Source of the DNA: an uncultured Alphaproteobacteria bacterium
Lineage (GTDB): Bacteria > Pseudomonadota > Alphaproteobacteria > CAAGCB01 > CAG-977
Reading direction: 5' to 3'
Assembly: GCA_944390195.1 (NCBI GenBank)
Contig: CALXOZ010000006.1
Location: forward strand, 1-64,000
DNA length: 64,000 nt
The position numbers and the translations under genes are program-made. This document shows, piece after piece, positions 1 to 64,000 of this stretch; the first letter of the stretch is position 1; every line of letters starts with the position of its first letter. The notes under the pieces were generated by a model. The model worked only from the letters and a program-made list of their open reading frames with translations. It did no database searches and had not been told where the DNA came from.

Positions 1-239
1 GTTCTGCATTAATAACAAAGCGGGATAAACCCCCGTATTCCGAGCGGCTGTCATGTTGACAACCAATAGCGCACGCTAAAGAGGTGAATGGGTTCATTCA
101 TATTCGCCCTTCCCTCGTCAATCCGTAGAATCCCTTCTGTCTGGAATATTAACAAGATCCGCGTTCTGCATTAATAACAAAGCGGGATAAACCCCCGTAT
201 TCCGAGCGGCTGTCATGTTGACAACCAATAGCGCACGCT
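1..239. repeat. Tandem duplication, unit about 162 bp, cut by the window edge
   Basis: Bases 1-77 are repeated without a visible mismatch at 163-239, an offset of 162. After base 77 and after base 239 the sequences differ, which fits a tandem duplication whose right-hand unit is 78-239 and whose left-hand unit starts before the window. The repeated part codes for the C-terminal region of the substrate-binding protein on the minus strand, so an extra partial copy of that coding sequence lies just behind its stop codon. It could be real or an assembly artefact at a contig edge. Confidence 0.8.
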
Positions 240-1143
240 GAGGAGCTTCAATCGGGATATCATAAGCCTGAACCTTATCCTTTAAAATCTTTAAAGCCTT
301 TTTCCCCGCCATTTGACCGACTGTATAGTATCTGTGAACAAAAGCGAATAAAGCATTATCATTACGGACAGCGCCTTCGGAAGCGGAAAAAACCGGAATG
401 GAAACAGCTGTCGCCGCATTGATCAAAGTTGTTCTGTTCGCATTCATAAAGGCATCCGGTCCCAAATAGATCAGTTCGACTTTTTGACTTGCCATTTCAT
501 TGACCAAAGATTCTATTTCTTTTGCGTCGGGTTTTCCATCTTTATTCAAAGGAAGCGGGTAATCAAGCAATTCAAAACTCATCATTTTGGCATAACGAGC
601 CAACTGGTCGACAACGACTTGGGCATTTGTTTCCGAAGGATTATAAATGATCCCCAGACGTTTAAATGGAATGATTTGACGAGCCAATTGCAATTGCTCT
701 GCCAAAGGAACCAAATGCATAACCCCTGTAATATTGCGCCCTTGAGAAATCAAAGAAGGAACCAAACCGCTTTCAACAGGTTGCGAGACCACCATAAATA
801 ACGCCGGAATAGAGCCAGATTTTGAAACAAAGCCATTATCTTGCGTCCCGAGCATTTTTAAAGTGGCTAAAGATCCCCATGTTACCAAAAGATCCGGAGA
901 CATTTCTTTAGCTTCTTTAATCAGCTCAGGGATCTTGTCTGTTTTTTTATTCAAATTACGTTGAATGACTTTCACATTGAAACGAGACGCCTTTAAATAA
1001 TCCAAAAATCCTTGGCAAGCCTCCTCACAGCCGTTCCACATAACCATATATATTTTTGGCGGTGCCGCATAAGCATGACAAAAAGGAAAAATCAAAACAA
1101 AGAAAAAAAGACTAAAAAACTTCTTCACGGACAAACCTTTCAT
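118..1143 (-). CDS. ABC transporter substrate-binding protein (ABC_sub_bind / TrpX-like)
   Basis: A 341-residue exported protein. Residues 1-26 form a typical signal peptide (basic start, phenylalanine-rich core, HAYA cleavage region). The mature part has the two-lobe periplasmic-binding layout of the ABC_sub_bind family (TrpX, DUF534): an early MVMWNGCEEACQGF stretch, then TWGSLATLKML, GRNITGVMHL and LGIIYNPSETNAQ. Such proteins bind small, often aromatic, ligands in the periplasm. No permease or ATPase gene is beside it. Its start overlaps the end of the upstream sensor gene by 32 bases and has no clear ribosome site, so it is probably translated by coupling. The C-terminal coding region is partly duplicated downstream. 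The family is fairly sure, the ligand unknown. Confidence 0.8.
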   Translation of the reverse strand: MKGLSVKKFFSLFFFVLIFPFCHAYAAPPKIYMVMWNGCEEACQGFLDYLKASRFNVKVIQRNLNKKTDKIPELIKEAKEMSPDLLVTWGSLATLKMLGTQDNGFVSKSGSIPALFMVVSQPVESGLVPSLISQGRNITGVMHLVPLAEQLQLARQIIPFKRLGIIYNPSETNAQVVVDQLARYAKMMSFELLDYPLPLNKDGKPDAKEIESLVNEMASQKVELIYLGPDAFMNANRTTLINAATAVSIPVFSASEGAVRNDNALFAFVHRYYTVGQMAGKKALKILKDKVQAYDIPIEAPQRALLVVNMTAARNTGVYPALLLMQNADLVNIPDRRDSTD

Positions 1144-2173
1144 TCACACCGATTTGAACCCATCCTTGCGGTTCCCCCAAATCATTCACCGGCTCAGCCG
1201 TATTATAATATCCCTTGCGCAAAGAAACTTTCCCCGTACGCGGATCCGTATCAAAGGCTTCGGCCGCCACACCGGATTCATATAAGACACGTCCCGTTTT
1301 ATCCGTTATTAAAATAAACAAAATCTCTTTGTTCTTATAACGCAACATATCCAAATAAGGTTCCAATCCGTTGATTGATTTAAATGGAACCCCTCCTTGA
1401 ACGACCTGTTCCAATACATTTTTGACCTGTTTCGCAACGATTCCGGTTTTAGCGATAATCTCGTTTTTCATATCTTTTTCAAATGATCTGAACATCGCCA
1501 AAAAATTCATTTGAACGATAAAAACAAGAGCAAGGAAACCCGCTCCCATGGAAACCCACAAGCGGATTTTTTTCTGACCAAAAATTTTTTTTGAATACAA
1601 TGCCAAAAAATATACTAAAAAACAGGCGAAAATGCCAATAGAAGCCAATCGGAGCGTAAAATGAAATGCTGTAGAAATCATTTCTTCGCGCACAATGGCA
1701 TTGGTTTGCGTTTTATATTCTGCAATCAGACAGCCTGACTTTTCCAAAAAAGGATTAAAAATCGGCAAGCCGATTGTTTCCTTATCATCAACGGATTCTG
1801 AAAAAGTCGTTTCGGACTGTGTACATTTTTGAAGCCATTCATCGGAAACGTTTGTCCCTGTATTTTTTCCCGACGTGCTGAATAAGATCTTTTTCGTTTT
1901 CAGATCGAAGATCATAACGGACAAAGTATCACCTTCTTCTGTGGAATAACGGAACAAAAAATCATCCACTTTGATTTTAGGCAGAGAAGCTCCCTTATCC
2001 ATTTCATTTTGAATGACACGCCTCAATTCTCTTAAAGCTGTTTGTATTCTTGAATCTCTAAGCGCTTGAGCTGTTGATTCAAATTTCATAAAGTTCACAC
2101 CGACAAAAGCAAAAATTACTGCGCACCACAAAAGCGAAGCTAAAACAGCATGAGATAAAGGCATTTTGCGCAT
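1112..2173 (-). CDS. Membrane protein with two extracytoplasmic sensor-like domains and no output domain
   Basis: About 353 residues from the ATG at 2173, which has AGGAAA a few bases upstream; a TTG one codon earlier is less likely. One membrane segment near residues 8-30 is followed by an extracytoplasmic domain of about 135 residues, two adjacent membrane segments around 170-225, and a second sensor-like domain with the pattern FILITDKTGRVLYESG and a late GWVQIGV strand, as in Cache-type domains. Relatives normally go on to a further membrane helix and a cytoplasmic effector (HAMP, GGDEF, PP2C or kinase). Here the protein stops right after the second sensor domain, in overlap with the substrate-binding protein gene. 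It lies 68 bases behind batD and may be co-transcribed. Function is unknown; a sensor partner for the binding protein is a guess. Confidence 0.6.
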   Translation of the reverse strand: MRKMPLSHAVLASLLWCAVIFAFVGVNFMKFESTAQALRDSRIQTALRELRRVIQNEMDKGASLPKIKVDDFLFRYSTEEGDTLSVMIFDLKTKKILFSTSGKNTGTNVSDEWLQKCTQSETTFSESVDDKETIGLPIFNPFLEKSGCLIAEYKTQTNAIVREEMISTAFHFTLRLASIGIFACFLVYFLALYSKKIFGQKKIRLWVSMGAGFLALVFIVQMNFLAMFRSFEKDMKNEIIAKTGIVAKQVKNVLEQVVQGGVPFKSINGLEPYLDMLRYKNKEILFILITDKTGRVLYESGVAAEAFDTDPRTGKVSLRKGYYNTAEPVNDLGEPQGWVQIGVNERFVREEVF

Positions 2174-2241
2174 CAAATTTTCCTGACCAATTTTGTTATT
2201 TTAACGGTTATAGCTCTGTATCGTAAAAAAACAATGAACAC

Positions 2242-4110
2242 TTAATTTGGATATAACGGAGGAACAGGCATTTTTTCTTTCTTTTCTTTTTCATCAATTT
2301 CCACTTGAACGGTTTTAAATACAGTCCAAAATTCTTTTGCATTCCAGCTTGCGCCGTTCTGGGCATACAAAGCCTGATTTAATTTTTCCATTTGTTCCGA
2401 AAGGGTCTGATTATTAAAACGTTTCGACAAATCTGACAAAGTCAGCGGCGGCGTTTCAGGCCATAAAATCCGTCCAAGATCCAACAGAGCCTGTTTTGTT
2501 TCTGTTCCCGATTCAGACAGACATGCTTGCTTTACGCGTTCCATCGCCTCTTGACGAGATGTTTTTGTGTTAACAACTTTACTTCCCGTCTTTGAATTCG
2601 ATTTAAAAAGCAGAAAATGTAGCAACAATCCCAATACCGTAACAACGGCTCCTCCCGCGAATATACCAGCGAAAAACAGACGGACAGGAGATTGTCCAGC
2701 ATATTTTTCCTTCACTTTAGAAACTGTTTCCGGCTTTTCACGATTATGAGTCTGTTCAATCTGCTGCGTTACGACTGGTTTTGTTTGCTTTGATACCGGA
2801 GCCGCTTTATTATCCGGCGTTATTTGATCGGATGGTTGATTCAATGAAGAATTAACAAGATCCGTTTTTTCTTCTCCGGATCCTTGCGAAACCGTTTGAA
2901 CCGTTATCGTTCTTTGAGGTAAAACGGCAACGCGTGTTTCCCCTGTTTTAACATCAAACCATGGAATTTCCATCTTCGGTAAAGTGATTTCACCCGCCTT
3001 TGTCGGCATAAAGACGATCTGGCGTGTTTTAACGCCGACTATTCCGTTATTATCAAACAGGTTTTTAGTATCTGTTTTACCGGGATACTGCTTATAATTT
3101 TCACCTTGGGAAAACAACAGATCCGGAATTTGCGTATCTCTGACCCCTGCCGCCATCACAGTTACCGTTCTGGTCAAAGCCTCCCCTAAATTGATTGTCT
3201 GTTTCGGAGGATTCAGATCTTCAGAAATGGCGACCTCTGTCGCCGGAAGCCAGTTGACACCGCTTTTTTCCGGTTTTCCCCGAACATCCAATGTAATGGC
3301 AGAAGTCTGAACGGCAACATTTTGCTGACCGAAAAAGCCTGAAAAAAATCCGGAATCATCAAGCCCACCAAAACCAAACAAATCATTCATATTGTCGCTA
3401 CGGGCGTTCGGATCGCTGATCGTCCCTCTGAAACGCACGGGCGATAATGTTATCTTTCCGCTTTTTTGAGCAAACAATAAAAACTTGTACTCTAAAACGT
3501 CATAGGAACGACCATTGACAGTTTCTCTTGAACGTTTCACATCCCCCCATTGTTCCGATGTTATCCCGTCGGCTTGAGGCGGAATAACGGCTCCATCCAG
3601 CAATGGAGTTTGCACAAAAGAATATAATTTCACCGTCAACGGAATTTGTTGACCGATATACGGTTGCTTATCTGCCAATTCGTAACGGATAAATACATTC
3701 GGCTGAGCTGATTGGGCTTGTTTTTTTTCAACAGGATCTTCCGGTAAAGGCTGCCCTCCTGCAACAACAGTCAATTTGACAGGCTTCGTTTTTTCTTTTC
3801 CCGCTTGAATGGACGGCAATATGACTTCACCCGTTTTTTTGGGGATCAATGTCAAAACGTTTTCATTAAACGTTTGGGCTTTCCCGTTCACATAGCTCGA
3901 TTTAAAGCTTTTACGCTCCATTACGATCAAAAAATCTTGATTTAAAACGGAAATATCCGGTTGTTCAGCATCTCCGTCCTGACGAAGATAAAGCTGAAAA
4001 CTTTCTCCTTCGGGAATGACAGTCCTACTGACATCGGCTTCAAACCCGGCAACAGCCAAACGGCTGAAAGTAAGCATAACAAGAAATACAAAAAGCTGTA
4101 TACCTTTCAT
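2242..4110 (-). CDS. batD: BatD-family protein
   Basis: A 622-residue protein with a signal peptide (first 21 residues), a large extracytoplasmic region of beta-sandwich repeats typical of BatD (PF13584), one membrane helix near residues 480-505 and a short cytoplasmic tail. Matching features include the early VSRTVIPEGESFQLYL stretch, FVQTPLLDGAV in the middle, and TLPKMEIPWFDVKTG before the low-complexity linker. BatD is the third member of the Bat (Bacteroides aerotolerance) set, membrane proteins thought to help envelope stress tolerance together with MoxR ATPases. The start overlaps the stop of the preceding batB-batC gene by one base (TAATG), so the genes are translationally coupled. 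Confidence 0.85.
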   Translation of the reverse strand: MKGIQLFVFLVMLTFSRLAVAGFEADVSRTVIPEGESFQLYLRQDGDAEQPDISVLNQDFLIVMERKSFKSSYVNGKAQTFNENVLTLIPKKTGEVILPSIQAGKEKTKPVKLTVVAGGQPLPEDPVEKKQAQSAQPNVFIRYELADKQPYIGQQIPLTVKLYSFVQTPLLDGAVIPPQADGITSEQWGDVKRSRETVNGRSYDVLEYKFLLFAQKSGKITLSPVRFRGTISDPNARSDNMNDLFGFGGLDDSGFFSGFFGQQNVAVQTSAITLDVRGKPEKSGVNWLPATEVAISEDLNPPKQTINLGEALTRTVTVMAAGVRDTQIPDLLFSQGENYKQYPGKTDTKNLFDNNGIVGVKTRQIVFMPTKAGEITLPKMEIPWFDVKTGETRVAVLPQRTITVQTVSQGSGEEKTDLVNSSLNQPSDQITPDNKAAPVSKQTKPVVTQQIEQTHNREKPETVSKVKEKYAGQSPVRLFFAGIFAGGAVVTVLGLLLHFLLFKSNSKTGSKVVNTKTSRQEAMERVKQACLSESGTETKQALLDLGRILWPETPPLTLSDLSKRFNNQTLSEQMEKLNQALYAQNGASWNAKEFWTVFKTVQVEIDEKEKKEKMPVPPLYPN

Positions 4111-5936
4111 TATCTTCTCCTTTTCATTAAATTACGGCGCCGGATCCGTTCTCGCAAAAGCCCTGACGGGTCGTCTTCTATCACACTAAGCCATTGTAAT
4201 TGCTCTTGTTTTTTTTGTTCATTTTCATCAATTTTTTGTTCAGGTTGTATTTGCTGATCCTGATTTTGCTGTTGCTGATCTTGATTCTGCTGCTGCTGTT
4301 GATCTTGATTCTGCTGTTGTTGCTGTTGATCTTGATTCTGCTGCTGCTGTTGATCCTGATTCTGCTGTTGCTGCTGTTGATCCTGATTCTGCTGTTGTTG
4401 CTGTTGATCTTGATTCTGCTGTTGCTGCTGTTGATCCTGATTCTGCTGTTGTTGCTGTTGATCTTGATTCTGCTGTTGCTGTTGATCTTGATTCTGCTGT
4501 TGCTGCTGTTGATCCTGATTCTGCTGTTGATCCTGATTCTGCTGTTGATCTTGATTCTGCTGTTGCTGATTTTTCAACTGATCTTCCAGATACTTCTTGT
4601 TAAAAGCCGCATCTTCATGATCCGGATTTTTTTCTAACACCTTTTTATAGTTTTCAATTGCTTGCCGGTATTGTCCCGCTTGAGCCAAAGCATTCCCTTG
4701 ATTATAAAGCATTTCAGGATCGTCCGTCGAAGATAGGGCAGAAACCGCCGTAGAAAAATCACCGGATTTATATGCCGCAATTCCCCGCCATGAATTATCT
4801 TGAAAGATTTGCGGATCCTTTGGTTCTTCCCCCGCGACAATCCGTTCTGCCTCCCGACGATCGGGACGCACCCATAAATCTGACAATGTCCAAGCACGGA
4901 CATCACAAGGCTGCAAAAAGATAAACAAGAACGCTGCAAGCCAGCCTTTACGATATCCCAAAGCCGCAAAAGGCAAAATGAACAGACACAGTACCGAACC
5001 GAAGTCCTTCCATGTATCCGCTTTATTTTCCTCTTGCGCCAAGTCTTCCGCTTGAACGGATTGTTCTTCTGGAAAAGCATTCACAATGGCATCAATATCT
5101 TTTTCATCCAAAGTAACCGTCTGATAAACTCCGCCACCAGCTTGAGCTATTTTTTGAAAATTCCTTACGGAAAGTGTTGATAAAGCGGGTTTTCCTCGAT
5201 CCATCAAAAAAATGCCGTTTGGAAGTTGTATCGGTGCCCCCTGAGACGTTCCTATTCCCAAAACAGACAAAGAATATCCTTCTTTTTTTAAAAGATTGGC
5301 AGTTTTCAAAATATCCGGCATATTTTCCTGATTAACATAACTGCCCAGCAATACAATCTGTCCGTCTTTAGAATTTGCTTGTTTTAATAAATTTACGGCT
5401 TCTTGCAAAGCGGCATTGACATCAGGAACCTGCCCGCCCATCATTCCCGTTTGAATTGTCGGCAACATATTATCAATGACCTTTCGGTCTTTTGTCAAAG
5501 GCACAGCCACAAAAGGTTCATTGTCGTACAGAATCAAAGCATTCTGACCGTTTTTTGTCTTTTGCAGGAAATCATACATCTTAAAGCGCGCACGATCCAT
5601 TCTGGACGGTTGGATGTCTTTAGGAGACATAAACAGGGAGATATCCAACAAATAAACCGTATCCCGTCCTTTGTCCACGACAGGTTGCGGCAGCTTTTGC
5701 CATGTCGGTCCGGCTAAAGAGATTATCGTCAGAATCCATGATACACTAAGTAAAAAAACAGGAAGAAAAAAACGTTTGGGAGATCCGGCGACCAGCTGGG
5801 AACGCAATAACCCCTGATCGCAAAAAGATTGCCACAATCCCCCCTTTGAATGACTTTTTCCAATTAAAAAAGGTAGCAACAAGAATGCAAGCCCGCCCCA
5901 AAACCACTCGGGACGCAAGAAATGAAACTCCGTCAT
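4110..5936 (-). CDS. BatB-BatC fusion: membrane VWA-like protein with TPR and Q/N-rich tail
   Basis: A 608-residue fusion. Residues 1-80 hold two membrane helices of the aerotolerance type, 90-290 a von Willebrand A-like domain, about 300-345 a third membrane region, about 380-450 TPR repeats (YNQGNALAQAGQYRQAIENY), and about 460-570 a tract of NQDQ units with runs of glutamine. The VWA domain has lost all three metal-site motifs: DxSxS reads DISLF at 98-102, the middle Thr is replaced in VPDVN near 170-174, and the final Asp is replaced in LLGSY near 196-200. It may therefore bind without metal. The start overlaps the batA stop by four bases (ATGA). In many species batB and batC are separate genes. 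Confidence 0.8.
   Translation of the reverse strand: MTEFHFLRPEWFWGGLAFLLLPFLIGKSHSKGGLWQSFCDQGLLRSQLVAGSPKRFFLPVFLLSVSWILTIISLAGPTWQKLPQPVVDKGRDTVYLLDISLFMSPKDIQPSRMDRARFKMYDFLQKTKNGQNALILYDNEPFVAVPLTKDRKVIDNMLPTIQTGMMGGQVPDVNAALQEAVNLLKQANSKDGQIVLLGSYVNQENMPDILKTANLLKKEGYSLSVLGIGTSQGAPIQLPNGIFLMDRGKPALSTLSVRNFQKIAQAGGGVYQTVTLDEKDIDAIVNAFPEEQSVQAEDLAQEENKADTWKDFGSVLCLFILPFAALGYRKGWLAAFLFIFLQPCDVRAWTLSDLWVRPDRREAERIVAGEEPKDPQIFQDNSWRGIAAYKSGDFSTAVSALSSTDDPEMLYNQGNALAQAGQYRQAIENYKKVLEKNPDHEDAAFNKKYLEDQLKNQQQQNQDQQQNQDQQQNQDQQQQQQNQDQQQQQNQDQQQQQQNQDQQQQQQNQDQQQQQQNQDQQQQQQNQDQQQQQNQDQQQQQQNQDQQQQQNQDQQQQNQDQQIQPEQKIDENEQKKQEQLQWLSVIEDDPSGLLRERIRRRNLMKRRR
4245..4575 (-). repeat. Low-complexity trinucleotide-rich tract coding for a Gln/Asn/Asp repeat
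   Basis: On the plus strand this stretch is an irregular array of CTGCTGTTG- and GATCCTGATT-type units; read on the minus strand it gives repeated NQDQ with three to six extra glutamines per unit, about thirteen units. Units differ by whole codons and by synonymous changes (GATCTTGATT versus GATCCTGATT), so the array seems to expand by codon-multiple slippage under reading-frame selection. It forms the tail between the TPR region and the charged C-terminus of the BatB-BatC protein. Length variation between strains is likely. Confidence 0.9.
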
Positions 5937-6931
5937 GTCATTCTCCTGTCAATCAACAGCATTACAGCACCCAAGATGCTTAGAACGAACGCTGCTCCCA
6001 ACGGGTAATAAAAAAGTGTTTTTACCGGTCTGATAAAGACATCATCGTTGTCAACGGGCTCTAATGCGTCAATTTCCTTGTAAATTTCAATTAATTCTTG
6101 TGTATTTTTCGCTCGGAAATAACGTCCTTGTGTTTTTTGAGCGATTTCCTGAAGCGTTTTTTCATCTATTTCATCGCCTCGCGGCATCTGCATGACACCG
6201 AACAGCCCCATCATTTGAACAGTATCGGATCCCGCCCCTATCGTATAGACCTTCACGCCCATTTTCGCAGCCAATTCAGCCGCTTCCGCAGGCCGCATCG
6301 TTCCTGCGTTCGCCGCCCCGTCTGAAAGTAATACAATAACTTTACTTTCATCGGGAACATCTACCATCGTCTTTAACGCCAGCCCCAGAGCATCCCCCAA
6401 CGCCGTCTGAGTTCCCGCCATGCCGACATCAGCTTCTTTTAACAAATCGGAAACCGTTTTCACATCATAGGTCAACGGCGTATACAAATAAGCCCGTTCT
6501 CCGAATAAAACGACACCGACCCGATCCCCTTTGCGCTTTTGAATGAAAGCGTCCGCAACCGCACGTACAACATCCCAACGCCGGACAGCTCTGTTTTGAA
6601 CGGAAAAATCGGCTTCTTCCATTGATCCGGAAATATCCAGAACCAACATGAGATTACGCCCTTGCGCCGGCATCTTAACCGCTTCACCGACCCAGCGGGG
6701 GCCCGCCGCCGCCGTTACCAGCAATCCCCAAATTAAAAGCCCCAACAAACGGCGCACATGAAACTTTTGAAAGACGGAACGCGTCCCGGAATGAGACAAA
6801 ACTCTTATGTCGTCAAAAAAAGGCACTTTCAAAGCATCTTCATTTTCTTGATTCACGCAAGGCAACACCGCTTGCATGATAAACGGCAGCGGTAACAATA
6901 AAAACGCCAATGGAAAGACAAAACTTGTCAT
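5933..6931 (-). CDS. batA: BatA-family VWA-domain membrane protein
   Basis: About 332 residues from the ATG at 6931, chosen because GGAGAAA lies eight bases upstream; a longer start at 6949 has no such site. N-terminal membrane helices frame a short cytoplasmic loop. Then comes a complete von Willebrand A domain with an intact metal site: DISGS near residue 99, the GTQTALGDAL loop and LLSDGAANAG. A last membrane helix sits near the C-terminus. It is the first gene of the operon batA, batB-batC, batD. The usual upstream partners, a MoxR ATPase and a DUF58 protein, are not in this window, so they are lost or elsewhere. Its intact metal site contrasts with the degenerate one in the next gene. 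Confidence 0.88.
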   Translation of the reverse strand: MTSFVFPLAFLLLPLPFIMQAVLPCVNQENEDALKVPFFDDIRVLSHSGTRSVFQKFHVRRLLGLLIWGLLVTAAAGPRWVGEAVKMPAQGRNLMLVLDISGSMEEADFSVQNRAVRRWDVVRAVADAFIQKRKGDRVGVVLFGERAYLYTPLTYDVKTVSDLLKEADVGMAGTQTALGDALGLALKTMVDVPDESKVIVLLSDGAANAGTMRPAEAAELAAKMGVKVYTIGAGSDTVQMMGLFGVMQMPRGDEIDEKTLQEIAQKTQGRYFRAKNTQELIEIYKEIDALEPVDNDDVFIRPVKTLFYYPLGAAFVLSILGAVMLLIDRRMT

Positions 6932-7438
6932 AAATGTTTCTCCGACCATTTCACAATACGCTTACGCTATGAAAGCCTTTAATTGTAAAATAACAAAGTA
7001 CATATTTGAGTTTCAACCAAAAATCCATTTTGTTCTTTCGCCCCCTTCATTTACAAAGAGAACAGATTTTTGCGCTTGATTGCAATGTTCTTTTTTACAT
7101 TACAGCATAAAAAACCACTCTAAAGAAACATTTTAAAAAACATTATAATCTCGCAAATCCCTTCAAAAACGCTGTTCTTTTGTTCCTTTGAAACGCCTTA
7201 AAAAATTTTGATAAAATACTACCGTTATCTTTGTTGCGAAAGAAAGATCCCTTTTGGATATGAAACAACACCGATAATCATGACAACGATTTGATTTTTT
7301 ATAAAACATTTTTAATTCTCATTCTCCGTATAACGGGAAAAACGATCTTCCTCGCAAGGTAAGGAAAATTGTCAGAGGAGATCTGGACAAAATGTTTTTT
7401 TAAGGGCAATATATAACTTTAAATGAGAGGTGTTTTTA
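6932..7438. other. Intergenic region between two divergent genes
   Basis: About 500 AT-rich bases separate batA (minus) from the toxin-like gene (plus), so promoters for both directions should lie here. A weak plus-strand promoter-like pair (TTGATAAAATACTACC near 7209) can be picked out but is not compelling. I see no ORF with a ribosome site, no RNA gene and no strong hairpin. Confidence 0.4.
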
Positions 7439-8068
7439 ATGTTGGATTTGCCAGAACCATCACGAGTAAATGCTGCGGGCGGGCAACAAAACCGACAAGC
7501 CGGAATTAAAACGCTTGACGATGTCCCTCCGAGATATCGCAATTACCCGAACTTTGACGATTTAACCAATGATCCTGCTCATGGCGGCAATAAAATCGGA
7601 AAAGTCATCCGAGAAGCCATGGCGGCGGCGGAAGCCGATCTGTCCGGCGCCGTCAAAGGACCTGTCAGCCGTTCGGATTCCCCTTATGTCGATTTTTTCG
7701 ATGGCGAGGGTTACCCTTTTGATATAAAAACCCCCTTGTCTCCTACGGAAAAAGATAAGTGGGCATTTAATCCCTTCGGTAACGCGGCAACCATTTTAAA
7801 TCAATTGAACAAAACACACCCGAACAAACAAACGGGAAAAAACGAACCAGTCGCTGTTTTGCTTGACACAACTTACATGACCGCTCGGGATCGCGATGAT
7901 TTATGGCGGGAATTGCGTAAACAAACAAAGGAAAATCGTAGCCTGCTTAAACGGATTTTTGAAGTTAACGTCAAACTAGATGATACTGTTCAAAAAAATA
8001 AAACCACCTCCAAAAAACAATTTTCTCCGGCTCAATTCGCCGTTTTACGTCAAGGAATGGGAAGATGA
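7439..8068 (+). CDS. Toxin-like protein with a PD-(D/E)XK-type nuclease motif
   Basis: About 209 residues from the ATG at 7439, with GAGAGG eight bases upstream; a GTG at 7430 overlaps that site and is rejected. There is no signal peptide or membrane segment. The centre reads YVDFFDGEGYPFDIKTP, with a conserved-looking Glu about 30 residues earlier (AAAEADL) and a later strand VLLDTTYMTARDRDDLWREL. An acidic residue, then D...DxK, then a hydrophobic strand is the layout of nuclease domains at the ends of polymorphic and contact-dependent toxins. No secretion domain is attached and no secretion genes are nearby. The next gene overlaps by four bases (ATGA). I cannot name a family; the nuclease assignment is inference from motif order. 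Confidence 0.5.
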   Translation: MLDLPEPSRVNAAGGQQNRQAGIKTLDDVPPRYRNYPNFDDLTNDPAHGGNKIGKVIREAMAAAEADLSGAVKGPVSRSDSPYVDFFDGEGYPFDIKTPLSPTEKDKWAFNPFGNAATILNQLNKTHPNKQTGKNEPVAVLLDTTYMTARDRDDLWRELRKQTKENRSLLKRIFEVNVKLDDTVQKNKTTSKKQFSPAQFAVLRQGMGR

Positions 8069-8607
8069 CTTTCATGAAAAATTTATTTGCTTTAATCTTC
8101 GTTTTCTCTTTATCCGCTTGTTCTTTCATGTCTGATATCTTTCCCGATCCGGTTTCCGGACATTCAAGCGTTGATAAAGGCATTACCGCTTTTAATACAG
8201 CCAATTATCAACAAGCTCTGGAATATATGACCGAACCGGCGGAACAGGGAAATATGGACGCTCAATATATTATCGGTATGATTTATTTATACGGATTGAG
8301 CGGTGTTAAAGACTGTTATACCGCTCAAAAATGGTTGCATCAGGCAGCTCAGTCCGGACAAAGAGCGGCTCAAGAACAATTAGCGTTTTTATATATGAAC
8401 CGTTTAACCCCTCTTTACAATCCTATCGACGCTTATTTCTGGTTCAGCGTCATTATCGGAGACCACCCGCAACATCGCGAAGAAATGCAAAATTTAAAGT
8501 GGAGTTTGCAAAACAACGGGTTGCTGTCTGAAGTGGATTCTATTCCCATGCCTGAAGAAAAGCGTTATAAAGGCGTCGACTATAACGATCTGTTTCCTCT
8601 GCGTTAA
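8065..8607 (+). CDS. Sel1-repeat lipoprotein
   Basis: A 180-residue protein with a lipoprotein signal peptide ending in the lipobox LSAC (Cys at about residue 19), so the mature protein should be lipid-anchored in the envelope. It carries two to three Sel1-type TPR units (ALEYMTEPAEQGNMDAQYIIGMIYLYG, followed by AAQSGQRAAQEQLAFLYM; each a separate repeat). The AAGGA before 8065 favours this ATG over one three codons later. Translation is coupled to the upstream toxin-like gene by an ATGA overlap. Sel1 proteins act as protein-binding scaffolds, and some are immunity proteins for secreted effectors; immunity is only a hypothesis, because an envelope protein would not obviously block a cytoplasmic nuclease. 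Confidence 0.75.
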   Translation: MTFMKNLFALIFVFSLSACSFMSDIFPDPVSGHSSVDKGITAFNTANYQQALEYMTEPAEQGNMDAQYIIGMIYLYGLSGVKDCYTAQKWLHQAAQSGQRAAQEQLAFLYMNRLTPLYNPIDAYFWFSVIIGDHPQHREEMQNLKWSLQNNGLLSEVDSIPMPEEKRYKGVDYNDLFPLR

Positions 8608-8696
8608 TCCAATCCACTTACAGAGCGGAAAAACGCTGGTATTAACGATACATCCGCTCCGCACATGAACGTATAAATTGCTTTGATGAAAATCCT

Positions 8697-8730
8697 AACA
8701 CCATAAAGCCAACTGCTTTATGGTGTTTTA
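8697..8730 (+). terminator. Rho-independent terminator
   Basis: A perfect 12-bp stem (AACACCATAAAG with CTTTATGGTGTT) around a 7-base loop, followed by TTTTA. It lies about 90 bases behind the Sel1 lipoprotein gene and also faces the end of uvrB, so it may end transcripts from both sides. Confidence 0.8.
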
Positions 8731-8839
8731 CTATCGATAATTTTATTCAGTGTCGATTGAATTGTTCCGTAGATAAATTTATTTCAACACCTTTTCAATT
8801 TTTATCAACAAGAGTATTGCCCTTACTTTTTTCGATCAC

Positions 8840-10882
8840 TTAAAGATTTATCAGGGCATTTTGTTCCAAACGCCTGATTTCATCCCTTATTTTCGCGGCT
8901 TGTTCAAATTCAAGGTCTTCCGCCGCCTTTCGCATTTGTCGCGTTAACTTGGCTAACGTATCCTTCAAATTCTTTTCAGAAATCAGCACTTCTTTTTCCG
9001 GTTTCCGCATTGAATTGCCGGTATCATCCTTTTCACACAATTCTTGCAAAATATCGGCAACATCACGTTTGATCGTTTGCGGTATGATATTATGCTCTTT
9101 ATTAAAAAGTTGCTGTTTTTCACGGCGACGCGCCGTTTCTCCCAAAGCCCTTTTCATCGATTCCGTTATTTTATCGGCATAAAGAATGACACGCCCTTGT
9201 GCATTACGGGCAGCTCTTCCGATTGTCTGGATCAAAGAACGTTCCGAACGCAAAAAGCCCTCTTTATCCGCATCCAAAATGGCGACAAGCGCACATTCAG
9301 GAATATCCAAACCTTCCCGTAACAAGTTGATGCCGACTAAAACATCGAAAACCGCCAAACGCAAATCCCTAACGATTTCGATACGTTCCAACGTATCGAT
9401 ATCAGAGTGCATATAACGAACTTTAACACCGTTTTCCGACAGATAATCGGTTAAATCCTCCGCCATTTTTTTTGTTAAAGTCGTAACTAAAACCCGTTGA
9501 CCTTTCTGTGCGCAAAGGCGGCATTCTTCCAACAAATCGTCCACTTGGGAAGCCACCGGACGGACTTCGCATAAAGGATCCAGCAAACCGGTCGGACGGA
9601 TGATCTGTTCTACAAATTCGCCTTGCGTTTGTTGCAATTCCCACGGTCCCGGTGTCGCCGACACAAAAATTGTTTGAGGACGCATCTTGTCCCATTCTTC
9701 AAATTTCAATGGGCGGTTATCAACACAACTTGGCAATCTGAAACCGTAATTCGCCAATGTGCTTTTACGGTTATAGTCACCGCGATACATCCCGCCCAGT
9801 TGCGGTATCGAAACATGGCTTTCATCAACAAATAAAATAGCGTCTTCAGGCAAATACTCGAATAGTGTCGGCGGAGGTTCTCCCGCAGCACGACCAGTCA
9901 AATGACGGGAATAATTTTCTATTCCCTTGCAATGCCCTGTCGCTTCCAGCATTTCCAGATCGAAACGCGTTCTTTGTTCTATGCGTTCCGCTTCCAACGG
10001 TTTGCCTTCAGAAGCATAATAGCGCAAACGCTCTTTCAATTCCTCGCGGATCGTTTTCATGGCTTGGGACAAAGCCGGACGCGGTGTAACATAATGGCTG
10101 GCGGGATAAATAGTGATTTCCTTGAGTTCCAACTTTTTTTGCCCTGTTAAAGGATCAAATTCGCAAATCGATTCCAATTCGTCTCCGAAAAACGACAAAC
10201 GCCATGCCAAGTCTTCATAGTGAGACGGGAAGATATCCAACACATCTCCTTTCAACCGGAACGTCCCTCGTGTAAAAGCCAGATCATTACGTTGATATTG
10301 CAAATCAATCAATTGACGCGCAATCTGGCGGATATCATAAAACTGCCCTGATTGAACCCCGAAAGCCATAGATGAGTAAGATTCAACACTGCCCAAACCG
10401 TAAATGCAGGAAACCGAAGCGACAATAACGACATCTCTGCGTTCCAAAATATGACGGGTTGCTCCGTGACGCATGCGGTCGATCTGTTCATTGATAGCGG
10501 AATCCTTTTCTATATAAGTGTCCGTGCGCGGGATATAGGCCTCCGGTTGATAGTAATCATAGTACGATACAAAATATTCGACAGCATTTTCGGGAAAAAA
10601 AGATTTCATTTCACCGTATAATTGCGCCGCCAGAATCTTATTGGGTGCCAATATCAACGCCGGACGCTTCATTTGCTTGATGATGTGCGCCATTGTAAAT
10701 GTTTTTCCGGATCCCGTTACCCCCAACAGGACTTGGTTTCTTTCCCCTTTTTTCAATCCGTCGATCAAAGCCTGAATGGCTTGAGGCTGATCTCCTGCGG
10801 GTTCATAAGCCGATACCAAATTAAATTCCGCCGGTTCGGTGGAACTGTTCGGTCGATACATGGGAATCGTATTCACAATCAC
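8840..10882 (-). CDS. uvrB: UvrABC system protein B
   Basis: A 680-residue excision-repair helicase subunit that loads at DNA damage with UvrA and positions UvrC for incision. The Walker A motif GVTGSGKT is at about 54-61, the beta-hairpin region with the conserved [10 protein letters not shown] follows, DESH is the helicase motif II, and a C-terminal UVR domain ([16 protein letters not shown]) binds UvrC. Length is normal. Three starts are possible (GTG at 10882, GTG at 10876, ATG at 10861); AAAGG upstream fits one of the GTG codons. It is a single gene facing away from the next ORF, and I see no clear alphaproteobacterial SOS box upstream. Confidence 0.97.
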
Positions 10883-10958
10883 CGCCTTTGATAAAAGTTG
10901 AAGACACTTCTTTATTTAGATAAACTGCATACGGTTTTTCAAGGGCAAAGGATCATAT

Positions 10959-12533
10959 ATGCAAAAAAAACAAATTTGGCAACAAACCTGTTTGTTGGTG
11001 TTTTTTTTAACGACCGGCGGAATTGTTTCCGCCTTTTTACGTTATGAACTGACTTATGATCTGCTGTTGTATCACTATTACAACGGTTTCTCTTTTTTAA
11101 ACAACCGGTTAAATGTCGACATCGCTCCCGCAGCCGTCGCCACTTATTACAATCCGATGCTGGACGCACTATCATATCTTTTAAACAACCTATTTGAAAA
11201 CAATACTACGGCTTATTGCTTTACTGCCGGTCTTCCTTTCGGCTTGTTAATGTTCCTGACATTCAAAATTGCATGCCTGTTTTTCCGCCTTGATACAATA
11301 AAAGGAAAAATTTGTGTTCCGGCGACCGTAATCATCGCATCAACCGGAGTCGCCACTTGGTTTCAAATCGGAACCTGTTCTCATGAAATCATATTGGCGG
11401 ATCTGATCCTGATCGCTTTTTACCGCCTTTTAAAGTTTCCTGAAAAAAAAACAACCTTTTTCTTATCAGGTTTTCTGCTCGGATGCGCCGCCGGATTTAA
11501 ACTGACAGCCGTCATTTACTGCCTTTCCTGCTTTGCAGTCCTGCTTTGTTCCTATAAATCTTTAAAAAATCCGAAAACCCTCATTTCCTTATTCATTTGC
11601 GGAGGTGTCGTCGGGTATTTCTGCGTGAATGGATACTGGGCTGTTCTCTTATGGAGAAACTTTGACAATCCCGTCTTTCCGTTCTGGAATAAAATATTTA
11701 ATTCCCCTTATTATCTTGACGAAAACTATGTAGACCGGTTACATCTTGCCCCTTTGAAATGGTATCATTTCGTTTTCTTCCCGTTTTTTCTGATTCTGCA
11801 CCCCTATTCATCCAAAATCGGCGCTTTACAAGAGTTCACCGATTTCCGGTTCTGTTTTTTGTTCTTCGTCGGATTTATATGTTTGTTCAAATGCCACCAG
11901 ACTTCTTTCACCCCCGTAATGAAAAAAACAATCTTCTTCACTCTTTTTTCTTACATCATCTGGTTGAGCATATCGGCAAACCTACGCTTTACAATTCCCC
12001 TTGAAGTCACAGGAGCCATTTTACTTGTTTCATTCTTCTCATCTTTAAAAAAACCTGAAAGGTTTATTGCAGAGGCTTTGTATCATTCTTTAATCATAAT
12101 CGTTTTCTTCATTTTGATATCCACAACATTTCTGTCTCATCCTTGGGGTAAAAGACAACAAGAGGATTTTTTGAAAGAAGAAATCATCTTGCCCGCCGGA
12201 ACCGTTTTAGAAACATATCGTTTCCCGCTTGCCGGCATCGCCGCACAAATTGCGCGAAAAAACCCCGACATAAAAATAATCTCATACGCTCCCCCCGATC
12301 AAGACTGGTATAGCTGGGACATTGCCCGTATGAATGAAATGAAAGAAAAAACAACAGCGTTTTTACAAAACAGCACAATGCGAGCCGCTTTATACCACGA
12401 CGCTTTCGGTCTGGTAGAACAGGAAAACCCTGAATTGAAACAATGGAATTGCCGTACTTTGCCGGTTTCCGATTCAATAAAGCCTTTTATATTCTCGAAA
12501 CTCAAGCTTTGCATAAAACCGGATGGGATTTAA
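10959..12533 (+). CDS. Polytopic membrane protein, GT-C glycosyltransferase-like
   Basis: A 524-residue protein with about ten hydrophobic segments and a C-terminal soluble part of about 130 residues. The first loop has an acidic residue in YELTYDLLLYHYYNG, where GT-C glycosyltransferases place a catalytic Asp, followed by a helix and a proline-containing membrane region. It probably uses a polyprenyl-linked sugar donor for envelope glycan or lipid modification, but no clear family signature is visible. It has its own start after AAAGGATC and stands between divergent uvrB and aspC. A second GT-C-like protein occurs at 34633; the two share layout rather than obvious sequence. Confidence 0.5.
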   Translation: MQKKQIWQQTCLLVFFLTTGGIVSAFLRYELTYDLLLYHYYNGFSFLNNRLNVDIAPAAVATYYNPMLDALSYLLNNLFENNTTAYCFTAGLPFGLLMFLTFKIACLFFRLDTIKGKICVPATVIIASTGVATWFQIGTCSHEIILADLILIAFYRLLKFPEKKTTFFLSGFLLGCAAGFKLTAVIYCLSCFAVLLCSYKSLKNPKTLISLFICGGVVGYFCVNGYWAVLLWRNFDNPVFPFWNKIFNSPYYLDENYVDRLHLAPLKWYHFVFFPFFLILHPYSSKIGALQEFTDFRFCFLFFVGFICLFKCHQTSFTPVMKKTIFFTLFSYIIWLSISANLRFTIPLEVTGAILLVSFFSSLKKPERFIAEALYHSLIIIVFFILISTTFLSHPWGKRQQEDFLKEEIILPAGTVLETYRFPLAGIAAQIARKNPDIKIISYAPPDQDWYSWDIARMNEMKEKTTAFLQNSTMRAALYHDAFGLVEQENPELKQWNCRTLPVSDSIKPFIFSKLKLCIKPDGI

Positions 12534-12625
12534 TTTTCGGGCATTCCGGAAAAAAGGGCTGGTTTTACTAAAAAATCCCTTTACGCATGATAATGACTAA
12601 AGTATGCTAACACCCGTTTTTATAA

Positions 12626-13843
<1,218 letters not shown>

Positions 13844-13916
13844 AAAAAAGAGTTTTGAAATCGGCTTATAACGCGCTACCCTGTAAAGATATATTAATTA
13901 TTCAGGGAGCGTGTTT

Positions 13917-15896
13917 ATGAGTCAAAAAATATCTCAGCCCCGCGTTGCGGCTATTGTCGGACCTTATAATTCCGGAAAAACAAGCTTATTGGAAAGTTTG
14001 CTGTATGTTACGGGAACAATCGACCGTAAAGGAACAGCGTTGGATTTAACACGCGTCGGAGATGCGACAGACGGGAAAAAGAAGCAAACCGGCGTGGAAA
14101 CGACTTTTACCGCCGTTCGTTTTTTAGATGAACCTTGGTTTTTTGCCGATTGCCCCGGTAGCAGCGAGTTTTCTCAAGAAGTCTACAATACTTTATCTAT
14201 TTGCGATGTCGCCATTGTCGTTTGCGATCCCGATCCCGCCAGAGCTGTTATGGCGGCACCGACATTAAAATATCTCAAAGAGATGGCGATTCCGCATATC
14301 ATCTTTATTAATAAAATAGAAAATACAAAAGCTCCTGTACGCGAAATTTTCGACGCATTGCAAAATATTTCAGAATTACCCCTCATTTTGCGCGAAATCC
14401 CGATCAGGGAAGACGATAAAATCACCGGTTTTGTGGATTTGATCAGTGAACGCGCCTATGCTTTTAAAAACGGAGAGTATAAAGACAATGTATCAACCCA
14501 TCTTGTCAAGATCCCCGATTCATTAAAGCATGATACGGAACGTCAAGAAATGTTGGAACAACTGGCGGATCATAACGACGCCTTGTTGGAAAAATTATTA
14601 GAAGACGCCATTCCGGCAAAAGAGGAAGTCTTTTCAAGTTTGTCCGCCGCTCTCGGTGAAAACACGGTCGTTCCGGTCTTCTTTGGCGCTGCGGAACAGG
14701 ACGCCGGCGTTTTCCGGTTGTTAAAAACTTTACGCCATGACGTCAAAGCATTGCAAAATGTACGCTCCAGAATGCCGGAATCCAGCAGCCCGAACGCTCA
14801 AGTGTTTAAAACATATTATGCGCCCCATATTGGGAAACTGTCTTACATCCGATTGATCGAAGGGGAAATATCGGATGGAAACGTTTTCGGAAACGAAAAA
14901 ATTAATGGTCTTTACACAATCGACGGGATTAAACTGGTTAAAACGCCTTCGGTACAATCCGGTCAGATCGCCGCTTTGGGAAAGATGGAACAGATCAAAA
15001 CAGGTGATTTCCTGTCTGCAAACTCTTGTGAACCCAATCCTTTGTTCCCGCAACCGCTCGTTCCCGTATACGCCATGGCTTTAAAACCCAAGAAAACCGG
15101 TGAAGAAGTGAAAATGTCCCAAGCGCTTGCCAAATTGTGCGAAGAAGATCTTTCGTTGCAAGTCGAATTTAATAAAGACAGTGCGGAAATGTTACTGTGG
15201 GGACAAGGACAAACACAATTGGAAACGGCTTTGGAAAAACTTGAAAGCCGTTTCAACGTTTCCATCGAAGGAAGCAAGCCCAAAACGCCTTACAAAGAAA
15301 CAATAACAAAATCCGTAAAAGTGCAAGGAAAACATAAACGTCAAAGCGGAGGGCACGGACAATACGGAGATGTCTGGCTGGAAATCAAGCCGCTTGCGCG
15401 CGGCAGCGGATTCGAGTTTTCACAAACCATCGTCGGAGGCGCAGTTCCGAAACAATACTTTTCCGCCATTGAAGACGGTATTCGGGACTATCTTGCCAAA
15501 GGCGTTTTCGGCTATCCTGTCGTTGATTTGGCTGTGAACTTGTATGATGGATCTTACCATGATGTCGACAGTTCGGATCAAGCCTTTAAAACCGCGGCTC
15601 AAGTCGGTATGAGAGAAGGAATACCTCAATGCGCTCCCGTTGTTTTGGAACCGATCCTGACGATAACAGTATCCGTTTATTCCGATTTCACATCAAAAGC
15701 GCAACGTTGCCTTTCTCAACACCGCGGACAGATTTTAGGATTCGGAGGACACGACCAAGCCGGTATCGAAACGATCCAAGCATACTTGCCCCAGTCTGAA
15801 ATGGCTGATTTCGTCATCGAACTGAGATCATTGTCCATGGGAACGGGAAAAATCGATTGGCACTACGACCATATGCAGGAAGTTCCGAAATCATAA
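13917..15896 (+). CDS. Elongation factor G-like GTPase
   Basis: About 659 residues from the ATG at 13917, which has GGAGC upstream. The domain order is that of EF-G: G domain with P-loop GPYNSGKT (residues 15-22), domain II near 300-380, and the C-terminal domains with KRQSGGHGQYGDVWLEIKP. The G domain departs from true EF-G: the switch II motif reads DCPGS where EF-G has DTPGH, so the His that activates water is absent, and the guanine motif is NKIE rather than NKMD. This fits the divergent EF-G-like family found beside, not instead of, normal EF-G in many alphaproteobacteria. Its exact role is not known. A strong terminator follows. Confidence 0.85.
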   Translation: MSQKISQPRVAAIVGPYNSGKTSLLESLLYVTGTIDRKGTALDLTRVGDATDGKKKQTGVETTFTAVRFLDEPWFFADCPGSSEFSQEVYNTLSICDVAIVVCDPDPARAVMAAPTLKYLKEMAIPHIIFINKIENTKAPVREIFDALQNISELPLILREIPIREDDKITGFVDLISERAYAFKNGEYKDNVSTHLVKIPDSLKHDTERQEMLEQLADHNDALLEKLLEDAIPAKEEVFSSLSAALGENTVVPVFFGAAEQDAGVFRLLKTLRHDVKALQNVRSRMPESSSPNAQVFKTYYAPHIGKLSYIRLIEGEISDGNVFGNEKINGLYTIDGIKLVKTPSVQSGQIAALGKMEQIKTGDFLSANSCEPNPLFPQPLVPVYAMALKPKKTGEEVKMSQALAKLCEEDLSLQVEFNKDSAEMLLWGQGQTQLETALEKLESRFNVSIEGSKPKTPYKETITKSVKVQGKHKRQSGGHGQYGDVWLEIKPLARGSGFEFSQTIVGGAVPKQYFSAIEDGIRDYLAKGVFGYPVVDLAVNLYDGSYHDVDSSDQAFKTAAQVGMREGIPQCAPVVLEPILTITVSVYSDFTSKAQRCLSQHRGQILGFGGHDQAGIETIQAYLPQSEMADFVIELRSLSMGTGKIDWHYDHMQEVPKS

Positions 15897-15912
15897 TACA
15901 TACTCATTCGAT

Positions 15913-15941
15913 AAAACCCCCGCCCGATACGGGGGTTTTTG
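15913..15941 (+). terminator. Rho-independent terminator after the EF-G-like gene
   Basis: The stem AAAACCCCCG pairs with CGGGGGTTTT around a 7-base loop and ends in a run of T. It lies 17 bases behind the stop codon. Confidence 0.92.
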
Positions 15942-16388
15942 TTGAAAATCTTCATTCGTCCCGTTCACGACCATAGCAAGATGAGATTCAAAGTCATTTT
16001 AATATAAAACAATAAAATTTTTTCGATCAATCTACGACAGCTCAGTCTTTTTTGAAAACCATCGTTTTTCGCTCTTTTCCATGCCGTATAAACATCTTGT
16101 CCCCACCACTTCAATCTTTTCCCCGTCCTGAAGAGCTTAAAATTCCGTTTTTCCGGCAGTGTATGAATCATTTTTCAGATTTTTGCATATTTTCCGCTTT
16201 TCTGTTCTAACAAAATAATACGAATTGTGCGTTTTTATTCCCAAGCACAACAAATAATTCCAGTAACCTCGACATTTTCAATATTCATCCTGTTTTCCGG
16301 CAAGCCGTCTTGAGACCTTTTTTGCAATACTTGCCCCAAAGAAAAAAAGATCTTATAACTGTTGACTATATCCAAACCGAGTTTTTTT
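15942..16388. other. Intergenic region before comEC
   Basis: About 450 AT-rich bases. A minus-strand ORF at 15965-16171 would give a basic 68-residue peptide without a ribosome site, and another at 16235-16465 has no support either; both may be chance or remains of a lost gene. In related genomes lexA and gltX often flank comEC, but neither is recognisable here. I see no RNA gene or promoter that I would defend. Confidence 0.4.
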
Positions 16389-18509
16389 ATGTTCGCATTT
16401 TTACGATACTGCCAACGGATCAAATATACCTTGATCGATTTCCTTTTAACGGAAAAAGAGCGCATTTTCCTTTGGCTTCCTGTTTCTTTTGCCTGCGGGA
16501 TCGGGTACTATTTCTCTTTATCCGACGAACCTTCCTTAATCATAAATTTTTGTGTTTTCATTTCTTCCTGTTTCATGGTATGGGATTGCAGAAAAAATAA
16601 TGCTACCTTAATTTGTTCCTTTTTTATTTTTCTGTTCTGTTTCGGTTTTTTCCTGTCCCAATGTCGCACTTTCGTTGTAAGCGAACCGCGAATAAAATTA
16701 CCGATCCGCGCCGTTTATATAACAGCAACGGTTCATGATGTTACAGAATTGCCAAAACGGCGAAACCGATTGGTTTTAAAAGACATTACTATGGATTCTT
16801 TTGAAAATTGGAAAACACCTGAAAGAATATGGTTGAATTTACCTTCAGACATTCCGGCACCCGAATCAGGAGACATAATCGGTGCAAAGGTGTTTTTAAA
16901 ACAACCTTATACGCCGGCGACCCCTTTCGCTTTTGATTTCAATCGATTTCTTTATTTTCAAAAAATCGGAGCCGTCGGTTTTTTGAAAGACGGTTTCGTT
17001 GTTTTAAAGGAAAAGAGCCAGATTCCCATACGGACTTACATTAACGACAAAATTTCCAAATCAATGCCGAAAGACTCGGCGGCAATTGCCAAAGCTCTGG
17101 TAACAGGAAGTTCCAAAAGCATTCCTTACCATATTGTCGACAACTACAGAAACGCCGGCATGGCCCATATTCTTTCCGTATCCGGATTACATATGTCTTT
17201 ATTGGCAACGTTCGTCTTTGGCTTTTTCAGAACGGGACTAGCTCTCATTCCGTTTATTGCGCTACGTTTCAATACAAAAAAAATCGCCGCCGTTTTTTCT
17301 TTGATTCTTTGCTTCGGTTATTTAAAAATATCCGGTTCCTCTTATCCGGCACAACGCGCTTTTATCATGCTGTCTTTCGTCTTAAGCGCTATTTTGCTTG
17401 ACCGTCAAGCGATATCGGTTGTCTGTGTCGCATGGGCTGCTTTTTTCATTTTGCTGTTTTTTCCGGAATCCTTGTTGTCGGCAGGCTTTCAATTGTCATT
17501 TTGCGCCGTTCTGGCTTTAGTTTGCGCTTACGAAGCCGGAGCGGGAAAATATCTTCGTTTGTCGGAAAGAAAAGAAAGCGTTTTCTTTTACAGCCTTTCT
17601 TACTTGGGAGCCGTCCTTTTAACAACTTTCATAGCTTCCGTTGCAACGGCGCCCTTTTGCATTTTCCATTTCAGACGCTTTCCCGTTTATTCCTTACTCG
17701 GCAATTTGTTAAGCTCTTCAATCAGCTCTGTAATAGTCATGCCATCTTTAACCATCGGAACAATTCTAATTCCTGCAGGATGGGAAAAACCTTTTTATGC
17801 GATTGCCTCATACGGTATAGCCCTAATCAACGGTTGCGCCGAACTGACGGCAAATCTGCCTTATGCCGTTTATCAATTTCCACCCATGCCGCTTTGGGGA
17901 TTGCTTTTAGCGGTTTTCGGCGGATTATGGTTGTGTTTATGGAAAAACAAAAACCGTTTTTGGGGATTACCCGTCTTTTTATTCAGTATTTTCACACCGT
18001 TTTTTACAGTTTTACCGGATATGTATATCAGCAACACGGATTTTGCCTTTAAAAACAAAGAAAATCAGCTAGTTTTTAAAGAGGGGAACGGTAACCCGAT
18101 GATGCAAAATGTTTGGCTGGAGGAAAACAGGCAAAAGAAAAAAATCAGTATCATCTGTCCCTATGGTCTTTGCATATATGAAAAACACAACTTCAAAATC
18201 GGCTATGCTCATACGAAAATCGGAGCCTATGATGCTTGTCAGATGACGGATTTGGACGCTTTGTTTATCAATGCCTCCTTTTATGAATCATGCAAAGCAA
18301 AACGTCTGTTTTACCGCAACGATATTTTAAAAGCCGGCACATATGCCGTATATCTACGACCGGACAAGATCGAAATAACCGCCGTCAACCAAGGAAAAGG
18401 TTTCAGACCGTGGACAATTTCCCATCCTTTGATCACTTTAAAAGGGGTGTTGAAAAGCTTTATAAGACCTTCCGGTTATCGCATTGACGCTTCTTTACAA
18501 GAATCATAA
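16389..18509 (+). CDS. comEC: ComEC/Rec2-family competence membrane protein
   Basis: About 706 residues from the ATG at 16389; a TTG at 16362 is in frame but less likely. It has an N-terminal membrane pair and DUF4131-like beta domain (VYITATVHDVTELPKRRNRL), then the competence domain with AGMAHILSVSGLHMSLLA and SSYPAQRAFIMLS, and about eleven membrane segments in all. The C-terminal 160 residues are the alphaproteobacterial type, ending near FRPWTIS, without a metallo-beta-lactamase metal motif. ComEC moves single-stranded DNA across the inner membrane in transformation. No other competence genes are here. The neighbours do not form an operon with it. Confidence 0.9.
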   Translation: MFAFLRYCQRIKYTLIDFLLTEKERIFLWLPVSFACGIGYYFSLSDEPSLIINFCVFISSCFMVWDCRKNNATLICSFFIFLFCFGFFLSQCRTFVVSEPRIKLPIRAVYITATVHDVTELPKRRNRLVLKDITMDSFENWKTPERIWLNLPSDIPAPESGDIIGAKVFLKQPYTPATPFAFDFNRFLYFQKIGAVGFLKDGFVVLKEKSQIPIRTYINDKISKSMPKDSAAIAKALVTGSSKSIPYHIVDNYRNAGMAHILSVSGLHMSLLATFVFGFFRTGLALIPFIALRFNTKKIAAVFSLILCFGYLKISGSSYPAQRAFIMLSFVLSAILLDRQAISVVCVAWAAFFILLFFPESLLSAGFQLSFCAVLALVCAYEAGAGKYLRLSERKESVFFYSLSYLGAVLLTTFIASVATAPFCIFHFRRFPVYSLLGNLLSSSISSVIVMPSLTIGTILIPAGWEKPFYAIASYGIALINGCAELTANLPYAVYQFPPMPLWGLLLAVFGGLWLCLWKNKNRFWGLPVFLFSIFTPFFTVLPDMYISNTDFAFKNKENQLVFKEGNGNPMMQNVWLEENRQKKKISIICPYGLCIYEKHNFKIGYAHTKIGAYDACQMTDLDALFINASFYESCKAKRLFYRNDILKAGTYAVYLRPDKIEITAVNQGKGFRPWTISHPLITLKGVLKSFIRPSGYRIDASLQES

Positions 18510-18613
18510 CTCCGTCCTTCCGGTCACCAATCTTTTAAAATTCATTATTTAAAAGCGGAAAAAAGCTTTCCAATACTTTCCCTATAAGATGATCATGTTT
18601 TTTCAACGGAAAT

Positions 18614-18868
18614 TCATTTGCAACAACAACCGGACGGGACAAACCAACTTTCGACTTGATCTTTGGCGGGAACTCCGCCGGCAAATGCGATACGACCATC
18701 AATCACAACCGCAGGCGTAGACATGACACCATAAGAAATTATGGTGGAAAAATCTTCTATCTTCGTTATCGTTCCTGTAAATCCATGATCCTTTGCAACA
18801 TCTTGAATCAGTTTCATTGTCGCTTTACATTTAGCGCACCCCGTTCCCAACACTTTTATTTCTTTCAT
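18614..18868 (-). CDS. Small thioredoxin-fold protein (redox-active disulfide protein 2 family)
   Basis: An 84-residue protein with C11 and C14 in GTGCAKCK and the STPAVVIDGRIAFAGGVP stretch with the cis-proline, as in the thioredoxin_3 family (PF13192). Members commonly sit beside an ArsR regulator and an ArsP/DUF318 permease, as here, and probably help in thiol or metalloid handling. The tail ends in three cysteines (GCCCK), which could bind metal. It lies directly behind the broken permease gene and is itself intact. Its 3' end has no strong terminator. Confidence 0.85.
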   Translation of the reverse strand: MKEIKVLGTGCAKCKATMKLIQDVAKDHGFTGTITKIEDFSTIISYGVMSTPAVVIDGRIAFAGGVPAKDQVESWFVPSGCCCK

Positions 18869-18877
18869 TTTTTTCTC

Positions 18878-19852
18878 CTATAGCATATTTAACAAATATC
18901 CTGTCACTATGAAGGCGACCAGCAGATAAGCAATAAAAATCATTAATAGTTTCAAGCTGAAAACTTTTCTAAGCATCATCATTTCCGGCAAAGAAACGCT
19001 GGCAATACTCATAAAAGCAACTAAAGCCGTCCCGACGGGGACACCTTTCATTAATAAAACCTGCACCAAAGGCACAACCCCCGCTTGTGACGCCTAAATC
19101 GGAATACCTGCGACAGCGGCGAACGGCACAGCCCAGATATTATCAGCCCCCATATGTTTTACGAAAAATTCTTGGGGAATGTAACCATGCATATATGCTC
19201 CTACGGCTAAGCCAAGTAAAATGTAAAGGTATAATGACTTAACCAACTCCCACGAAAATTCGTGAGCGTATTTAATTAAGCTAATGGCTTTTTCTTTCAT
19301 TGACGAACAAGCGCATACAGCAGGAACAGTTCGGGGAATATCGAGTTTCAAATATTTTTCCATTTGAAATCTGTCCGCCAAATATCCGGCTAAAACAGAG
19401 ATCAGCACACCTGAAATAATGTAAATAAAAACAATATAAACGCCATAACTTCCCATGCCAAGCAACATAATTGCGGCAATTTCACTAATAAGTGGAGAAC
19501 TGATCAAAAATGCCGCACTGACCCCGAAAGGAACTCCGGCGGTCAAGAATCCCATAAACAACGGAATGGAAGAACAAGAGCAAAACGGTGTGATCACACC
19601 TAAAAACACGGCTAAGAAATAACCGCTCCAACGTGATTTTCCGGATAAATAATTTCTGACACGTTCAGGACTGAGTTGAGAACGAAATAATGAAATAATA
19701 AATATCAACACATACAAATAAATATCAACACATACAAAAGGACAAATATTTTCGTACTGTCTTCAATAAAAAAAGTGAACGGCCGAACCGAAATGAGTTT
19801 GTTTGCTCAAACCCGTTTTTAAAATCGCCCAATCCGCTAAATGCGTGAACAT
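18878..19852 (-). pseudogene. DUF318/ArsP-like permease, disrupted in three places
   Basis: The combined reading frames give an eight-helix permease with the FCSCSSIPLFMGFL signature, from an ATG at 19852 two bases behind arsR. Three lesions interrupt it. A run of seven A at 19768-19774 is one base too long and shifts the frame after HFF. A 20-bp tandem duplication (19698-19717 and 19718-19737) shifts it again. An in-frame TAG at 19094-19096 replaces what should be a Tyr-like residue between GIPI and ASQAG. Past each lesion the expected protein continues, so decay is recent. Homologues export organoarsenicals or act with thioredoxin-like partners. Confidence 0.85.
19698..19737. repeat. 20-bp perfect tandem duplication inside the permease pseudogene
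   Basis: ATAAATATCAACACATACAA is present twice head to tail. Removing one copy restores a continuous reading frame through the first membrane helix, so the second copy is the newer, damaging one. Confidence 0.92.
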
Positions 19853-19854
19853 TT

Positions 19855-20160
19855 CTAACATGAACACCCTCCGTTACAGCAATCGGTTAATAAAAATCGA
19901 GTAATCTTTTTAATTTGGTTGCAGTTCGGTTTGTAAAAAATCTGCTTCCCTTTTTTTTGATAAAAACAAAGCCCGACATTACTCATCAAACTTAGATGAA
20001 ACGACAAAGTATTACGGGGAAGATCGTTCATAAGTTGCGAGATTTCCGTCGGCGTAATCCCTTCTTTACTGTGTTTGACCAAAATTCTGAAAATATTCAA
20101 GCGTGTTTCGTTGCTCAAGGCATCAAATACCGCTACAATGTCAGTCAACTCGTTAGTCAT
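19855..20160 (-). CDS. ArsR-family transcriptional regulator
   Basis: A 101-residue winged-helix repressor: ALSNETRLNIFRIL is the first helix pair, EISQLMNDLPRNTLSFHLSLM the recognition region (in part), and GKQIFYKP the wing. The last eight residues, CCNGGCSC, supply a thiol cluster suited to bind arsenite or another soft metal. It starts behind GAGGAA and is the first gene of the set arsR, permease (broken), thioredoxin-like. By family habit it would repress this operon until metal binds. Confidence 0.88.
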   Translation of the reverse strand: MTNELTDIVAVFDALSNETRLNIFRILVKHSKEGITPTEISQLMNDLPRNTLSFHLSLMSNVGLCFYQKKGKQIFYKPNCNQIKKITRFLLTDCCNGGCSC

Positions 20161-21252
20161 ATGAAATTCCTCACCAAATAAATCCCGATACCAAAATGAT
20201 CTATACAGTCGTTTTTACGGAAATATTTTTAAAGGTCGTACAATTCCGCCGAAAGCAATACAACTGCATTTCCGTTACTTTGTAGAAAAAAGTGACGCCC
20301 AAGCCTCAAAGGGGAAACCACAATAAAAAAACAATCCCATCTTCAATTTTCCTTTCGATTGCCCTCTTAATTAGAAAAAACGGCAGTTTAAAATTCATGA
20401 CAGCGGGAAGACAATACTTCAAAAAACAGCCCCTACCGTTCCCGCAACACATGACATTTCAGTTTTTAAGAAAAACGGATACAAAAAAATTTCGTTATCA
20501 AAGAATACGAAACAACTGAATTTAGAATCTTGGACGATACCACCATAATCTATGTTTCGATCACCATCCGAATCTTCCGGATATTTCGATTTCTTGTTTG
20601 ACATTTTTTCAACACCTCTTCAATTTCTGAAAGTTGCCTGATTTTATTGGATCTTTCCATTTACACACTTTGGTATCGCCAATACCGACAAATCTGTCAT
20701 AAAAAAAAAGATCCTTGATCCTTGGGAATATTATCGGCATTAACATTTTCATAATCCTCTGGTTCATCCGTTTCCTTTGGAAATCAATCCGGAAACACAT
20801 CGGGGTCGAACATGAGTCTGAAAATCAATGATTTTTCATATCATCACATTCAAACATTTCTATAATTCTAGAAACATAGAAATAAATGAAAAGCGTCAAC
20901 AAAAAAAATTCCGTATCCGTAAAACGCATTCAAAACGTTCAACAATTCATATAAAAAGAAAAATCAACCTTTTCTTTGAACTTTTTTCATGATTGTGAAA
21001 GTCAACGTTTCTTTATAACCTTAAAAAAACGACCAGAGAAACGCTCCAAGTCAAAAGGATGCGCCTTACGAAGTATTTTTCATGTTTTGAGACGGATTTT
21101 AAGTTCTGTTCATAAAACGGACAGAAGAAAGGAACTGAGATTAAAGTAAATGCGTAAAAGAAATACCGACACCACATATAATATTATGTCAGAGAGATTT
21201 TACAAACAGCCTCTAATAAAAAAGTCGCATTTGAACACATCGTACAAATGAA
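20161..21252. other. Long AT-rich stretch without intact genes
   Basis: Nearly 1.1 kb without a supportable gene. The part around 20420-20815 looks like a decayed minus-strand gene (separate entry). The rest, 20820-21252, is AT-rich with many short homopolymers and holds no ORF with a ribosome site, no RNA gene and no clear terminator. Confidence 0.5.
20420..20815 (-). pseudogene. Possible gene remnant
   Basis: Read on the minus strand, protein-like sequence jumps between frames: DPDVFPD then a TGA, then DEPEDYENVNADNIPKDQGS, then after a run of nine T a new frame with YDRFVGIGDTKVCKWKDPIK, and further on a 61-codon ORF starting MSNKKSKYPEDSDGDRNIDY that ends at 20419. Amino-acid use is like a real acidic protein, and the breaks look like one stop and at least one homopolymer frameshift. 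I do not recognise the family. The 61-codon ORF has GAGG 13 bases upstream and could still be made. Confidence 0.35.
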
Positions 21253-22044
21253 CTAATCGGCTTTGGCGCACAAGTTGTTTCGTAAATATTCCCAAGCTTC
21301 TTTATTAGGGGCGGAAATCAGATGATTTGCCCCGATCAAAGGCGTATAAGAGGCTCCGTCAACATAAGAGGTATATCCGCCCGCCTCTTGATGAAGCATG
21401 ACACCGGCGGCATGATCCCACGGTTTGATAATTTTCGTACGATAAGCTGAATAATGGGTGCCGCCGGAAATAATCAACATATATCCGAAACACGCACTGC
21501 CCCACCAAACGGGTTTGGGCAGGCGTTCATCTTTAAAAGCGACGCGGCGTCCGACCACTCCTGTCATTTTATGAAGATCCGTTACTTCGGCAACTTTCAA
21601 ACGCCGGTTTTCATACCATGCGCCACCGCCCTTTTCCCCCATGATCATACGTTTATAAACAGGGTGATACAGCCATCCGGCAATCGTTTCCCCTTTATAG
21701 ACCAATGCCACAACGACACCGATTTCACTACGCCCATAGGCAAAATTCATGGTTCCGTCTATGGGATCAATGACCCAGACGGGACGATCCTGTTTTAAAT
21801 ACATCAAAACGGAAGGATCTTTAAAAGCAGCCTCCTCCCCCACGACGAAAGAATCCGGTAACAATGCCGTCAACTCCTCGGTCAAACGTTTTTCCGTTTG
21901 CGTATCGGCAACAGTTACAAAATCTTCGGATGAATTTTTTGTATCAATATCAGAAACGGACAAATGATTGAAACGAGGCAAAACTTCTTGATCGGAAATC
22001 GTTTTTATAATATCCGCCACTTTATTAAGATCAAGATTGAGCAT
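21253..22044 (-). CDS. suhB: Inositol monophosphatase family protein
   Basis: A 263-residue lithium-sensitive phosphatase. The metal-binding motifs are complete: GEEAA near residue 68, WVIDPIDGTMNFAYG near residues 90-104, and PWDHAAGVMLHQEAGG near 208-223. Members dephosphorylate myo-inositol-1-phosphate, and some act on histidinol phosphate or PAPS; in enterobacteria SuhB also joins the rRNA antitermination complex. The exact substrate cannot be told from sequence. It is the last gene of the dusB-to-suhB operon and overlaps the end of hflX by 14 bases. Confidence 0.85.
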   Translation of the reverse strand: MLNLDLNKVADIIKTISDQEVLPRFNHLSVSDIDTKNSSEDFVTVADTQTEKRLTEELTALLPDSFVVGEEAAFKDPSVLMYLKQDRPVWVIDPIDGTMNFAYGRSEIGVVVALVYKGETIAGWLYHPVYKRMIMGEKGGGAWYENRRLKVAEVTDLHKMTGVVGRRVAFKDERLPKPVWWGSACFGYMLIISGGTHYSAYRTKIIKPWDHAAGVMLHQEAGGYTSYVDGASYTPLIGANHLISAPNKEAWEYLRNNLCAKAD

Positions 22045-23320
22045 AAATCACCTTTGGGTAAATACTTTTAAATTTTTGAAAATCGGCTTGATCTAAGCGC
22101 ACATGAACATGACAACCGTCAAGATCGTCCTTTCTGTCCAAGACTTCAGCCACCCTATATAAATAAGCCAAAGCATCCCCTTGTTCAACCGGAACGTCAA
22201 CAACGATTTCCATACGACCGGCAGCCAACGATTTTTCAATGAGATTTAACAACTCTTGGACACCGTTTCCGTCAACGGCGCAAACAAGCGTTTGTTTCCC
22301 CGAACGTCGACTTGCCGTCATCAAAGCATTACGCCTTGATTCATCAAGCAAATCCGATTTATTAAGCACTTCGATCAACCCATGATCGACTTGACTGTCA
22401 AGTCCCAACGCCTTCAATACATTTTCAACATCCCGCTTTTGCATTTCTGTATCAGGATGGGCGATATCACGGACATGCAAAATCAAAGAGGCTTCAGCGA
22501 CTTCTTCCAAAGTCGCACGGAACGACGCAATCAGCTCCGTCGGTAAATCGGAAATAAAGCCCACTGTATCGGAAAGAATGACTTTTCTTCCCGAAGGCAA
22601 CTTCAACAAACGCATTGTCGGATCCAAAGTCGCGAACAACATATCTTTGACAAAGACATCCGCCTGTGTCAAGCGGTTGAATAAAGTCGACTTTCCCGCA
22701 TTCGTGTAACCGACCAAAGCGACGACGGGATACAGGACTTTTTTTCGCGCCTGACGATGCAAAGCCCGTGTTCGTTTAACGGCTTCTAATTCCTTTTTCA
22801 ACTTTGCAATCGTTTCGGTTATCACCCGCCTGTCCAGCTCGATTTGCGTTTCCCCCGGACCGCCCAGAAAACCCTTGCCACCACGCTGACGTTCCAAATG
22901 CGTCCAACCGCGCACCAATCGGGATCTTTGATAATTCAAATGAGCCAGTTCGACTTGTAAAACCCCTTCTTTCGTTCTGGCTCTTTCACCAAAAATTTCT
23001 AAAATCAATGCCGTGCGGTCAATAACTTTACAATTCCATAATTTTTCCAAATTACGTTGTTGTATTGCGGATAATGAACAATTTACAACAGCCAAAGAAA
23101 CTTCGTTTTCTTTTATTTCTTCTTTAATCCGCTCTGCCATTCCCTTCCCTATATACAAGGAAGCGTTGATTTTATTTAAAATGACAGCCTTATCTTTTAC
23201 GACGACCAGATTGATTGCCGTCGTCAAATTTTTTATTTCTTCCAGCCCCGCTTGTAAAGACCGTCCCGTATCCGTTTGTTTTTTTAAAACCGGATGTAAA
23301 ACGAAAGTCTTTTCAGACAC
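22031..23320 (-). CDS. hflX: GTPase HflX
   Basis: A 429-residue ribosome-associated GTPase that splits stalled ribosomes under stress. The N-terminal glycine-rich subdomain is followed by GKGFLGGPGETQIELDRR, a coiled coil, the G domain with GYTNAGKST (near residue 205), DTVGFISDLP and NKSDL, and a short C-terminal domain. The hfq-hflX order is widely conserved and also seen in E. coli. It starts 11 bases behind the hfq stop and overlaps the phosphatase gene downstream. Confidence 0.95.
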   Translation of the reverse strand: MSEKTFVLHPVLKKQTDTGRSLQAGLEEIKNLTTAINLVVVKDKAVILNKINASLYIGKGMAERIKEEIKENEVSLAVVNCSLSAIQQRNLEKLWNCKVIDRTALILEIFGERARTKEGVLQVELAHLNYQRSRLVRGWTHLERQRGGKGFLGGPGETQIELDRRVITETIAKLKKELEAVKRTRALHRQARKKVLYPVVALVGYTNAGKSTLFNRLTQADVFVKDMLFATLDPTMRLLKLPSGRKVILSDTVGFISDLPTELIASFRATLEEVAEASLILHVRDIAHPDTEMQKRDVENVLKALGLDSQVDHGLIEVLNKSDLLDESRRNALMTASRRSGKQTLVCAVDGNGVQELLNLIEKSLAAGRMEIVVDVPVEQGDALAYLYRVAEVLDRKDDLDGCHVHVRLDQADFQKFKSIYPKVIYAQS

Positions 23321-23331
23321 CCTTCCGTTCC

Positions 23332-23589
23332 CTATTCGACAGATGAACCGGTCGCGTTTTCTTCATCGTCAAACAAAGAAACGGGCACAGCCGGCATGAT
23401 TGTCGATACTGCGTGCTTGTAAATCAACTGCGTATGCCCATCACGGCGCAACAGCATTGAAAAATTATCAAACCATGTAATTATCCCTTGCAATTTCACA
23501 CCGCAAATCAGGTAGACGGTTACAGGCGTTTTCGTTTTACGGATATGGTTTAAGAACACGTCCTGTACATTTTGATTTTTATCAACCAT
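23332..23589 (-). CDS. hfq: RNA chaperone Hfq
   Basis: An 85-residue Sm-like protein. The Sm1 motif includes [20 protein letters not shown] with the proximal-face residues, and Sm2 is [11 protein letters not shown] with the YKHA signature. It forms a hexamer that pairs small RNAs with mRNAs. The short acidic tail (DDEEN) is usual. Its place between a HAD phosphatase gene and hflX, in the operon that starts with dusB, matches the alphaproteobacterial order trkA-hfq-hflX apart from the inserted phosphatase. Confidence 0.97.
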
Positions 23590-23634
23590 TCTTATTCCCC
23601 TTGCTGAAAATCAATTGAGGTCTTTTTAAAACAT

Positions 23635-24300
23635 TTAACCCAAAGAGTAAAGGACAGAGAGTAATTCCTGACAATTTTTTACCGTCAGAACATCTTTTCC
23701 GTCTTTATTTTCATTTGCCATGCGGACAGGGAAACACCCTGACGCTTTAGCACAAAGCATATCGGCGTCACCGTCTCCGACAAACCAGACCGGTTCGGAT
23801 AAAGCCCCTTGCTCATAAACAATTCCGGTTCCTTCCAAGGCCTTGAAAACAGGATCCGGTGCCGGTTTGTCTTTATCGGCGTCACCGGCTCCGACCACAG
23901 CATAAAAAAATCCGCCCCACCCCAAATGATCGATTTCCTCTTGCAAAATAAAGTTTGTCTTATTGCTGACCACGCCGAGTTTGCCTATTTTTTCATACGC
24001 GTACGTTATAAGTTCGTAAGCCTTATCAAACGGGGTCAACAACGATAAATGATTTTCCTGATAAGCTTGCAGATACACTTGTTTCGCCTCTTCCCAACGC
24101 TGTCCGAACAAATCCGGAAAAGTCTCCCGTAACGACAGTCCCGTCCTTGCCTGATATTCCTCCATGGAATACTCGGGCAAATTATAATATTTACGCATGG
24201 CACAAAAGGCTTTGAACAATACGGGGGTCGTATCCATTAACGTATTATCCCAATCAAATAAAATCATTTTGGGACAAGGGTAAAGATGATTATTCTTCAT
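23635..24300 (-). CDS. HAD-family phosphatase (phosphoglycolate phosphatase-like)
   Basis: A 221-residue haloacid dehalogenase-type enzyme. Motif I DWDNTLMDT supplies the nucleophile and acid Asp, a helical cap follows, motif II is VVSNKT, and motif IV is VGDGDADMLCA. The DxDxT form with a helical cap is the Gph/PGP type, which clears phosphoglycolate or similar small phosphates. The start overlaps the trkA stop by one base (TAATG), so it is coupled to trkA. A phosphatase between trkA and hfq is not the usual arrangement. Confidence 0.8.
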   Translation of the reverse strand: MKNNHLYPCPKMILFDWDNTLMDTTPVLFKAFCAMRKYYNLPEYSMEEYQARTGLSLRETFPDLFGQRWEEAKQVYLQAYQENHLSLLTPFDKAYELITYAYEKIGKLGVVSNKTNFILQEEIDHLGWGGFFYAVVGAGDADKDKPAPDPVFKALEGTGIVYEQGALSEPVWFVGDGDADMLCAKASGCFPVRMANENKDGKDVLTVKNCQELLSVLYSLG

Positions 24301-25673
24301 TAAAAAAACTCCAATCCTACAGAAAACATCTTTTCAACTTGCTTAACAGCGTCCGCATCGGAAAACAAAACCAGCCGGTCGCCTTTTTCTATGATGGTAT
24401 CCCCTCGCAACGGCAAGACATCGACATCACGGACAATCGCTCCGATAATAACGCCGGCAGGCAGACGAACGTCCCTTAACGCTTTGCCGGCATATTCAAA
24501 CGTATCAAAAACATCGGCTTCCAAGACCTCACACAGACCGGAACGGATCGAATATGCCGCATAAATTTTCCCCCGCCGGACATGTTGCAAGATTGTCGAA
24601 ACCATAATGTCACCCGGATTAATGATGACATCAATCCCCAAATTGACAACCAACTGGGAATAAAGCTGTTTTTCAATCACTGAAATGGTTTGTTCCACAC
24701 CGTACTTTTTTGCCATCAATGTCGCCAAAATGTTGTCTTCATCAGCGGAACTCACCGCAATGACGGTTTCGACAATATCAATATCCGCCTCTTCCAACAA
24801 AGCCGTGTTCAGAAAATCGCCATGAATAACTGTCGTTTGAGACAACGTTTCCGCTAAAAATTTGGCTCGTTTCTCATTTTCCTCCACAAGCGTTACACGC
24901 ATATGAGACGCTTTTTCCAAATATCTTGCCAAATTCAATCCGATATTGTTTCCCCCCAGAATCAGGACGCTTTGTGAGCGTTCCTGATCACGTCCGAACA
25001 ACGTCAAGATCCTTCTGACCGATTCGGAAGGAACAATCACATAAACATCATCTCCGGCTAAAATACGGGTATCGCTGTCCGTTATAATCAGTTTCGAATT
25101 GCGAACCAAAGCTGCAACAACCGCGTTTACATCCGGAAACAGGTTCGTCAACTGACGCAAAGGTGTATTGATCATAGGACACACCTCGTCACAATGGATC
25201 CCCAACAAATACACCTTATCCATAGCCAACGGTATGACTTCAAACGCACCGGGGAAAGAGATATTGCGTCCGATTGAACGGGCTATTTCCACTTCCGGAG
25301 AAATCACGACATCTATAGGCAACGCATCATGGGTATAAAATTTGCGCCATCTTTGACGGGTATATTCATTAGAACGCAAACGAGCGATCTTTGTCGGCAC
25401 TTTAAACAGAGAATTGGCGGCTTGGCATGTAACCATGTTGACTTCGTCGGAAGCCGTAACTGCAATCAACATATCGGCATCTTGCGCATCCGCCTGTTCC
25501 AAAACAGAAGGATAAGAAGCAAAACCGACAATCGGGCGGATTTCCAATGTCGAAGAAAGTTCGTTCAACCGATCCGCATTGATATCAATGACAACAACAT
25601 CATTGCCGTCTTCCACCAAATAACGTGCAATTGTCGATCCGACCCGCCCCGCTCCGCAAATAATTATTCTCAT
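24300..25673 (-). CDS. trkA: Trk system potassium uptake protein TrkA
   Basis: A 457-residue cytoplasmic gating subunit of Trk potassium channels. It has two RCK units, each an NAD-binding fold (GAGRVGSTIARYL at about residue 6 and GGNNIGLNLARYL near 223) followed by a TrkA_C domain. Its membrane partner TrkH/TrkG is not in the window. It overlaps the Fis-like gene by four bases (ATGA) and the HAD gene by one. In other alphaproteobacteria trkA follows ntrX, which is missing here. Confidence 0.95.
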   Translation of the reverse strand: MRIIICGAGRVGSTIARYLVEDGNDVVVIDINADRLNELSSTLEIRPIVGFASYPSVLEQADAQDADMLIAVTASDEVNMVTCQAANSLFKVPTKIARLRSNEYTRQRWRKFYTHDALPIDVVISPEVEIARSIGRNISFPGAFEVIPLAMDKVYLLGIHCDEVCPMINTPLRQLTNLFPDVNAVVAALVRNSKLIITDSDTRILAGDDVYVIVPSESVRRILTLFGRDQERSQSVLILGGNNIGLNLARYLEKASHMRVTLVEENEKRAKFLAETLSQTTVIHGDFLNTALLEEADIDIVETVIAVSSADEDNILATLMAKKYGVEQTISVIEKQLYSQLVVNLGIDVIINPGDIMVSTILQHVRRGKIYAAYSIRSGLCEVLEADVFDTFEYAGKALRDVRLPAGVIIGAIVRDVDVLPLRGDTIIEKGDRLVLFSDADAVKQVEKMFSVGLEFF

Positions 25674-25972
25674 TTTCTTTTCCGCCTTTTATACAGATGC
25701 GACATCGTCGCGTTTTTTTGGTTGACCTTGTCGTCCAAGTCGAATTGGCGCATTTTCTTGAGCAACGTATTTCTGTTCAACCCTAAAATCTTAGCCGTTT
25801 TCAAACGATTTCCCTTTGCTGTTTCCAACGTTACCGATATCAACCTGCGTTCCACTTCCTGCATGATGGAATCATACACATTTTTTTGATCCGTAACATC
25901 AACCATACCGGCATAAAAACGGCGTAAATATTTTTCAATGACATCGCCCAAGCCTTCATTTTGATCTGTCAT
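25670..25972 (-). CDS. Fis-like DNA-binding protein derived from the C-terminus of NtrC
   Basis: About 100 residues from the ATG at 25972, which overlaps the dusB stop by four bases; a longer frame to 26083 lies inside dusB and is rejected. Residues 33-80 match the Fis-type helix-turn-helix at the end of NtrC: VYDSIMQEVERRLIS, then TAKGNRLKTAKILGLNRNTL with the turn at about 56-77. There is no receiver domain and no AAA+ sigma-54 domain. The basic tail ends in RRKRK. It sits where alphaproteobacteria carry ntrB-ntrC-ntrY-ntrX between dusB and trkA. The result resembles the dusB-fis operon of gammaproteobacteria, whose Fis is thought to come from NtrC. It is probably a small nucleoid or regulatory protein. 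Confidence 0.85.
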   Translation of the reverse strand: MTDQNEGLGDVIEKYLRRFYAGMVDVTDQKNVYDSIMQEVERRLISVTLETAKGNRLKTAKILGLNRNTLLKKMRQFDLDDKVNQKNATMSHLYKRRKRK

Positions 25973-26937
25973 GTTTGCCTGCCGAAAAAATCCCGAATTA
26001 AAGACAACAGTTCCGCCGTCTGCGTTATTTGATTGACCCGATCTCGAAAAGCACTTGCGCCTGTCATCCCCGAAGAGTACCAACCGATATGTTTTCTGGC
26101 GATAAAAACGGCTTTATGCCCGTAATATTTCTCCATTTTATGAAAATGATCAAGCACAACCTGACTAATATCATCCATTTTATTGAAGACACCGTTTTTC
26201 AATCCGGTGCGACATTCCGCCAAAGCCCAAGGCTTTCCCAACAATCCGCGTCCGATCATAACCGCATCGACTCCTGTTTCGGACAACACTTTTTTTGCTT
26301 GCGCGGAAGTTCTGATATCACCATTGGCAATAACGGGAATCGTCAGAACTTTTTTCAATTTTTCAAAAGCGTTCCAATCCGCATGACCGGCATAAAACTG
26401 TTGTCTTGTTCTTGCATGCAATGTTACGAAAGAAACTCCCGCCTGTTGCATCCGTTTTCCGAAATCAAGATAATTCAGTGAATCCCCGTCCCATCCCAAT
26501 CGGAATTTGACACCAACAGGCAAATGCACCGCTTCAACAACGCGCTGGACGATTTTCTCTGCTTTTTCAGGATCTTTCATCAAAGCGGCACCGCCACCCG
26601 ATTTCACAATTTTTGAAACAGGACACCCCATGTTGATATCAATCAGGTCAACTTGTCCGCTTTCTTCAATAATCTTCGCCGCCTGCGCCATAACATCAGG
26701 ATCCGTCCCTTCAATCTGCACGCCGACCGGTCTGTCCGTTTGGGCACACAACGCCATCTTTTGCGTTTTTTTATGCGCATGAACCAACGAAGCTGCCAGA
26801 ATCATTTCAGTGAATAACAATTCCGTTCCGAATTGGCGGATCATTTCCCTCATCGGTTCATCCGTAACACCTGCCATCGGAGCACCGACAACAGGTGCAA
26901 TCCGCAAAGACGCTATTTTTAAATCATCCGGAATCAT
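25969..26937 (-). CDS. dusB: tRNA-dihydrouridine synthase DusB
   Basis: A 322-residue flavoenzyme that reduces uridine in the tRNA D-loop. The TIM barrel shows APMAGVTDEPMREMIRQFG at the start, NMGCPVSKIVKSGGGAALM with the catalytic Cys, and GRGLLGKPWAL at the phosphate site. It is the nifR3 gene of the alphaproteobacterial ntr cluster. The start lies behind AGGGGAAG. Its first 53 codons and promoter are duplicated at 27083-27242 and beyond, but this copy is complete. It heads the seven-gene operon running down to 21253. Confidence 0.95.
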   Translation of the reverse strand: MIPDDLKIASLRIAPVVGAPMAGVTDEPMREMIRQFGTELLFTEMILAASLVHAHKKTQKMALCAQTDRPVGVQIEGTDPDVMAQAAKIIEESGQVDLIDINMGCPVSKIVKSGGGAALMKDPEKAEKIVQRVVEAVHLPVGVKFRLGWDGDSLNYLDFGKRMQQAGVSFVTLHARTRQQFYAGHADWNAFEKLKKVLTIPVIANGDIRTSAQAKKVLSETGVDAVMIGRGLLGKPWALAECRTGLKNGVFNKMDDISQVVLDHFHKMEKYYGHKAVFIARKHIGWYSSGMTGASAFRDRVNQITQTAELLSLIRDFFGRQT

Positions 26938-27023
26938 CTTCCCCTTTTCTAAAATGAAAATCTGTTTTAATCTTTCAATATGTTCAATCTATTTGGTATG
27001 AAATTTAACAAGGAGAAGGGTCT

Positions 27024-27122
27024 ATGGTCAAGTGTGCCGTTTTAGTCGTTGCCGCCGGCAGAGGTCATCGTTTCGGCGGAGACATGAACCAACGAAGCTG
27101 CCAGAATCATTTCAGTGAATAA
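27024..27122 (+). pseudogene. Duplicated 5' fragment of ispDF
   Basis: Starts with the same ribosome site and first 19 codons as ispDF (MVKCAVLVVAAGRGHRFGG), then crosses the duplication junction into antisense dusB sequence and stops after 32 codons in all. It would be translated as a useless short peptide if transcribed from the first copy of the promoter. Confidence 0.85.
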
Positions 27123-27242
27123 CAATTCCGTTCCGAATTGGCGGATCATTTCCCTCATCGGTTCATCCGTAACACCTGCCATCGGAGCACCGACAACAGG
27201 TGCAATCCGCAAAGACGCTATTTTTAAATCATCCGGAATCAT
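27042..27242 (-). pseudogene. Duplicated 5' fragment of dusB
   Basis: The first 53 codons of dusB with its ribosome site and promoter region, followed across the junction by 13 codons of antisense ispD sequence and a stop. It keeps the flavin-binding AP-AGVTD start but none of the catalytic region, so it cannot be active. Confidence 0.88.
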
Positions 27243-27328
27243 CTTCCCCTTTTCTAAAATGAAAATCTGTTTTAATCTTTCAATATGTTCAATCTATTTG
27301 GTATGAAATTTAACAAGGAGAAGGGTCT
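27243..27328. promoter_or_regulatory. Divergent promoter region of dusB and ispDF, second copy
   Basis: These 86 bases, identical to 26938-27023, are all that separates the divergent starts, so they must hold both promoters. A ribosome site AAGGAGAAGG lies just before the ispDF start and an AGGGGAAG-type site before dusB. I cannot fix -35 and -10 boxes with confidence. Confidence 0.6.
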
Positions 27329-28489
27329 ATGGTCAAGTGTGCCGTTTTAGTCGTTGCCGCCGGCAGAGGTCATCGTTTCGGCGGAGAAATGCCAAAACAA
27401 TACAGAACGGTCGGTTCCCGAATGATATTAAGACATTCTTTAGCCACATTTTGCGCCCATCCCTGTGTTCATGCCGTGCGCACGGTCATTCATCCCGACG
27501 ATCTTCCCTTATACCAATGTGCGGCGGAAAACCTGCCCGTCCTTGCGCCCGTTTTCGGCGGTCAGTCCCGACAAGATTCCGTCCGTCTGGGATTGGAAAG
27601 CTTGAAAGAGGAAAACCCCGATATCGTGTTAATTCATGACGGCGCGCGCCCTTTTGTGGACTTCGGTATCATCAACCGGATTATCATGGGTGTAAATGAC
27701 CAACAAGGAGCCATTCCCGCTTTAAGCGTAACAGACACAATCAAAGCGGGGACGGATAAGAACAATCAAATTGTTATTTCTCATACGGTGGACAGAACGG
27801 GTTTGTATCGCGTTCAAACACCGCAGGGTTTTCCTTATCGGGCAATTTTAAAAGCCCATGAAGACGTTAAAGGTATGGATATGACTGACGATGCGTGTGT
27901 TGCCGAACACGCGGGTATGATTGTTTCCCTTGTACAAGGGAGCGAGGACAATTTCAAAATCACGACACAGGACGATTTGGTGCGTGCGGAACTCCTGTTA
28001 AAAGGAAAAGGGGAAAAAATCCGTACCGCGACCGGTTTCGATGTTCATAAATTCACACAAGGTTCCTATGTAACATTATGCGGTGTCAAGGTTCCTCATG
28101 ATAAAGGATTGGAAGGTCATTCCGACGCCGATGTCGGTTTGCATGCTTTGACAGACGCTTTGTTAGGCGCGATCGGTTCCGCGGATATCGGTTCACACTT
28201 TCCCCCTTCGGACGACAAATGGAAAGGTGCCGATTCCGCCGTGTTTTTAAAATATGCCGTCAATCTGGTCAACGGATTGGGAGGACGTATTGTCAATGCC
28301 GATATCACTTTTATTTGCGAACGTCCTAAAATAGGAATCTACCGCATGGAGATGATTGAAAAATTAGCCGTTTTAATGAATATGTCCGCTTCCGGCATCA
28401 GCATCAAAGCGACCACAACCGAACAATTGGGCTTTACCGGACGCAAAGAGGGCATTGCCGCTCAAGCTTGCGTTTGTATAGCCCTTTAA
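27329..28489 (+). CDS. ispDF: Bifunctional IspD/IspF (MEP pathway)
   Basis: A 386-residue fusion of two non-consecutive steps of isoprenoid synthesis. Residues 1 to about 225 are IspD, the cytidylyltransferase that makes CDP-ME, with the CTP-binding loop VVAAGRGHRFGGEMPKQY and the HDGARPFV motif. Residues about 226-386 are IspF, which cyclises CDP-ME 2-phosphate, with the metal ligands in GFDVHKF and GHSDADVGLHALTDALLGA. Fusion is common in alphaproteobacteria. The MEP products feed the squalene genes at 43649-46606. Its 5' region is duplicated upstream. Confidence 0.96.
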   Translation: MVKCAVLVVAAGRGHRFGGEMPKQYRTVGSRMILRHSLATFCAHPCVHAVRTVIHPDDLPLYQCAAENLPVLAPVFGGQSRQDSVRLGLESLKEENPDIVLIHDGARPFVDFGIINRIIMGVNDQQGAIPALSVTDTIKAGTDKNNQIVISHTVDRTGLYRVQTPQGFPYRAILKAHEDVKGMDMTDDACVAEHAGMIVSLVQGSEDNFKITTQDDLVRAELLLKGKGEKIRTATGFDVHKFTQGSYVTLCGVKVPHDKGLEGHSDADVGLHALTDALLGAIGSADIGSHFPPSDDKWKGADSAVFLKYAVNLVNGLGGRIVNADITFICERPKIGIYRMEMIEKLAVLMNMSASGISIKATTTEQLGFTGRKEGIAAQACVCIAL

Positions 28490-28532
28490 AATTTTATTAC
28501 AACTCTATGAAAAATAAGGATTTAATTTGATA

Positions 28533-29246
28533 ATGTCTGAAAAATACGAACTTGTTTTTGGTATAGGTGCCGCCTGCCTTTGTTCCCAAGCTTTACGCAA
28601 ATCGAATTTGCAATTTGCCTCTTACCCTTTCGATTGGTTGTACGGTAGCAATTTTTCTTCCCGCATTCAGTTATTAATCTCCGATTTCAAAGACTTTTTT
28701 GAAAAAGAAGATATCGTTTTCACAGGAAAAACAAATAACGATCCTGAAAAGCTTTGCAATATTTATGAAAACAAAAAAACAGGACTTTTCTTTCCCCATG
28801 ATTTTCCACCCGCGGCTTCCTTTGAGTCTTTTTTCCCAGAAGTCAAGAAAAAATATGATAGAAGAATTAAGCGATTATTGGACAGCATTAACAAAAAACA
28901 TGACATTTTGATTGTCTATGTGGAAACGGCACTGTATTCGGAAACGGAAACAACATCCGAAGTTTTAATCGAATGTTCCAATAAAATAGCACAACGATAT
29001 CCTGACAAAAACATTCATCTGCTTTATATTCGTTGCAGTGATGAATTTTGCGATGAACAAATTTCACCCCAGATCCGGAGGATATCATTTAATTATAAAA
29101 ACTCCAAACCTCTGCCGCCGCATGACGCTCGCCTTTTACGAAAAGCATTGGAAGGTTATTCTGTCAAACGTTCACTCACAACAAGAATGAAAAATATTCT
29201 GTTCCGGACAAAAAAGCATTTTAAAAAGGCTTTTTCAACGACTTGA
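28533..29246 (+). CDS. DUF1796 family putative cysteine peptidase
   Basis: About 237 residues. The N-terminal pattern GIGAACLCSQALRKSNLQFA followed by SYPFDWLYG is the hallmark of DUF1796 (PF08795), proposed to be a papain-like cysteine peptidase with the Cys in the first motif. No experimental role is known to me; relatives are often near glycan or surface genes. An AAGGA at 28516 is well spaced for a TTG at 28527 and rather far for the ATG at 28533, so the start is uncertain by two codons. Its 3' end overlaps that of the convergent guaD gene by 26 bases. Confidence 0.75.
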   Translation: MSEKYELVFGIGAACLCSQALRKSNLQFASYPFDWLYGSNFSSRIQLLISDFKDFFEKEDIVFTGKTNNDPEKLCNIYENKKTGLFFPHDFPPAASFESFFPEVKKKYDRRIKRLLDSINKKHDILIVYVETALYSETETTSEVLIECSNKIAQRYPDKNIHLLYIRCSDEFCDEQISPQIRRISFNYKNSKPLPPHDARLLRKALEGYSVKRSLTTRMKNILFRTKKHFKKAFSTT

Positions 29247-30507
29247 CCTGCCGTCCGTTACTGAAAACGGCAACAATATCGTCCTTGTGCATCAAGTACA
29301 AGGCACGTTCAAAACGTTCTTTGACCGATAACTTTTTAGCACTTGGGGGAAACGAAGCATCATCAACAACGATTGCATGCAATTCATTTCCCTTTGCGAA
29401 TCCATCGCCGCCACCGAAAAATTTCGCCCCTGCGGTTGTTCCCAGATAAAAAGCTTCTGTTACCGTTAAAAAATCATCAGACCGGTTTGTTTCAATGCAC
29501 TTTGCTTTTGAAGCGCGAATCGCCGCCGTAACGACTTGGTTCATTGCCAACAAAGCCCCTCCGGCTATATCGGATCCCAATGTAACGCGAAGACCTTCTT
29601 TCATCATCTTGCGCACCGGAGCCGTCCCGCTGACTAAATTGATATTCGAATCAGGACAATGCGCCACCCACACGCCGTTTTCCTTGATCGCGTTACGTTC
29701 GCGCTCATCGCAATGAACACAATGCGCCATAACCGTACGATCGTTGAATAAACCGTACTTTTTATAACTTTCCCAATACTGCGAACAATCGGGATGAAGT
29801 TCTTTGACCCACGCAATTTCAGCAATATTTTCAGATAAATGAGATTGTACGGGAAGATGGCGTTCTTGTGCCAGCCGTCCTAAAAAAGCCATTAATTCAT
29901 TGGAACACGTCGGTGTGAACCGCGGCGTTAAAATCGGTTTGATATGTTTGAAACGCCCCGAAGATTCTTCCAGCCATTGTTCGGTTTCCCGAATCGATTC
30001 TTGCGTCGTTTCCGTCAACACATCACCTGAATTACGATCCATATTGACTTTTCCGACATACCCCGTCATACCCGCTTTTTCAAATTCTTCCATCAAAACC
30101 ATTGTCGATTTGCGATGCAACGAAGAAAAGGCGCAGACACGGGTCGTGCCGTTATCAATCATCTCGCGTGCCAAGCGGCGATACACACAACGGGCATAAT
30201 CTTTATCTTTAAAGGCGGCTTCGGTTTTAAACGTATATGTATCCAACCAATCCAGTAAAGGCAGATCCATCCCCATTCCCAACATGGCATATTGCGGGGC
30301 ATGCATATGCGTATCGGCAAACGAAGGCATGATCAGACAATCCCCGTAATCAGACACATCAACGGATTGATATTGTTGAGGAAGGATATCAAAGACACCT
30401 TCGATTTTTCCATCTACCGATACAAGAAAACCGTTTTCCAAAATATCCAAACGGTTAGAATCCGGCGCATGCACGATTTGCCCTTTTAAAATCTGAACTG
30501 TCATCAT
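29221..30507 (-). CDS. guaD: Guanine deaminase
   Basis: About 428 residues from the ATG at 30507, which has AAGGAT upstream; the open frame extends 33 codons further without a better start. It is an amidohydrolase-fold enzyme that turns guanine into xanthine. The metal ligands appear in order: HMHAPQY with the guanine-deaminase PQY, QSHLSE, MAHCVH, and the catalytic Asp in LGSDIAGG. FTPTCSNELM is also typical. It recycles purines to usable nitrogen. It is a single gene; the methyltransferase upstream has its own start. Confidence 0.93.
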   Translation of the reverse strand: MMTVQILKGQIVHAPDSNRLDILENGFLVSVDGKIEGVFDILPQQYQSVDVSDYGDCLIMPSFADTHMHAPQYAMLGMGMDLPLLDWLDTYTFKTEAAFKDKDYARCVYRRLAREMIDNGTTRVCAFSSLHRKSTMVLMEEFEKAGMTGYVGKVNMDRNSGDVLTETTQESIRETEQWLEESSGRFKHIKPILTPRFTPTCSNELMAFLGRLAQERHLPVQSHLSENIAEIAWVKELHPDCSQYWESYKKYGLFNDRTVMAHCVHCDERERNAIKENGVWVAHCPDSNINLVSGTAPVRKMMKEGLRVTLGSDIAGGALLAMNQVVTAAIRASKAKCIETNRSDDFLTVTEAFYLGTTAGAKFFGGGDGFAKGNELHAIVVDDASFPPSAKKLSVKERFERALYLMHKDDIVAVFSNGRQVKSLKKPF

Positions 30508-30660
30508 CTTATCCTTTTCCGCCATGAAACCTGTCGTGTTCAAGAAACGAACACCTCGAACAACCCATAGCAGAACACGGACTCTGTTCAGTAGAAACTT
30601 CCCCATACGCGCGGAATTATATGAGCTTTTTCAAGTTTATATGTATTACAGCACGAAATG

Positions 30661-31275
30661 TCAAGACGAAGCTTTAGTCGCAATTGCGTCGACAAAAGCG
30701 CATGGTCCGAAATAATCTTCCTTTGTTTCACAAACTGCAACCGTTTCAAAATCCTTTAAAATATCGCGCATATATTCCGGACGGAAGAAATGTCTGATCA
30801 AATCGTCAAAAAACATATCTTGTCCGATTTTTTCCCCGACACCGTAAAAACGGTCTTTTATCGATTTGCAACGGATAAAGAACACTCCTCGCGATTTCAA
30901 CGCCCGATGAATTTTTTGAATAATTTGACGCGTTGTCATGTCGTTAAAATAATGCAAGGAAAGACAGGCGAATATCGCATCATATTTTTGCATTCCCAAA
31001 TCGACCGTCGCAAGATCGGCGCAAACCGTTTTAATTTTAGGATGACGCAAACGATCCACGACTTTCAACGCTTCATCGGAAATATCCATAGCCGTAACAT
31101 TCAACCCGTGAGAAGCAAAAAACAGACTGTTTCTGCCTTTTCCGCACCCCAGATCCAAGACATCGCAAAAGTCTTTTACTTTTATTAAAGCCAAAGCCTT
31201 TTGCGCAAACGGGGAAGGTGTAAAATCCTCTTCCCAGTCCGCCCAGTTTGCGTTCCAAAAATTTTTATCCTGCAC
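30661..31275 (-). CDS. SAM-dependent methyltransferase (class I, TehB-like)
   Basis: A 204-residue Rossmann-fold methyltransferase. Motif I is VLDLGCGKGRNSLF (residues about 39-52), motif II is NVTAMDIS, and the later motifs are YDAIFACLSLHYF and GVFFIRCKS. The substrate is not evident; small-molecule or thiol/tellurite-type methylation is typical of this class. The start overlaps the end of the DMT exporter gene by 11 bases, so the two form an operon. One possibility is that it modifies a compound handled by that exporter. Confidence 0.75.
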   Translation of the reverse strand: MQDKNFWNANWADWEEDFTPSPFAQKALALIKVKDFCDVLDLGCGKGRNSLFFASHGLNVTAMDISDEALKVVDRLRHPKIKTVCADLATVDLGMQKYDAIFACLSLHYFNDMTTRQIIQKIHRALKSRGVFFIRCKSIKDRFYGVGEKIGQDMFFDDLIRHFFRPEYMRDILKDFETVAVCETKEDYFGPCAFVDAIATKASS

Positions 31276-32185
31276 TTTTTTTCCTTTTCAACATGGAAAT
31301 GATTTCCGGTTCGATCAAGACGGCGCCGCAAATGATCAAAGCTCCGATCAACTGGGAAAAAGTAATTGGTTCCGCCAGCCATGCAAAAGCGATCAAAGCC
31401 GTACAGAAAGGTGTAAAATATTCAGACAGACTCAATAACGCCAACGAGATATAATTTTGAGCCTCGTTCCAAGCATAAAAGGCGACAGCTGCCGGAAATG
31501 CGGCGAAGTAACCGATCAAAAGCCAAGCATATCCTGTTTTTGGCCAAATCATCGATTCATAATCAACCAAGTCGATTACCAACAGCCATAGCGAACCGAA
31601 CAACATTGTCCAAGCGGTGAATTTATAAGCTCCGACCCGTCTGATGACAGGGCGACCCAGAACGGAATACAACGACCAGCACAAAGAGGAACAAAGTATC
31701 AGAAAATCGCCGAATTGATAAGATTCCAAGAAGAATCCTTCAAAAGTAAGGACTTTTAACACCATCAGGCACCCGCCGAATCCGAACAGCAAGCCGGCGG
31801 CTTGCAAAGGCGAAAATTTTTTACTCAGGCAAAGATTCAATATGAAAATCAATAACGGTGATAATGCTTCAATCATTGAGGAATTGACCGAAGAAATCGT
31901 TTTTTGCGCGGTAAACAGGAAAATTGCCATCAAAGCCGTTCCCAACAACCCGAGCAGAGCCAGATAAACACCGTCTTTGAAAGAAAAGCGGAACAAACCG
32001 CGCAATTTTAAAAACGGTCCGAACGCCAACATCAACACACCGCCCAAACCGAAACGCAACATTCCCAACGTTACAGGATCGATCATTTGATTTGAAATCA
32101 ACGTACGCCCGACAGGAAATGAGCTTGCCCACAGGATCATGCTCAATCCCGCCCAAAAAACACCTTTTAATTTATCGTCTTTCAT
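31265..32185 (-). CDS. EamA/DMT-family transporter
   Basis: About 306 residues from the ATG at 32185; the longer frame to 32281 would overlap the divergent thioesterase start. Ten membrane helices form two EamA repeats: the first contains WASSFPVGRTLI and the second CWSLYSVLGRP and PAAVAFYAWNEAQNYI. DMT carriers export amino acids, nucleosides or other metabolites; the substrate here is unknown. It is co-transcribed with the methyltransferase gene. Confidence 0.88.
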   Translation of the reverse strand: MKDDKLKGVFWAGLSMILWASSFPVGRTLISNQMIDPVTLGMLRFGLGGVLMLAFGPFLKLRGLFRFSFKDGVYLALLGLLGTALMAIFLFTAQKTISSVNSSMIEALSPLLIFILNLCLSKKFSPLQAAGLLFGFGGCLMVLKVLTFEGFFLESYQFGDFLILCSSLCWSLYSVLGRPVIRRVGAYKFTAWTMLFGSLWLLVIDLVDYESMIWPKTGYAWLLIGYFAAFPAAVAFYAWNEAQNYISLALLSLSEYFTPFCTALIAFAWLAEPITFSQLIGALIICGAVLIEPEIISMLKRKKSAG

Positions 32186-32255
32186 TATAAATTCTTTCTT
32201 TATGGTAAAATGCGGCGAAGTATACAACCGCTCGTCAAAAAAGCAACGGTGAAAT

Positions 32256-32981
32256 ATGGAAACTCTTTCTTTTTCCCACAATGTTAAAATTTATGAATGC
32301 GATCGCAAAAAACAACTGCGGTTGCATTGTTTGTTCAACCTGTTTCAAGATATAGCCGACACACATGCGGACGCTTTAGGAGTCGGGTATGAATATTGTC
32401 TTTCCAAGTCAATCGGATGGGTCGGAGCAAATTATCACTTGAAAATCAACCGCCTGCCCGTTTGGCAGGAAAAATTCATATTGACGACATGGGCTTCGGG
32501 TAAAACGGCTGTCAGCGGCATCCGTGACTTTAAAGCGCAAACGGAAAACGGAGAATTGTTATTTTTCGCTTCCAGCCAATGGGCGTTGATCAGCCTGACA
32601 ACATTACGCCCGATCTCTGTTGTTAAAAATCTTCCGGGCTACGTCTTGCACAACGAACGCATGATTGACACGAACTTTCCGCCCATCCCTCTGCCCGACC
32701 GCCATGATTATGAAACATCCTTCGCCGTGCGCTATGACGATATCGATATTAACGATCATGTCAACAATTCCGTTTACCCTTTGTGGGCGGCGGAAAGTGT
32801 TCCTCATGATTTCAGAAAAACTCACGACATTTCGGAAATGGAAATAGCCTTTAAGAAACCCGCCCTGTTTGATGATAACATAACGGTTTTCACTCAAACC
32901 GACGACTTGACGACGATTCACAAGATTTCGTCTTCAACAGGGCAAAAGGATTTCGCCCGCGTCAGGATTTTTTGGAAATAA
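32256..32981 (+). CDS. Acyl-ACP thioesterase
   Basis: A 241-residue double hot-dog protein of the acyl-ACP thioesterase family (PF01643), which frees fatty acids from acyl carrier protein. The first hot-dog runs through LFNLFQDIADTHADALGVGY and TWASG; the second carries DIDINDHVNNSVYPLW, where the catalytic Asn and His reside. Such enzymes are scattered in bacteria and may supply free acids for lipid recycling or signalling. It is divergent from the DMT exporter and is followed by a weak terminator. Confidence 0.85.
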   Translation: METLSFSHNVKIYECDRKKQLRLHCLFNLFQDIADTHADALGVGYEYCLSKSIGWVGANYHLKINRLPVWQEKFILTTWASGKTAVSGIRDFKAQTENGELLFFASSQWALISLTTLRPISVVKNLPGYVLHNERMIDTNFPPIPLPDRHDYETSFAVRYDDIDINDHVNNSVYPLWAAESVPHDFRKTHDISEMEIAFKKPALFDDNITVFTQTDDLTTIHKISSSTGQKDFARVRIFWK

Positions 32982-33023
32982 GTCGATTTTCCTTTTATGT
33001 TTGAACATTTTTAACAAAGACGC

Positions 33024-33049
33024 AAACAAAAGAGCCGTTTTGTTTTTTT
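33024..33049 (+). terminator. Probable weak terminator after the thioesterase gene
   Basis: AAACAAAA pairs with TTTTGTTT around the loop GAGCCG and is followed by T residues. The stem is AT-rich, so strength is doubtful. Confidence 0.5.
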
Positions 33050-33146
33050 AATCCGTCCGAAAGCCCTTCAAACTCGTTTTTCAAGTATTCTTTGCAAAAG
33101 TCCTTTAAATGATTTTATATTGATAAAAAAAAGAAAGGAATTATCA

Positions 33147-34577
33147 ATGACGGCACGAACAATTACGGACGGCTTGTTTTTCAACCGTATGGACAAGGAT
33201 TTCACCAAAAAAACCGTTATGGACGCACTAAAAGGTTGTGATGATGGTGAATTGTTTTTAGAACATCGTTTGTCCGAACGTCTAAGCTTGGATGACGGAC
33301 GGATAAAAACTGCCGGATTTGACGCAACCGCCGGATTCGGATTGCGCGCCGTTTGTGATGACACTTATGCTTATGCCATATCGAACGAGCTCACTCCTGC
33401 AGCTTTGCGCCAAGCCGTTCAAAGCGTTCAGCCTATAAAGACCGCCGGATCGAACGCAAAATTGTTTTTACCGCGTTTAACCGAGCCAACCCCATTGTAT
33501 ACGGAAGCGAATCCGTTAAATTTAATGAAATTTTGCGATAAAGTCGCATTAATGAACGACATCGACACCTACTTACGCCGCAAAGATTCAAGAGTTATAC
33601 AAGTATCCGCCCTGCTTTCCGGAGAATGGCAAGCTGTAAAGATCATACAAGCCGACGGGCGGGAAACAGACGATATCAGACCTTTGGTCAACTTGATGAT
33701 CAGTGTTGTTGTAAAAAATGAAACAAGGATGGAAAGCGGATTTTACGGATTGGGCGGACGCTATCTTTACGAACGCATTGTCAGTGAAGATGTATGGAAA
33801 GCGGCGGCGGACGAAGCGTTGAGAACAGCTTTGACCAATTTGGAATCTGTTCCGGCACCGTTGGGTGAAATGCCTGTCGTGCTCAGCTCCGGCTGGTGCG
33901 GCGTTTTGTTGCATGAAGCCGTCGGACACGGGTTGGAAGGCGATTTCAACCGGAAAGGGTCTTCCGTATTCAGCGCAAAAACCGGTCAACAGGTAACAGC
34001 GAAAGGAATCACGATTGTTGACGACGGCACTTTACCAGAACGGCGCGGCTCTCTCAGCGTTGATGACGAAGGTACACCCTCTCAAAGAACCGTTTTAATC
34101 GAAGACGGGATATTGAAAAACTATATGCTCGACCGGATGAACGCCCGTTTGATGAACAAGGAACCGACCGGAAACGGACGTCGGGAATCTTTTTCGTGCG
34201 CTCCGCAAGTCCGGATGACGAACACGTTCATGACCCAAGGCGACAAAGATCCGGAAGAATTAATCGCTTCGGTAAAAAAAGGCGTATTTGCAAAGTCCTT
34301 TCATGGCGGTCAAGTCGATATCACGTCAGGAAAATTCGTTTTCACTTCAGCCGAAGCCTATTTGATCGAAAACGGCAAAATCACGGCTCCTGTAAAAGAT
34401 GCAACTTTGATCGGCAGCGGCATCGAAGTCATGAACAATATTGATATGATAGCAAAAGATGCTTGTCTTGATCAGGGAATTGGATCATGCGGCAAAGGGG
34501 GACAAACGGTTCCCGTCGGTGTCGGTCAACCTTCCGTGCGGATAAAGGCGATCACCGTCGGGGGGCAAGCCGGTTAA
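33147..34577 (+). CDS. tldD: Metalloprotease TldD
   Basis: About 476 residues from the ATG at 33147, which has AAAGGAA upstream; an in-frame TTG at 33120 is less likely. TldD and TldE form a protease that degrades unfolded or leader peptides. The zinc motif HEAVGHGLEGDF (HExxxH) near residue 255 is intact, and GRRESFSCAPQVRMTN, FTSAEAYLIENGKIT and GIGSCGKGGQ are typical of the family. The partner gene tldE is not in the window. The next gene begins close behind. Confidence 0.94.
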   Translation: MTARTITDGLFFNRMDKDFTKKTVMDALKGCDDGELFLEHRLSERLSLDDGRIKTAGFDATAGFGLRAVCDDTYAYAISNELTPAALRQAVQSVQPIKTAGSNAKLFLPRLTEPTPLYTEANPLNLMKFCDKVALMNDIDTYLRRKDSRVIQVSALLSGEWQAVKIIQADGRETDDIRPLVNLMISVVVKNETRMESGFYGLGGRYLYERIVSEDVWKAAADEALRTALTNLESVPAPLGEMPVVLSSGWCGVLLHEAVGHGLEGDFNRKGSSVFSAKTGQQVTAKGITIVDDGTLPERRGSLSVDDEGTPSQRTVLIEDGILKNYMLDRMNARLMNKEPTGNGRRESFSCAPQVRMTNTFMTQGDKDPEELIASVKKGVFAKSFHGGQVDITSGKFVFTSAEAYLIENGKITAPVKDATLIGSGIEVMNNIDMIAKDACLDQGIGSCGKGGQTVPVGVGQPSVRIKAITVGGQAG

Positions 34578-34632
34578 ATTGCCTGATGACAATAAGATTT
34601 TAACAATAAAAAAATATAAGGATAAAAAGCTC

Positions 34633-36423
34633 ATGTACGCTTTTTATAAAAGGTTTGAATATCCGTTCATTGCCCTGTTCATTTTAATTACACAGTTAAG
34701 CATTCTCCCCGAACTCAACAGCTATTACACTGACACGGACAACTATACTCACGCACAACGCGTTTATGACCTGATCGTTTCGCGGACATGGACTGAAACA
34801 CCTTATATTCATACAAACTACCCTTTTGGAGAAATTCTGCATTTTACGCGGATTACAGATCTTTTCTGGCTATTTTTCTCGTTACCCGCCTTTTTATTCT
34901 TTCCGTTGAAAGAAGCCGTTTTTTGGGGGGGCTATATTTATCAGACCGGTGTACTGATTCTTTCCGGACTGTTTTTTATCTGGGGAATAAAGCCGTTTAC
35001 AGGACCGATTGTCCGCCTGATCGGTTTGGGGCTGTTTCTTATACAACCCTCCATTACGGAAACCTACATCATGATCAAACCCGATCATCACGCCTTAACA
35101 GCGCTGTTTGCTTTCATGACCGCAGGATCATTGATTCGGGTTCTATTCGACGATCAAAAAAAACACCTCCGTTTTGCCGGGATAAGCGCAGCTCTTTGCC
35201 TTTGGTCTTCGGTAGAAGGACTTCTCATCTCGTACCTTTTACTGACAGGCTTGATCATTTTATTTTTATTCGACCGGATAAGCGTTAAGAAAAGCGCTTT
35301 CTTCTTTTTTTATTATTTCATTTTTTCTACGATTTTTTTAATCATCAACCCTCCCTACGAAGGATTCTTTTTCCCCGACAACGGGCGGTTGTCTTTTTTA
35401 TTGGTTGTCGTCATCGGTTTGACGACAACGGCTTTGATATTGCTTTCTTTATTGGAAGATAAAAACGTACTTAATACTTTTTATAAAAAACTCGCCGCCT
35501 TAGTATTGCTTTGTCTTGTTTTTTGCGCGCTTGTCTTTGCCTTTTTCCCGCCAGAGGTTGTCTTCAAACCTTATTTCCCCCCTTTCATCAAAGAAATCTG
35601 GGCTAAAAATGTCATAGAACTTCAACCCAGTACAAATTCAATTCCATTGTTCTTCCTAAGTACAATGCCTTCTGTTTTGGCAATTATAACGGCATCGAGC
35701 ATATTAAAATTCTGCTCTGATAAAGAACGGATCGTTTTGATTTTATTTTTTCCGATCATATTGTTCCTTGGCGGATTGTCGTTTCATAATGTCCGCTATG
35801 CCCGTTTAGCCTGCTTGTTCACACCTTATATTTTCGTAACGGCTTTTTGTTTAAGGGCGAACAAGAAAGCATATCCGGAAAAAGAAAAAGGAATTTTTTT
35901 AATCACGCTCTTTATTTTATTTGCCGTCTACTTGAGCCTTAATTACATATCCGTCAACCGGTCTTTATCCGCTCGCCGTTACCCTTTGATCAGCATTGTA
36001 AAACCATATCTGCCGCAAACGGAAGGAAGCATTTTGTCGGACACATTTTTAGGACCTGAAATTGTGTGGCTGTTGGAAGAAAAAGTCATAGGTTCTCCTT
36101 ATCATCGTAACATAGAAGGCATATCTGATAATTTCTGGATGCTGTCTGGGAAAGAAAAACTGTCTATAGCGCTGATGAAAAAGCATCGGGTAAAAGCTAT
36201 TTTATTGTTTGTCAACATTCCCGATCGTCCGGATTTGTTTTATAATGCTCAAAAACGTTACACCTTTGCCCAAAGTGTTACCAAAAACGACACTTTGATG
36301 TTGAAATTGCTTTCAGGAAAAGATCTGCCCTGCGGAATCAAAGAAGAATTAAACACACCGGCTCCTTTTTTGCTCTTTAATGTCGACTTTTCACAATGTT
36401 CTGCAATAAATTCCGAAAAATAA
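34633..36423 (+). CDS. Polytopic membrane protein, GT-C / oligosaccharyltransferase-like
   Basis: About 596 residues from the ATG at 34633; a TTG at 34579, two bases behind tldD, is also possible. About a dozen membrane helices are followed by a C-terminal soluble domain of about 140 residues. The first extracytoplasmic loop has YTDTDNYTHAQRVYDL and later LHFTRITDLFW, a pattern like the acidic loop and HxR-type segment of alphaproteobacterial STT3/GT-C proteins. MIKPDHHALTALFA in the next loops supplies further charged residues. It probably transfers a glycan from a lipid carrier, but donor and acceptor are unknown. Confidence 0.5.
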   Translation: MYAFYKRFEYPFIALFILITQLSILPELNSYYTDTDNYTHAQRVYDLIVSRTWTETPYIHTNYPFGEILHFTRITDLFWLFFSLPAFLFFPLKEAVFWGGYIYQTGVLILSGLFFIWGIKPFTGPIVRLIGLGLFLIQPSITETYIMIKPDHHALTALFAFMTAGSLIRVLFDDQKKHLRFAGISAALCLWSSVEGLLISYLLLTGLIILFLFDRISVKKSAFFFFYYFIFSTIFLIINPPYEGFFFPDNGRLSFLLVVVIGLTTTALILLSLLEDKNVLNTFYKKLAALVLLCLVFCALVFAFFPPEVVFKPYFPPFIKEIWAKNVIELQPSTNSIPLFFLSTMPSVLAIITASSILKFCSDKERIVLILFFPIILFLGGLSFHNVRYARLACLFTPYIFVTAFCLRANKKAYPEKEKGIFLITLFILFAVYLSLNYISVNRSLSARRYPLISIVKPYLPQTEGSILSDTFLGPEIVWLLEEKVIGSPYHRNIEGISDNFWMLSGKEKLSIALMKKHRVKAILLFVNIPDRPDLFYNAQKRYTFAQSVTKNDTLMLKLLSGKDLPCGIKEELNTPAPFLLFNVDFSQCSAINSEK

Positions 36424-36675
36424 TCTCTTTTAAGGATAATTTTTTTGGGAAACGACTCAGATTTTCATGCTTTTTCATTTTTTCGGATCATCCGAGAGCA
36501 ACTCGAATAAAAGGAATTCTCGTTTTTTTATAAACCTGCCACAAATCGGTGAAAAATTTCAGCCTTTTATGAAAAAGAGCTTTTTTTCCGTCTATAGACA
36601 AAAAAAATCTTTTCTTTTCGTTCTTTTTTTGCTATAAAAAATTTATCGACAGTTTTTTTTAAAGGTGAAACAATT

Positions 36676-37659
36676 ATGTCCGATAAGAAACCTATCAGTT
36701 TAGTAATCAGCGATATTGACAATACCATAGCCGATAAATTCGGCGCTTGGGGAAACGCTTTAGATGTCGCAATGGATAAATTGGCAAAATTGTATAAACG
36801 CGACCGCGCTGATATTGAACAAGACTTGTTGGCGCATGTTCCTGACAGCATGAAACATATCTCCGGTCCGTATATCGGTAAAGATTTACGCATGGATGTC
36901 GCTTTGACACCATCTTTAAAACCGACATCTCCGGAAATGGAAAAACAATTGGAACAAATATTCCACCAATGGGACAAAGATAAAAGCAAAGCGGAATTAT
37001 ACGAAGGAGTCGCTGCAACAATCAATAAAATCAAAGCTTCCGGCGCAAAGTTCGTTCTGTATACGGATTCACGGGAATCCGTCTGTATCCCTCGCTTGGC
37101 TAAAATGGGCATTACGGCTGATATGCTTGACGGACTCTATGTCTTACCGGATCTGAAAGACGGTCAAATCATTCATAAGCCTGTCAAAGGTAAAGCGGAA
37201 GAATTCCGCAACGCTCTGGGTGACAAGCTGGTTATTTTAGAACCCAAAACAAACAAGCCGAATCCTAAAAACATGAAAAAGATTCTGGATGATATGGGTG
37301 TTAAAGATCCAACCACGACCGTTATGGTCGGCGATAATATCCGTTCAGACGGAACTGCCGCTGTTACTTTGGGCATGAACTATGCTTGGCAGAAAGGTGG
37401 TACTGTTATTGATGCCCCGACATTGCGTTGTTATAAAACATTCTGTCAGGATCCCAATTATAAATTGACAACGGCGGAACATTTGGAACAATTGAATGAT
37501 ACAAACCGTCCGACAGAAGTTCTTGAAAGCTTTATGGATCTGAGTAAACATTATCGCTTTATGTCTCAGGACAAGGCTTTGGAAGTGAAGGCTCAGGCTA
37601 AAAACTCTGAAAAAATCAATCCGACCATCATCAAGCAAATGGCAAGAAATTCAAGATAA
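36676..37659 (+). CDS. HAD-superfamily hydrolase, paralogue of the gene at 52823
   Basis: A 327-residue cytoplasmic protein. HAD motifs are complete: SDIDNT with D13 and D15, YTDSRES for motif II, the KPNPKNM lysine region, and MVGDNIRSDG for motif IV. The cap between motifs I and II, about 110 residues, is unlike common phosphatases. The C-terminal 90 residues are charged and end in a basic tail (KQMARNSR). A second copy of the same layout lies at 52823-53869. I do not recognise a named family. AAAGGTG precedes the start and a strong terminator follows, so it is a single-gene unit. Confidence 0.8.
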   Translation: MSDKKPISLVISDIDNTIADKFGAWGNALDVAMDKLAKLYKRDRADIEQDLLAHVPDSMKHISGPYIGKDLRMDVALTPSLKPTSPEMEKQLEQIFHQWDKDKSKAELYEGVAATINKIKASGAKFVLYTDSRESVCIPRLAKMGITADMLDGLYVLPDLKDGQIIHKPVKGKAEEFRNALGDKLVILEPKTNKPNPKNMKKILDDMGVKDPTTTVMVGDNIRSDGTAAVTLGMNYAWQKGGTVIDAPTLRCYKTFCQDPNYKLTTAEHLEQLNDTNRPTEVLESFMDLSKHYRFMSQDKALEVKAQAKNSEKINPTIIKQMARNSR

Positions 37660-37663
37660 TTAT

Positions 37664-37692
37664 AAAAAAGGAACCTTTCGGTTCCTTTTTTT
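37664..37692 (+). terminator. Rho-independent terminator after the HAD gene
   Basis: AAAAAAGGAACC pairs with GGTTCC and a run of seven T around a TTTC loop, directly behind the stop codon. Confidence 0.95.
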
Positions 37693-38386
37693 ATATATGG
37701 ATCTTAAAAGCAACACAATTTCTTTAAAACAGATTCTTCTTTGGAAATCAGAAAAAAAGAATATTTTATAACTTTAAAACAGATTGAATGTCTCCCCGCA
37801 TAAAACGTTAATAGAGACTTGGTTCAACAGCATAAAAAATCTTTTAAAGATGACAAGCGTAGGTCTTCATAAGAGTTAAAACAGATGTTGTACACAAAAT
37901 CACCTTGAAAAACGTCATAAAACCCAGTTCAAAATATTTCATCTTCCAAACATTTTCCAAAATCACATTAAAAATATCACCGTTAAAACATATAAAAAAA
38001 CGGAAGCTTTATTTTTTAAAAAAGAAATAAAAAACCCCGTAATATCTTCAACTTTTTCTTAAATCTGAAATTTGTTTTCCTGTTGTTACAAAAAATCCAT
38101 TAATTCGGCAGGAAGATGAAACAACTTTCATAAGATGTCGAAATTTATTCGGGTTTATCAATAGAATTACCTGATTTATTCCAGCAAACTTAAGCTATCC
38201 GGATAAAAAGCATCTTTCTAAAGGAAGTTTTTTTTATTTATGAAATTTACACATTAAACGTTATTGCGTATTCTCATTTGGCTCTTTTTTTAATTTTCAT
38301 GATATCGCTTTTTTTAAAGAGCAAGCTTTGACTAAAAACGGTCTTTCATAAGATTACATAAAGAATAAAAGAACTTAAAACAGGTG
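37693..38386. other. AT-rich gap with a recurring short motif
   Basis: Almost 700 bases without a gene between convergent transcription units. CTTTAAAACAGATT occurs at 37723 and again exactly 50 bases later at 37773; GTTAAAACAGAT is at 37875 and CTTAAAACAGGT near 38374. I see no ORF with a ribosome site, no RNA gene and no further hairpin. It may be decayed sequence. Confidence 0.4.
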
Positions 38387-39475
38387 TTAGTCATTTTGCA
38401 AATCCTCTTCGTAACGCCGTCTTTTTTCGACGCGCATTTTTTGTTCTTCTTCATGTTTTCTTTTATTTGCTTTTATCTTTTCGACAAGATCAAGTGCTGT
38501 TTTCTGCCCTTTTTCAATTTGCTCCGGCGTCATGGAACGCATTAATTCTTCCAAATCAGGGGAAAAATCAACCAGATTTTGCGCTTTAGGGAACAAAGCG
38601 GATAACGCAATAACCTGCCACGCATAAGCTTGAGGAAAATTACGACTTTGTCCGGCATAAACGGAGGCCAATTTTTTTTGAGCTTCGATATGCCCTTCTT
38701 CCGCCGCCTTAGTCAACCAGAAGACAGCTTTTTCATCATCTTGTTCAACCCCTTCCCCGTTGGCATACAACTTTCCCAAAGAAGCTTGAGCCTGAACAAG
38801 TCCCGCTTCTGCGGCGATCCGATACAGATCCGCGGCACGATTGTAATCTTGAGGCACCCCTTTTCCTGTTTCAATGATTTTTGCCAGACTCAAAGCCGCT
38901 TCAGCATCGCCTTGTTTAACCCCCAGCTCCAACCATTCAATATTTTCGTTTGCCAATACCGCTCTGGTATGAGCATCTCCAGTTTGTTGATAAATTGCAT
39001 TCAGCTGCATCATTGCGTCATTTGCTCCTTTTGCAGCCGCCAATTCATACCACATTCTTGCTTTTTTTAAATCTTGAGGAATTCCCTTGCGCCCGAATTG
39101 ATAAATCCGCCCCAACATCAACTGAGCCGGAACAAAGCCTTGTCCAGCGGATTTTTCTAAAATTTCAACAATTTCTTTATTCGGATGTTTCCCTTCGCGG
39201 GAATTATCATAAATGCAAGCCAAATAATAAAGAGCTTCCGCATTTCCCGTACCCGCCGACAAGTTTATCCATTTTTCCGCCAGTTCCGGTTTTTTTTCAA
39301 TATCATAATAATATTTTCCCAATAACGTAGCGGCTTCAATGTCACCGTTGGAAGCTCTTGAACGTAAAACGTCTGTATCCGTCGTATCGACATCTTGAGC
39401 CGATAAACTTAGCGGAAAAAACGTTAATGCGAACAACACCCCCCAACGGGTTAATTTTTTAACCTTATTCCTCAT
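38387..39475 (-). CDS. Secreted Sel1-repeat protein
   Basis: A 362-residue protein with a signal peptide (first 26 residues, ending LSLSAQ). It is almost entirely Sel1-type TPR units, about seven, for example AEKWINLSAGTGNAEALYYLA, AARMWYELAAAKGANDAM-like and AVFWLTKAAEEGHIEAQKKLA (in part). The tail from about residue 335 is a charged helix. Sel1 proteins are scaffolds for protein complexes; this one should act in the periplasm. It overlaps the pentapeptide-repeat gene by 11 bases and closes the three-gene operon that begins with the rhodanese-like gene. Confidence 0.85.
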   Translation of the reverse strand: MRNKVKKLTRWGVLFALTFFPLSLSAQDVDTTDTDVLRSRASNGDIEAATLLGKYYYDIEKKPELAEKWINLSAGTGNAEALYYLACIYDNSREGKHPNKEIVEILEKSAGQGFVPAQLMLGRIYQFGRKGIPQDLKKARMWYELAAAKGANDAMMQLNAIYQQTGDAHTRAVLANENIEWLELGVKQGDAEAALSLAKIIETGKGVPQDYNRAADLYRIAAEAGLVQAQASLGKLYANGEGVEQDDEKAVFWLTKAAEEGHIEAQKKLASVYAGQSRNFPQAYAWQVIALSALFPKAQNLVDFSPDLEELMRSMTPEQIEKGQKTALDLVEKIKANKRKHEEEQKMRVEKRRRYEEDLQND

Positions 39476-41765
39476 TTTCCGTTTGAATCTCGGGTTGAAC
39501 GATGAATTCGTCAGAGAATGGGATATCTTCCGTCGTTACAGACCAAAAACCGAACTTATCACGAATAACGCGAACCGTTTCCGGTTTCCACCAAGAAGGT
39601 ATTGACGATCCCGGCATACTGAAAGGTTTGAACAATCCCATGTCTTCTGGAAACAATGTAAATTCGTCAATGACCGCTTGGTCGAAATGATCATATGTTC
39701 GATCCATTTTCGAACCGCGAAAATCGACACCGCCCAAATACGATCCGGCAAGATTCAACATACGCAGATCCGAATTGGACAAGTCCGCTTTTCTAAGATC
39801 CGTTCCTGTCAAATCCACATCATGCCCCAAATCGCGACCAATATCCGGATCGGTCAAGACATACAACGCCAATTGAACTTCAGGTTCAATAGGAGTATAG
39901 GGTCTGAACAAATCCGTCTGAGCGTCCCATGAACGTTTTCTTTTTATGTAATAGGCCAAGAGATCCATCTGGGAATTTTCCAGTTTTTTATCTTCTTTAG
40001 CAATACAGCCCATCGTACATATTGCCCAGACTTGTTTTGCCAGCGGTTCGGAAGGATTGCTTAAAATCGTCATGGCACGAACGGTCAGATTTTGATTTGA
40101 TGCCCGCCCTAACAAGCGTTCTTCACATACACGCTTTGAACAAGAATAACGATCGATGTTTTTCATTGGATTACGATCGGCGGCCATCAATTCTTCATCG
40201 AACAACGCGGAATCGAAATCCGACAGATGAGCCGGCAAAACGGTTTTGCGATCAACTTTCATTTTTGTCAGTTTTTCGATAGGTAACTTGTCAAAAGGTG
40301 TTAAATCGACATGGCTGAAATCGGCTGCATACAAATCGACATCATCAAACGAAATTTTCCTGTTAAAGACCGCTTCGTTGAATTGAGCATATGGCATTGA
40401 AGACTTATCAAAGGACGTATTTTCAAAAACAGCTTTGAAAAAATTGGCATATTGTAAAGAAGTCATGGAGAACACGCAGTCTTTACAGAATATTTCTGCG
40501 AAATTTGCTTTATCCGCCCGCATTTGATCAAACAAGACATTATCAAAACCGGAACTTGTGAAATTAGCCTCGGAGGCATTAATACGATACGCTCTGACAT
40601 CCTGCCAAGCTGTATTTTGCAAAACGGCATTTGGGAAAGATGAAAAAGCAAGGTGGGCATCTCTGAATTGAGTGTTTTGCAAATCCGCAGAATCGAATTT
40701 GACCGATCTGGCTTTCACACGATGGAAATGAGCGTATTTCATGCGCACATTTTCAAAAGAGGCCGTTGACAGATCGGTATTTTGGAACAAAACGTTATCC
40801 ATCAAAGATTGATCAAAGACGGCTCCCGAAACATCGAAATCCGAGAAAGTCGCTTCTTGAAAATAAGATTTTGAAAAATTCGCATTTTTTAAATTCCCTT
40901 GCAAGAACTCGACTTTTGCGAAATTCACCGAAGACAAATCCAACGCAGCGCAAGGTTGGTCGTCGAAATCATTTTCCAAATATTCCACAGCCATTTGCAC
41001 TGTTTGTCGGACGGGGACGTCATTATTCACAGGAGTATAATAAATGATCGGCCACGGATGACATTTTTTCAAATGTTGAGCGACGGCATTTTTCATGTCA
41101 CATTTTGTTTTACCATCGGTCAATTTTTTATTTGCTGTCATCCAATAAAGGGTGGGCAGAACGGTTCTGGAATCCATATTACAAATCTGGAGCTGATCAA
41201 GGATCCAATTCGTCCATTCTGATTCATTTTCAGGTCTTTGTTTTCGCGGATCTTCCGGAGCCGGCAAAGTTTTAGATTTATAGCGGATGACAGCCGGTCG
41301 TTCCCGAGCTTCTTTTTTTATTTCGCCAACGGGATCGGCTATCGGGAAAATACGGATCCGATCTGGAATAACACTTTCCGGCAGACCGTGTTTTTTTCCG
41401 GAATCTGTTTTCTTAATACGCTCTTGAGGCAAGATCAGCACACGCGCCGGAGACAAAACATTTTCGGTCGCCGTTTTCAACGGCGTTTCCCCTTTATCGT
41501 ACAAGGACACCCCGACAGTGGTTACTATACCGTGTTTTTTCTGATGCTTATCTTTTTTTGACATGTCCTTTTTGCCGATACCGGCGGAAATTCCGGAAGG
41601 CACAGGTGTTTTCACCGCCCGACGAGGCGAATTAACTTTCGCGTCATCGTGAACAGGCAAGAAAAAGACAACAATGTTTTTAGGTTCAACGGCTGCAATG
41701 ACAACAGAAGAAACCATCAAAAAACAAAAAAATCCAAAAATTAATTTTTCATACTTTGTGAACAT
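39465..41765 (-). CDS. Membrane-anchored pentapeptide-repeat protein
   Basis: A 766-residue protein with one N-terminal membrane segment (about 8-27), a disordered basic linker to about 180, a small Cys-containing region (about 180-265), and then two blocks of pentapeptide repeats. The large block, about 265-490, reads in A(D/N)Fxx style with mostly Phe at the centre (LKNANFSKSYFQEATF). The small block near 690-725 uses Leu (DLRKADLSNSDLRMLNL). Between them is a helical region with several cysteines. Pentapeptide repeats form a right-handed quadrilateral beta-helix. The protein should lie in the periplasm. It overlaps both neighbours (17 and 11 bases), so the operon is tightly coupled. No function is known to me. 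Confidence 0.85.
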   Translation of the reverse strand: MFTKYEKLIFGFFCFLMVSSVVIAAVEPKNIVVFFLPVHDDAKVNSPRRAVKTPVPSGISAGIGKKDMSKKDKHQKKHGIVTTVGVSLYDKGETPLKTATENVLSPARVLILPQERIKKTDSGKKHGLPESVIPDRIRIFPIADPVGEIKKEARERPAVIRYKSKTLPAPEDPRKQRPENESEWTNWILDQLQICNMDSRTVLPTLYWMTANKKLTDGKTKCDMKNAVAQHLKKCHPWPIIYYTPVNNDVPVRQTVQMAVEYLENDFDDQPCAALDLSSVNFAKVEFLQGNLKNANFSKSYFQEATFSDFDVSGAVFDQSLMDNVLFQNTDLSTASFENVRMKYAHFHRVKARSVKFDSADLQNTQFRDAHLAFSSFPNAVLQNTAWQDVRAYRINASEANFTSSGFDNVLFDQMRADKANFAEIFCKDCVFSMTSLQYANFFKAVFENTSFDKSSMPYAQFNEAVFNRKISFDDVDLYAADFSHVDLTPFDKLPIEKLTKMKVDRKTVLPAHLSDFDSALFDEELMAADRNPMKNIDRYSCSKRVCEERLLGRASNQNLTVRAMTILSNPSEPLAKQVWAICTMGCIAKEDKKLENSQMDLLAYYIKRKRSWDAQTDLFRPYTPIEPEVQLALYVLTDPDIGRDLGHDVDLTGTDLRKADLSNSDLRMLNLAGSYLGGVDFRGSKMDRTYDHFDQAVIDEFTLFPEDMGLFKPFSMPGSSIPSWWKPETVRVIRDKFGFWSVTTEDIPFSDEFIVQPEIQTENEE

Positions 41766-42213
41766 TACGCTCTACCGTTGGCAATCCTTGTCGCAACCAT
41801 CTTGAAATACCGAAATTCAAAACCCGAACATCGGAAAAACCTTTTTGTTTCAGAATCTTATATGCTTTAAAAATTTTACTTTCATCCCGCAAACCGATCA
41901 CAACAATCGGGATTTCTTTAAACCCCGCCAACCGGTCTGCCGTTTCATTTATGCGAATCATGAATTCGGAAAACGGCAAATTAATAGCTCCGTCAATATG
42001 CCCGAACATATTATAGAACTCGGAAGGAGTTCTGATATCGATCAAGAGCATATCTTTTTTTTGTGCCATTTGTTCTTCCAGCGCCTTCGGTTCTATATAA
42101 ACGATCCCTTTTCCACGCAACAAACGTCTGAGATAAGGATAAAGATACATTATAAAACCGTAAAGAAGCAATGCGGCAATTAAAAATTTTACAAAATTTC
42201 CGTTCATTCCCAT
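41749..42213 (-). CDS. Membrane-anchored rhodanese-like protein lacking the catalytic Cys
   Basis: A 154-residue protein with an N-terminal membrane helix (about 8-27) and a rhodanese domain: LLIDIRTPSEFYNMFGHIDG and AINLPFSEF are the usual first half. Where active rhodaneses carry Cys in a CxxxxR loop this protein reads VVIGLRDESK near residue 105, so persulfide chemistry is not expected. Such domains can serve as binding modules. It is the first gene of an operon with the pentapeptide-repeat and Sel1 proteins and is divergent from trmFO. The start could also be the second ATG two codons in. Confidence 0.8.
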   Translation of the reverse strand: MGMNGNFVKFLIAALLLYGFIMYLYPYLRRLLRGKGIVYIEPKALEEQMAQKKDMLLIDIRTPSEFYNMFGHIDGAINLPFSEFMIRINETADRLAGFKEIPIVVIGLRDESKIFKAYKILKQKGFSDVRVLNFGISRWLRQGLPTVERNVHKV

Positions 42214-42300
42214 TCTCGCAAAATTATATTTGTTTAAATACCTTGTTATCTTTAAGATATCATAAAATATAAAACGATTCTTTAAGGAGATAAAGAAAAG

Positions 42301-43665
42301 ATGTCACATAAACCGATTATCGTTGTCGGTGCGGGTTTGGCCGGATGCGAGGCGGCATGGCAACTCGCTCAAGCAGGACTCGAAGTCGTTTTACAAGAGA
42401 TGCGCCCTTTGCGACAAACACCGGCTCACCGCACAGGAGGTTTTGCGGAATTGGTTTGTTCTAATTCGTTACGTTCCGATGATGCCACTTATAACGCCGT
42501 CGGGTTGTTGCATGAAGAAATGAGACGATGCGGATCTGTGATTATGAAAGCGGCCGATCAATGTGCCGTGCCTGCCGGCGGGGCTCTTGCCGTGGACAGG
42601 GAAGCTTTTTCAAAGACCGTAGAAAGTTTGCTGTGTCAAAATCCGTTGATATCGTTCAAGCGCGAAGAATTAAAGACATTACCCGATGAAAATCAAGGAA
42701 TGTACATTCTTGCCACCGGTCCATTAACAACCCCCGAATTATCCGAACAAGTTCAAGAGGCGACAGGGCAAAAAGACATGTTACATTTTTTTGATGCCAT
42801 CGCCCCCATTGTTACCGCGGATTCCGTAGACATGACAAAAGCATGGAAACAATCCCGTTATGATAAAGGTAACGGAGACGATTATATCAACTGCCCTTTG
42901 ACGAAAGAGGAATACGACCGCTTTATCGACGAGTTGATCCAAGCCGAAAAAGTGTCTTTCAGAGATTGGGAAAAGAACACCCCTTATTTTGAAGGGTGCC
43001 TGCCGATCGAAGTCATGGCTGAACGCGGGAGGGAAACATTAGCTTTCGGTCCGATGAAACCGGTCGGTTTGATGAACCCGCACACAAATTCCCGTCCTTA
43101 CGCCGTCGTTCAACTGCGTAAAGAAAACAAACAGGGATCTTTGTTAAATCTTGTCGGTTTTCAAACGAAATTGACATATGGAGAACAAAAAAGAATCTTT
43201 AAAACAATTCCCGGATTGCAAAACGCCGTTTTTGTCAGACTCGGAGGAATACACAGAAACACGTTCATCTGTTCACCAAAAGTGCTGGATGAAACGTTAC
43301 GGCTTAAATCAAGACCGAACATCCGTTGCGCCGGTCAATTCACCGGATGCGAAGGCTATGTGGAAAGCGCTTGTGTCGGATTGATGGCTGGTCTTTTCTG
43401 CGCTTGGGAAGCTTTAGGCAAAGAAATCGTCTTACCTCCGCCGACAACGGCTTTGGGATCCATGTTGCGTCATATCACGCTTGATGCAAATGAAGACTGC
43501 TTCCAACCGATGAATATTAATTTCGGATTGCTCCCCGCTCCGCAACCTATCGACGGGAAAAAGAAAATAAAAGGAAAAGAACGAAAACTCATTCAAAGCA
43601 AGACAGCTTTAAATGATCTGGATCTTTGGATAAAAAAGGCACATATAAATGAACACCCCCGTTAA
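42301..43665 (+). CDS. trmFO: Methylenetetrahydrofolate--tRNA-(uracil-5-)-methyltransferase
   Basis: A 454-residue flavoprotein that makes m5U54 in the tRNA T-loop using methylene-THF. The FAD-binding [17 protein letters not shown] opens the protein, followed by [20 protein letters not shown] and CSNSLRSDD with the conserved Cys, and later [13 protein letters not shown]. Length and motifs are normal for alphaproteobacteria and Firmicutes, which use TrmFO in place of SAM-dependent TrmA. AAGGAGATAAAG precedes the start. It overlaps hpnC by 17 bases and so leads the hopanoid-precursor genes. Confidence 0.96.
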
Positions 43666-44533
43666 AAGAACAAAAAACGCCGATGAAGAAAATTTCCCCG
43701 TCGGTTCTTGTTTAATCCCCAAAGACTTGCGCAAGCACGTTGCCGCCTTTTACAATTTTGCCCGAACAGCAGATGATATTGCCGATTCTGTGGAAATAAC
43801 CAAACAGGAAAAACTTGAAAGATTGAACAAGCTTGAACGGGTTCTTCTGGGACAGGAACAACCCGACGAAGAATCTCAATGCGCCGAAACATTGAAAAAT
43901 TCTTTACAAGAATGCCAAGTCACGAATCAGCACGCTTTGGATTTATTAAAGGCCTTCCGTCAAGACAGCGAGGGATTCACCTATAATTCATGGCAAGATG
44001 TCATGGCTTATTGCCGTTGGTCGGCAGGCAGTGTCGGACGGTTCATGTTGGATCTGCATAAAGAAAATCCGACGGCTTATTGGCCATCCGACGCTTTATG
44101 CGCCGCATTGCAAATGAACAACCATTTACAAGATTGCAAACAGGATTATCAAGAAAAACATCGCATTTATCTGCCGAAAGATTGGTTTAAAGAAGCTGAA
44201 ATCAAATATGAAGCATTGGACGACAGTCAGACTTGTGCCGCGTTGCAAAGTGTGTTCGACCGTACAACCGCCGCCATAGAAAGTTTGTTGGTGGAAGGGT
44301 CTTCGTTACCCTTGGTGATCGTCAACCGCGGGTTGCGCATGGAAGTCTGTGTCATTTTCAGGCTGGCTCAAAGGCTTGTTAAACGCTTGAAGAAAAAAGA
44401 TCCGTTAAAACAAAAAATAGAATTGACAAAGTCCGACTGGATCATCGCTTGCATCCACGGTGTTCTCGGAGGGCTAAGAAGAAAGAAAATCTCATGTATC
44501 AAGAAAAAAGACCTGAAACCCAAAAAGAGCTAA
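43649..44533 (+). CDS. hpnC: Squalene synthase HpnC
   Basis: A 294-residue member of the squalene/phytoene synthase family. HpnC works after HpnD and turns presqualene diphosphate into hydroxysqualene. The first Asp-rich motif is [11 protein letters not shown] (about 35-45); the second is replaced by the HpnC-type [25 protein letters not shown] and [14 protein letters not shown] are typical. It overlaps trmFO upstream and hpnD downstream (40 bases), so the order hpnC-hpnD-hpnE is kept though trmFO precedes it. Confidence 0.93.
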
Positions 44534-45375
44534 CCAATTATATTGAAGACGTTGTTAAACGCTCGGGATCGTCTTTTTATCTCGCGATGAGATTGTTAAG
44601 CGTCCAAAAACGAAACGCTATGTTTGCCATTTACGCTTTTTGTCGGGAAATCGACGATATCGCGGACGAACCGGCTCCGCTGGAAGAAAAGAAAAAAAAG
44701 TTGCAAATCTGGCGGGAAGATATCGAAGCGTTATATGACAATCGACAGCCGTCTTCGATTGTCGCACAGGCGTTAAGGGATCCTGTAAAAGATTTTCAAT
44801 TGCCCAAAGAAGAATTTATCGCTTTGATTGATGGCATGGAAATGGACATTCCCGACGGAATGCGTGCCCCGACAATGTCGGAATTACAGCTGTATTGCCG
44901 TAGAGTCGCCGGCGCGGTCGGATTGTTATCCGTTTGTGTTTTCGGCGATAATTCAAAAACAGCTCAACGCTTTGCCGTTACATTGGGAGAAGCTTTACAG
45001 TTGACCAACATCTTGCGCGATATGGACGAAGATATGGAATTGGGGCGCTTGTATATGCCTGTGGAGTGTTTAAAAAAAGCAGGGATAACAATCACTGAAG
45101 ACACACCTTTAAGCTATGTCCTGAACCATCCGGATTTAAAAACAGCACGGCAGGATCTGGCTAAACAAGCGGCTTTGCGTTTTACTGAAACGAAAGTCGC
45201 TTTATCGGAACTGGATGCAAAACAAATGAAGCCGGCAGTTATTATGATGTGTGTCTATGAAAAAATTTTTGACATTATGGAAAAAAGAGGATGGGACGTT
45301 CTTCACCCCAGAGCCAAGCCGTCAAAACTTTACATGATTTTTACAGCTCTGCGAATCTCCCTGTTCGGGAAATGA
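44494..45375 (+). CDS. hpnD: Presqualene diphosphate synthase HpnD
   Basis: About 293 residues from the ATG at 44494; an earlier in-frame ATG at 44449 lies deep inside hpnC. It joins two farnesyl diphosphates into presqualene diphosphate. Both Asp-rich motifs of the family are intact: FCREIDDIADE and TNILRDMDEDMELGRLYMP. The Tyr-containing YCRRVAGAVGLLSV segment is also normal. It overlaps hpnC by 40 bases. The farnesyl diphosphate comes from the MEP pathway, whose IspDF enzyme is coded at 27329. Confidence 0.95.
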   Translation: MYQEKRPETQKELTNYIEDVVKRSGSSFYLAMRLLSVQKRNAMFAIYAFCREIDDIADEPAPLEEKKKKLQIWREDIEALYDNRQPSSIVAQALRDPVKDFQLPKEEFIALIDGMEMDIPDGMRAPTMSELQLYCRRVAGAVGLLSVCVFGDNSKTAQRFAVTLGEALQLTNILRDMDEDMELGRLYMPVECLKKAGITITEDTPLSYVLNHPDLKTARQDLAKQAALRFTETKVALSELDAKQMKPAVIMMCVYEKIFDIMEKRGWDVLHPRAKPSKLYMIFTALRISLFGK

Positions 45376-45493
45376 GCAACAACGTTCATGCGTATAACCG
45401 GCATGACGTAGGAACAACGTTCTTTCGGCAACACTGAGCGTTTTTCTTATTTTCCATTTACAACCTTTTTTCTCTTTTTCCGGAGAATGAATA

Positions 45494-46606
45494 ATGACTG
45501 TTCATATTGTCGGCATGGGAATTTCGGGATTATCCGCCGCATTTTATCTGACAAAATCAAACGTTGACGATATAGCTTTATATGACGCCGCCGCTCGCCC
45601 CGGAGGACGTTGCCATTCCTTCTTTGATAAAAAATTGAACGCTTTAATCGATAATGGAACACACCTGATGCTTGGAGCGAATAAGGCTCTGTTGGAAATG
45701 CTTGACACCTGTCCATCCCCCACCCCTTTAAAAAAATGCGGCAACGATATCACCTTTTTTAAAAAAGACGGTTCTTTTTTCCGGATCAACACCGCTCATC
45801 CTTTCAGATCCATGCTCAAAATGCCCGTCATTTTCCCGCTTCTTTGCGAATCCGTAATGAACACTCCGGTTCGTCAAGCCGATATGTCCTTATTTTTTAA
45901 AACCGCCCTGAAATGTTTCGGCAAAAACAACGGAGAAATCCGCCTTGCCGATCCGTCCTTGTCCGATTGCGTCATCAAACCTGTCGTCGACTTCTTAAAA
46001 AATAAAAATGTCTCCTTCAACTTTTCCAAACGGTTGCTGGAAATTAAAAATAAAACTTTATTTTTTGCAAAATCAGTTCCAATCGAATTAAAAAGCAACG
46101 ACAAAGTCATTCTGGCAACAGATCCAGAAAACCTGTCTCGCTTGCTGCCGACAGCAAAAAAAATGCCTTTTCAAACAATCGTCAACATTCATTACAAAGC
46201 AAGAATTAAACCGGAAAACAATCCGGATTTTGCCGGTTTGGTCGGTATGACCGCACATTGGTTCTTTATCAAACGCGATATTTTATCCGTTACGATCAGT
46301 GCCGCCAATTCCTTAATGGAAAAATTTTCTCCGGACACTTTGGCCTGCCTTGTCTGGAACGAACTGTCCCCTTTGTTAAACCTTCCAAAACAAATACCGG
46401 ATTACCGGATCATCTGTGAAAAACGAGCAACGGTCCTGCAAACAAAAGCAGTCAATCGACTACGCTTGAAAACCGACATCGGTTCCGATTTCATCTTTCT
46501 TGCCGGAGATACGACAAAAACAGGACTGCCGTGCACCATGGAAGGCAGCGTCCGTTCAGGATATGATGCCGCTCGGGCGGTAAGAAATGCACTGAACAAA
46601 AGATGA
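45494..46606 (+). CDS. hpnE: Hydroxysqualene dehydroxylase HpnE
   Basis: A 370-residue FAD-dependent oxidoreductase that reduces hydroxysqualene to squalene, the last step of the HpnCDE route. The N-terminal dinucleotide fold reads VGMGISGLSAAFYL, then DAAARPGGRCHSF and IDNGTHLMLGAN as in the family; the C-terminal FAD contact is LAGDTTKTGLPCTMEGSVRSG. CCGGAGAATGAATA precedes the start. The gap of 118 bases to hpnD holds no gene. The cyclase gene (shc/hpnF) that would make hopanoids is not in the window. Confidence 0.93.
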   Translation: MTVHIVGMGISGLSAAFYLTKSNVDDIALYDAAARPGGRCHSFFDKKLNALIDNGTHLMLGANKALLEMLDTCPSPTPLKKCGNDITFFKKDGSFFRINTAHPFRSMLKMPVIFPLLCESVMNTPVRQADMSLFFKTALKCFGKNNGEIRLADPSLSDCVIKPVVDFLKNKNVSFNFSKRLLEIKNKTLFFAKSVPIELKSNDKVILATDPENLSRLLPTAKKMPFQTIVNIHYKARIKPENNPDFAGLVGMTAHWFFIKRDILSVTISAANSLMEKFSPDTLACLVWNELSPLLNLPKQIPDYRIICEKRATVLQTKAVNRLRLKTDIGSDFIFLAGDTTKTGLPCTMEGSVRSGYDAARAVRNALNKR

Positions 46607-46668
46607 CTTTACTTCCTTTTTGAAAAAGATCACAATAACAGGAATATCTTAAACAAGGAGCATCGATT

Positions 46669-47268
46669 ATGGTTTTTGAATTACCGAAACTCTCTTTCGA
46701 CCAAGACGCACTAGATCCGTATATGTCTGGAAAAACCCTTCAATTTCATTATGGGAAACATCATCAGACATATGTCAATAATTTAAACAATTTGATCAAA
46801 GGTACCGAACTGGAAACTGAAAACTTGGAAAACATCATTTTAAAATCGGCTGGAAAAGATGATAAAATAGCAATTTTCAATAATGCCGCTCAAGCATGGA
46901 ACCATGCTTTCTTCTGGAGTTGTCTGACTGCAAACGGCGGTGGGGCTCTGCCGGACGGTGCTTTTAAAAAAGCCGTTTTAAAGGGGTTTGAAAATGAAGA
47001 AAAATTTAAAGAGGAATTAAAAGCGGCTGCTGTTTCACAATTCGGCAGTGGTTGGGCTTGGGTCGTCGCAGATAAAACGGACATAAAAATCATCAAAACA
47101 AGTAATGCGGATACTCCTCTTGCCCATCATTTGACACCATTGTTTACAATTGATGTCTGGGAGCATGCTTATTACTTGGATTACCAAAACCGTCGGGCGG
47201 ATTATGTCCAAACTCTTATTGATAAGCTGGCAAACTGGCATTTTGCCGCTTCAAGATTTCCTGCTTAA
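46669..47268 (+). CDS. sodB: Superoxide dismutase [Fe]
   Basis: A 199-residue enzyme that dismutates superoxide. Metal ligands are H27 in FHYGKHHQTYV, the His of AQAWNHAFFW, and Asp and His of TIDVWEHAYYLDY. The Gln in AAQAWNH and the SQFGSGWAWV stretch favour iron rather than manganese. There is no signal peptide, so it is cytoplasmic. It has AAGGAG before the start and a strong terminator behind, so it is probably monocistronic. Its presence says the organism meets oxygen. Confidence 0.96.
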   Translation: MVFELPKLSFDQDALDPYMSGKTLQFHYGKHHQTYVNNLNNLIKGTELETENLENIILKSAGKDDKIAIFNNAAQAWNHAFFWSCLTANGGGALPDGAFKKAVLKGFENEEKFKEELKAAAVSQFGSGWAWVVADKTDIKIIKTSNADTPLAHHLTPLFTIDVWEHAYYLDYQNRRADYVQTLIDKLANWHFAASRFPA

Positions 47269-47275
47269 TAAAATT

Positions 47276-47303
47276 AAGACCCCGCGTAAACGCGGGGTCT
47301 TTT
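47276..47303 (+). terminator. Rho-independent terminator after sodB
   Basis: AAGACCCCGCG pairs perfectly with CGCGGGGTCTT around TAAA, followed by T residues. Confidence 0.95.
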
Positions 47304-48114
47304 ATATGCGACGACCAGATTCCGGGGATGAATGATCAACCTTGCAACGAACAGTTATCAACAATAATCATTCAGTGAATGTCGGCAGAATAAGTTGTTT
47401 GACGATCGACATAACCCAACATAACATTTCTTATATTAAAATCTTATGCCGTGATTTTTTGACTTCAGTGTTCGGGATCACCAAAAGTTTTTCCCCTTAA
47501 CTCCGTTACACTCCTGCCGGCAAAAATCGCAAAAGCATATTTCCGAAAAACCTTTACGCATTAAAGTCATTTTACGATTCCGGCAATATCTTAAGACAAA
47601 AACCATATGACATTGATCATTCCACAATATCGGCAACACTTTTTTGCATACTTATCCAAAAGTGAAAAAGAGGGCTGCAAGCGCTCTTCAAAAAAAGTAT
47701 TTATTTGAATCGAACCGCGGAGATAATCACCTCAACAACTCTCTGCAGACAGTTACAGAACCGTAACTGATATTTACAATAGCTTCCCCTGCTCACACAA
47801 CCATGAGAATCCGGTGCGCTGTTGAAACTTGTGATTGCTCCCCTACCAGTTCCCGCTATCAAGTTTTCCGAATACTTATAAACTGAACGACAACAGATTA
47901 CCATGCTCCGCCACTCAATTTCTTTTCCGGAAACTATAAAGGTATTCTCTTCCTGATCAAACAGCTTTGTTATCCAAACAGGAGGATCCTGAACAACTTA
48001 TTCGCAATGGCACACTTTTTTCAAGTGATCTTAAAAAAGAATATCAGCGCAAATTCATCAGTGATTAAGATTTCTTAACAAATCAGAAAGATTGCTGAGG
48101 CAATCCAATTTGAT
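47304..48114. other. Gap of about 800 bases without an intact gene
   Basis: No supportable complete gene. A minus-strand ORF at 47701-47904 (67 codons, six Cys) has GGAG only one base before its ATG and no known similarity. On the plus strand, 47940-48068 reads as the end of a normal-looking protein (QEDPEQLIRNGTLFSSDLKK) but has no start, so it may be the remains of a gene. I see no RNA gene. Confidence 0.4.
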
Positions 48115-48543
48115 TCAAAGCAAACAATTATATCGGACAACCGATCCGTTCAAATACTCTTTTCTTTCAGGTTCTATCTGAAATCCACAACTCTGGTAAA
48201 ACCCGACTGCCTCTTCATCAGTTTGGGCAATTATCTTTTTTAATCTTTCCGCTTTTCTAGCTTCCGTAATCAACATTTTTCCAATTCCACGATTCCTGTA
48301 TTCATAAGACACAGCAATCCCTTCTATTTCGGCTGACCGACTGCACACGATGCGAATAATCAAGATTCCCACAACTTTCTTTACATCATGGCACATATAA
48401 ACTTTAACAGAAGAACTTCTCATGAAAGCTTCCATTTCTGCAACATACTTGTTATAAGTAGGCAGGTACATGCAATCCCGATAAATATCAAATGCCTCTT
48501 TGGAAAATATCCAAGAAGCATCATTACATAATTGTATGTTCAC
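48115..48543 (-). CDS. GNAT-family N-acetyltransferase
   Basis: A 142-residue acetyltransferase. The acetyl-CoA loop is YRNRGIGKMLITEA (Q/RxxGxG/A), preceded by the strand EIEGIAVSYEY, and the C-terminal VGFYQSCGFQIEPE is motif B. The start is a GTG at 48543 with AGGAA eight bases upstream. The substrate is not predictable. It stands alone between two gaps that hold no genes, which may mean it arrived by transfer or is the survivor of a lost cluster. Confidence 0.85.
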   Translation of the reverse strand: MNIQLCNDASWIFSKEAFDIYRDCMYLPTYNKYVAEMEAFMRSSSVKVYMCHDVKKVVGILIIRIVCSRSAEIEGIAVSYEYRNRGIGKMLITEARKAERLKKIIAQTDEEAVGFYQSCGFQIEPERKEYLNGSVVRYNCLL

Positions 48544-48827
48544 ACCAAGATTTCCTGTATCACACTTTGTAAAATCGTCTGCCTGTCCCGAATCTGAAAT
48601 TCAACCCTGTATTATCCACTCCCGTGCAGCCAGCAGATGAATGGTTTTGTTACGCCCTTATAACAGTTTTTTAAATTTGGGCTTTTCCGACCGTCAAAAC
48701 AGCCGAGCTCTCTTTCATTCATTTCAAAGCGTATTTTCCAGCCTGTAGAACAACACAGGATTTAACAAAAATACCACAAACCTTTCTTCTCTCTTCTCAG
48801 AAAACCCCTTTCCTTATGGGAAGGACA

Positions 48828-50381
48828 TCAATCGTCCATATGTCGAACCCCTATGAAGATCTGCTTTTTTTGTTGCTTCATTTCATTTTGGCGGACTTCC
48901 AAATCCGATTTGGCTTTTTTTGCAGCCTCATCCAGATCTTTTTCCAAACAATACGCCTGTAATTTTTTCAATAGCATATATGTCCTGTATTTCACTTTGT
49001 TCCACATACCGGAAATCGCCGGCAGATTTTCGTCCGGAGCATAAATTTGCCAGTCGACAAGTGACAGGAAAAACTTTAACGTTTTTATTATCAGGCGGAA
49101 AAAGGACGACTTGAAAGACACAAAAATTTCCGGTTCCCGTGAACCTGTCGGCATCGCGATCGGTTCTCCGATCTCACGAAGTTCATCAGCTGTCGGACGA
49201 TCGTGGCTTAAATCCAACGACCTTGCCAAAGACGGTAAAGTCTGTCCTTGTACCAAAACGGACACAATCACCAAAAAGAAGATCACATTAAACAAATAAC
49301 GGGCATCCGCAATATCATAAATCAAAGGATATGTCGCCAAAATAATGGGGACAGCTCCCTTTAACCCCGCCCAGCTGATAAAAATCTTTTCACTTCGCGT
49401 AAATTCACTTTTAAACAAGCAAATAAAAACAGCCAAAGGACGTGCTATCATAACAAGACATACTGTCGTGCTTAAAGCCGTACCGAACAGATCTGACAAC
49501 TCTTTCGGATTTACGAACAATCCCAATGTTAAAAACATCAATATTTGCATTACCCAAGATAACGCCGACTGAAATTGAATAAACGGATTTTTATACGGAT
49601 AAGAAGTGTTTCCCAGAACAATTCCAGCAATATATATGGCTAGATAGCCGCTTCCCCCCAACAACTGAGTTAACGAAAAAATCAAACAGACGATACCAAC
49701 CCCGAAAACAGGATACAGTCCTTGGTATATAAAAGAAAATCTTTTCAAACATCCCAACACAAGCAAACCGAACCCGTATCCCATTACAATACCAAGCCCC
49801 ATTTGCGCTATGAGTTTCAAGAACAATCCTGACATTGAGAATTCGGAAGTCGCCGTCAAGAAACTGATGGCTCCGACAGAAAGAATAACGGCCATAGGGT
49901 CGTTTGATCCCGATTCGTATTCCAAAACGGATTTCAGTCTCGGATTATTCAGATACAATCCGCTTGTTCTTAAGATGCTGAAAACAGCAGGAGCATCTGT
50001 CGAAGATAAAATAACGCTTAACAGCAAAGCGATTGCAAAAGGCATCCCTAATACATAATACGCCAACAAAAACATAAAAAAAGCCGTTAAAGCGACTCCG
50101 AACGTCGCCAATACCGTGCCTCTGACCAAAACATTTTTGATTGAAGACCAATTCGTTTCAAGACCGCCTGAAAACAAGATAAACGACAAAGCGAACGAGC
50201 CGATATAATTACTCAATTCCGCGGAATAAAATTCGATTCCGGCGCCATCCGAACCGGCAATCATTCCTACGGCTAAAAAGACAAGCAATGAAGGAATACC
50301 CAATTTACTGGAAATTCTGTTGGCACATACACACATTAATAGCAATAAGCCGGCTAAAGCCATAAAAATTTCCAGCTGCAT
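48828..50381 (-). CDS. K+/H+ antiporter, CPA1 family (NhaP2/CvrA-like)
   Basis: A 517-residue membrane protein with about twelve helices and a cytoplasmic tail. SSTDAPAVFSILR and ESGSNDPMAVIL are the ion-binding signatures of CPA1 antiporters; VGMIAGSDGAGIEF near the start and the WAGLKGAVPIILATYPL segment are typical of the NhaP2 (YcgO) group, which exports potassium to adjust volume and pH. The tail of about 130 residues is shorter than in E. coli and ends in a charged helix. AGAGG precedes the start. It is downstream of prfC by 181 bases, with a hairpin between. Confidence 0.88.
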   Translation of the reverse strand: MQLEIFMALAGLLLLMCVCANRISSKLGIPSLLVFLAVGMIAGSDGAGIEFYSAELSNYIGSFALSFILFSGGLETNWSSIKNVLVRGTVLATFGVALTAFFMFLLAYYVLGMPFAIALLLSVILSSTDAPAVFSILRTSGLYLNNPRLKSVLEYESGSNDPMAVILSVGAISFLTATSEFSMSGLFLKLIAQMGLGIVMGYGFGLLVLGCLKRFSFIYQGLYPVFGVGIVCLIFSLTQLLGGSGYLAIYIAGIVLGNTSYPYKNPFIQFQSALSWVMQILMFLTLGLFVNPKELSDLFGTALSTTVCLVMIARPLAVFICLFKSEFTRSEKIFISWAGLKGAVPIILATYPLIYDIADARYLFNVIFFLVIVSVLVQGQTLPSLARSLDLSHDRPTADELREIGEPIAMPTGSREPEIFVSFKSSFFRLIIKTLKFFLSLVDWQIYAPDENLPAISGMWNKVKYRTYMLLKKLQAYCLEKDLDEAAKKAKSDLEVRQNEMKQQKKQIFIGVRHMDD

Positions 50382-50500
50382 CCGATACCTCTAAAAACCG
50401 ATTATGTTATAAAATCAATAGACTGATATAGAATATCTTAAAGTTTATTACAGACAAAGAAATATTTGATATTACTTTTTACTTAATTATACTTACATTT

Positions 50501-50537
50501 AACGCGTGAATCCCGTCTTAAAAGACTCACGCGTTAC
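50501..50537. other. Strong near-continuous hairpin between prfC and the antiporter gene
   Basis: TAACGCGTGA (50501-50510) pairs perfectly with TCACGCGTTA (50528-50537), and inside it GTCTT pairs with AAGAC around AA. It is 26 bases behind the prfC stop. There is no T-run on the minus strand, so it is not a classic terminator; it could stabilise the mRNA end or bind a protein. Each arm carries a GANTC site (GAATC, GACTC), the target of the CcrM methylase. Confidence 0.6.
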
Positions 50538-50562
50538 AATATCACCCGATGATATTTAGAAA

Positions 50563-52140
50563 TTAAGAATTTTGACGGGTTTCCAGTAATTTTATTTGAG
50601 GATAATCTTGAATCGTTTTGTTTAAATGCCACGCGTTACGGGCTAAAAAGACCCATTCTCCGTCATGATCCGTTGCCAACGCGGAACGATTGGCATTGAC
50701 AAAAGCTTCCATGTTTTCATTATTTTCAGCTTTAATCCAACGTGCCGTATATAAACTGGTTGGTTCGAAGACAACAGGAATTTCGTATTCCGTACGAATA
50801 CGATCAGCCAAAACATCGAATTGCAAAGAACCGACAACTCCGACAATCCAATCCGTCCCGACAACCGGTTTGAAAACGCTGGCACCTCCCTCTTCGGCTA
50901 TTTGTTGCAAAGCCTTGCCCAAATGCTTTGCTTTCAACGGATCCAAAGAACGGATCTTTTGCAACAATTCGGGTGCGAAAGACGGTATCCCTGTAAAAAT
51001 CAAATGTTCCCCTTCCGTTAAAGCGTCTCCGATTCTCAAATTACCGTGATTCGGTATGCCGATAATATCGCCTGGCAACGCTTCATCTGCCAATTCCCGT
51101 TCCTGAGCCAGAAACATAATCGGATTATGCATCGGCAAATACTTTCCGCTTCGCACATGCAACAGCTTCATTCCCCGTTGGAAATGACCGGAACATAAAC
51201 GCACGAAAGCGACACGATCGCGATGCTTGGGATCCATATTCGCTTGAATTTTAAAAACGAAACCGGAAACTTTTTCTTCAGAAGGCTGGACTTTTCGCGA
51301 AGTTGCTGGCTGCGGGCGAGGAGACGGAGCATAAGCGACCAATCCGTCAATCAATTCACGCACACCAAAGTTATTAATGGCAGAACCAAAAAAAACAGGA
51401 GTCTGTATCCCCGACAAATAAGCGGAACGGTCAAAAGACGGACACACACCTCGAATCATTTCGACATCTTCACGCAATTTGGCGACCAGATCCGAAGGTA
51501 ACAACGCATCCAACTTTGTATCATTCAACCCGTTACAGACCTCTGTTTGCCCCGTAGATCCTTTTTCCATCAAGACCAACCGGTCGTTCAACAAATCATA
51601 ACACCCTTTAAAATCACGTCCGGAACCGATCGGCCAGCTTAAAGGAGAAACCTCCAACGCCAAAGTGTCTTCAATTTCGGACAATAAGGCGAATGGATCT
51701 TGGGAATCGCGATCCATTTTATTAATAAAAGTTATAATCGGAACATCGCGCAACCGGCATATTTCAAACAATTTTCGAGTACGCGCCTCAATCCCTTTTG
51801 CCGCATCAATAACCATGACAGCGGAATCGACCGCCGTCAAAACCCGATAGGTGTCTTCAGAGAAATCCTCATGCCCCGGAGTATCCAACAAATTAAACGT
51901 ACAGCCTTGATATTCATATGTCATGACAGAAGATGCCACGGAAATTCCGCGTTCACGTTCGACTTTCATCCAGTCGGAACGGGCTCTACGCTGTTCTCCG
52001 CGCGCTTTAACGGCCCCGGCCAATTGAATTGCGCCTCCGAAAAGAAGAAATTTCTCGGTTAAAGTCGTCTTGCCAGCATCGGGGTGGGAAATAATCGCAA
52101 AAGTCCTGCGATGACTTGTTTGTTCTTCTAATGACGTCAT
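50563..52140 (-). CDS. prfC: Peptide chain release factor 3
   Basis: A 525-residue translational GTPase that removes RF1/RF2 from the ribosome after termination. G motifs: ISHPDAGKTTLTEK at the start, DTPGHEDFSEDTYR with the normal His, and FINKMDRD. The RF3-specific AVKARGEQRRARSDWMKVE follows the P-loop, and SLQFDVLADRIRTEY lies in the C-terminal domain. AGAGGGATTA precedes the start. It is a single gene. Confidence 0.96.
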   Translation of the reverse strand: MTSLEEQTSHRRTFAIISHPDAGKTTLTEKFLLFGGAIQLAGAVKARGEQRRARSDWMKVERERGISVASSVMTYEYQGCTFNLLDTPGHEDFSEDTYRVLTAVDSAVMVIDAAKGIEARTRKLFEICRLRDVPIITFINKMDRDSQDPFALLSEIEDTLALEVSPLSWPIGSGRDFKGCYDLLNDRLVLMEKGSTGQTEVCNGLNDTKLDALLPSDLVAKLREDVEMIRGVCPSFDRSAYLSGIQTPVFFGSAINNFGVRELIDGLVAYAPSPRPQPATSRKVQPSEEKVSGFVFKIQANMDPKHRDRVAFVRLCSGHFQRGMKLLHVRSGKYLPMHNPIMFLAQERELADEALPGDIIGIPNHGNLRIGDALTEGEHLIFTGIPSFAPELLQKIRSLDPLKAKHLGKALQQIAEEGGASVFKPVVGTDWIVGVVGSLQFDVLADRIRTEYEIPVVFEPTSLYTARWIKAENNENMEAFVNANRSALATDHDGEWVFLARNAWHLNKTIQDYPQIKLLETRQNS

Positions 52141-52202
52141 TAATCCCTCTGATAATGAAATGATTTTTTATTTTTAAATCTATAAAGTAACAATACTTCC
52201 TT

Positions 52203-52266
52203 TTTGGAAAGACTTTGCGTTTTTCCAAACAAAGAAACAGGAGCTTTTTATCGGAGCTCCTTTTTC
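52203..52266. terminator. Two adjacent hairpins between the 120-residue protein gene and prfC
   Basis: TTTGGAAA pairs with TTTCCAAA (52204-52229) and AGGAGCT pairs with AGCTCCT (52239-52261). The second is followed by TTTTT on the plus strand and by T-rich sequence on the minus strand. Together they probably end the minus-strand transcript from the gene at 52270. Confidence 0.55.
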
Positions 52267-52269
52267 CAT

Positions 52270-52632
52270 TTATGCCAGTTGCAAAATACCTTTTTCAATA
52301 GCTTTAAGCATTACGGCAATATCGCGCCAGCCCGGAACCGGTTTTCCATCATCTTGAAATAAATCAATCCCCTTACGGAAACAATACTCGTATATTTCCT
52401 CGGGATCAGCGTCCAACACTTCATCCCATAATATTTCCATATCAGGATTGTCATAATCGGGGACATCCCCGAAAATACCGTATAAGACTGTTTCACGATC
52501 ATCAGAATATAACAGGGCGGACAAAGGATCCGATGCGGAAGCGATATCTGCCATTTGTTGTTCTTTTTCCTTTTCGGAAGGAAGAAATGATGCTGCACGG
52601 ATAAGATTTTCTTCCGTATATTGATTAGACAA
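52270..52632 (-). CDS. Small acidic protein of unknown function
   Basis: A 120-residue acidic cytoplasmic protein starting at a TTG that has AAAGGA seven bases upstream. It is rich in Asp and Glu, with VPDYDNPDMEILWDEVLD in the middle and a helix DIAVMLKAIEKGIL at the end. No motif tells a function and I do not recognise a family. It lies between prfC and the HAD gene, each with its own terminator, so it is transcribed alone. Confidence 0.65.
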   Translation of the reverse strand: MSNQYTEENLIRAASFLPSEKEKEQQMADIASASDPLSALLYSDDRETVLYGIFGDVPDYDNPDMEILWDEVLDADPEEIYEYCFRKGIDLFQDDGKPVPGWRDIAVMLKAIEKGILQLA

Positions 52633-52763
52633 GATTGATTCCTTTCATTTAAGAAACAGAAAACTGTTTTTCTTAGATTGCTAGCTTATCGGCGTTCTGT
52701 CAAGAGCGGTTAAGGAAAAAAAAGATTTTATTTTTCTTAAGAAAAGAACACGATAAAAAATTT

Positions 52764-52797
52764 AAAAAAAAGGGGATTTAAAACTTCCCCTTTTTTT
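52764..52797 (-). terminator. Terminator after the second HAD gene
   Basis: AAAAAAAGGGGA pairs with TCCCCTTTTTTT around a short AT loop; the structure is symmetric and gives a T-run in both directions. It lies 26 bases behind the stop of the gene at 52823. Confidence 0.88.
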
Positions 52798-52822
52798 ATT
52801 TCAATATTGAACAGCGGAAGGA

Positions 52823-53869
52823 CTAACCGCGACCGGACATCCGGCGGGCGATAGCCGTTTGAACCGCAGAATGTTGTGTGGTTTTGGACTGATCTTTGGA
52901 TTTTTCTGCGGATTGGAAACGGAAATATTTATTCAAATCTTTAAAACCGCCTTCCAACGTGACCATTTTTTCCTGATACTTTTTCCCTAAAGCCGGATCT
53001 TCGGCGGACATTTTTGCCAACATATCCAGATGAGCTTGAGCCCCGATTTTGTAATCAGACATTTCATTTATTTTCGAATACATTTCCTGAGCTCTCGGGC
53101 AAACTTCCGACCCTTCTTTTTGCCAAGCGAAATGACATCCCAGACGAACGGCACCGCCATCGGATTTGATATTGTCCCCGACCATTACAGTATCTTCAGC
53201 TTTAACGCCGTAACGATCCAAGATCTTCTGCATCACATCCATATTCGGTTTCCAGACATCGCCGGCATTCATCACCAGATTATCGCCCAATTTTGCAAGC
53301 AACTGGTCACGATACCCGTCATAACGCCCGCCTGTTACCTGCATCGGCGCTTTTTTAAATTCGACTTTTCCATCAACAACATGAGTCGTTCCGTCAGCAC
53401 GGCAAACCAACCCGTCAACCAAATCCAACGGAAAATCCATATCCGCCATACGGGCGATTGCTCCAGACACAGGAGAATCCGTATAAAAAACAACCTTAGT
53501 ACCGGCGGCCTTCGCTTTACGAATCGTCGCTATAACACCTTCATACATTTTATTGCCTTCATGGTATTCTTTAGCGACATCATGGCAGATTTGCGCATCG
53601 ATTTTTTCCAAGCGAGCCCGTTCTTCAGGGGTTTTGCCTTCCAAGCTCAAAGAAGGTGTTTCCTTTAACAAATCCGGAAAATTGTGAAAACGTGCATAAC
53701 CGTCTGCATTTTCACGGATATCGGCATACAAATCATCTTTTTTCATTCCGCGGCTTTCCGCCAACGCTTCGATTCCTTTATCCCAAGCAACTCCCCAGTT
53801 GTTGAAATAATCGGAAATCGTATTATCAATATCACTTACGATCAATTTTACCGACTTCTTCTCGCTCAT
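52823..53869 (-). CDS. HAD-superfamily hydrolase, paralogue of the gene at 36676
   Basis: About 348 residues from the ATG at 53869, which follows GGAGGTTTTT. SDIDNT with D13 and D15 is motif I, FYTDSPVSG motif II, and MVGDNIKSDGGAVRLGCHFAWQKEG motif IV (first part). The same order, spacing and charged tail ending in basic residues (ARRMSGRG) are seen in the protein at 36676, so the two are paralogues. The large cap of about 115 residues between motifs I and II is lineage-specific as far as I can tell. Substrate unknown. Confidence 0.8.
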   Translation of the reverse strand: MSEKKSVKLIVSDIDNTISDYFNNWGVAWDKGIEALAESRGMKKDDLYADIRENADGYARFHNFPDLLKETPSLSLEGKTPEERARLEKIDAQICHDVAKEYHEGNKMYEGVIATIRKAKAAGTKVVFYTDSPVSGAIARMADMDFPLDLVDGLVCRADGTTHVVDGKVEFKKAPMQVTGGRYDGYRDQLLAKLGDNLVMNAGDVWKPNMDVMQKILDRYGVKAEDTVMVGDNIKSDGGAVRLGCHFAWQKEGSEVCPRAQEMYSKINEMSDYKIGAQAHLDMLAKMSAEDPALGKKYQEKMVTLEGGFKDLNKYFRFQSAEKSKDQSKTTQHSAVQTAIARRMSGRG

Positions 53870-54250
53870 AAAAACCTCCAACAAATATCTTCTTATTATC
53901 TTTTATAACGAAGCTTTGTTTATTTTTCAAGTGAATTTTGTCCATAATTCCCTTCTTTTTTCAGAAAATCACGAAAAATTTCACACACAACGTCCATTCG
54001 CTTACAAAAAATGTCTTTATCGTCGCTATTTCAGGCATCATCTTCTAAAAGAGAAGATCCCTTTTCCCGAAAAGAACACTATAAAATAAAAAATATGGAC
54101 AAAAAACTTTTTCCATTTTTCAATCTGAAGATTTCCTGTCCCGTTCCACTTTTTATATAAAAAAAATGTATGACACCAAATTCCCCTTGCCCGAGAAAAT
54201 ATTAAAAATATATTTGGCTTTATCATGTTCTTTAAAAGACAGAGGAAACA

Positions 54251-55039
54251 ATGGTTGAAAAGAAAAAAGCCGATATTGAAAATTTATTACAAATCATGAC
54301 ACAGTTACGCCACCCTCGGACGGGGTGTCCGTGGGACAGACAACAAACGGCTGAAAGCATTTGCGGTTACACCGTTGAAGAAGCCTATGAAGTCAGTGAA
54401 GCGGCTCAATCAAATGATATGCCCGCCTTATGCGAAGAATTGGGGGATTTACTATTCCATATCGTTTTTTATGCTGAAATCGCCCAAGAAAAAGGCTTTT
54501 TCGATTTTTCCGATATTGTTCGATCCGCTTGCGATAAAATGATACGACGCCATCCGCATATTTTCGGAAATGAAAACAAAGCTCCTGACTGGGAAAATTT
54601 AAAACAAAAAGAAAGACTGACACATAATCAAAAAGGAGTATTGTCCGGCATAGCAAAAACCCTACCTGCGACAACGCGCGCGTACAAATTACAAAGTCGG
54701 GCGGCTCGGGTCGGATTCGACTGGGATGAGGCGGATCTTGTTCTGGATAAAATTATGGAGGAAGGCAATGAATTGCGTGTGGAAATCGCTCAAAAAAGCC
54801 ATATCGCGGAACGCGAAGAAGAAATGGGAGATCTTTTGTTCGCCTGCATTAATTTAGCCAGAAAACTGCAAATAGATCCGGAAAAGGCTTTAAAAAAAAC
54901 CAATGACAAATTTGAACGGCGATTTTCATACATCGAACAAAAGCTGACAGAACAAAAGAAAACTTTTGAACAGACGAACTTGGACGAAATGGAAAAGTTA
55001 TGGAATGAAGCAAAAAAAACGGAAAGAAAGAATCTGTAA
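54251..55039 (+). CDS. mazG: Nucleoside triphosphate pyrophosphohydrolase MazG
   Basis: A 262-residue house-cleaning enzyme that hydrolyses unwanted NTPs to monophosphates. It has two MazG domains: the first with CPWDRQQTAESICGYTVEEAYEV and the EELGDLLFHIVFYAEIA metal site, the second with RVGFDWDEADLV and EREEEMGDLLFACINLARKL. This tandem layout is that of E. coli MazG. AGAGGAAAC precedes the start. It converges with the hydrolase-like gene three bases away. Confidence 0.95.
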   Translation: MVEKKKADIENLLQIMTQLRHPRTGCPWDRQQTAESICGYTVEEAYEVSEAAQSNDMPALCEELGDLLFHIVFYAEIAQEKGFFDFSDIVRSACDKMIRRHPHIFGNENKAPDWENLKQKERLTHNQKGVLSGIAKTLPATTRAYKLQSRAARVGFDWDEADLVLDKIMEEGNELRVEIAQKSHIAEREEEMGDLLFACINLARKLQIDPEKALKKTNDKFERRFSYIEQKLTEQKKTFEQTNLDEMEKLWNEAKKTERKNL

Positions 55040-55042
55040 AGT

Positions 55043-55927
55043 TCAGCTTTCCCACAAATGCATATAATTTTGTTCCTTGCGCAAACGCACGCCACGCCCG
55101 AAACGTCCCGTCGTTAAAAAGCTGTGAATCATTTCCAAGATTTTATCATCCTGATGCAGATAAAAATGCGTCTTGTTTAAGGCAAGATACTCTTCCTTTG
55201 CTTCTTTTTGCCGAACATCACTCACAGCCAAGACACCGTCGTTATCCTGCTTAAAGAAAGGAAGAAAGCCTTTATTATCATCACGCCCGCCCATGATAAC
55301 ACCGAATTCGTTTTTCATCAAAGGCAACGCTTCAACCTTTTCTGCAACAAGATACTGCCCCGCAACACCGAAAACCAGTTTATATAATTTTTTTTCTTTC
55401 CACCTCGTCGCCCAAGAACATCCGTGATTGGGAACAGCCAAAAAAACGCTTCTTCCCAACTTTTCCAACCAAGGCGGATTTAACGCGACGGCTTGGCGCA
55501 AAACCAACCCGCCGAAACCGTACGCAACAAAGTCCAAGCTTTTGATATCTTGACGTTTATTCAACATGGCGTTTAATGTATGAGCCGATTTCATCAAATC
55601 AAAACGCAACATGGGATAACTGAAAACGACCGGTTCGTAATTTTTTTCAAAAAAACGGGACATCTTTTCAAAAGAGGAGGGCTTTTGAAACAAACCGTGT
55701 ATCATCACCAGAGCTTTGCCGACAGGAGGTTCGATTTCCCACGCCCGTTGGAAATAACGCAAAGACTGTTCACATTGTTCAAAAGAACCGGAAAATCTTT
55801 TGATGTTATAAGGATCCAACAACCGGCAACGTCGCGACCACATTGATTCTTGGATCCGCCAGCCGGCATAATTATACTTGTCAACCCAATAAAACAAACC
55901 GCCACATGTAAAAAAAGGAAATGACAT
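55043..55927 (-). CDS. Alpha/beta hydrolase-like protein without the nucleophile
   Basis: About 294 residues from the ATG at 55927, which follows AGGAGA. The alpha/beta fold is recognisable by VMIHGLFQKPSSF (oxyanion loop) near 75-87 and by LDFVAYGFGGLVLRQAV, where lipases have GxSxG. Here the nucleophile position (about residue 137) is Gly. A later Asp (DNDGVLAVSDV) and His (NKTHFYLH) resemble the remaining triad. It looks like a PGAP1/lipase-type protein that may be inactive or may bind rather than cleave. The N-terminus is hydrophobic in part but not a clear signal peptide. Confidence 0.65.
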   Translation of the reverse strand: MSFPFFTCGGLFYWVDKYNYAGWRIQESMWSRRCRLLDPYNIKRFSGSFEQCEQSLRYFQRAWEIEPPVGKALVMIHGLFQKPSSFEKMSRFFEKNYEPVVFSYPMLRFDLMKSAHTLNAMLNKRQDIKSLDFVAYGFGGLVLRQAVALNPPWLEKLGRSVFLAVPNHGCSWATRWKEKKLYKLVFGVAGQYLVAEKVEALPLMKNEFGVIMGGRDDNKGFLPFFKQDNDGVLAVSDVRQKEAKEEYLALNKTHFYLHQDDKILEMIHSFLTTGRFGRGVRLRKEQNYMHLWES

Positions 55928-56045
55928 CACTTCTCCTGCTCTTTCTTTTGATCATATCAATTATTTTATAAAAAAAGCAAGATGATATGGAACAATGTTT
56001 TTTAGCGTCTCGACATTTTGCGATAAAACTGGCAAATTATCAAAC

Positions 56046-56492
56046 ATGAAACAAGTTGATATTTTTACAGATGGAGCATGCAGCGGGAATCCCGGCTTGG
56101 GAGGTTGGGGAGCAATTTTGCGTTATAAAGGCGTTGAAAAGGAAATCAGCGGCGCTCAAGAGGCGACAACAAACAATCGCATGGAATTATTAGCGGTTAT
56201 CAATGCTTTAAAAATGTTGAAAGAGCCCTGTAAAGCTTCAATTTATACAGATAGCCAATATGTTATGAAGGGGGCGACCGAATGGTTGACCGGCTGGGTT
56301 AAAAACAGCTGGAGGACGGCGGATAAAAAACCCATCAAAAACAGCGACTTATGGCAAGACATCCATTTATTGAATAAAACTCATTGCCTGTCGTGGCATT
56401 GGGTCAAAGGACACCAGGGGCATCCTGAAAACGAACGTTGCGATTTACTGGCTCGCAACGCCATCGAATCTTTAAGAGAAAGCCTGAAATAA
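56046..56492 (+). CDS. rnhA: Ribonuclease HI
   Basis: About 148 residues from the ATG at 56046, the usual length; the open frame runs 17 codons further upstream without a reason to use it. It removes RNA from RNA-DNA hybrids. The catalytic acids are Asp in [12 protein letters not shown], Glu in [10 protein letters not shown], Asp in IYTDSQYV and Asp in NERCDLLAR. The basic handle region WKN-like ([18 protein letters not shown]) is present. There is no good ribosome site. Confidence 0.95.
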
Positions 56493-56655
56493 TATTTTTA
56501 TAGTTTTCTGCTTTTACGAGCTCTTTTTTGTCTTTTGCGAATTTTTCTTAAGCTTTGTTATCAAAAGGCATCCTTTTTCAAACGCGCCAGCGAATACAAG
56601 AACTTTAAAAAAAACATATTTTGTGTTATCATTATTCTATGTCGAATCCAGTTGC

Positions 56656-56726
56656 CTCTCTGTAGCTTAAGGTAAAGCAACTCACTGTCACTGAGTAGAT
56701 GCGGTTCGTAGCCGTCAGAGGGACCA
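56656..56726 (+). tRNA. tRNA-Asp (anticodon GTC), with a short T-arm
   Basis: Acceptor CTCTCTG (56656-56662) pairs with CAGAGGG (56716-56722), then A and an encoded CCA. D-arm GCTT/AAGC has the GG pair in its loop. Anticodon arm ACTCA/TGAGT closes the loop CTGTCAC, identical to that of E. coli tRNA-Asp, with GTC at 56687-56689. The T-arm has only four pairs (GCGG/CCGT, one G-T) around TTCGTAG, so the molecule is 71 bases long. The first base pair is C-G rather than G-C. A strong terminator follows at once, which argues for a real transcript. Confidence 0.65.
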
Positions 56727-56730
56727 TTTC

Positions 56731-56759
56731 AAAGCCGGTTTTCATTAGCCGGCTTTTTT
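56731..56759 (+). terminator. Rho-independent terminator after the tRNA
   Basis: AAAGCCGG pairs with CCGGCTTT around a 10-base loop and ends in a run of T, four bases behind the CCA. Confidence 0.93.
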
Positions 56760-57199
56760 ATTGTCGCTTTTGCAAAATTGTAAAAGACTTGTCGTTTTTT
56801 TGCCTGTTCCAGAAACGTTGATAAAGAGCAGACTTCAAGCTCTCAGCATTTTTTGAAAAATAAACAACAAAGGAATGTAAAAATAACACAGAAAAAATTT
56901 CTGATCTTCCGGATTTTAACTTCCCTTTGACGATTCGAAAAAAAGAAAAACCTTGCAACAGCTTGTCCGAAAGAGCGCACTCCTTGCAAATCCCCCCGTT
57001 CACACAAGGTTTTTCTAAAAAAACAGTCCCATTCGGTTTTATTTGCCCGTTCTAGGAACGTTAATAAAGAGCCCACTTCAAACTCTCAGCATTTCTTAAA
57101 AAATAAGTTCTACTTATTTTTGACTACAAATGAACGGGTAATTCTTAAAAAAATCATGCGGATATAAAAAACGAATGAAAAATCTTCAATGGTCTTTTT
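56760..57199. repeat. Repeat-rich gap behind the tRNA
   Basis: Two diverged direct repeats of 64 bases, 56800-56863 and 57043-57106, are about 85 per cent identical (CGTT-ATAAAGAGC and CTCTCAGCATTT are common to both). Between them a perfect 12-bp inverted repeat, AGAAAAACCTTG (56944-56955) and CAAGGTTTTTCT (57005-57016), encloses 49 bases. Minus-strand ORFs here (56758-57003 and 56843-57076) overlap each other and have no ribosome sites. It may be a structured RNA, a decayed element, or the remains of a duplicated gene. Confidence 0.65.
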
Positions 57200-57790
57200 T
57201 TATTTTTTTGAATTCAGCACGCTCATGATCAGGCGATACGCTTGAGTAATGTCCTTGAATTTTTCTTCCAGCTTTTTATCGCCCCCGTTTGAATCCGGAT
57301 GATATGTTTTTGCAAGCCTTTTATAATTCAACCGGACATCTTTCACTTCCAAAGGAAAAGCGACTTCCAGAATTTTAGCGGCGGCAATCAAAGCCGGATC
57401 GGCATGTTGACTTGCACAGCCTTTTTTTTGAGAAAAAGCGTCTTGACCAGCGCCAAAAGCCTCCCTTTGCATACCTAACGGATCTGAAAACAAAGATGAG
57501 GCTTTTCCGCATTGTCCCAACTTCCATGTCGGACGTTGCCAACAGACATCTTGTTTCAGTTCCTCTTCTATTTGCGAGGCGGACATTCCAGCATAATAAT
57601 CCCACTGCGCATTGTATTCTTTAACATGCTCCAAACAAAACCAATAGTACTCTTTTAAAGCTCTGTCTTTCGGAGCGCGAAACTCAGCCGGTTTGCAACA
57701 CCCTTCTTTTTCACAGATGCGTTCCGGCTTTTTGACGGAACGATCCAAAAGATCATTGACAAAAAAATCAAATTTAGAACGCCGTCTCAT
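57200..57790 (-). CDS. J-domain protein
   Basis: A 196-residue protein with a C-terminal J domain (about 135-192): KDVRLNYKRLAKTYHPDSNGG holds the HPD that stimulates the DnaK ATPase, and KFKDITQAYRLIM is the last helix. The N-terminal part has cysteines (CEKEGCCKPAEF, FCLEH) that could bind zinc. This is the small alphaproteobacterial DnaJ-like family, not DnaJ itself. Its ATG lies at the stop of the DUF2889 gene (one-base overlap), so the two are coupled. Confidence 0.85.
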   Translation of the reverse strand: MRRRSKFDFFVNDLLDRSVKKPERICEKEGCCKPAEFRAPKDRALKEYYWFCLEHVKEYNAQWDYYAGMSASQIEEELKQDVCWQRPTWKLGQCGKASSLFSDPLGMQREAFGAGQDAFSQKKGCASQHADPALIAAAKILEVAFPLEVKDVRLNYKRLAKTYHPDSNGGDKKLEEKFKDITQAYRLIMSVLNSKK

Positions 57791-58374
57791 CAGTTATGAT
57801 CCGACTCTTTTTCAGGATGATAAAAATCAGGCCATTCCCTTTTCACCATTTCGGAAGAACTGTCCCAAGCCAAACAGGTATCCAAAGGGTCGGGAGTAAC
57901 GCCTTGACAGTATTTCATCATGCGAATCGGAGAAACCGTCTGAAAAGCCGCTCCGGCAGCTCCGATCAACAAAGAAAACAAATGCGTACACCCTTGTTTT
58001 ACAGGAATCCGTTTCCGCGCCTCCTTTGAAAATCCGGGTTCTATTTTCAGTCCGATAATATTTTTAAAAACCACTTGCGATTGCGGACATTGCAAGTACG
58101 GATACTTATTAAGGCTCACGGAAATATCGCGAATAACCATATCATCGTCAATCGTCAATGTTAAAAACATACCATGAAAAGTTTCTCCGGCACGAACGAC
58201 ACCACCGCGATCAACACAAGGACAGTCGTATGTTCTTCGATCACGGAAATACCCTTCAATATCCCACAAGTTATCCGTACGACGGTAACCGACATAATCT
58301 ATGTGCCGGAAATAGATTTCTTCACGTTCAGATTTGGTAGGAGGAGATGAAATGTTTTTTTCTTCCTTTTTCAT
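57790..58374 (-). CDS. DUF2889 family protein
   Basis: A 194-residue cytoplasmic protein. The pattern DLWDIEGYFRDRRTYD, then HGMFLTLTIDDDMVIRD and later GCTHLFSLL is that of DUF2889 (PF11136). The role is unknown; members occur across proteobacteria, sometimes near catabolic genes. AAAGGG precedes the start, which lies 47 bases inside the 3' end of aroB. It is coupled at its other end to the J-domain gene, giving aroK-aroB-DUF2889-dnaJ-like as one operon. Confidence 0.8.
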   Translation of the reverse strand: MKKEEKNISSPPTKSEREEIYFRHIDYVGYRRTDNLWDIEGYFRDRRTYDCPCVDRGGVVRAGETFHGMFLTLTIDDDMVIRDISVSLNKYPYLQCPQSQVVFKNIIGLKIEPGFSKEARKRIPVKQGCTHLFSLLIGAAGAAFQTVSPIRMMKYCQGVTPDPLDTCLAWDSSSEMVKREWPDFYHPEKESDHN

Positions 58375-59464
58375 TTAAGACCCTTTCAACATCATCCGGA
58401 TCAATATCATTGACCAAAACGGCGTTTCCGATACCTTCCAATAAAACAAGATTCAGATGGTCTGCAACGGATTTTTTATCTTTTTTCATCAAAGAAACCA
58501 AATTCGCAGCTTTCAAGTACTCGTATTTTGTCGGCAATTCCCATTTTTCATATTGTTGAGCAATTCTTTCCGCGATATCGTAACGGCATAATTCCAGATC
58601 GGCAGACATCCATGCGGCCAAGACGCAACCGATTGACACCGCTTCACCATGAAGAATCGAACCGTGCATTCCGTTAGCCGCTTCGATTGCGTGAGCGAAC
58701 GTATGCCCCAAATTCAACAAAGAACGTAATCCCGTTTGTTCAAATTGGTCTTGAGACACGACAGCAGCTTTAATTCTGCAACTTTGTTCAACGGCATAAA
58801 CGCACGCTTTCTTATCCAAGGCAATGACACGTTCCCCGTTTTCAATCAACCAAGACCAAAAATCGGCATTTAGCGCCAAACCGTATTTTACAACTTCCGC
58901 GAACCCTGCTAAAACCTGTTGAGGATCAAGCGTATCAAGCGTATCGACATCAATAAAAACGGCTTTAGGCTGATGAAACGTTCCGATCAAATTTTTTCCG
59001 ATATGGGAATTTACTCCCGTTTTTCCGCCGACAGAACTGTCCGACTGAGCCAACAATGTTGTCGGAATCTGAATGAAATCAATGCCGCGAAGCAAGACGG
59101 AAGCGCAAAAGCCAGCCAGATCCCCGACGACGCCACCGCCCAAAGAAACAATCGCGCATTGTCTGTCACATCCTATTTTTAAAATATGTTCCAACATTTT
59201 TTCGGCTTGTTGCAAACTTTTGCTACTTTCTCCTTGAGGAATGATCACATCATAAACGTCAAATCCCGCTTCTTCCAAACTTTCCGCGACACAGGGAAAA
59301 TACAATGTTGAAACAAGGTCGTCGGAAACGATAAAAATCTTTTCAGAGCGAACATAAGGCTGAATCAAAGTCCCGATCTGGTTTAAAAAGTTGTTTCCGA
59401 TAAAAATCGGATAAGCTTTTTGATCCAAAGCGACATCCACCCGTTTCAAATTATCAAGCGCCAT
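58328..59464 (-). CDS. aroB: 3-dehydroquinate synthase
   Basis: About 378 residues from the ATG at 59464, which follows AGGAGAAAC. The enzyme cyclises DAHP to 3-dehydroquinate in the shikimate pathway. Visible sites are GGGVVGDLAGFCAS (NAD loop), PTTLLAQSDSSVGGKTGVN (phosphate and Lys), and the zinc ligands in GFAEVVKYG, NLGHTFAHAIE and HGEAVSIG. It overlaps aroK upstream by 11 bases, the classic aroK-aroB order. Confidence 0.96.
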   Translation of the reverse strand: MALDNLKRVDVALDQKAYPIFIGNNFLNQIGTLIQPYVRSEKIFIVSDDLVSTLYFPCVAESLEEAGFDVYDVIIPQGESSKSLQQAEKMLEHILKIGCDRQCAIVSLGGGVVGDLAGFCASVLLRGIDFIQIPTTLLAQSDSSVGGKTGVNSHIGKNLIGTFHQPKAVFIDVDTLDTLDPQQVLAGFAEVVKYGLALNADFWSWLIENGERVIALDKKACVYAVEQSCRIKAAVVSQDQFEQTGLRSLLNLGHTFAHAIEAANGMHGSILHGEAVSIGCVLAAWMSADLELCRYDIAERIAQQYEKWELPTKYEYLKAANLVSLMKKDKKSVADHLNLVLLEGIGNAVLVNDIDPDDVERVLNEKGRKKHFISSYQI

Positions 59465-60050
59465 GTGTTTCTCCTGTAGCAAACTGATTAATACGCGTAA
59501 CCAAAATCCTTAACAACTGCCCCATTGTTTCTTCTTTGTATTTAACACAAATATCGGCTTGTTCATAAAAGCGCCGCCTTTGATTTAGAAGCTCTGATAT
59601 GACTTGCGCCGGATTGTCGACATTCAGCAACGGGCGGTGTGTTCTGCCGGACGTATTTCGGATCAACGTATCGACATGAGCATCCAAAAAAACACTGACA
59701 GCTCTTCGAGCAACCGCTTTCCTTGTTTCTTCGGAAATAAAAGCACCGCCACCTGATGCCAGAATACAAACCTTTCCTGCTAACAACCGTTGCATGATCC
59801 GTGTTTCTATACGGCGAAAATCAGATTCTCCGTAACGTTGAAACAAATAACAAATATCCCCTCCCCCCGCTTTTTCGATTTCATCATCCGCATCTATGAA
59901 AGGAATGGAATAAATACGAGCCAAACGCCGTCCTAAACTGCTTTTCCCACACCCCATCATGCCGACAAGAAACAATGTCCGATCTAAAGGATACGGGAAA
60001 TGTAGTACGGTCTCTTTTTTTTTCAGCATTGTCCGATTTTGCCTTTTCAT
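59454..60050 (-). CDS. aroK: Shikimate kinase
   Basis: Up to 198 residues; the first ATG at 60050 and a second eight codons later are both possible. It phosphorylates shikimate. Walker A is GMMGCGKSSLGRRLA (about 28-42), followed by the shikimate-binding IDADDEIEK, FRRIETRIM, and the GGGA motif ASGGGAFI; the lid is RTHRPLL. It is the first gene of the operon with aroB and is divergent from the 46-residue protein gene. Confidence 0.94.
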   Translation of the reverse strand: MKRQNRTMLKKKETVLHFPYPLDRTLFLVGMMGCGKSSLGRRLARIYSIPFIDADDEIEKAGGGDICYLFQRYGESDFRRIETRIMQRLLAGKVCILASGGGAFISEETRKAVARRAVSVFLDAHVDTLIRNTSGRTHRPLLNVDNPAQVISELLNQRRRFYEQADICVKYKEETMGQLLRILVTRINQFATGETHGA

Positions 60051-60135
60051 CCAGCTTAAAGAATTTCTAACCTTATTTTAACTTGATTATGCCATAAGAA
60101 AAGTAATTTTTAACTTCTTGTCGAAAGGACGCAAA

Positions 60136-60276
60136 ATGCGTAATCATTCACGCTGGTATGTTTATCCGATTTTATTGCTTGTCATCGGGTTCGGTGTCTT
60201 CATCGCTTTTTACGATATTCAGATTCCCAAGGAAACAATTGTCAAAGAAATCAGTTATGATGAACTTCAGAAATAA
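60136..60276 (+). CDS. Small single-pass membrane protein (46 residues)
   Basis: A short gene with a good ribosome site (AAAGGAC, five bases before the ATG). The product has a basic start (MRNHSRW), one membrane helix of about 20 residues (YPILLLVIGFGVFIAFYD) and a short periplasmic tail ending SYDELQK. The same architecture occurs in tiny proteins next to xerD and aroK in other alphaproteobacteria, as far as I recall. Its end overlaps the start of the next gene by 17 to 20 bases in another frame, which suggests coupling. Confidence 0.65.
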   Translation: MRNHSRWYVYPILLLVIGFGVFIAFYDIQIPKETIVKEISYDELQK

Positions 60277-61897
60277 TTTTTACCTTCTTTTTTCTTTACT
60301 GTTTGCGTCTTTTCCGGCTTTTGCACAAAACACCTACCTGATTCCCCCCGTGCAATTGACGGCTTTGAAAAAGACGGAAGCCAACGATTACGGACTGATC
60401 GAAGCACAAAAAAACGATATTTTAAACGAAAACATCTGGAAAAATGCCACTTACCCATCCACGGCGGACAAATTCGCAAGATTGCCTGTCCGATTGCCGC
60501 CGGAAGCTGAAAACCTGCGTTTAAAATTACTCCTTTTAACGGCCACTCCCCCTCAAGGAACAACAGGACAAGCTTTCATTACATTAAAACTTAATTTGCT
60601 GTTCAATCACGGTCAATTTGACGATGTTTTCCACTTGGTTCAAAAAATACCTGAAAATCTGCGTTCAAAAGAACAAAACAAGCTTTATACCGATATTTTG
60701 CTGTTACAAGATCTGCAAACAGCCTGCTTCGTTTCACAAAAAGAAACTGAAAACATTTTTCAACAGCAACTGTCCGCAGTGTGTGCCGCTCTCAACCAAG
60801 AAGAAGACAAAGCTTATCTATTCTTAGATTTACTAAAAGAACAAAACGTCCAAGACGAATTTATTATAAAAGCCGTCGAACACTTCCTGTATGCCACACC
60901 GCTAGACGTTTTTCCAAGTGAAGTAACTCCTTTAAGCGTTGCCGTTTGGCGTAAAAGTAAGCGTAGTTTAGAAGATTTGAAAGAAAAAACAAACGCGATC
61001 TGGTTCGACACGGTTTTCGCCCAAGATGAAAACATTCCTGTCGAACAGCGTTTGAGTACCGCGGAACAATTGGTCGAAAACGGTATGCTTGCCCCGTCAA
61101 AGCTGCGGACATATTATCAGCAAGTTTCTTTTGATGAAAAAGTTATTCCGAATTGGCTTCCCGAACCGAAAAAACGGGCTTTTTTCCTGCAAAAAGCGGC
61201 AGCTTTGACCAGCACACCGGCGGACAATTTAAAAAAACAAAACTTTCTAAAACAGGGATTGGCTTCAGCAAAAAAATCAGGATTGACTTATGCCTTCAGC
61301 TCGGCGGCGAAAGATGTCTTGCAAACGTTAAAACCCGATACAGACACTTTACAAAAATCCACAGACATCATTGAAGCCTTTGCCTTGGCAGGATTGGACG
61401 AACAAGCACAAGACTGGCAGGATAAAAGCGAAATTGTTTTTCCAAAATCGCACACAGCCGCGAACGGATGGCTTTTCCGCGAATTGACTCTATTGGATAA
61501 AAATGATCACGTTTTCATCCCTTCCATGGAAAGAATGATGGCTTATGCGGAAAAAAATAAAACAACCGACCCCAATTTCAGCCTGAAATTGGATCGGTTG
61601 ATGCTGGTATTCAAAGTGCTGGGAATGATCCATCCGGATGAAAATTGGCACTACTCTTCATTTGAACAGGGGTCGTTTGAATCAATTTACGCAAATCGGC
61701 AAGACAATCCTTCCTTTAATAAAAAAGAATCCATAGGCAACAGTGTTCTGGACGCCTTGCAAACATTAAACGGTTCTTATACCGGATTGTTGTCGGCTTT
61801 GAACATTTTATGCGGACTCGGATTGCAAAAAGAAGCTCAAACAATTGCTTTGCAGTCCGTCGACATAATTTTAAATCCGGAAAAAGACAATGAATAA
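60260..61897 (+). CDS. Secreted helical-repeat protein of unknown function
   Basis: About 545 residues from the ATG at 60260 (another ATG lies one codon before). Residues 1-21 are a signal peptide ending FPAFAQ. The mature part is almost wholly alpha-helical, with TPR-like arrays in the second half (AEQLVENGMLAPSKLRTYYQ, ALAGLDEQAQDWQDKSE) and no catalytic motif. It should act in the periplasm. Proteins of this type lie between the aroK region and xerD in related genomes. It overlaps xerD by 8 bases. The far longer open frame from 60158 is not used. Confidence 0.7.
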   Translation: MNFRNNFYLLFSLLFASFPAFAQNTYLIPPVQLTALKKTEANDYGLIEAQKNDILNENIWKNATYPSTADKFARLPVRLPPEAENLRLKLLLLTATPPQGTTGQAFITLKLNLLFNHGQFDDVFHLVQKIPENLRSKEQNKLYTDILLLQDLQTACFVSQKETENIFQQQLSAVCAALNQEEDKAYLFLDLLKEQNVQDEFIIKAVEHFLYATPLDVFPSEVTPLSVAVWRKSKRSLEDLKEKTNAIWFDTVFAQDENIPVEQRLSTAEQLVENGMLAPSKLRTYYQQVSFDEKVIPNWLPEPKKRAFFLQKAAALTSTPADNLKKQNFLKQGLASAKKSGLTYAFSSAAKDVLQTLKPDTDTLQKSTDIIEAFALAGLDEQAQDWQDKSEIVFPKSHTAANGWLFRELTLLDKNDHVFIPSMERMMAYAEKNKTTDPNFSLKLDRLMLVFKVLGMIHPDENWHYSSFEQGSFESIYANRQDNPSFNKKESIGNSVLDALQTLNGSYTGLLSALNILCGLGLQKEAQTIALQSVDIILNPEKDNE

Positions 61898-62819
61898 AGG
61901 ATTGATCATCGCTTTTGCCGAAACAATGATCGCTGAACGGGGAGCCAGCAAAAACACGATTCTCGCTTATACACGCGATCTGAAACATTACGGTGCTTTT
62001 TTAGATTCAAAACGACGGACATTTGAAAACGCATCAATTGAAGATATACGCTCTTATCTCGCATTCTTGCTTGACCAGGACATGACGGCTAAAACACAAG
62101 CCAGACGGTTGTCCTCTTTAAGGGAATTTTATAGATTCCTTTTTACTGAAAAAATCAGACCTGACAATCCCACAGACGGGTTGTCATCCCCGAAGACAAC
62201 AAAAAGTCTGCCGAAATATCTGTCTGAATCGGAAATCAACGCCCTTTTCCAAGCCATAACCGCCTTGCCCGAAAAAAAAGCCGTCCGCATGAAGGCACTG
62301 TTGGAAATCCTTTATGCTTCCGGGCTTAGAGTGTCCGAATTGGTCAGCCTGCCCGCCAATATTGCTCATGTCAAAGAAAATTTTTTCATCGTCCGGGGCA
62401 AAGGGGATAAAGACAGATTGGTTCCCTTGACCGATATAGCCAAAAAAGCTCTGCACGACTGGTTGCCCGTCCGCGAAGAGACTCTGCCGAAAGGACGCAA
62501 TTCGCGTTGGTTGTTTCCGTCTTGGGGAAAAACAGGGCATCTGACACGGGAAGATTTCTTTTTGGAATTAAAACAGCTGGCACGTTTGGCAGACATTGAT
62601 GAAAAAAGGGTTTCGCCCCATGTCATACGCCACTGTTTCGCCAGCCATTTGATCGACCACAACGCCGATTTGAGAACTGTTCAACAAATGCTGGGACACG
62701 CCAGTATTTCTACAACTCAAATCTATACCCACATTCTCAACAACCGGTTGAAAAACACCGTAGAAAAAGCCCATCCTCTGGCAGATCCGGATTTTTTCAA
62801 CCAAACTTTAAAAAAATGA
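61890..62819 (+). CDS. xerD: Tyrosine recombinase XerD
   Basis: A 309-residue recombinase that, with XerC, resolves chromosome dimers at dif before division. The catalytic set is complete: R147 in ASGLRVSEL, K171 in GKGDKDR, H244 and R247 in HVIRH, H270 in LGHASISTT, and the nucleophile Y279 in QIYTH. The SAM-like N-terminal domain (about 1-95) is normal. It follows the secreted helical protein with an 8-base overlap. Assignment to XerD rather than XerC rests on similarity of the N-terminal part and is likely but not certain. Confidence 0.92.
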   Translation: MNKGLIIAFAETMIAERGASKNTILAYTRDLKHYGAFLDSKRRTFENASIEDIRSYLAFLLDQDMTAKTQARRLSSLREFYRFLFTEKIRPDNPTDGLSSPKTTKSLPKYLSESEINALFQAITALPEKKAVRMKALLEILYASGLRVSELVSLPANIAHVKENFFIVRGKGDKDRLVPLTDIAKKALHDWLPVREETLPKGRNSRWLFPSWGKTGHLTREDFFLELKQLARLADIDEKRVSPHVIRHCFASHLIDHNADLRTVQQMLGHASISTTQIYTHILNNRLKNTVEKAHPLADPDFFNQTLKK

Positions 62820-62855
62820 AGACGAAAGTCTTTCTTAACGCTATAATTCCGCCCT

Positions 62856-64000
62856 ATGAAGATCGTAACAAAATATATTTTAAAACAAATGCTGTTCGGA
62901 TTCGTTTTAATCACATCCGGACTGTTGATGATCGTTTGGCTTTCACAGTCGTTGCGACTGTTTGATATGCTCTTAAATTCAAAAGTTTCCATTTTGCTTT
63001 TCGTCCGTTTGACGCTGATGTTGATTCCGGGATATCTGGCAATCATTTCCCCCATCGCCTTGTTCGCAGTCGCCCTTTTTACATACAACCGGTTGATCAC
63101 AGACAGGGAATTAATCATCTTGCGCGCCGCGGGAATGAGCCCGATGCAATTGGCTCGCCCTGTATTGACAATCGGCATCCTTTTCACATTGCTGGGATTT
63201 TATATTTCTTTAGTCTTGGTACCGCACGCCGTCGCAAATTTCAGAGAAATGCGATGGAAAGTCCAACATGACGTTTCCCATCTTTTAATCCAAGAAGGCG
63301 AATTTAATGACATTTCTTCAGGAATAACCGTTTACATCAGAAATAAAAACAATGACGGTTCTTTGGAAGGAATCATCTTGCACGATCAACGTTCCCCAGA
63401 CAGCCAAGTAACCTTGCTTGCCGAACAAGGATCCATCGTCTACAGAGACGGCGTTCCGCAAATCGCCATGAAAAACGGATCCAGACAAGAAGTTTCCAAT
63501 AAAACAGGGCGTTTTTCCATTCTGTATTTCGACTATTACAACTTGGATTTCTTTACGGATAAAGACAAAACATCCAGCCGTTTCAAAAACCCCGCCGAAC
63601 GAAGCCTGAAAGAATTACTTACAACACCTAAAAACCAATTGCCAAACGAAAAAACATACTACAAATTCCGGCTGGAAGGTTTTAAGCGTCTGGCGTTGCC
63701 TTTTTACAACCTGTCATTCATGTTGATTGCCGCAACAGGTTTGCTGACAGGAAATTTCAACAGGCGCGGGCACAATAAGAGGATTTTGGTCACCGTTCTG
63801 ATCATGGCCGCCGTTCAAATCACTTCGCTGGGCATAGAAAATCTGTGCATGAAAAATTTATACTTCGTCCCTTTGATTTACGCGCTTGCCATCATACCGA
63901 TTTTCATTTGCCTTTATATTCTGAAACACGCCGGCGAATTTAAATTCACTCTAATAAAAACCGTATGGCAAAAAGCGGTGGAATTGTTCCGTAAAATACA
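62856..64000 (+). CDS. lptF: LPS export permease LptF, cut by the window edge
   Basis: At least 381 residues; the frame is open to base 64000. LptF and LptG form the membrane part of the LptB2FG ABC transporter that extracts LPS from the inner membrane. Six-helix YjgP/YjgQ layout: two helices at about 12-35 and 45-75, the coupling region DRELIILRAAGMSPMQL, a helix at about 105-125, a periplasmic beta-jellyroll domain (about 130-265), and three more helices from about 280. ATG at 62856 is the first good start. The first position in an lptF-lptG pair is assumed. Confidence 0.92.
   Translation, partial: MKIVTKYILKQMLFGFVLITSGLLMIVWLSQSLRLFDMLLNSKVSILLFVRLTLMLIPGYLAIISPIALFAVALFTYNRLITDRELIILRAAGMSPMQLARPVLTIGILFTLLGFYISLVLVPHAVANFREMRWKVQHDVSHLLIQEGEFNDISSGITVYIRNKNNDGSLEGIILHDQRSPDSQVTLLAEQGSIVYRDGVPQIAMKNGSRQEVSNKTGRFSILYFDYYNLDFFTDKDKTSSRFKNPAERSLKELLTTPKNQLPNEKTYYKFRLEGFKRLALPFYNLSFMLIAATGLLTGNFNRRGHNKRILVTVLIMAAVQITSLGIENLCMKNLYFVPLIYALAIIPIFICLYILKHAGEFKFTLIKTVWQKAVELFRKI

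Follow-up and report, generated by a model that had tools for sequence, protein, structure and literature searches.

A lone Fis-like gene in the ntrB-ntrC slot behind dusB in an uncultured alphaproteobacterium and its counterparts in the class

Fis of Gammaproteobacteria, which organizes the chromosome in E. coli, was proposed by Morett and Bork in 1998 to derive from NtrC (cited in PMC7166090 and PMC11407668). Gamma- and betaproteobacterial Fis proteins, such as E. coli Fis and P. aeruginosa PA4853, are lone proteins of about 77-118 aa with a four-helix fold that are encoded behind dusB, as is the protein analyzed here. A further small Fis-like protein, NinH of phage lambda, is described as a Fis mimic and as a dimer in PMC7166090; it has most key HTH residues in common with our protein and differs from it in being a phage gene with another helix layout in an unrelated locus. 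In Alphaproteobacteria, the slot behind dusB is usually occupied by ntrB and ntrC, and the canonical order from which the original prediction set out, dusB-ntrB-ntrC-ntrY-ntrX-trkA-hfq-hflX, is indeed found in the canonical alphaproteobacterial loci that we fetched. We found no account of lone Fis genes occupying this alphaproteobacterial ntrBC slot in the searchable openly licensed literature; since the literature covered consists of openly licensed papers, their novelty is provisional.

Sequence and predicted fold of the Fis-like protein

The stretch of DNA analyzed (the window) comprises 64,000 nucleotides of an uncultured gut alphaproteobacterium (contig CALXOZ010000006.1, assembly GCA_944390195.1). 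Open reading frame coordinates and domain matches agree with the prediction that dusB is followed, through an ATGA overlap, by a 100-residue Fis-type protein and then by trkA (Table 1). The HAD-phosphatase gene between trkA and hfq is an addition to the gene order given there. An exact 305-bp tandem duplication is also present in the window (26778-27082 and 27083-27387), spanning the 5' end of dusB, the intergenic stretch up to ispDF and the first bases of that gene. No sign of this duplication is seen in the fetched relatives, whose dusB-ispDF gap is short; it is either an assembly artefact or very recent.

Table 1. Coordinates of the Fis-like gene, its parts and the flanking genes in the window.
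Feature	Coordinates	Strand	Remarks
Lone Fis-like gene	25670..25972	-	100 aa, ATG start, coordinates include the stop codon; ORF, Pfam, NCBIfam and PDB matches
HTH_8 / Fis-type DNA-binding domain	25742..25861	-	Residues 38-77; Pfam match
C-terminal tail	25673..25732	-	Residues 81-100, terminates in KRRKRK
dusB	25969..26937	-	Upstream of the fis-like gene, ATGA overlap; Pfam Dus 2.2e-93
trkA	24300..25673	-	Downstream, overlaps the fis-like gene by 4 nt; Pfam
HAD-type phosphatase (putative name)	23635..24300	-	Between trkA and hfq; family-wide
hfq	23332..23589	-	Name from sequence and synteny
hflX	22031..23320	-	Name from sequence and synteny
ispDF	27329..28489	+	Divergent; in canonical genomes, too, located next to the dusB/ntrB end

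The Pfam match to HTH_8 has an E-value of 2.7e-12. In NCBIfam, the top matches are Fis models (E 1.2e-14 and 5.8e-14), although the scores against PRK00430/PRK01905, 52.6 of 99 bits and 54.6 of 122 bits, are under the curated cut-offs. Next comes the ntrC model, matched over its residues 395-462 (E=4.9e-12), approximately the last 70 residues of NtrC. Neither the Pfam nor the NCBIfam search returned a receiver or AAA+ match. The PDB sequence match to solved Fis structures spans residues 2-79 and thus covers the dimerization helices in addition to the HTH. An AlphaFold model with a mean pLDDT of 70, based on an alignment of only seven sequences, contains helices at residues 8-21, 26-51, 56-63 and 67-76 and a low-confidence tail. 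Its closest PDB structures are Fis chains (Foldseek E 0.01) followed by NtrC-type domains, and VIA-align superposes it on Fis with a Z of 8.2 and an rmsd of 3.1 over 71 aligned residues. Such a fold match is weak by itself for a small helical protein and agrees with the sequence match to Fis.

The predicted four-helix Fis fold is accompanied by five of the six DNA-contact residues of Fis (N73, N84, R85, T87, R89 and K90). Mutation of N73, N84, R85, T87 or K90 abolishes or weakens DNA binding by Fis (Table 1 of PMC7166090); the window protein keeps all five, as N55, N66, R67, T69 and K72, and has them in common with gamma/beta Fis. R89 is replaced by leucine in 11/11 members of the window family and in L055, and varies in lone Fis proteins elsewhere too. 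It is invariant in alphaproteobacterial NtrC (37/37), other NtrC (5/5) and gamma/beta Fis (15/15 rows). An R89A mutant of Fis reportedly still binds DNA to some extent (PMC7166090), and leucine at this position therefore need not abolish DNA binding. The N-terminal arm of E. coli Fis is missing in the window family, the window protein starting at about Fis residue 20. This arm is needed for DNA-invertase activation in E. coli. Judged by the R89 replacement and the missing arm, DNA binding by the window protein may differ from that of E. coli Fis.

Further differences from gamma/beta Fis, which likewise has no receiver or AAA+ domain, are a basic tail of ~20 aa at the C-terminus, the replacement of Q74 by arginine and an operon that runs on to trkA within an alphaproteobacterial locus. 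No counterpart of the tail was found in the sampled NtrC domains or in gammaproteobacterial Fis. The C-terminal domain of alphaproteobacterial NtrC, encoded in the same slot, is homologous to the window protein over its entire length of ~75 aa. N68 of the window protein, at the position of Fis G86, is the residue found in 37/37 NtrC rows, while gamma/beta Fis mostly has glycine. In contrast to NtrC, the window protein possesses no receiver, no AAA+ domain with its GAFTGA motif and no partner kinase NtrB, either beside it or elsewhere.

The ntr system and the locus in the genome and its order

The genome of the window (2.12 Mb, 98.55% complete) encodes no orthologues of NtrC, NtrX, NtrY or NtrB. 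The best genome-wide matches in the search for NtrB are generic kinases with 27-42% identity, and NtrY_N was found in 0/12 genomes of the order. These searches bear out the predicted loss of the receiver and AAA+ domains and of ntrB, ntrY and ntrX. They also complete the proposed check for ntrB, ntrX, rpoN and fis, in which rpoN alone of the ntr-associated genes sought turned up, as a single copy. The only other HTH_8 protein is a 439-aa FlbD-like activator encoded inside a flagellar operon. It carries the one true sigma-54 AAA+ domain of the genome, making FlbD its only sigma-54 activator, and RpoN has apparently been kept in the window family for FlbD. A full-length NtrC elsewhere had been named as an observation that would speak against the prediction; with FlbD as the sole sigma-54 AAA+ protein and neither NtrY nor a convincing NtrB, the genome holds no such protein.

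Of the 12 genomes of the order, 11 have the short fis-like gene, and all 12 encode one HTH_8 protein of about 445 aa each (the copy in G006 is cut by a contig end). The order dusB-fis-trkA-HAD-hfq-hflX is identical in 10/10 fetched relatives, with divergent ispDF wherever the contig extends far enough, and this shared arrangement rules out a chimeric assembly, the other objection raised in advance. The fis-like gene is under purifying selection, with dN/dS of about 0.08-0.21 over the whole gene in pairs where it could be computed and of about 0.1 in close pairs. By this ratio, the C-terminal tail evolves faster than the core, and the HTH core is invariant in the window family.

Lone Fis-like genes and intermediate forms in Alphaproteobacteria

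To investigate the distribution of such genes, we searched 386 alphaproteobacterial genomes, most of the surveyed genomes being metagenome-assembled, with a profile of the window family. The best-scoring matches were listed, for 75 of the 386 genomes (all up to about 2.6 Mb) a second time, and the resulting counts are lower bounds. Genes in the locus neighborhoods were identified by BLAST, with the window, L122 and L133 as sources of the reference genes. The profile matches the end of a normal NtrC of ~480 aa in most surveyed genomes and a short frame in many small ones. Among the matches listed, a lone Fis-like ORF is present at 54 loci outside the window family; without L066, which is cut by a contig end, these represent at least 53 genomes in 35 families other than that of the window. 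The apparent shortness of L066, L067 and L043 results from contig ends and was not counted as truncation. Lone Fis-like genes are thus widespread in small-genome Alphaproteobacteria and not one local oddity, as the single case might have seemed.

A dusB gene on the same strand precedes fis by at most 150 bp in 41 of the 54 loci, and in 32 the distance from fis to the following ntrY is no more than 150 bp. The usual arrangement is dusB-fis-ntrY-ntrX(-trkA), in which fis occupies precisely the ntrB-ntrC slot, and most lone-Fis genes have this slot and a similar size in common. Unlike these loci, the window family is also missing ntrY-ntrX. Five lone Fis-like genes of families f23 and f92 (L096, L104, L107, L108 and L112), for which dusB, ntrY and trkA were not found in the fetched stretch, are moved or divergent copies. 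L118:5198-5884 (G282) encodes a 228-aa protein with the Fis domain at its end and an N-terminus resembling a GNAT acetyltransferase, and precedes ntrY. In L113:5559-6698 (G105), the order is dusB-fis-trkA interrupted after fis by the gene for a 379-aa protein resembling a PAS-type kinase, possibly a sensor kinase kept or replaced beside the lone Fis. Loss of rpoN was considered as the sole cause of the lone-Fis state and rejected, rpoN being kept in the window family and in 27/44 other lone-Fis genomes. Its absence is nevertheless commoner in these lone-Fis genomes (17/44) than in NtrC genomes (3/27; Fisher p 0.015, relatedness ignored).

Partly reduced forms occur at four loci. L068, L116, L117 and L119 encode, behind dusB and with no adjoining NtrB, a protein of 354-363 aa with an intact Fis domain from which the receiver and GAFTGA are gone. 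Slot and C-terminal domain are those of the window protein, from which these proteins differ in retaining an AAA+-derived domain of about 270 aa. In the DusB tree, L068, L116 and L119 cluster with the lone-Fis loci L080, L094, L099 and L103 (support 99); L068 and L116 cluster likewise in the concatenated tree described below (support 100; L119 is not among its rows), in which L117 is sister to L169, a full NtrC locus of its own family. Two additional variants were observed. At L172:5915-7381 (G025), the PAS/HisKA region of NtrB is fused in frame to the C-terminus of NtrC between dusB and ntrY, which looks like a single internal deletion or, the evidence being one draft assembly, a mis-assembly. 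L121 (G035) and L125 (G151) encode full-length NtrC next to NtrB, yet without GAFTGA, and rpoN is not detectable in G151. No ntrB/ntrC remnants were seen between dusB, fis and ntrY in the intervals checked. The suggestion that the window might be a snapshot of Fis formation does not hold for this genome, where the process is complete, and applies better to the four partly reduced loci and L172.

Origin and role of the Fis-like gene

The reading we favor, with a probability of roughly two in three, is that the fis-like gene is the remainder of ntrB-ntrC after reduction in place and encodes a Fis-like regulator or nucleoid protein. Slot and synteny are the same as those of ntrBC in relatives and, together with the sequence, fit truncation of the resident NtrC. 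The ancestral locus would have consisted of ispDF divergent from dusB-ntrB-ntrC(-ntrY-ntrX)-trkA-hfq-hflX. Loss in place would then have removed the kinase NtrB as well as the receiver and AAA+ domains of NtrC, leaving the C-terminal dimerization and HTH domain of NtrC to be translated from an ATG overlapping the dusB stop codon, and ntrY-ntrX would have been lost as well in the window family. The product would probably be a homodimer with the Fis fold that binds degenerate sites and probably bends DNA, acting as an unphosphorylated, constitutive and sigma-54-free regulator or nucleoid protein whose level would follow from how strongly the dusB operon is expressed. Several such reductions would have taken place in Alphaproteobacteria, and one, either separate or in a common ancestor, would have led to gamma/beta Fis. 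For the window family, we infer the direction and mechanism of truncation as well as dimerization, DNA binding, bending and cellular role from sequence.

A gene of the same origin might instead encode a local low-abundance regulator that, for example, represses its own dusB-trkA operon or controls nitrogen genes through former NtrC sites. Dimeric DNA binding by the DNA-binding domains of NtrC is in keeping with such a role, and nothing decisive stands against it. Sequence alone cannot separate local regulation from the nucleoid role suggested above, and we regard the local alternative as a serious possibility that is still somewhat more doubtful than not.

A different origin, horizontal transfer of a gamma/beta-type dusB-fis unit replacing the local dusB-ntrB-ntrC, would account for gamma/beta Fis being the top-scoring NCBIfam and PDB match. 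A grouping of the window family with gammaproteobacterial Fis is rejected by no data set tried (AU p 0.34-0.64), and neither DusB (p 0.635) nor the Fis domain (p 0.34-0.49) rejects its grouping with the gamma/beta rows. However, an all-alpha DusB clade fits equally (p 0.72), and the gamma/beta DusB sequences form one clade (support 99) that leaves out the window family, so that a donor would lie outside the sampled ones. The flanking genes and gene order are alphaproteobacterial, N68 agrees with NtrC instead of gamma/beta Fis, and the nearest lone-Fis relative of the window family, L055 (G044), is likewise alphaproteobacterial and has dusB-fis-trkA, an LLKK motif and a basic end in common with it. 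We therefore consider transfer unlikely. Five loci of Pseudomonadota outside Alphaproteobacteria (L148-L152) have dusB-ntrB-ntrC, which makes the long form the probable ancestral state. These loci adjoin gamma/beta Fis in both the Fis-domain and the combined tree and, given this placement, gammaproteobacterial Fis may not need to have come by transfer from alphaproteobacteria.

Slightly less probable still is a single lone fis that arose early, in an ancestor within Alphaproteobacteria, and was spread or kept in many lineages while others re-acquired ntrBC. The common slot and size of most lone-Fis genes would suit this scenario, and TrkA+IspDF alone do not reject one clade of the window family and the other alphaproteobacterial lone-Fis rows (p 0.24). 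In contrast, a single clade of all alphaproteobacterial lone-Fis rows is rejected by the five-gene concatenation (dlnL 804), by NtrY+NtrX when a mixture model is used (dlnL 509, p 2e-6) and also by the Fis domain (dlnL 40, p 0.0025). DusB rejects the window family and the other rows as one (dlnL 109, p 2.5e-4), a test that held all lone-Fis rows together and hence draws part of its force from rows outside the window family. Several exact re-insertions of ntrBC between dusB and ntrY would also be needed. The concatenated tree (DusB+NtrY+NtrX+TrkA+IspDF) contained 110 rows, and AU tests on the concatenation used 43. As resolved, this tree needs 12 losses for the lone-Fis state; with branches below a support of 95 disregarded, at least six truncations remain, gammaproteobacteria included. 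Several truncations within Alphaproteobacteria are thus well supported, and that of the window is likely separate from all others. The tree of NtrC C-terminal domains and Fis that had been proposed as a check rejects one alphaproteobacterial origin and, at 82 columns, is otherwise mostly unresolved. Of the predicted independent re-creation of Fis, the several alphaproteobacterial origins stand, while a separation of the window family from gammaproteobacterial Fis does not follow from the AU tests. Finally, a decaying, functionless ntrC remnant, which the absence of NtrB, NtrC, NtrX and NtrY and the loss of R89 might suggest, is highly improbable in view of dN/dS of about 0.1, an invariant HTH core and a gene that is intact, and tightly overlapped by its operon neighbors, in 11/12 genomes of the order.

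Reduction in place, the reading we prefer for the window, may be an instance of a wider pattern in which dusB-ntrB-ntrC of Pseudomonadota collapses repeatedly to dusB-fis, the receiver and GAFTGA being lost first and the AAA+ domain afterwards, with gammaproteobacterial Fis as the best-known case; for this generalization we see the balance as even. The derivation of Fis from NtrC has so far been based on one event in one lineage, and many natural cases are now available for testing it. If they are independent, the lone-Fis lineages and intermediates represent a replicated natural experiment in the conversion of a phospho-regulated sigma-54 activator into a global DNA-binding protein. They would also suggest that many small-genome alphaproteobacteria carry an unstudied Fis-like protein. 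Under the wider pattern, a nitrogen-stress activator would have turned many times, in parallel lineages, into a chromosome protein resembling Fis.
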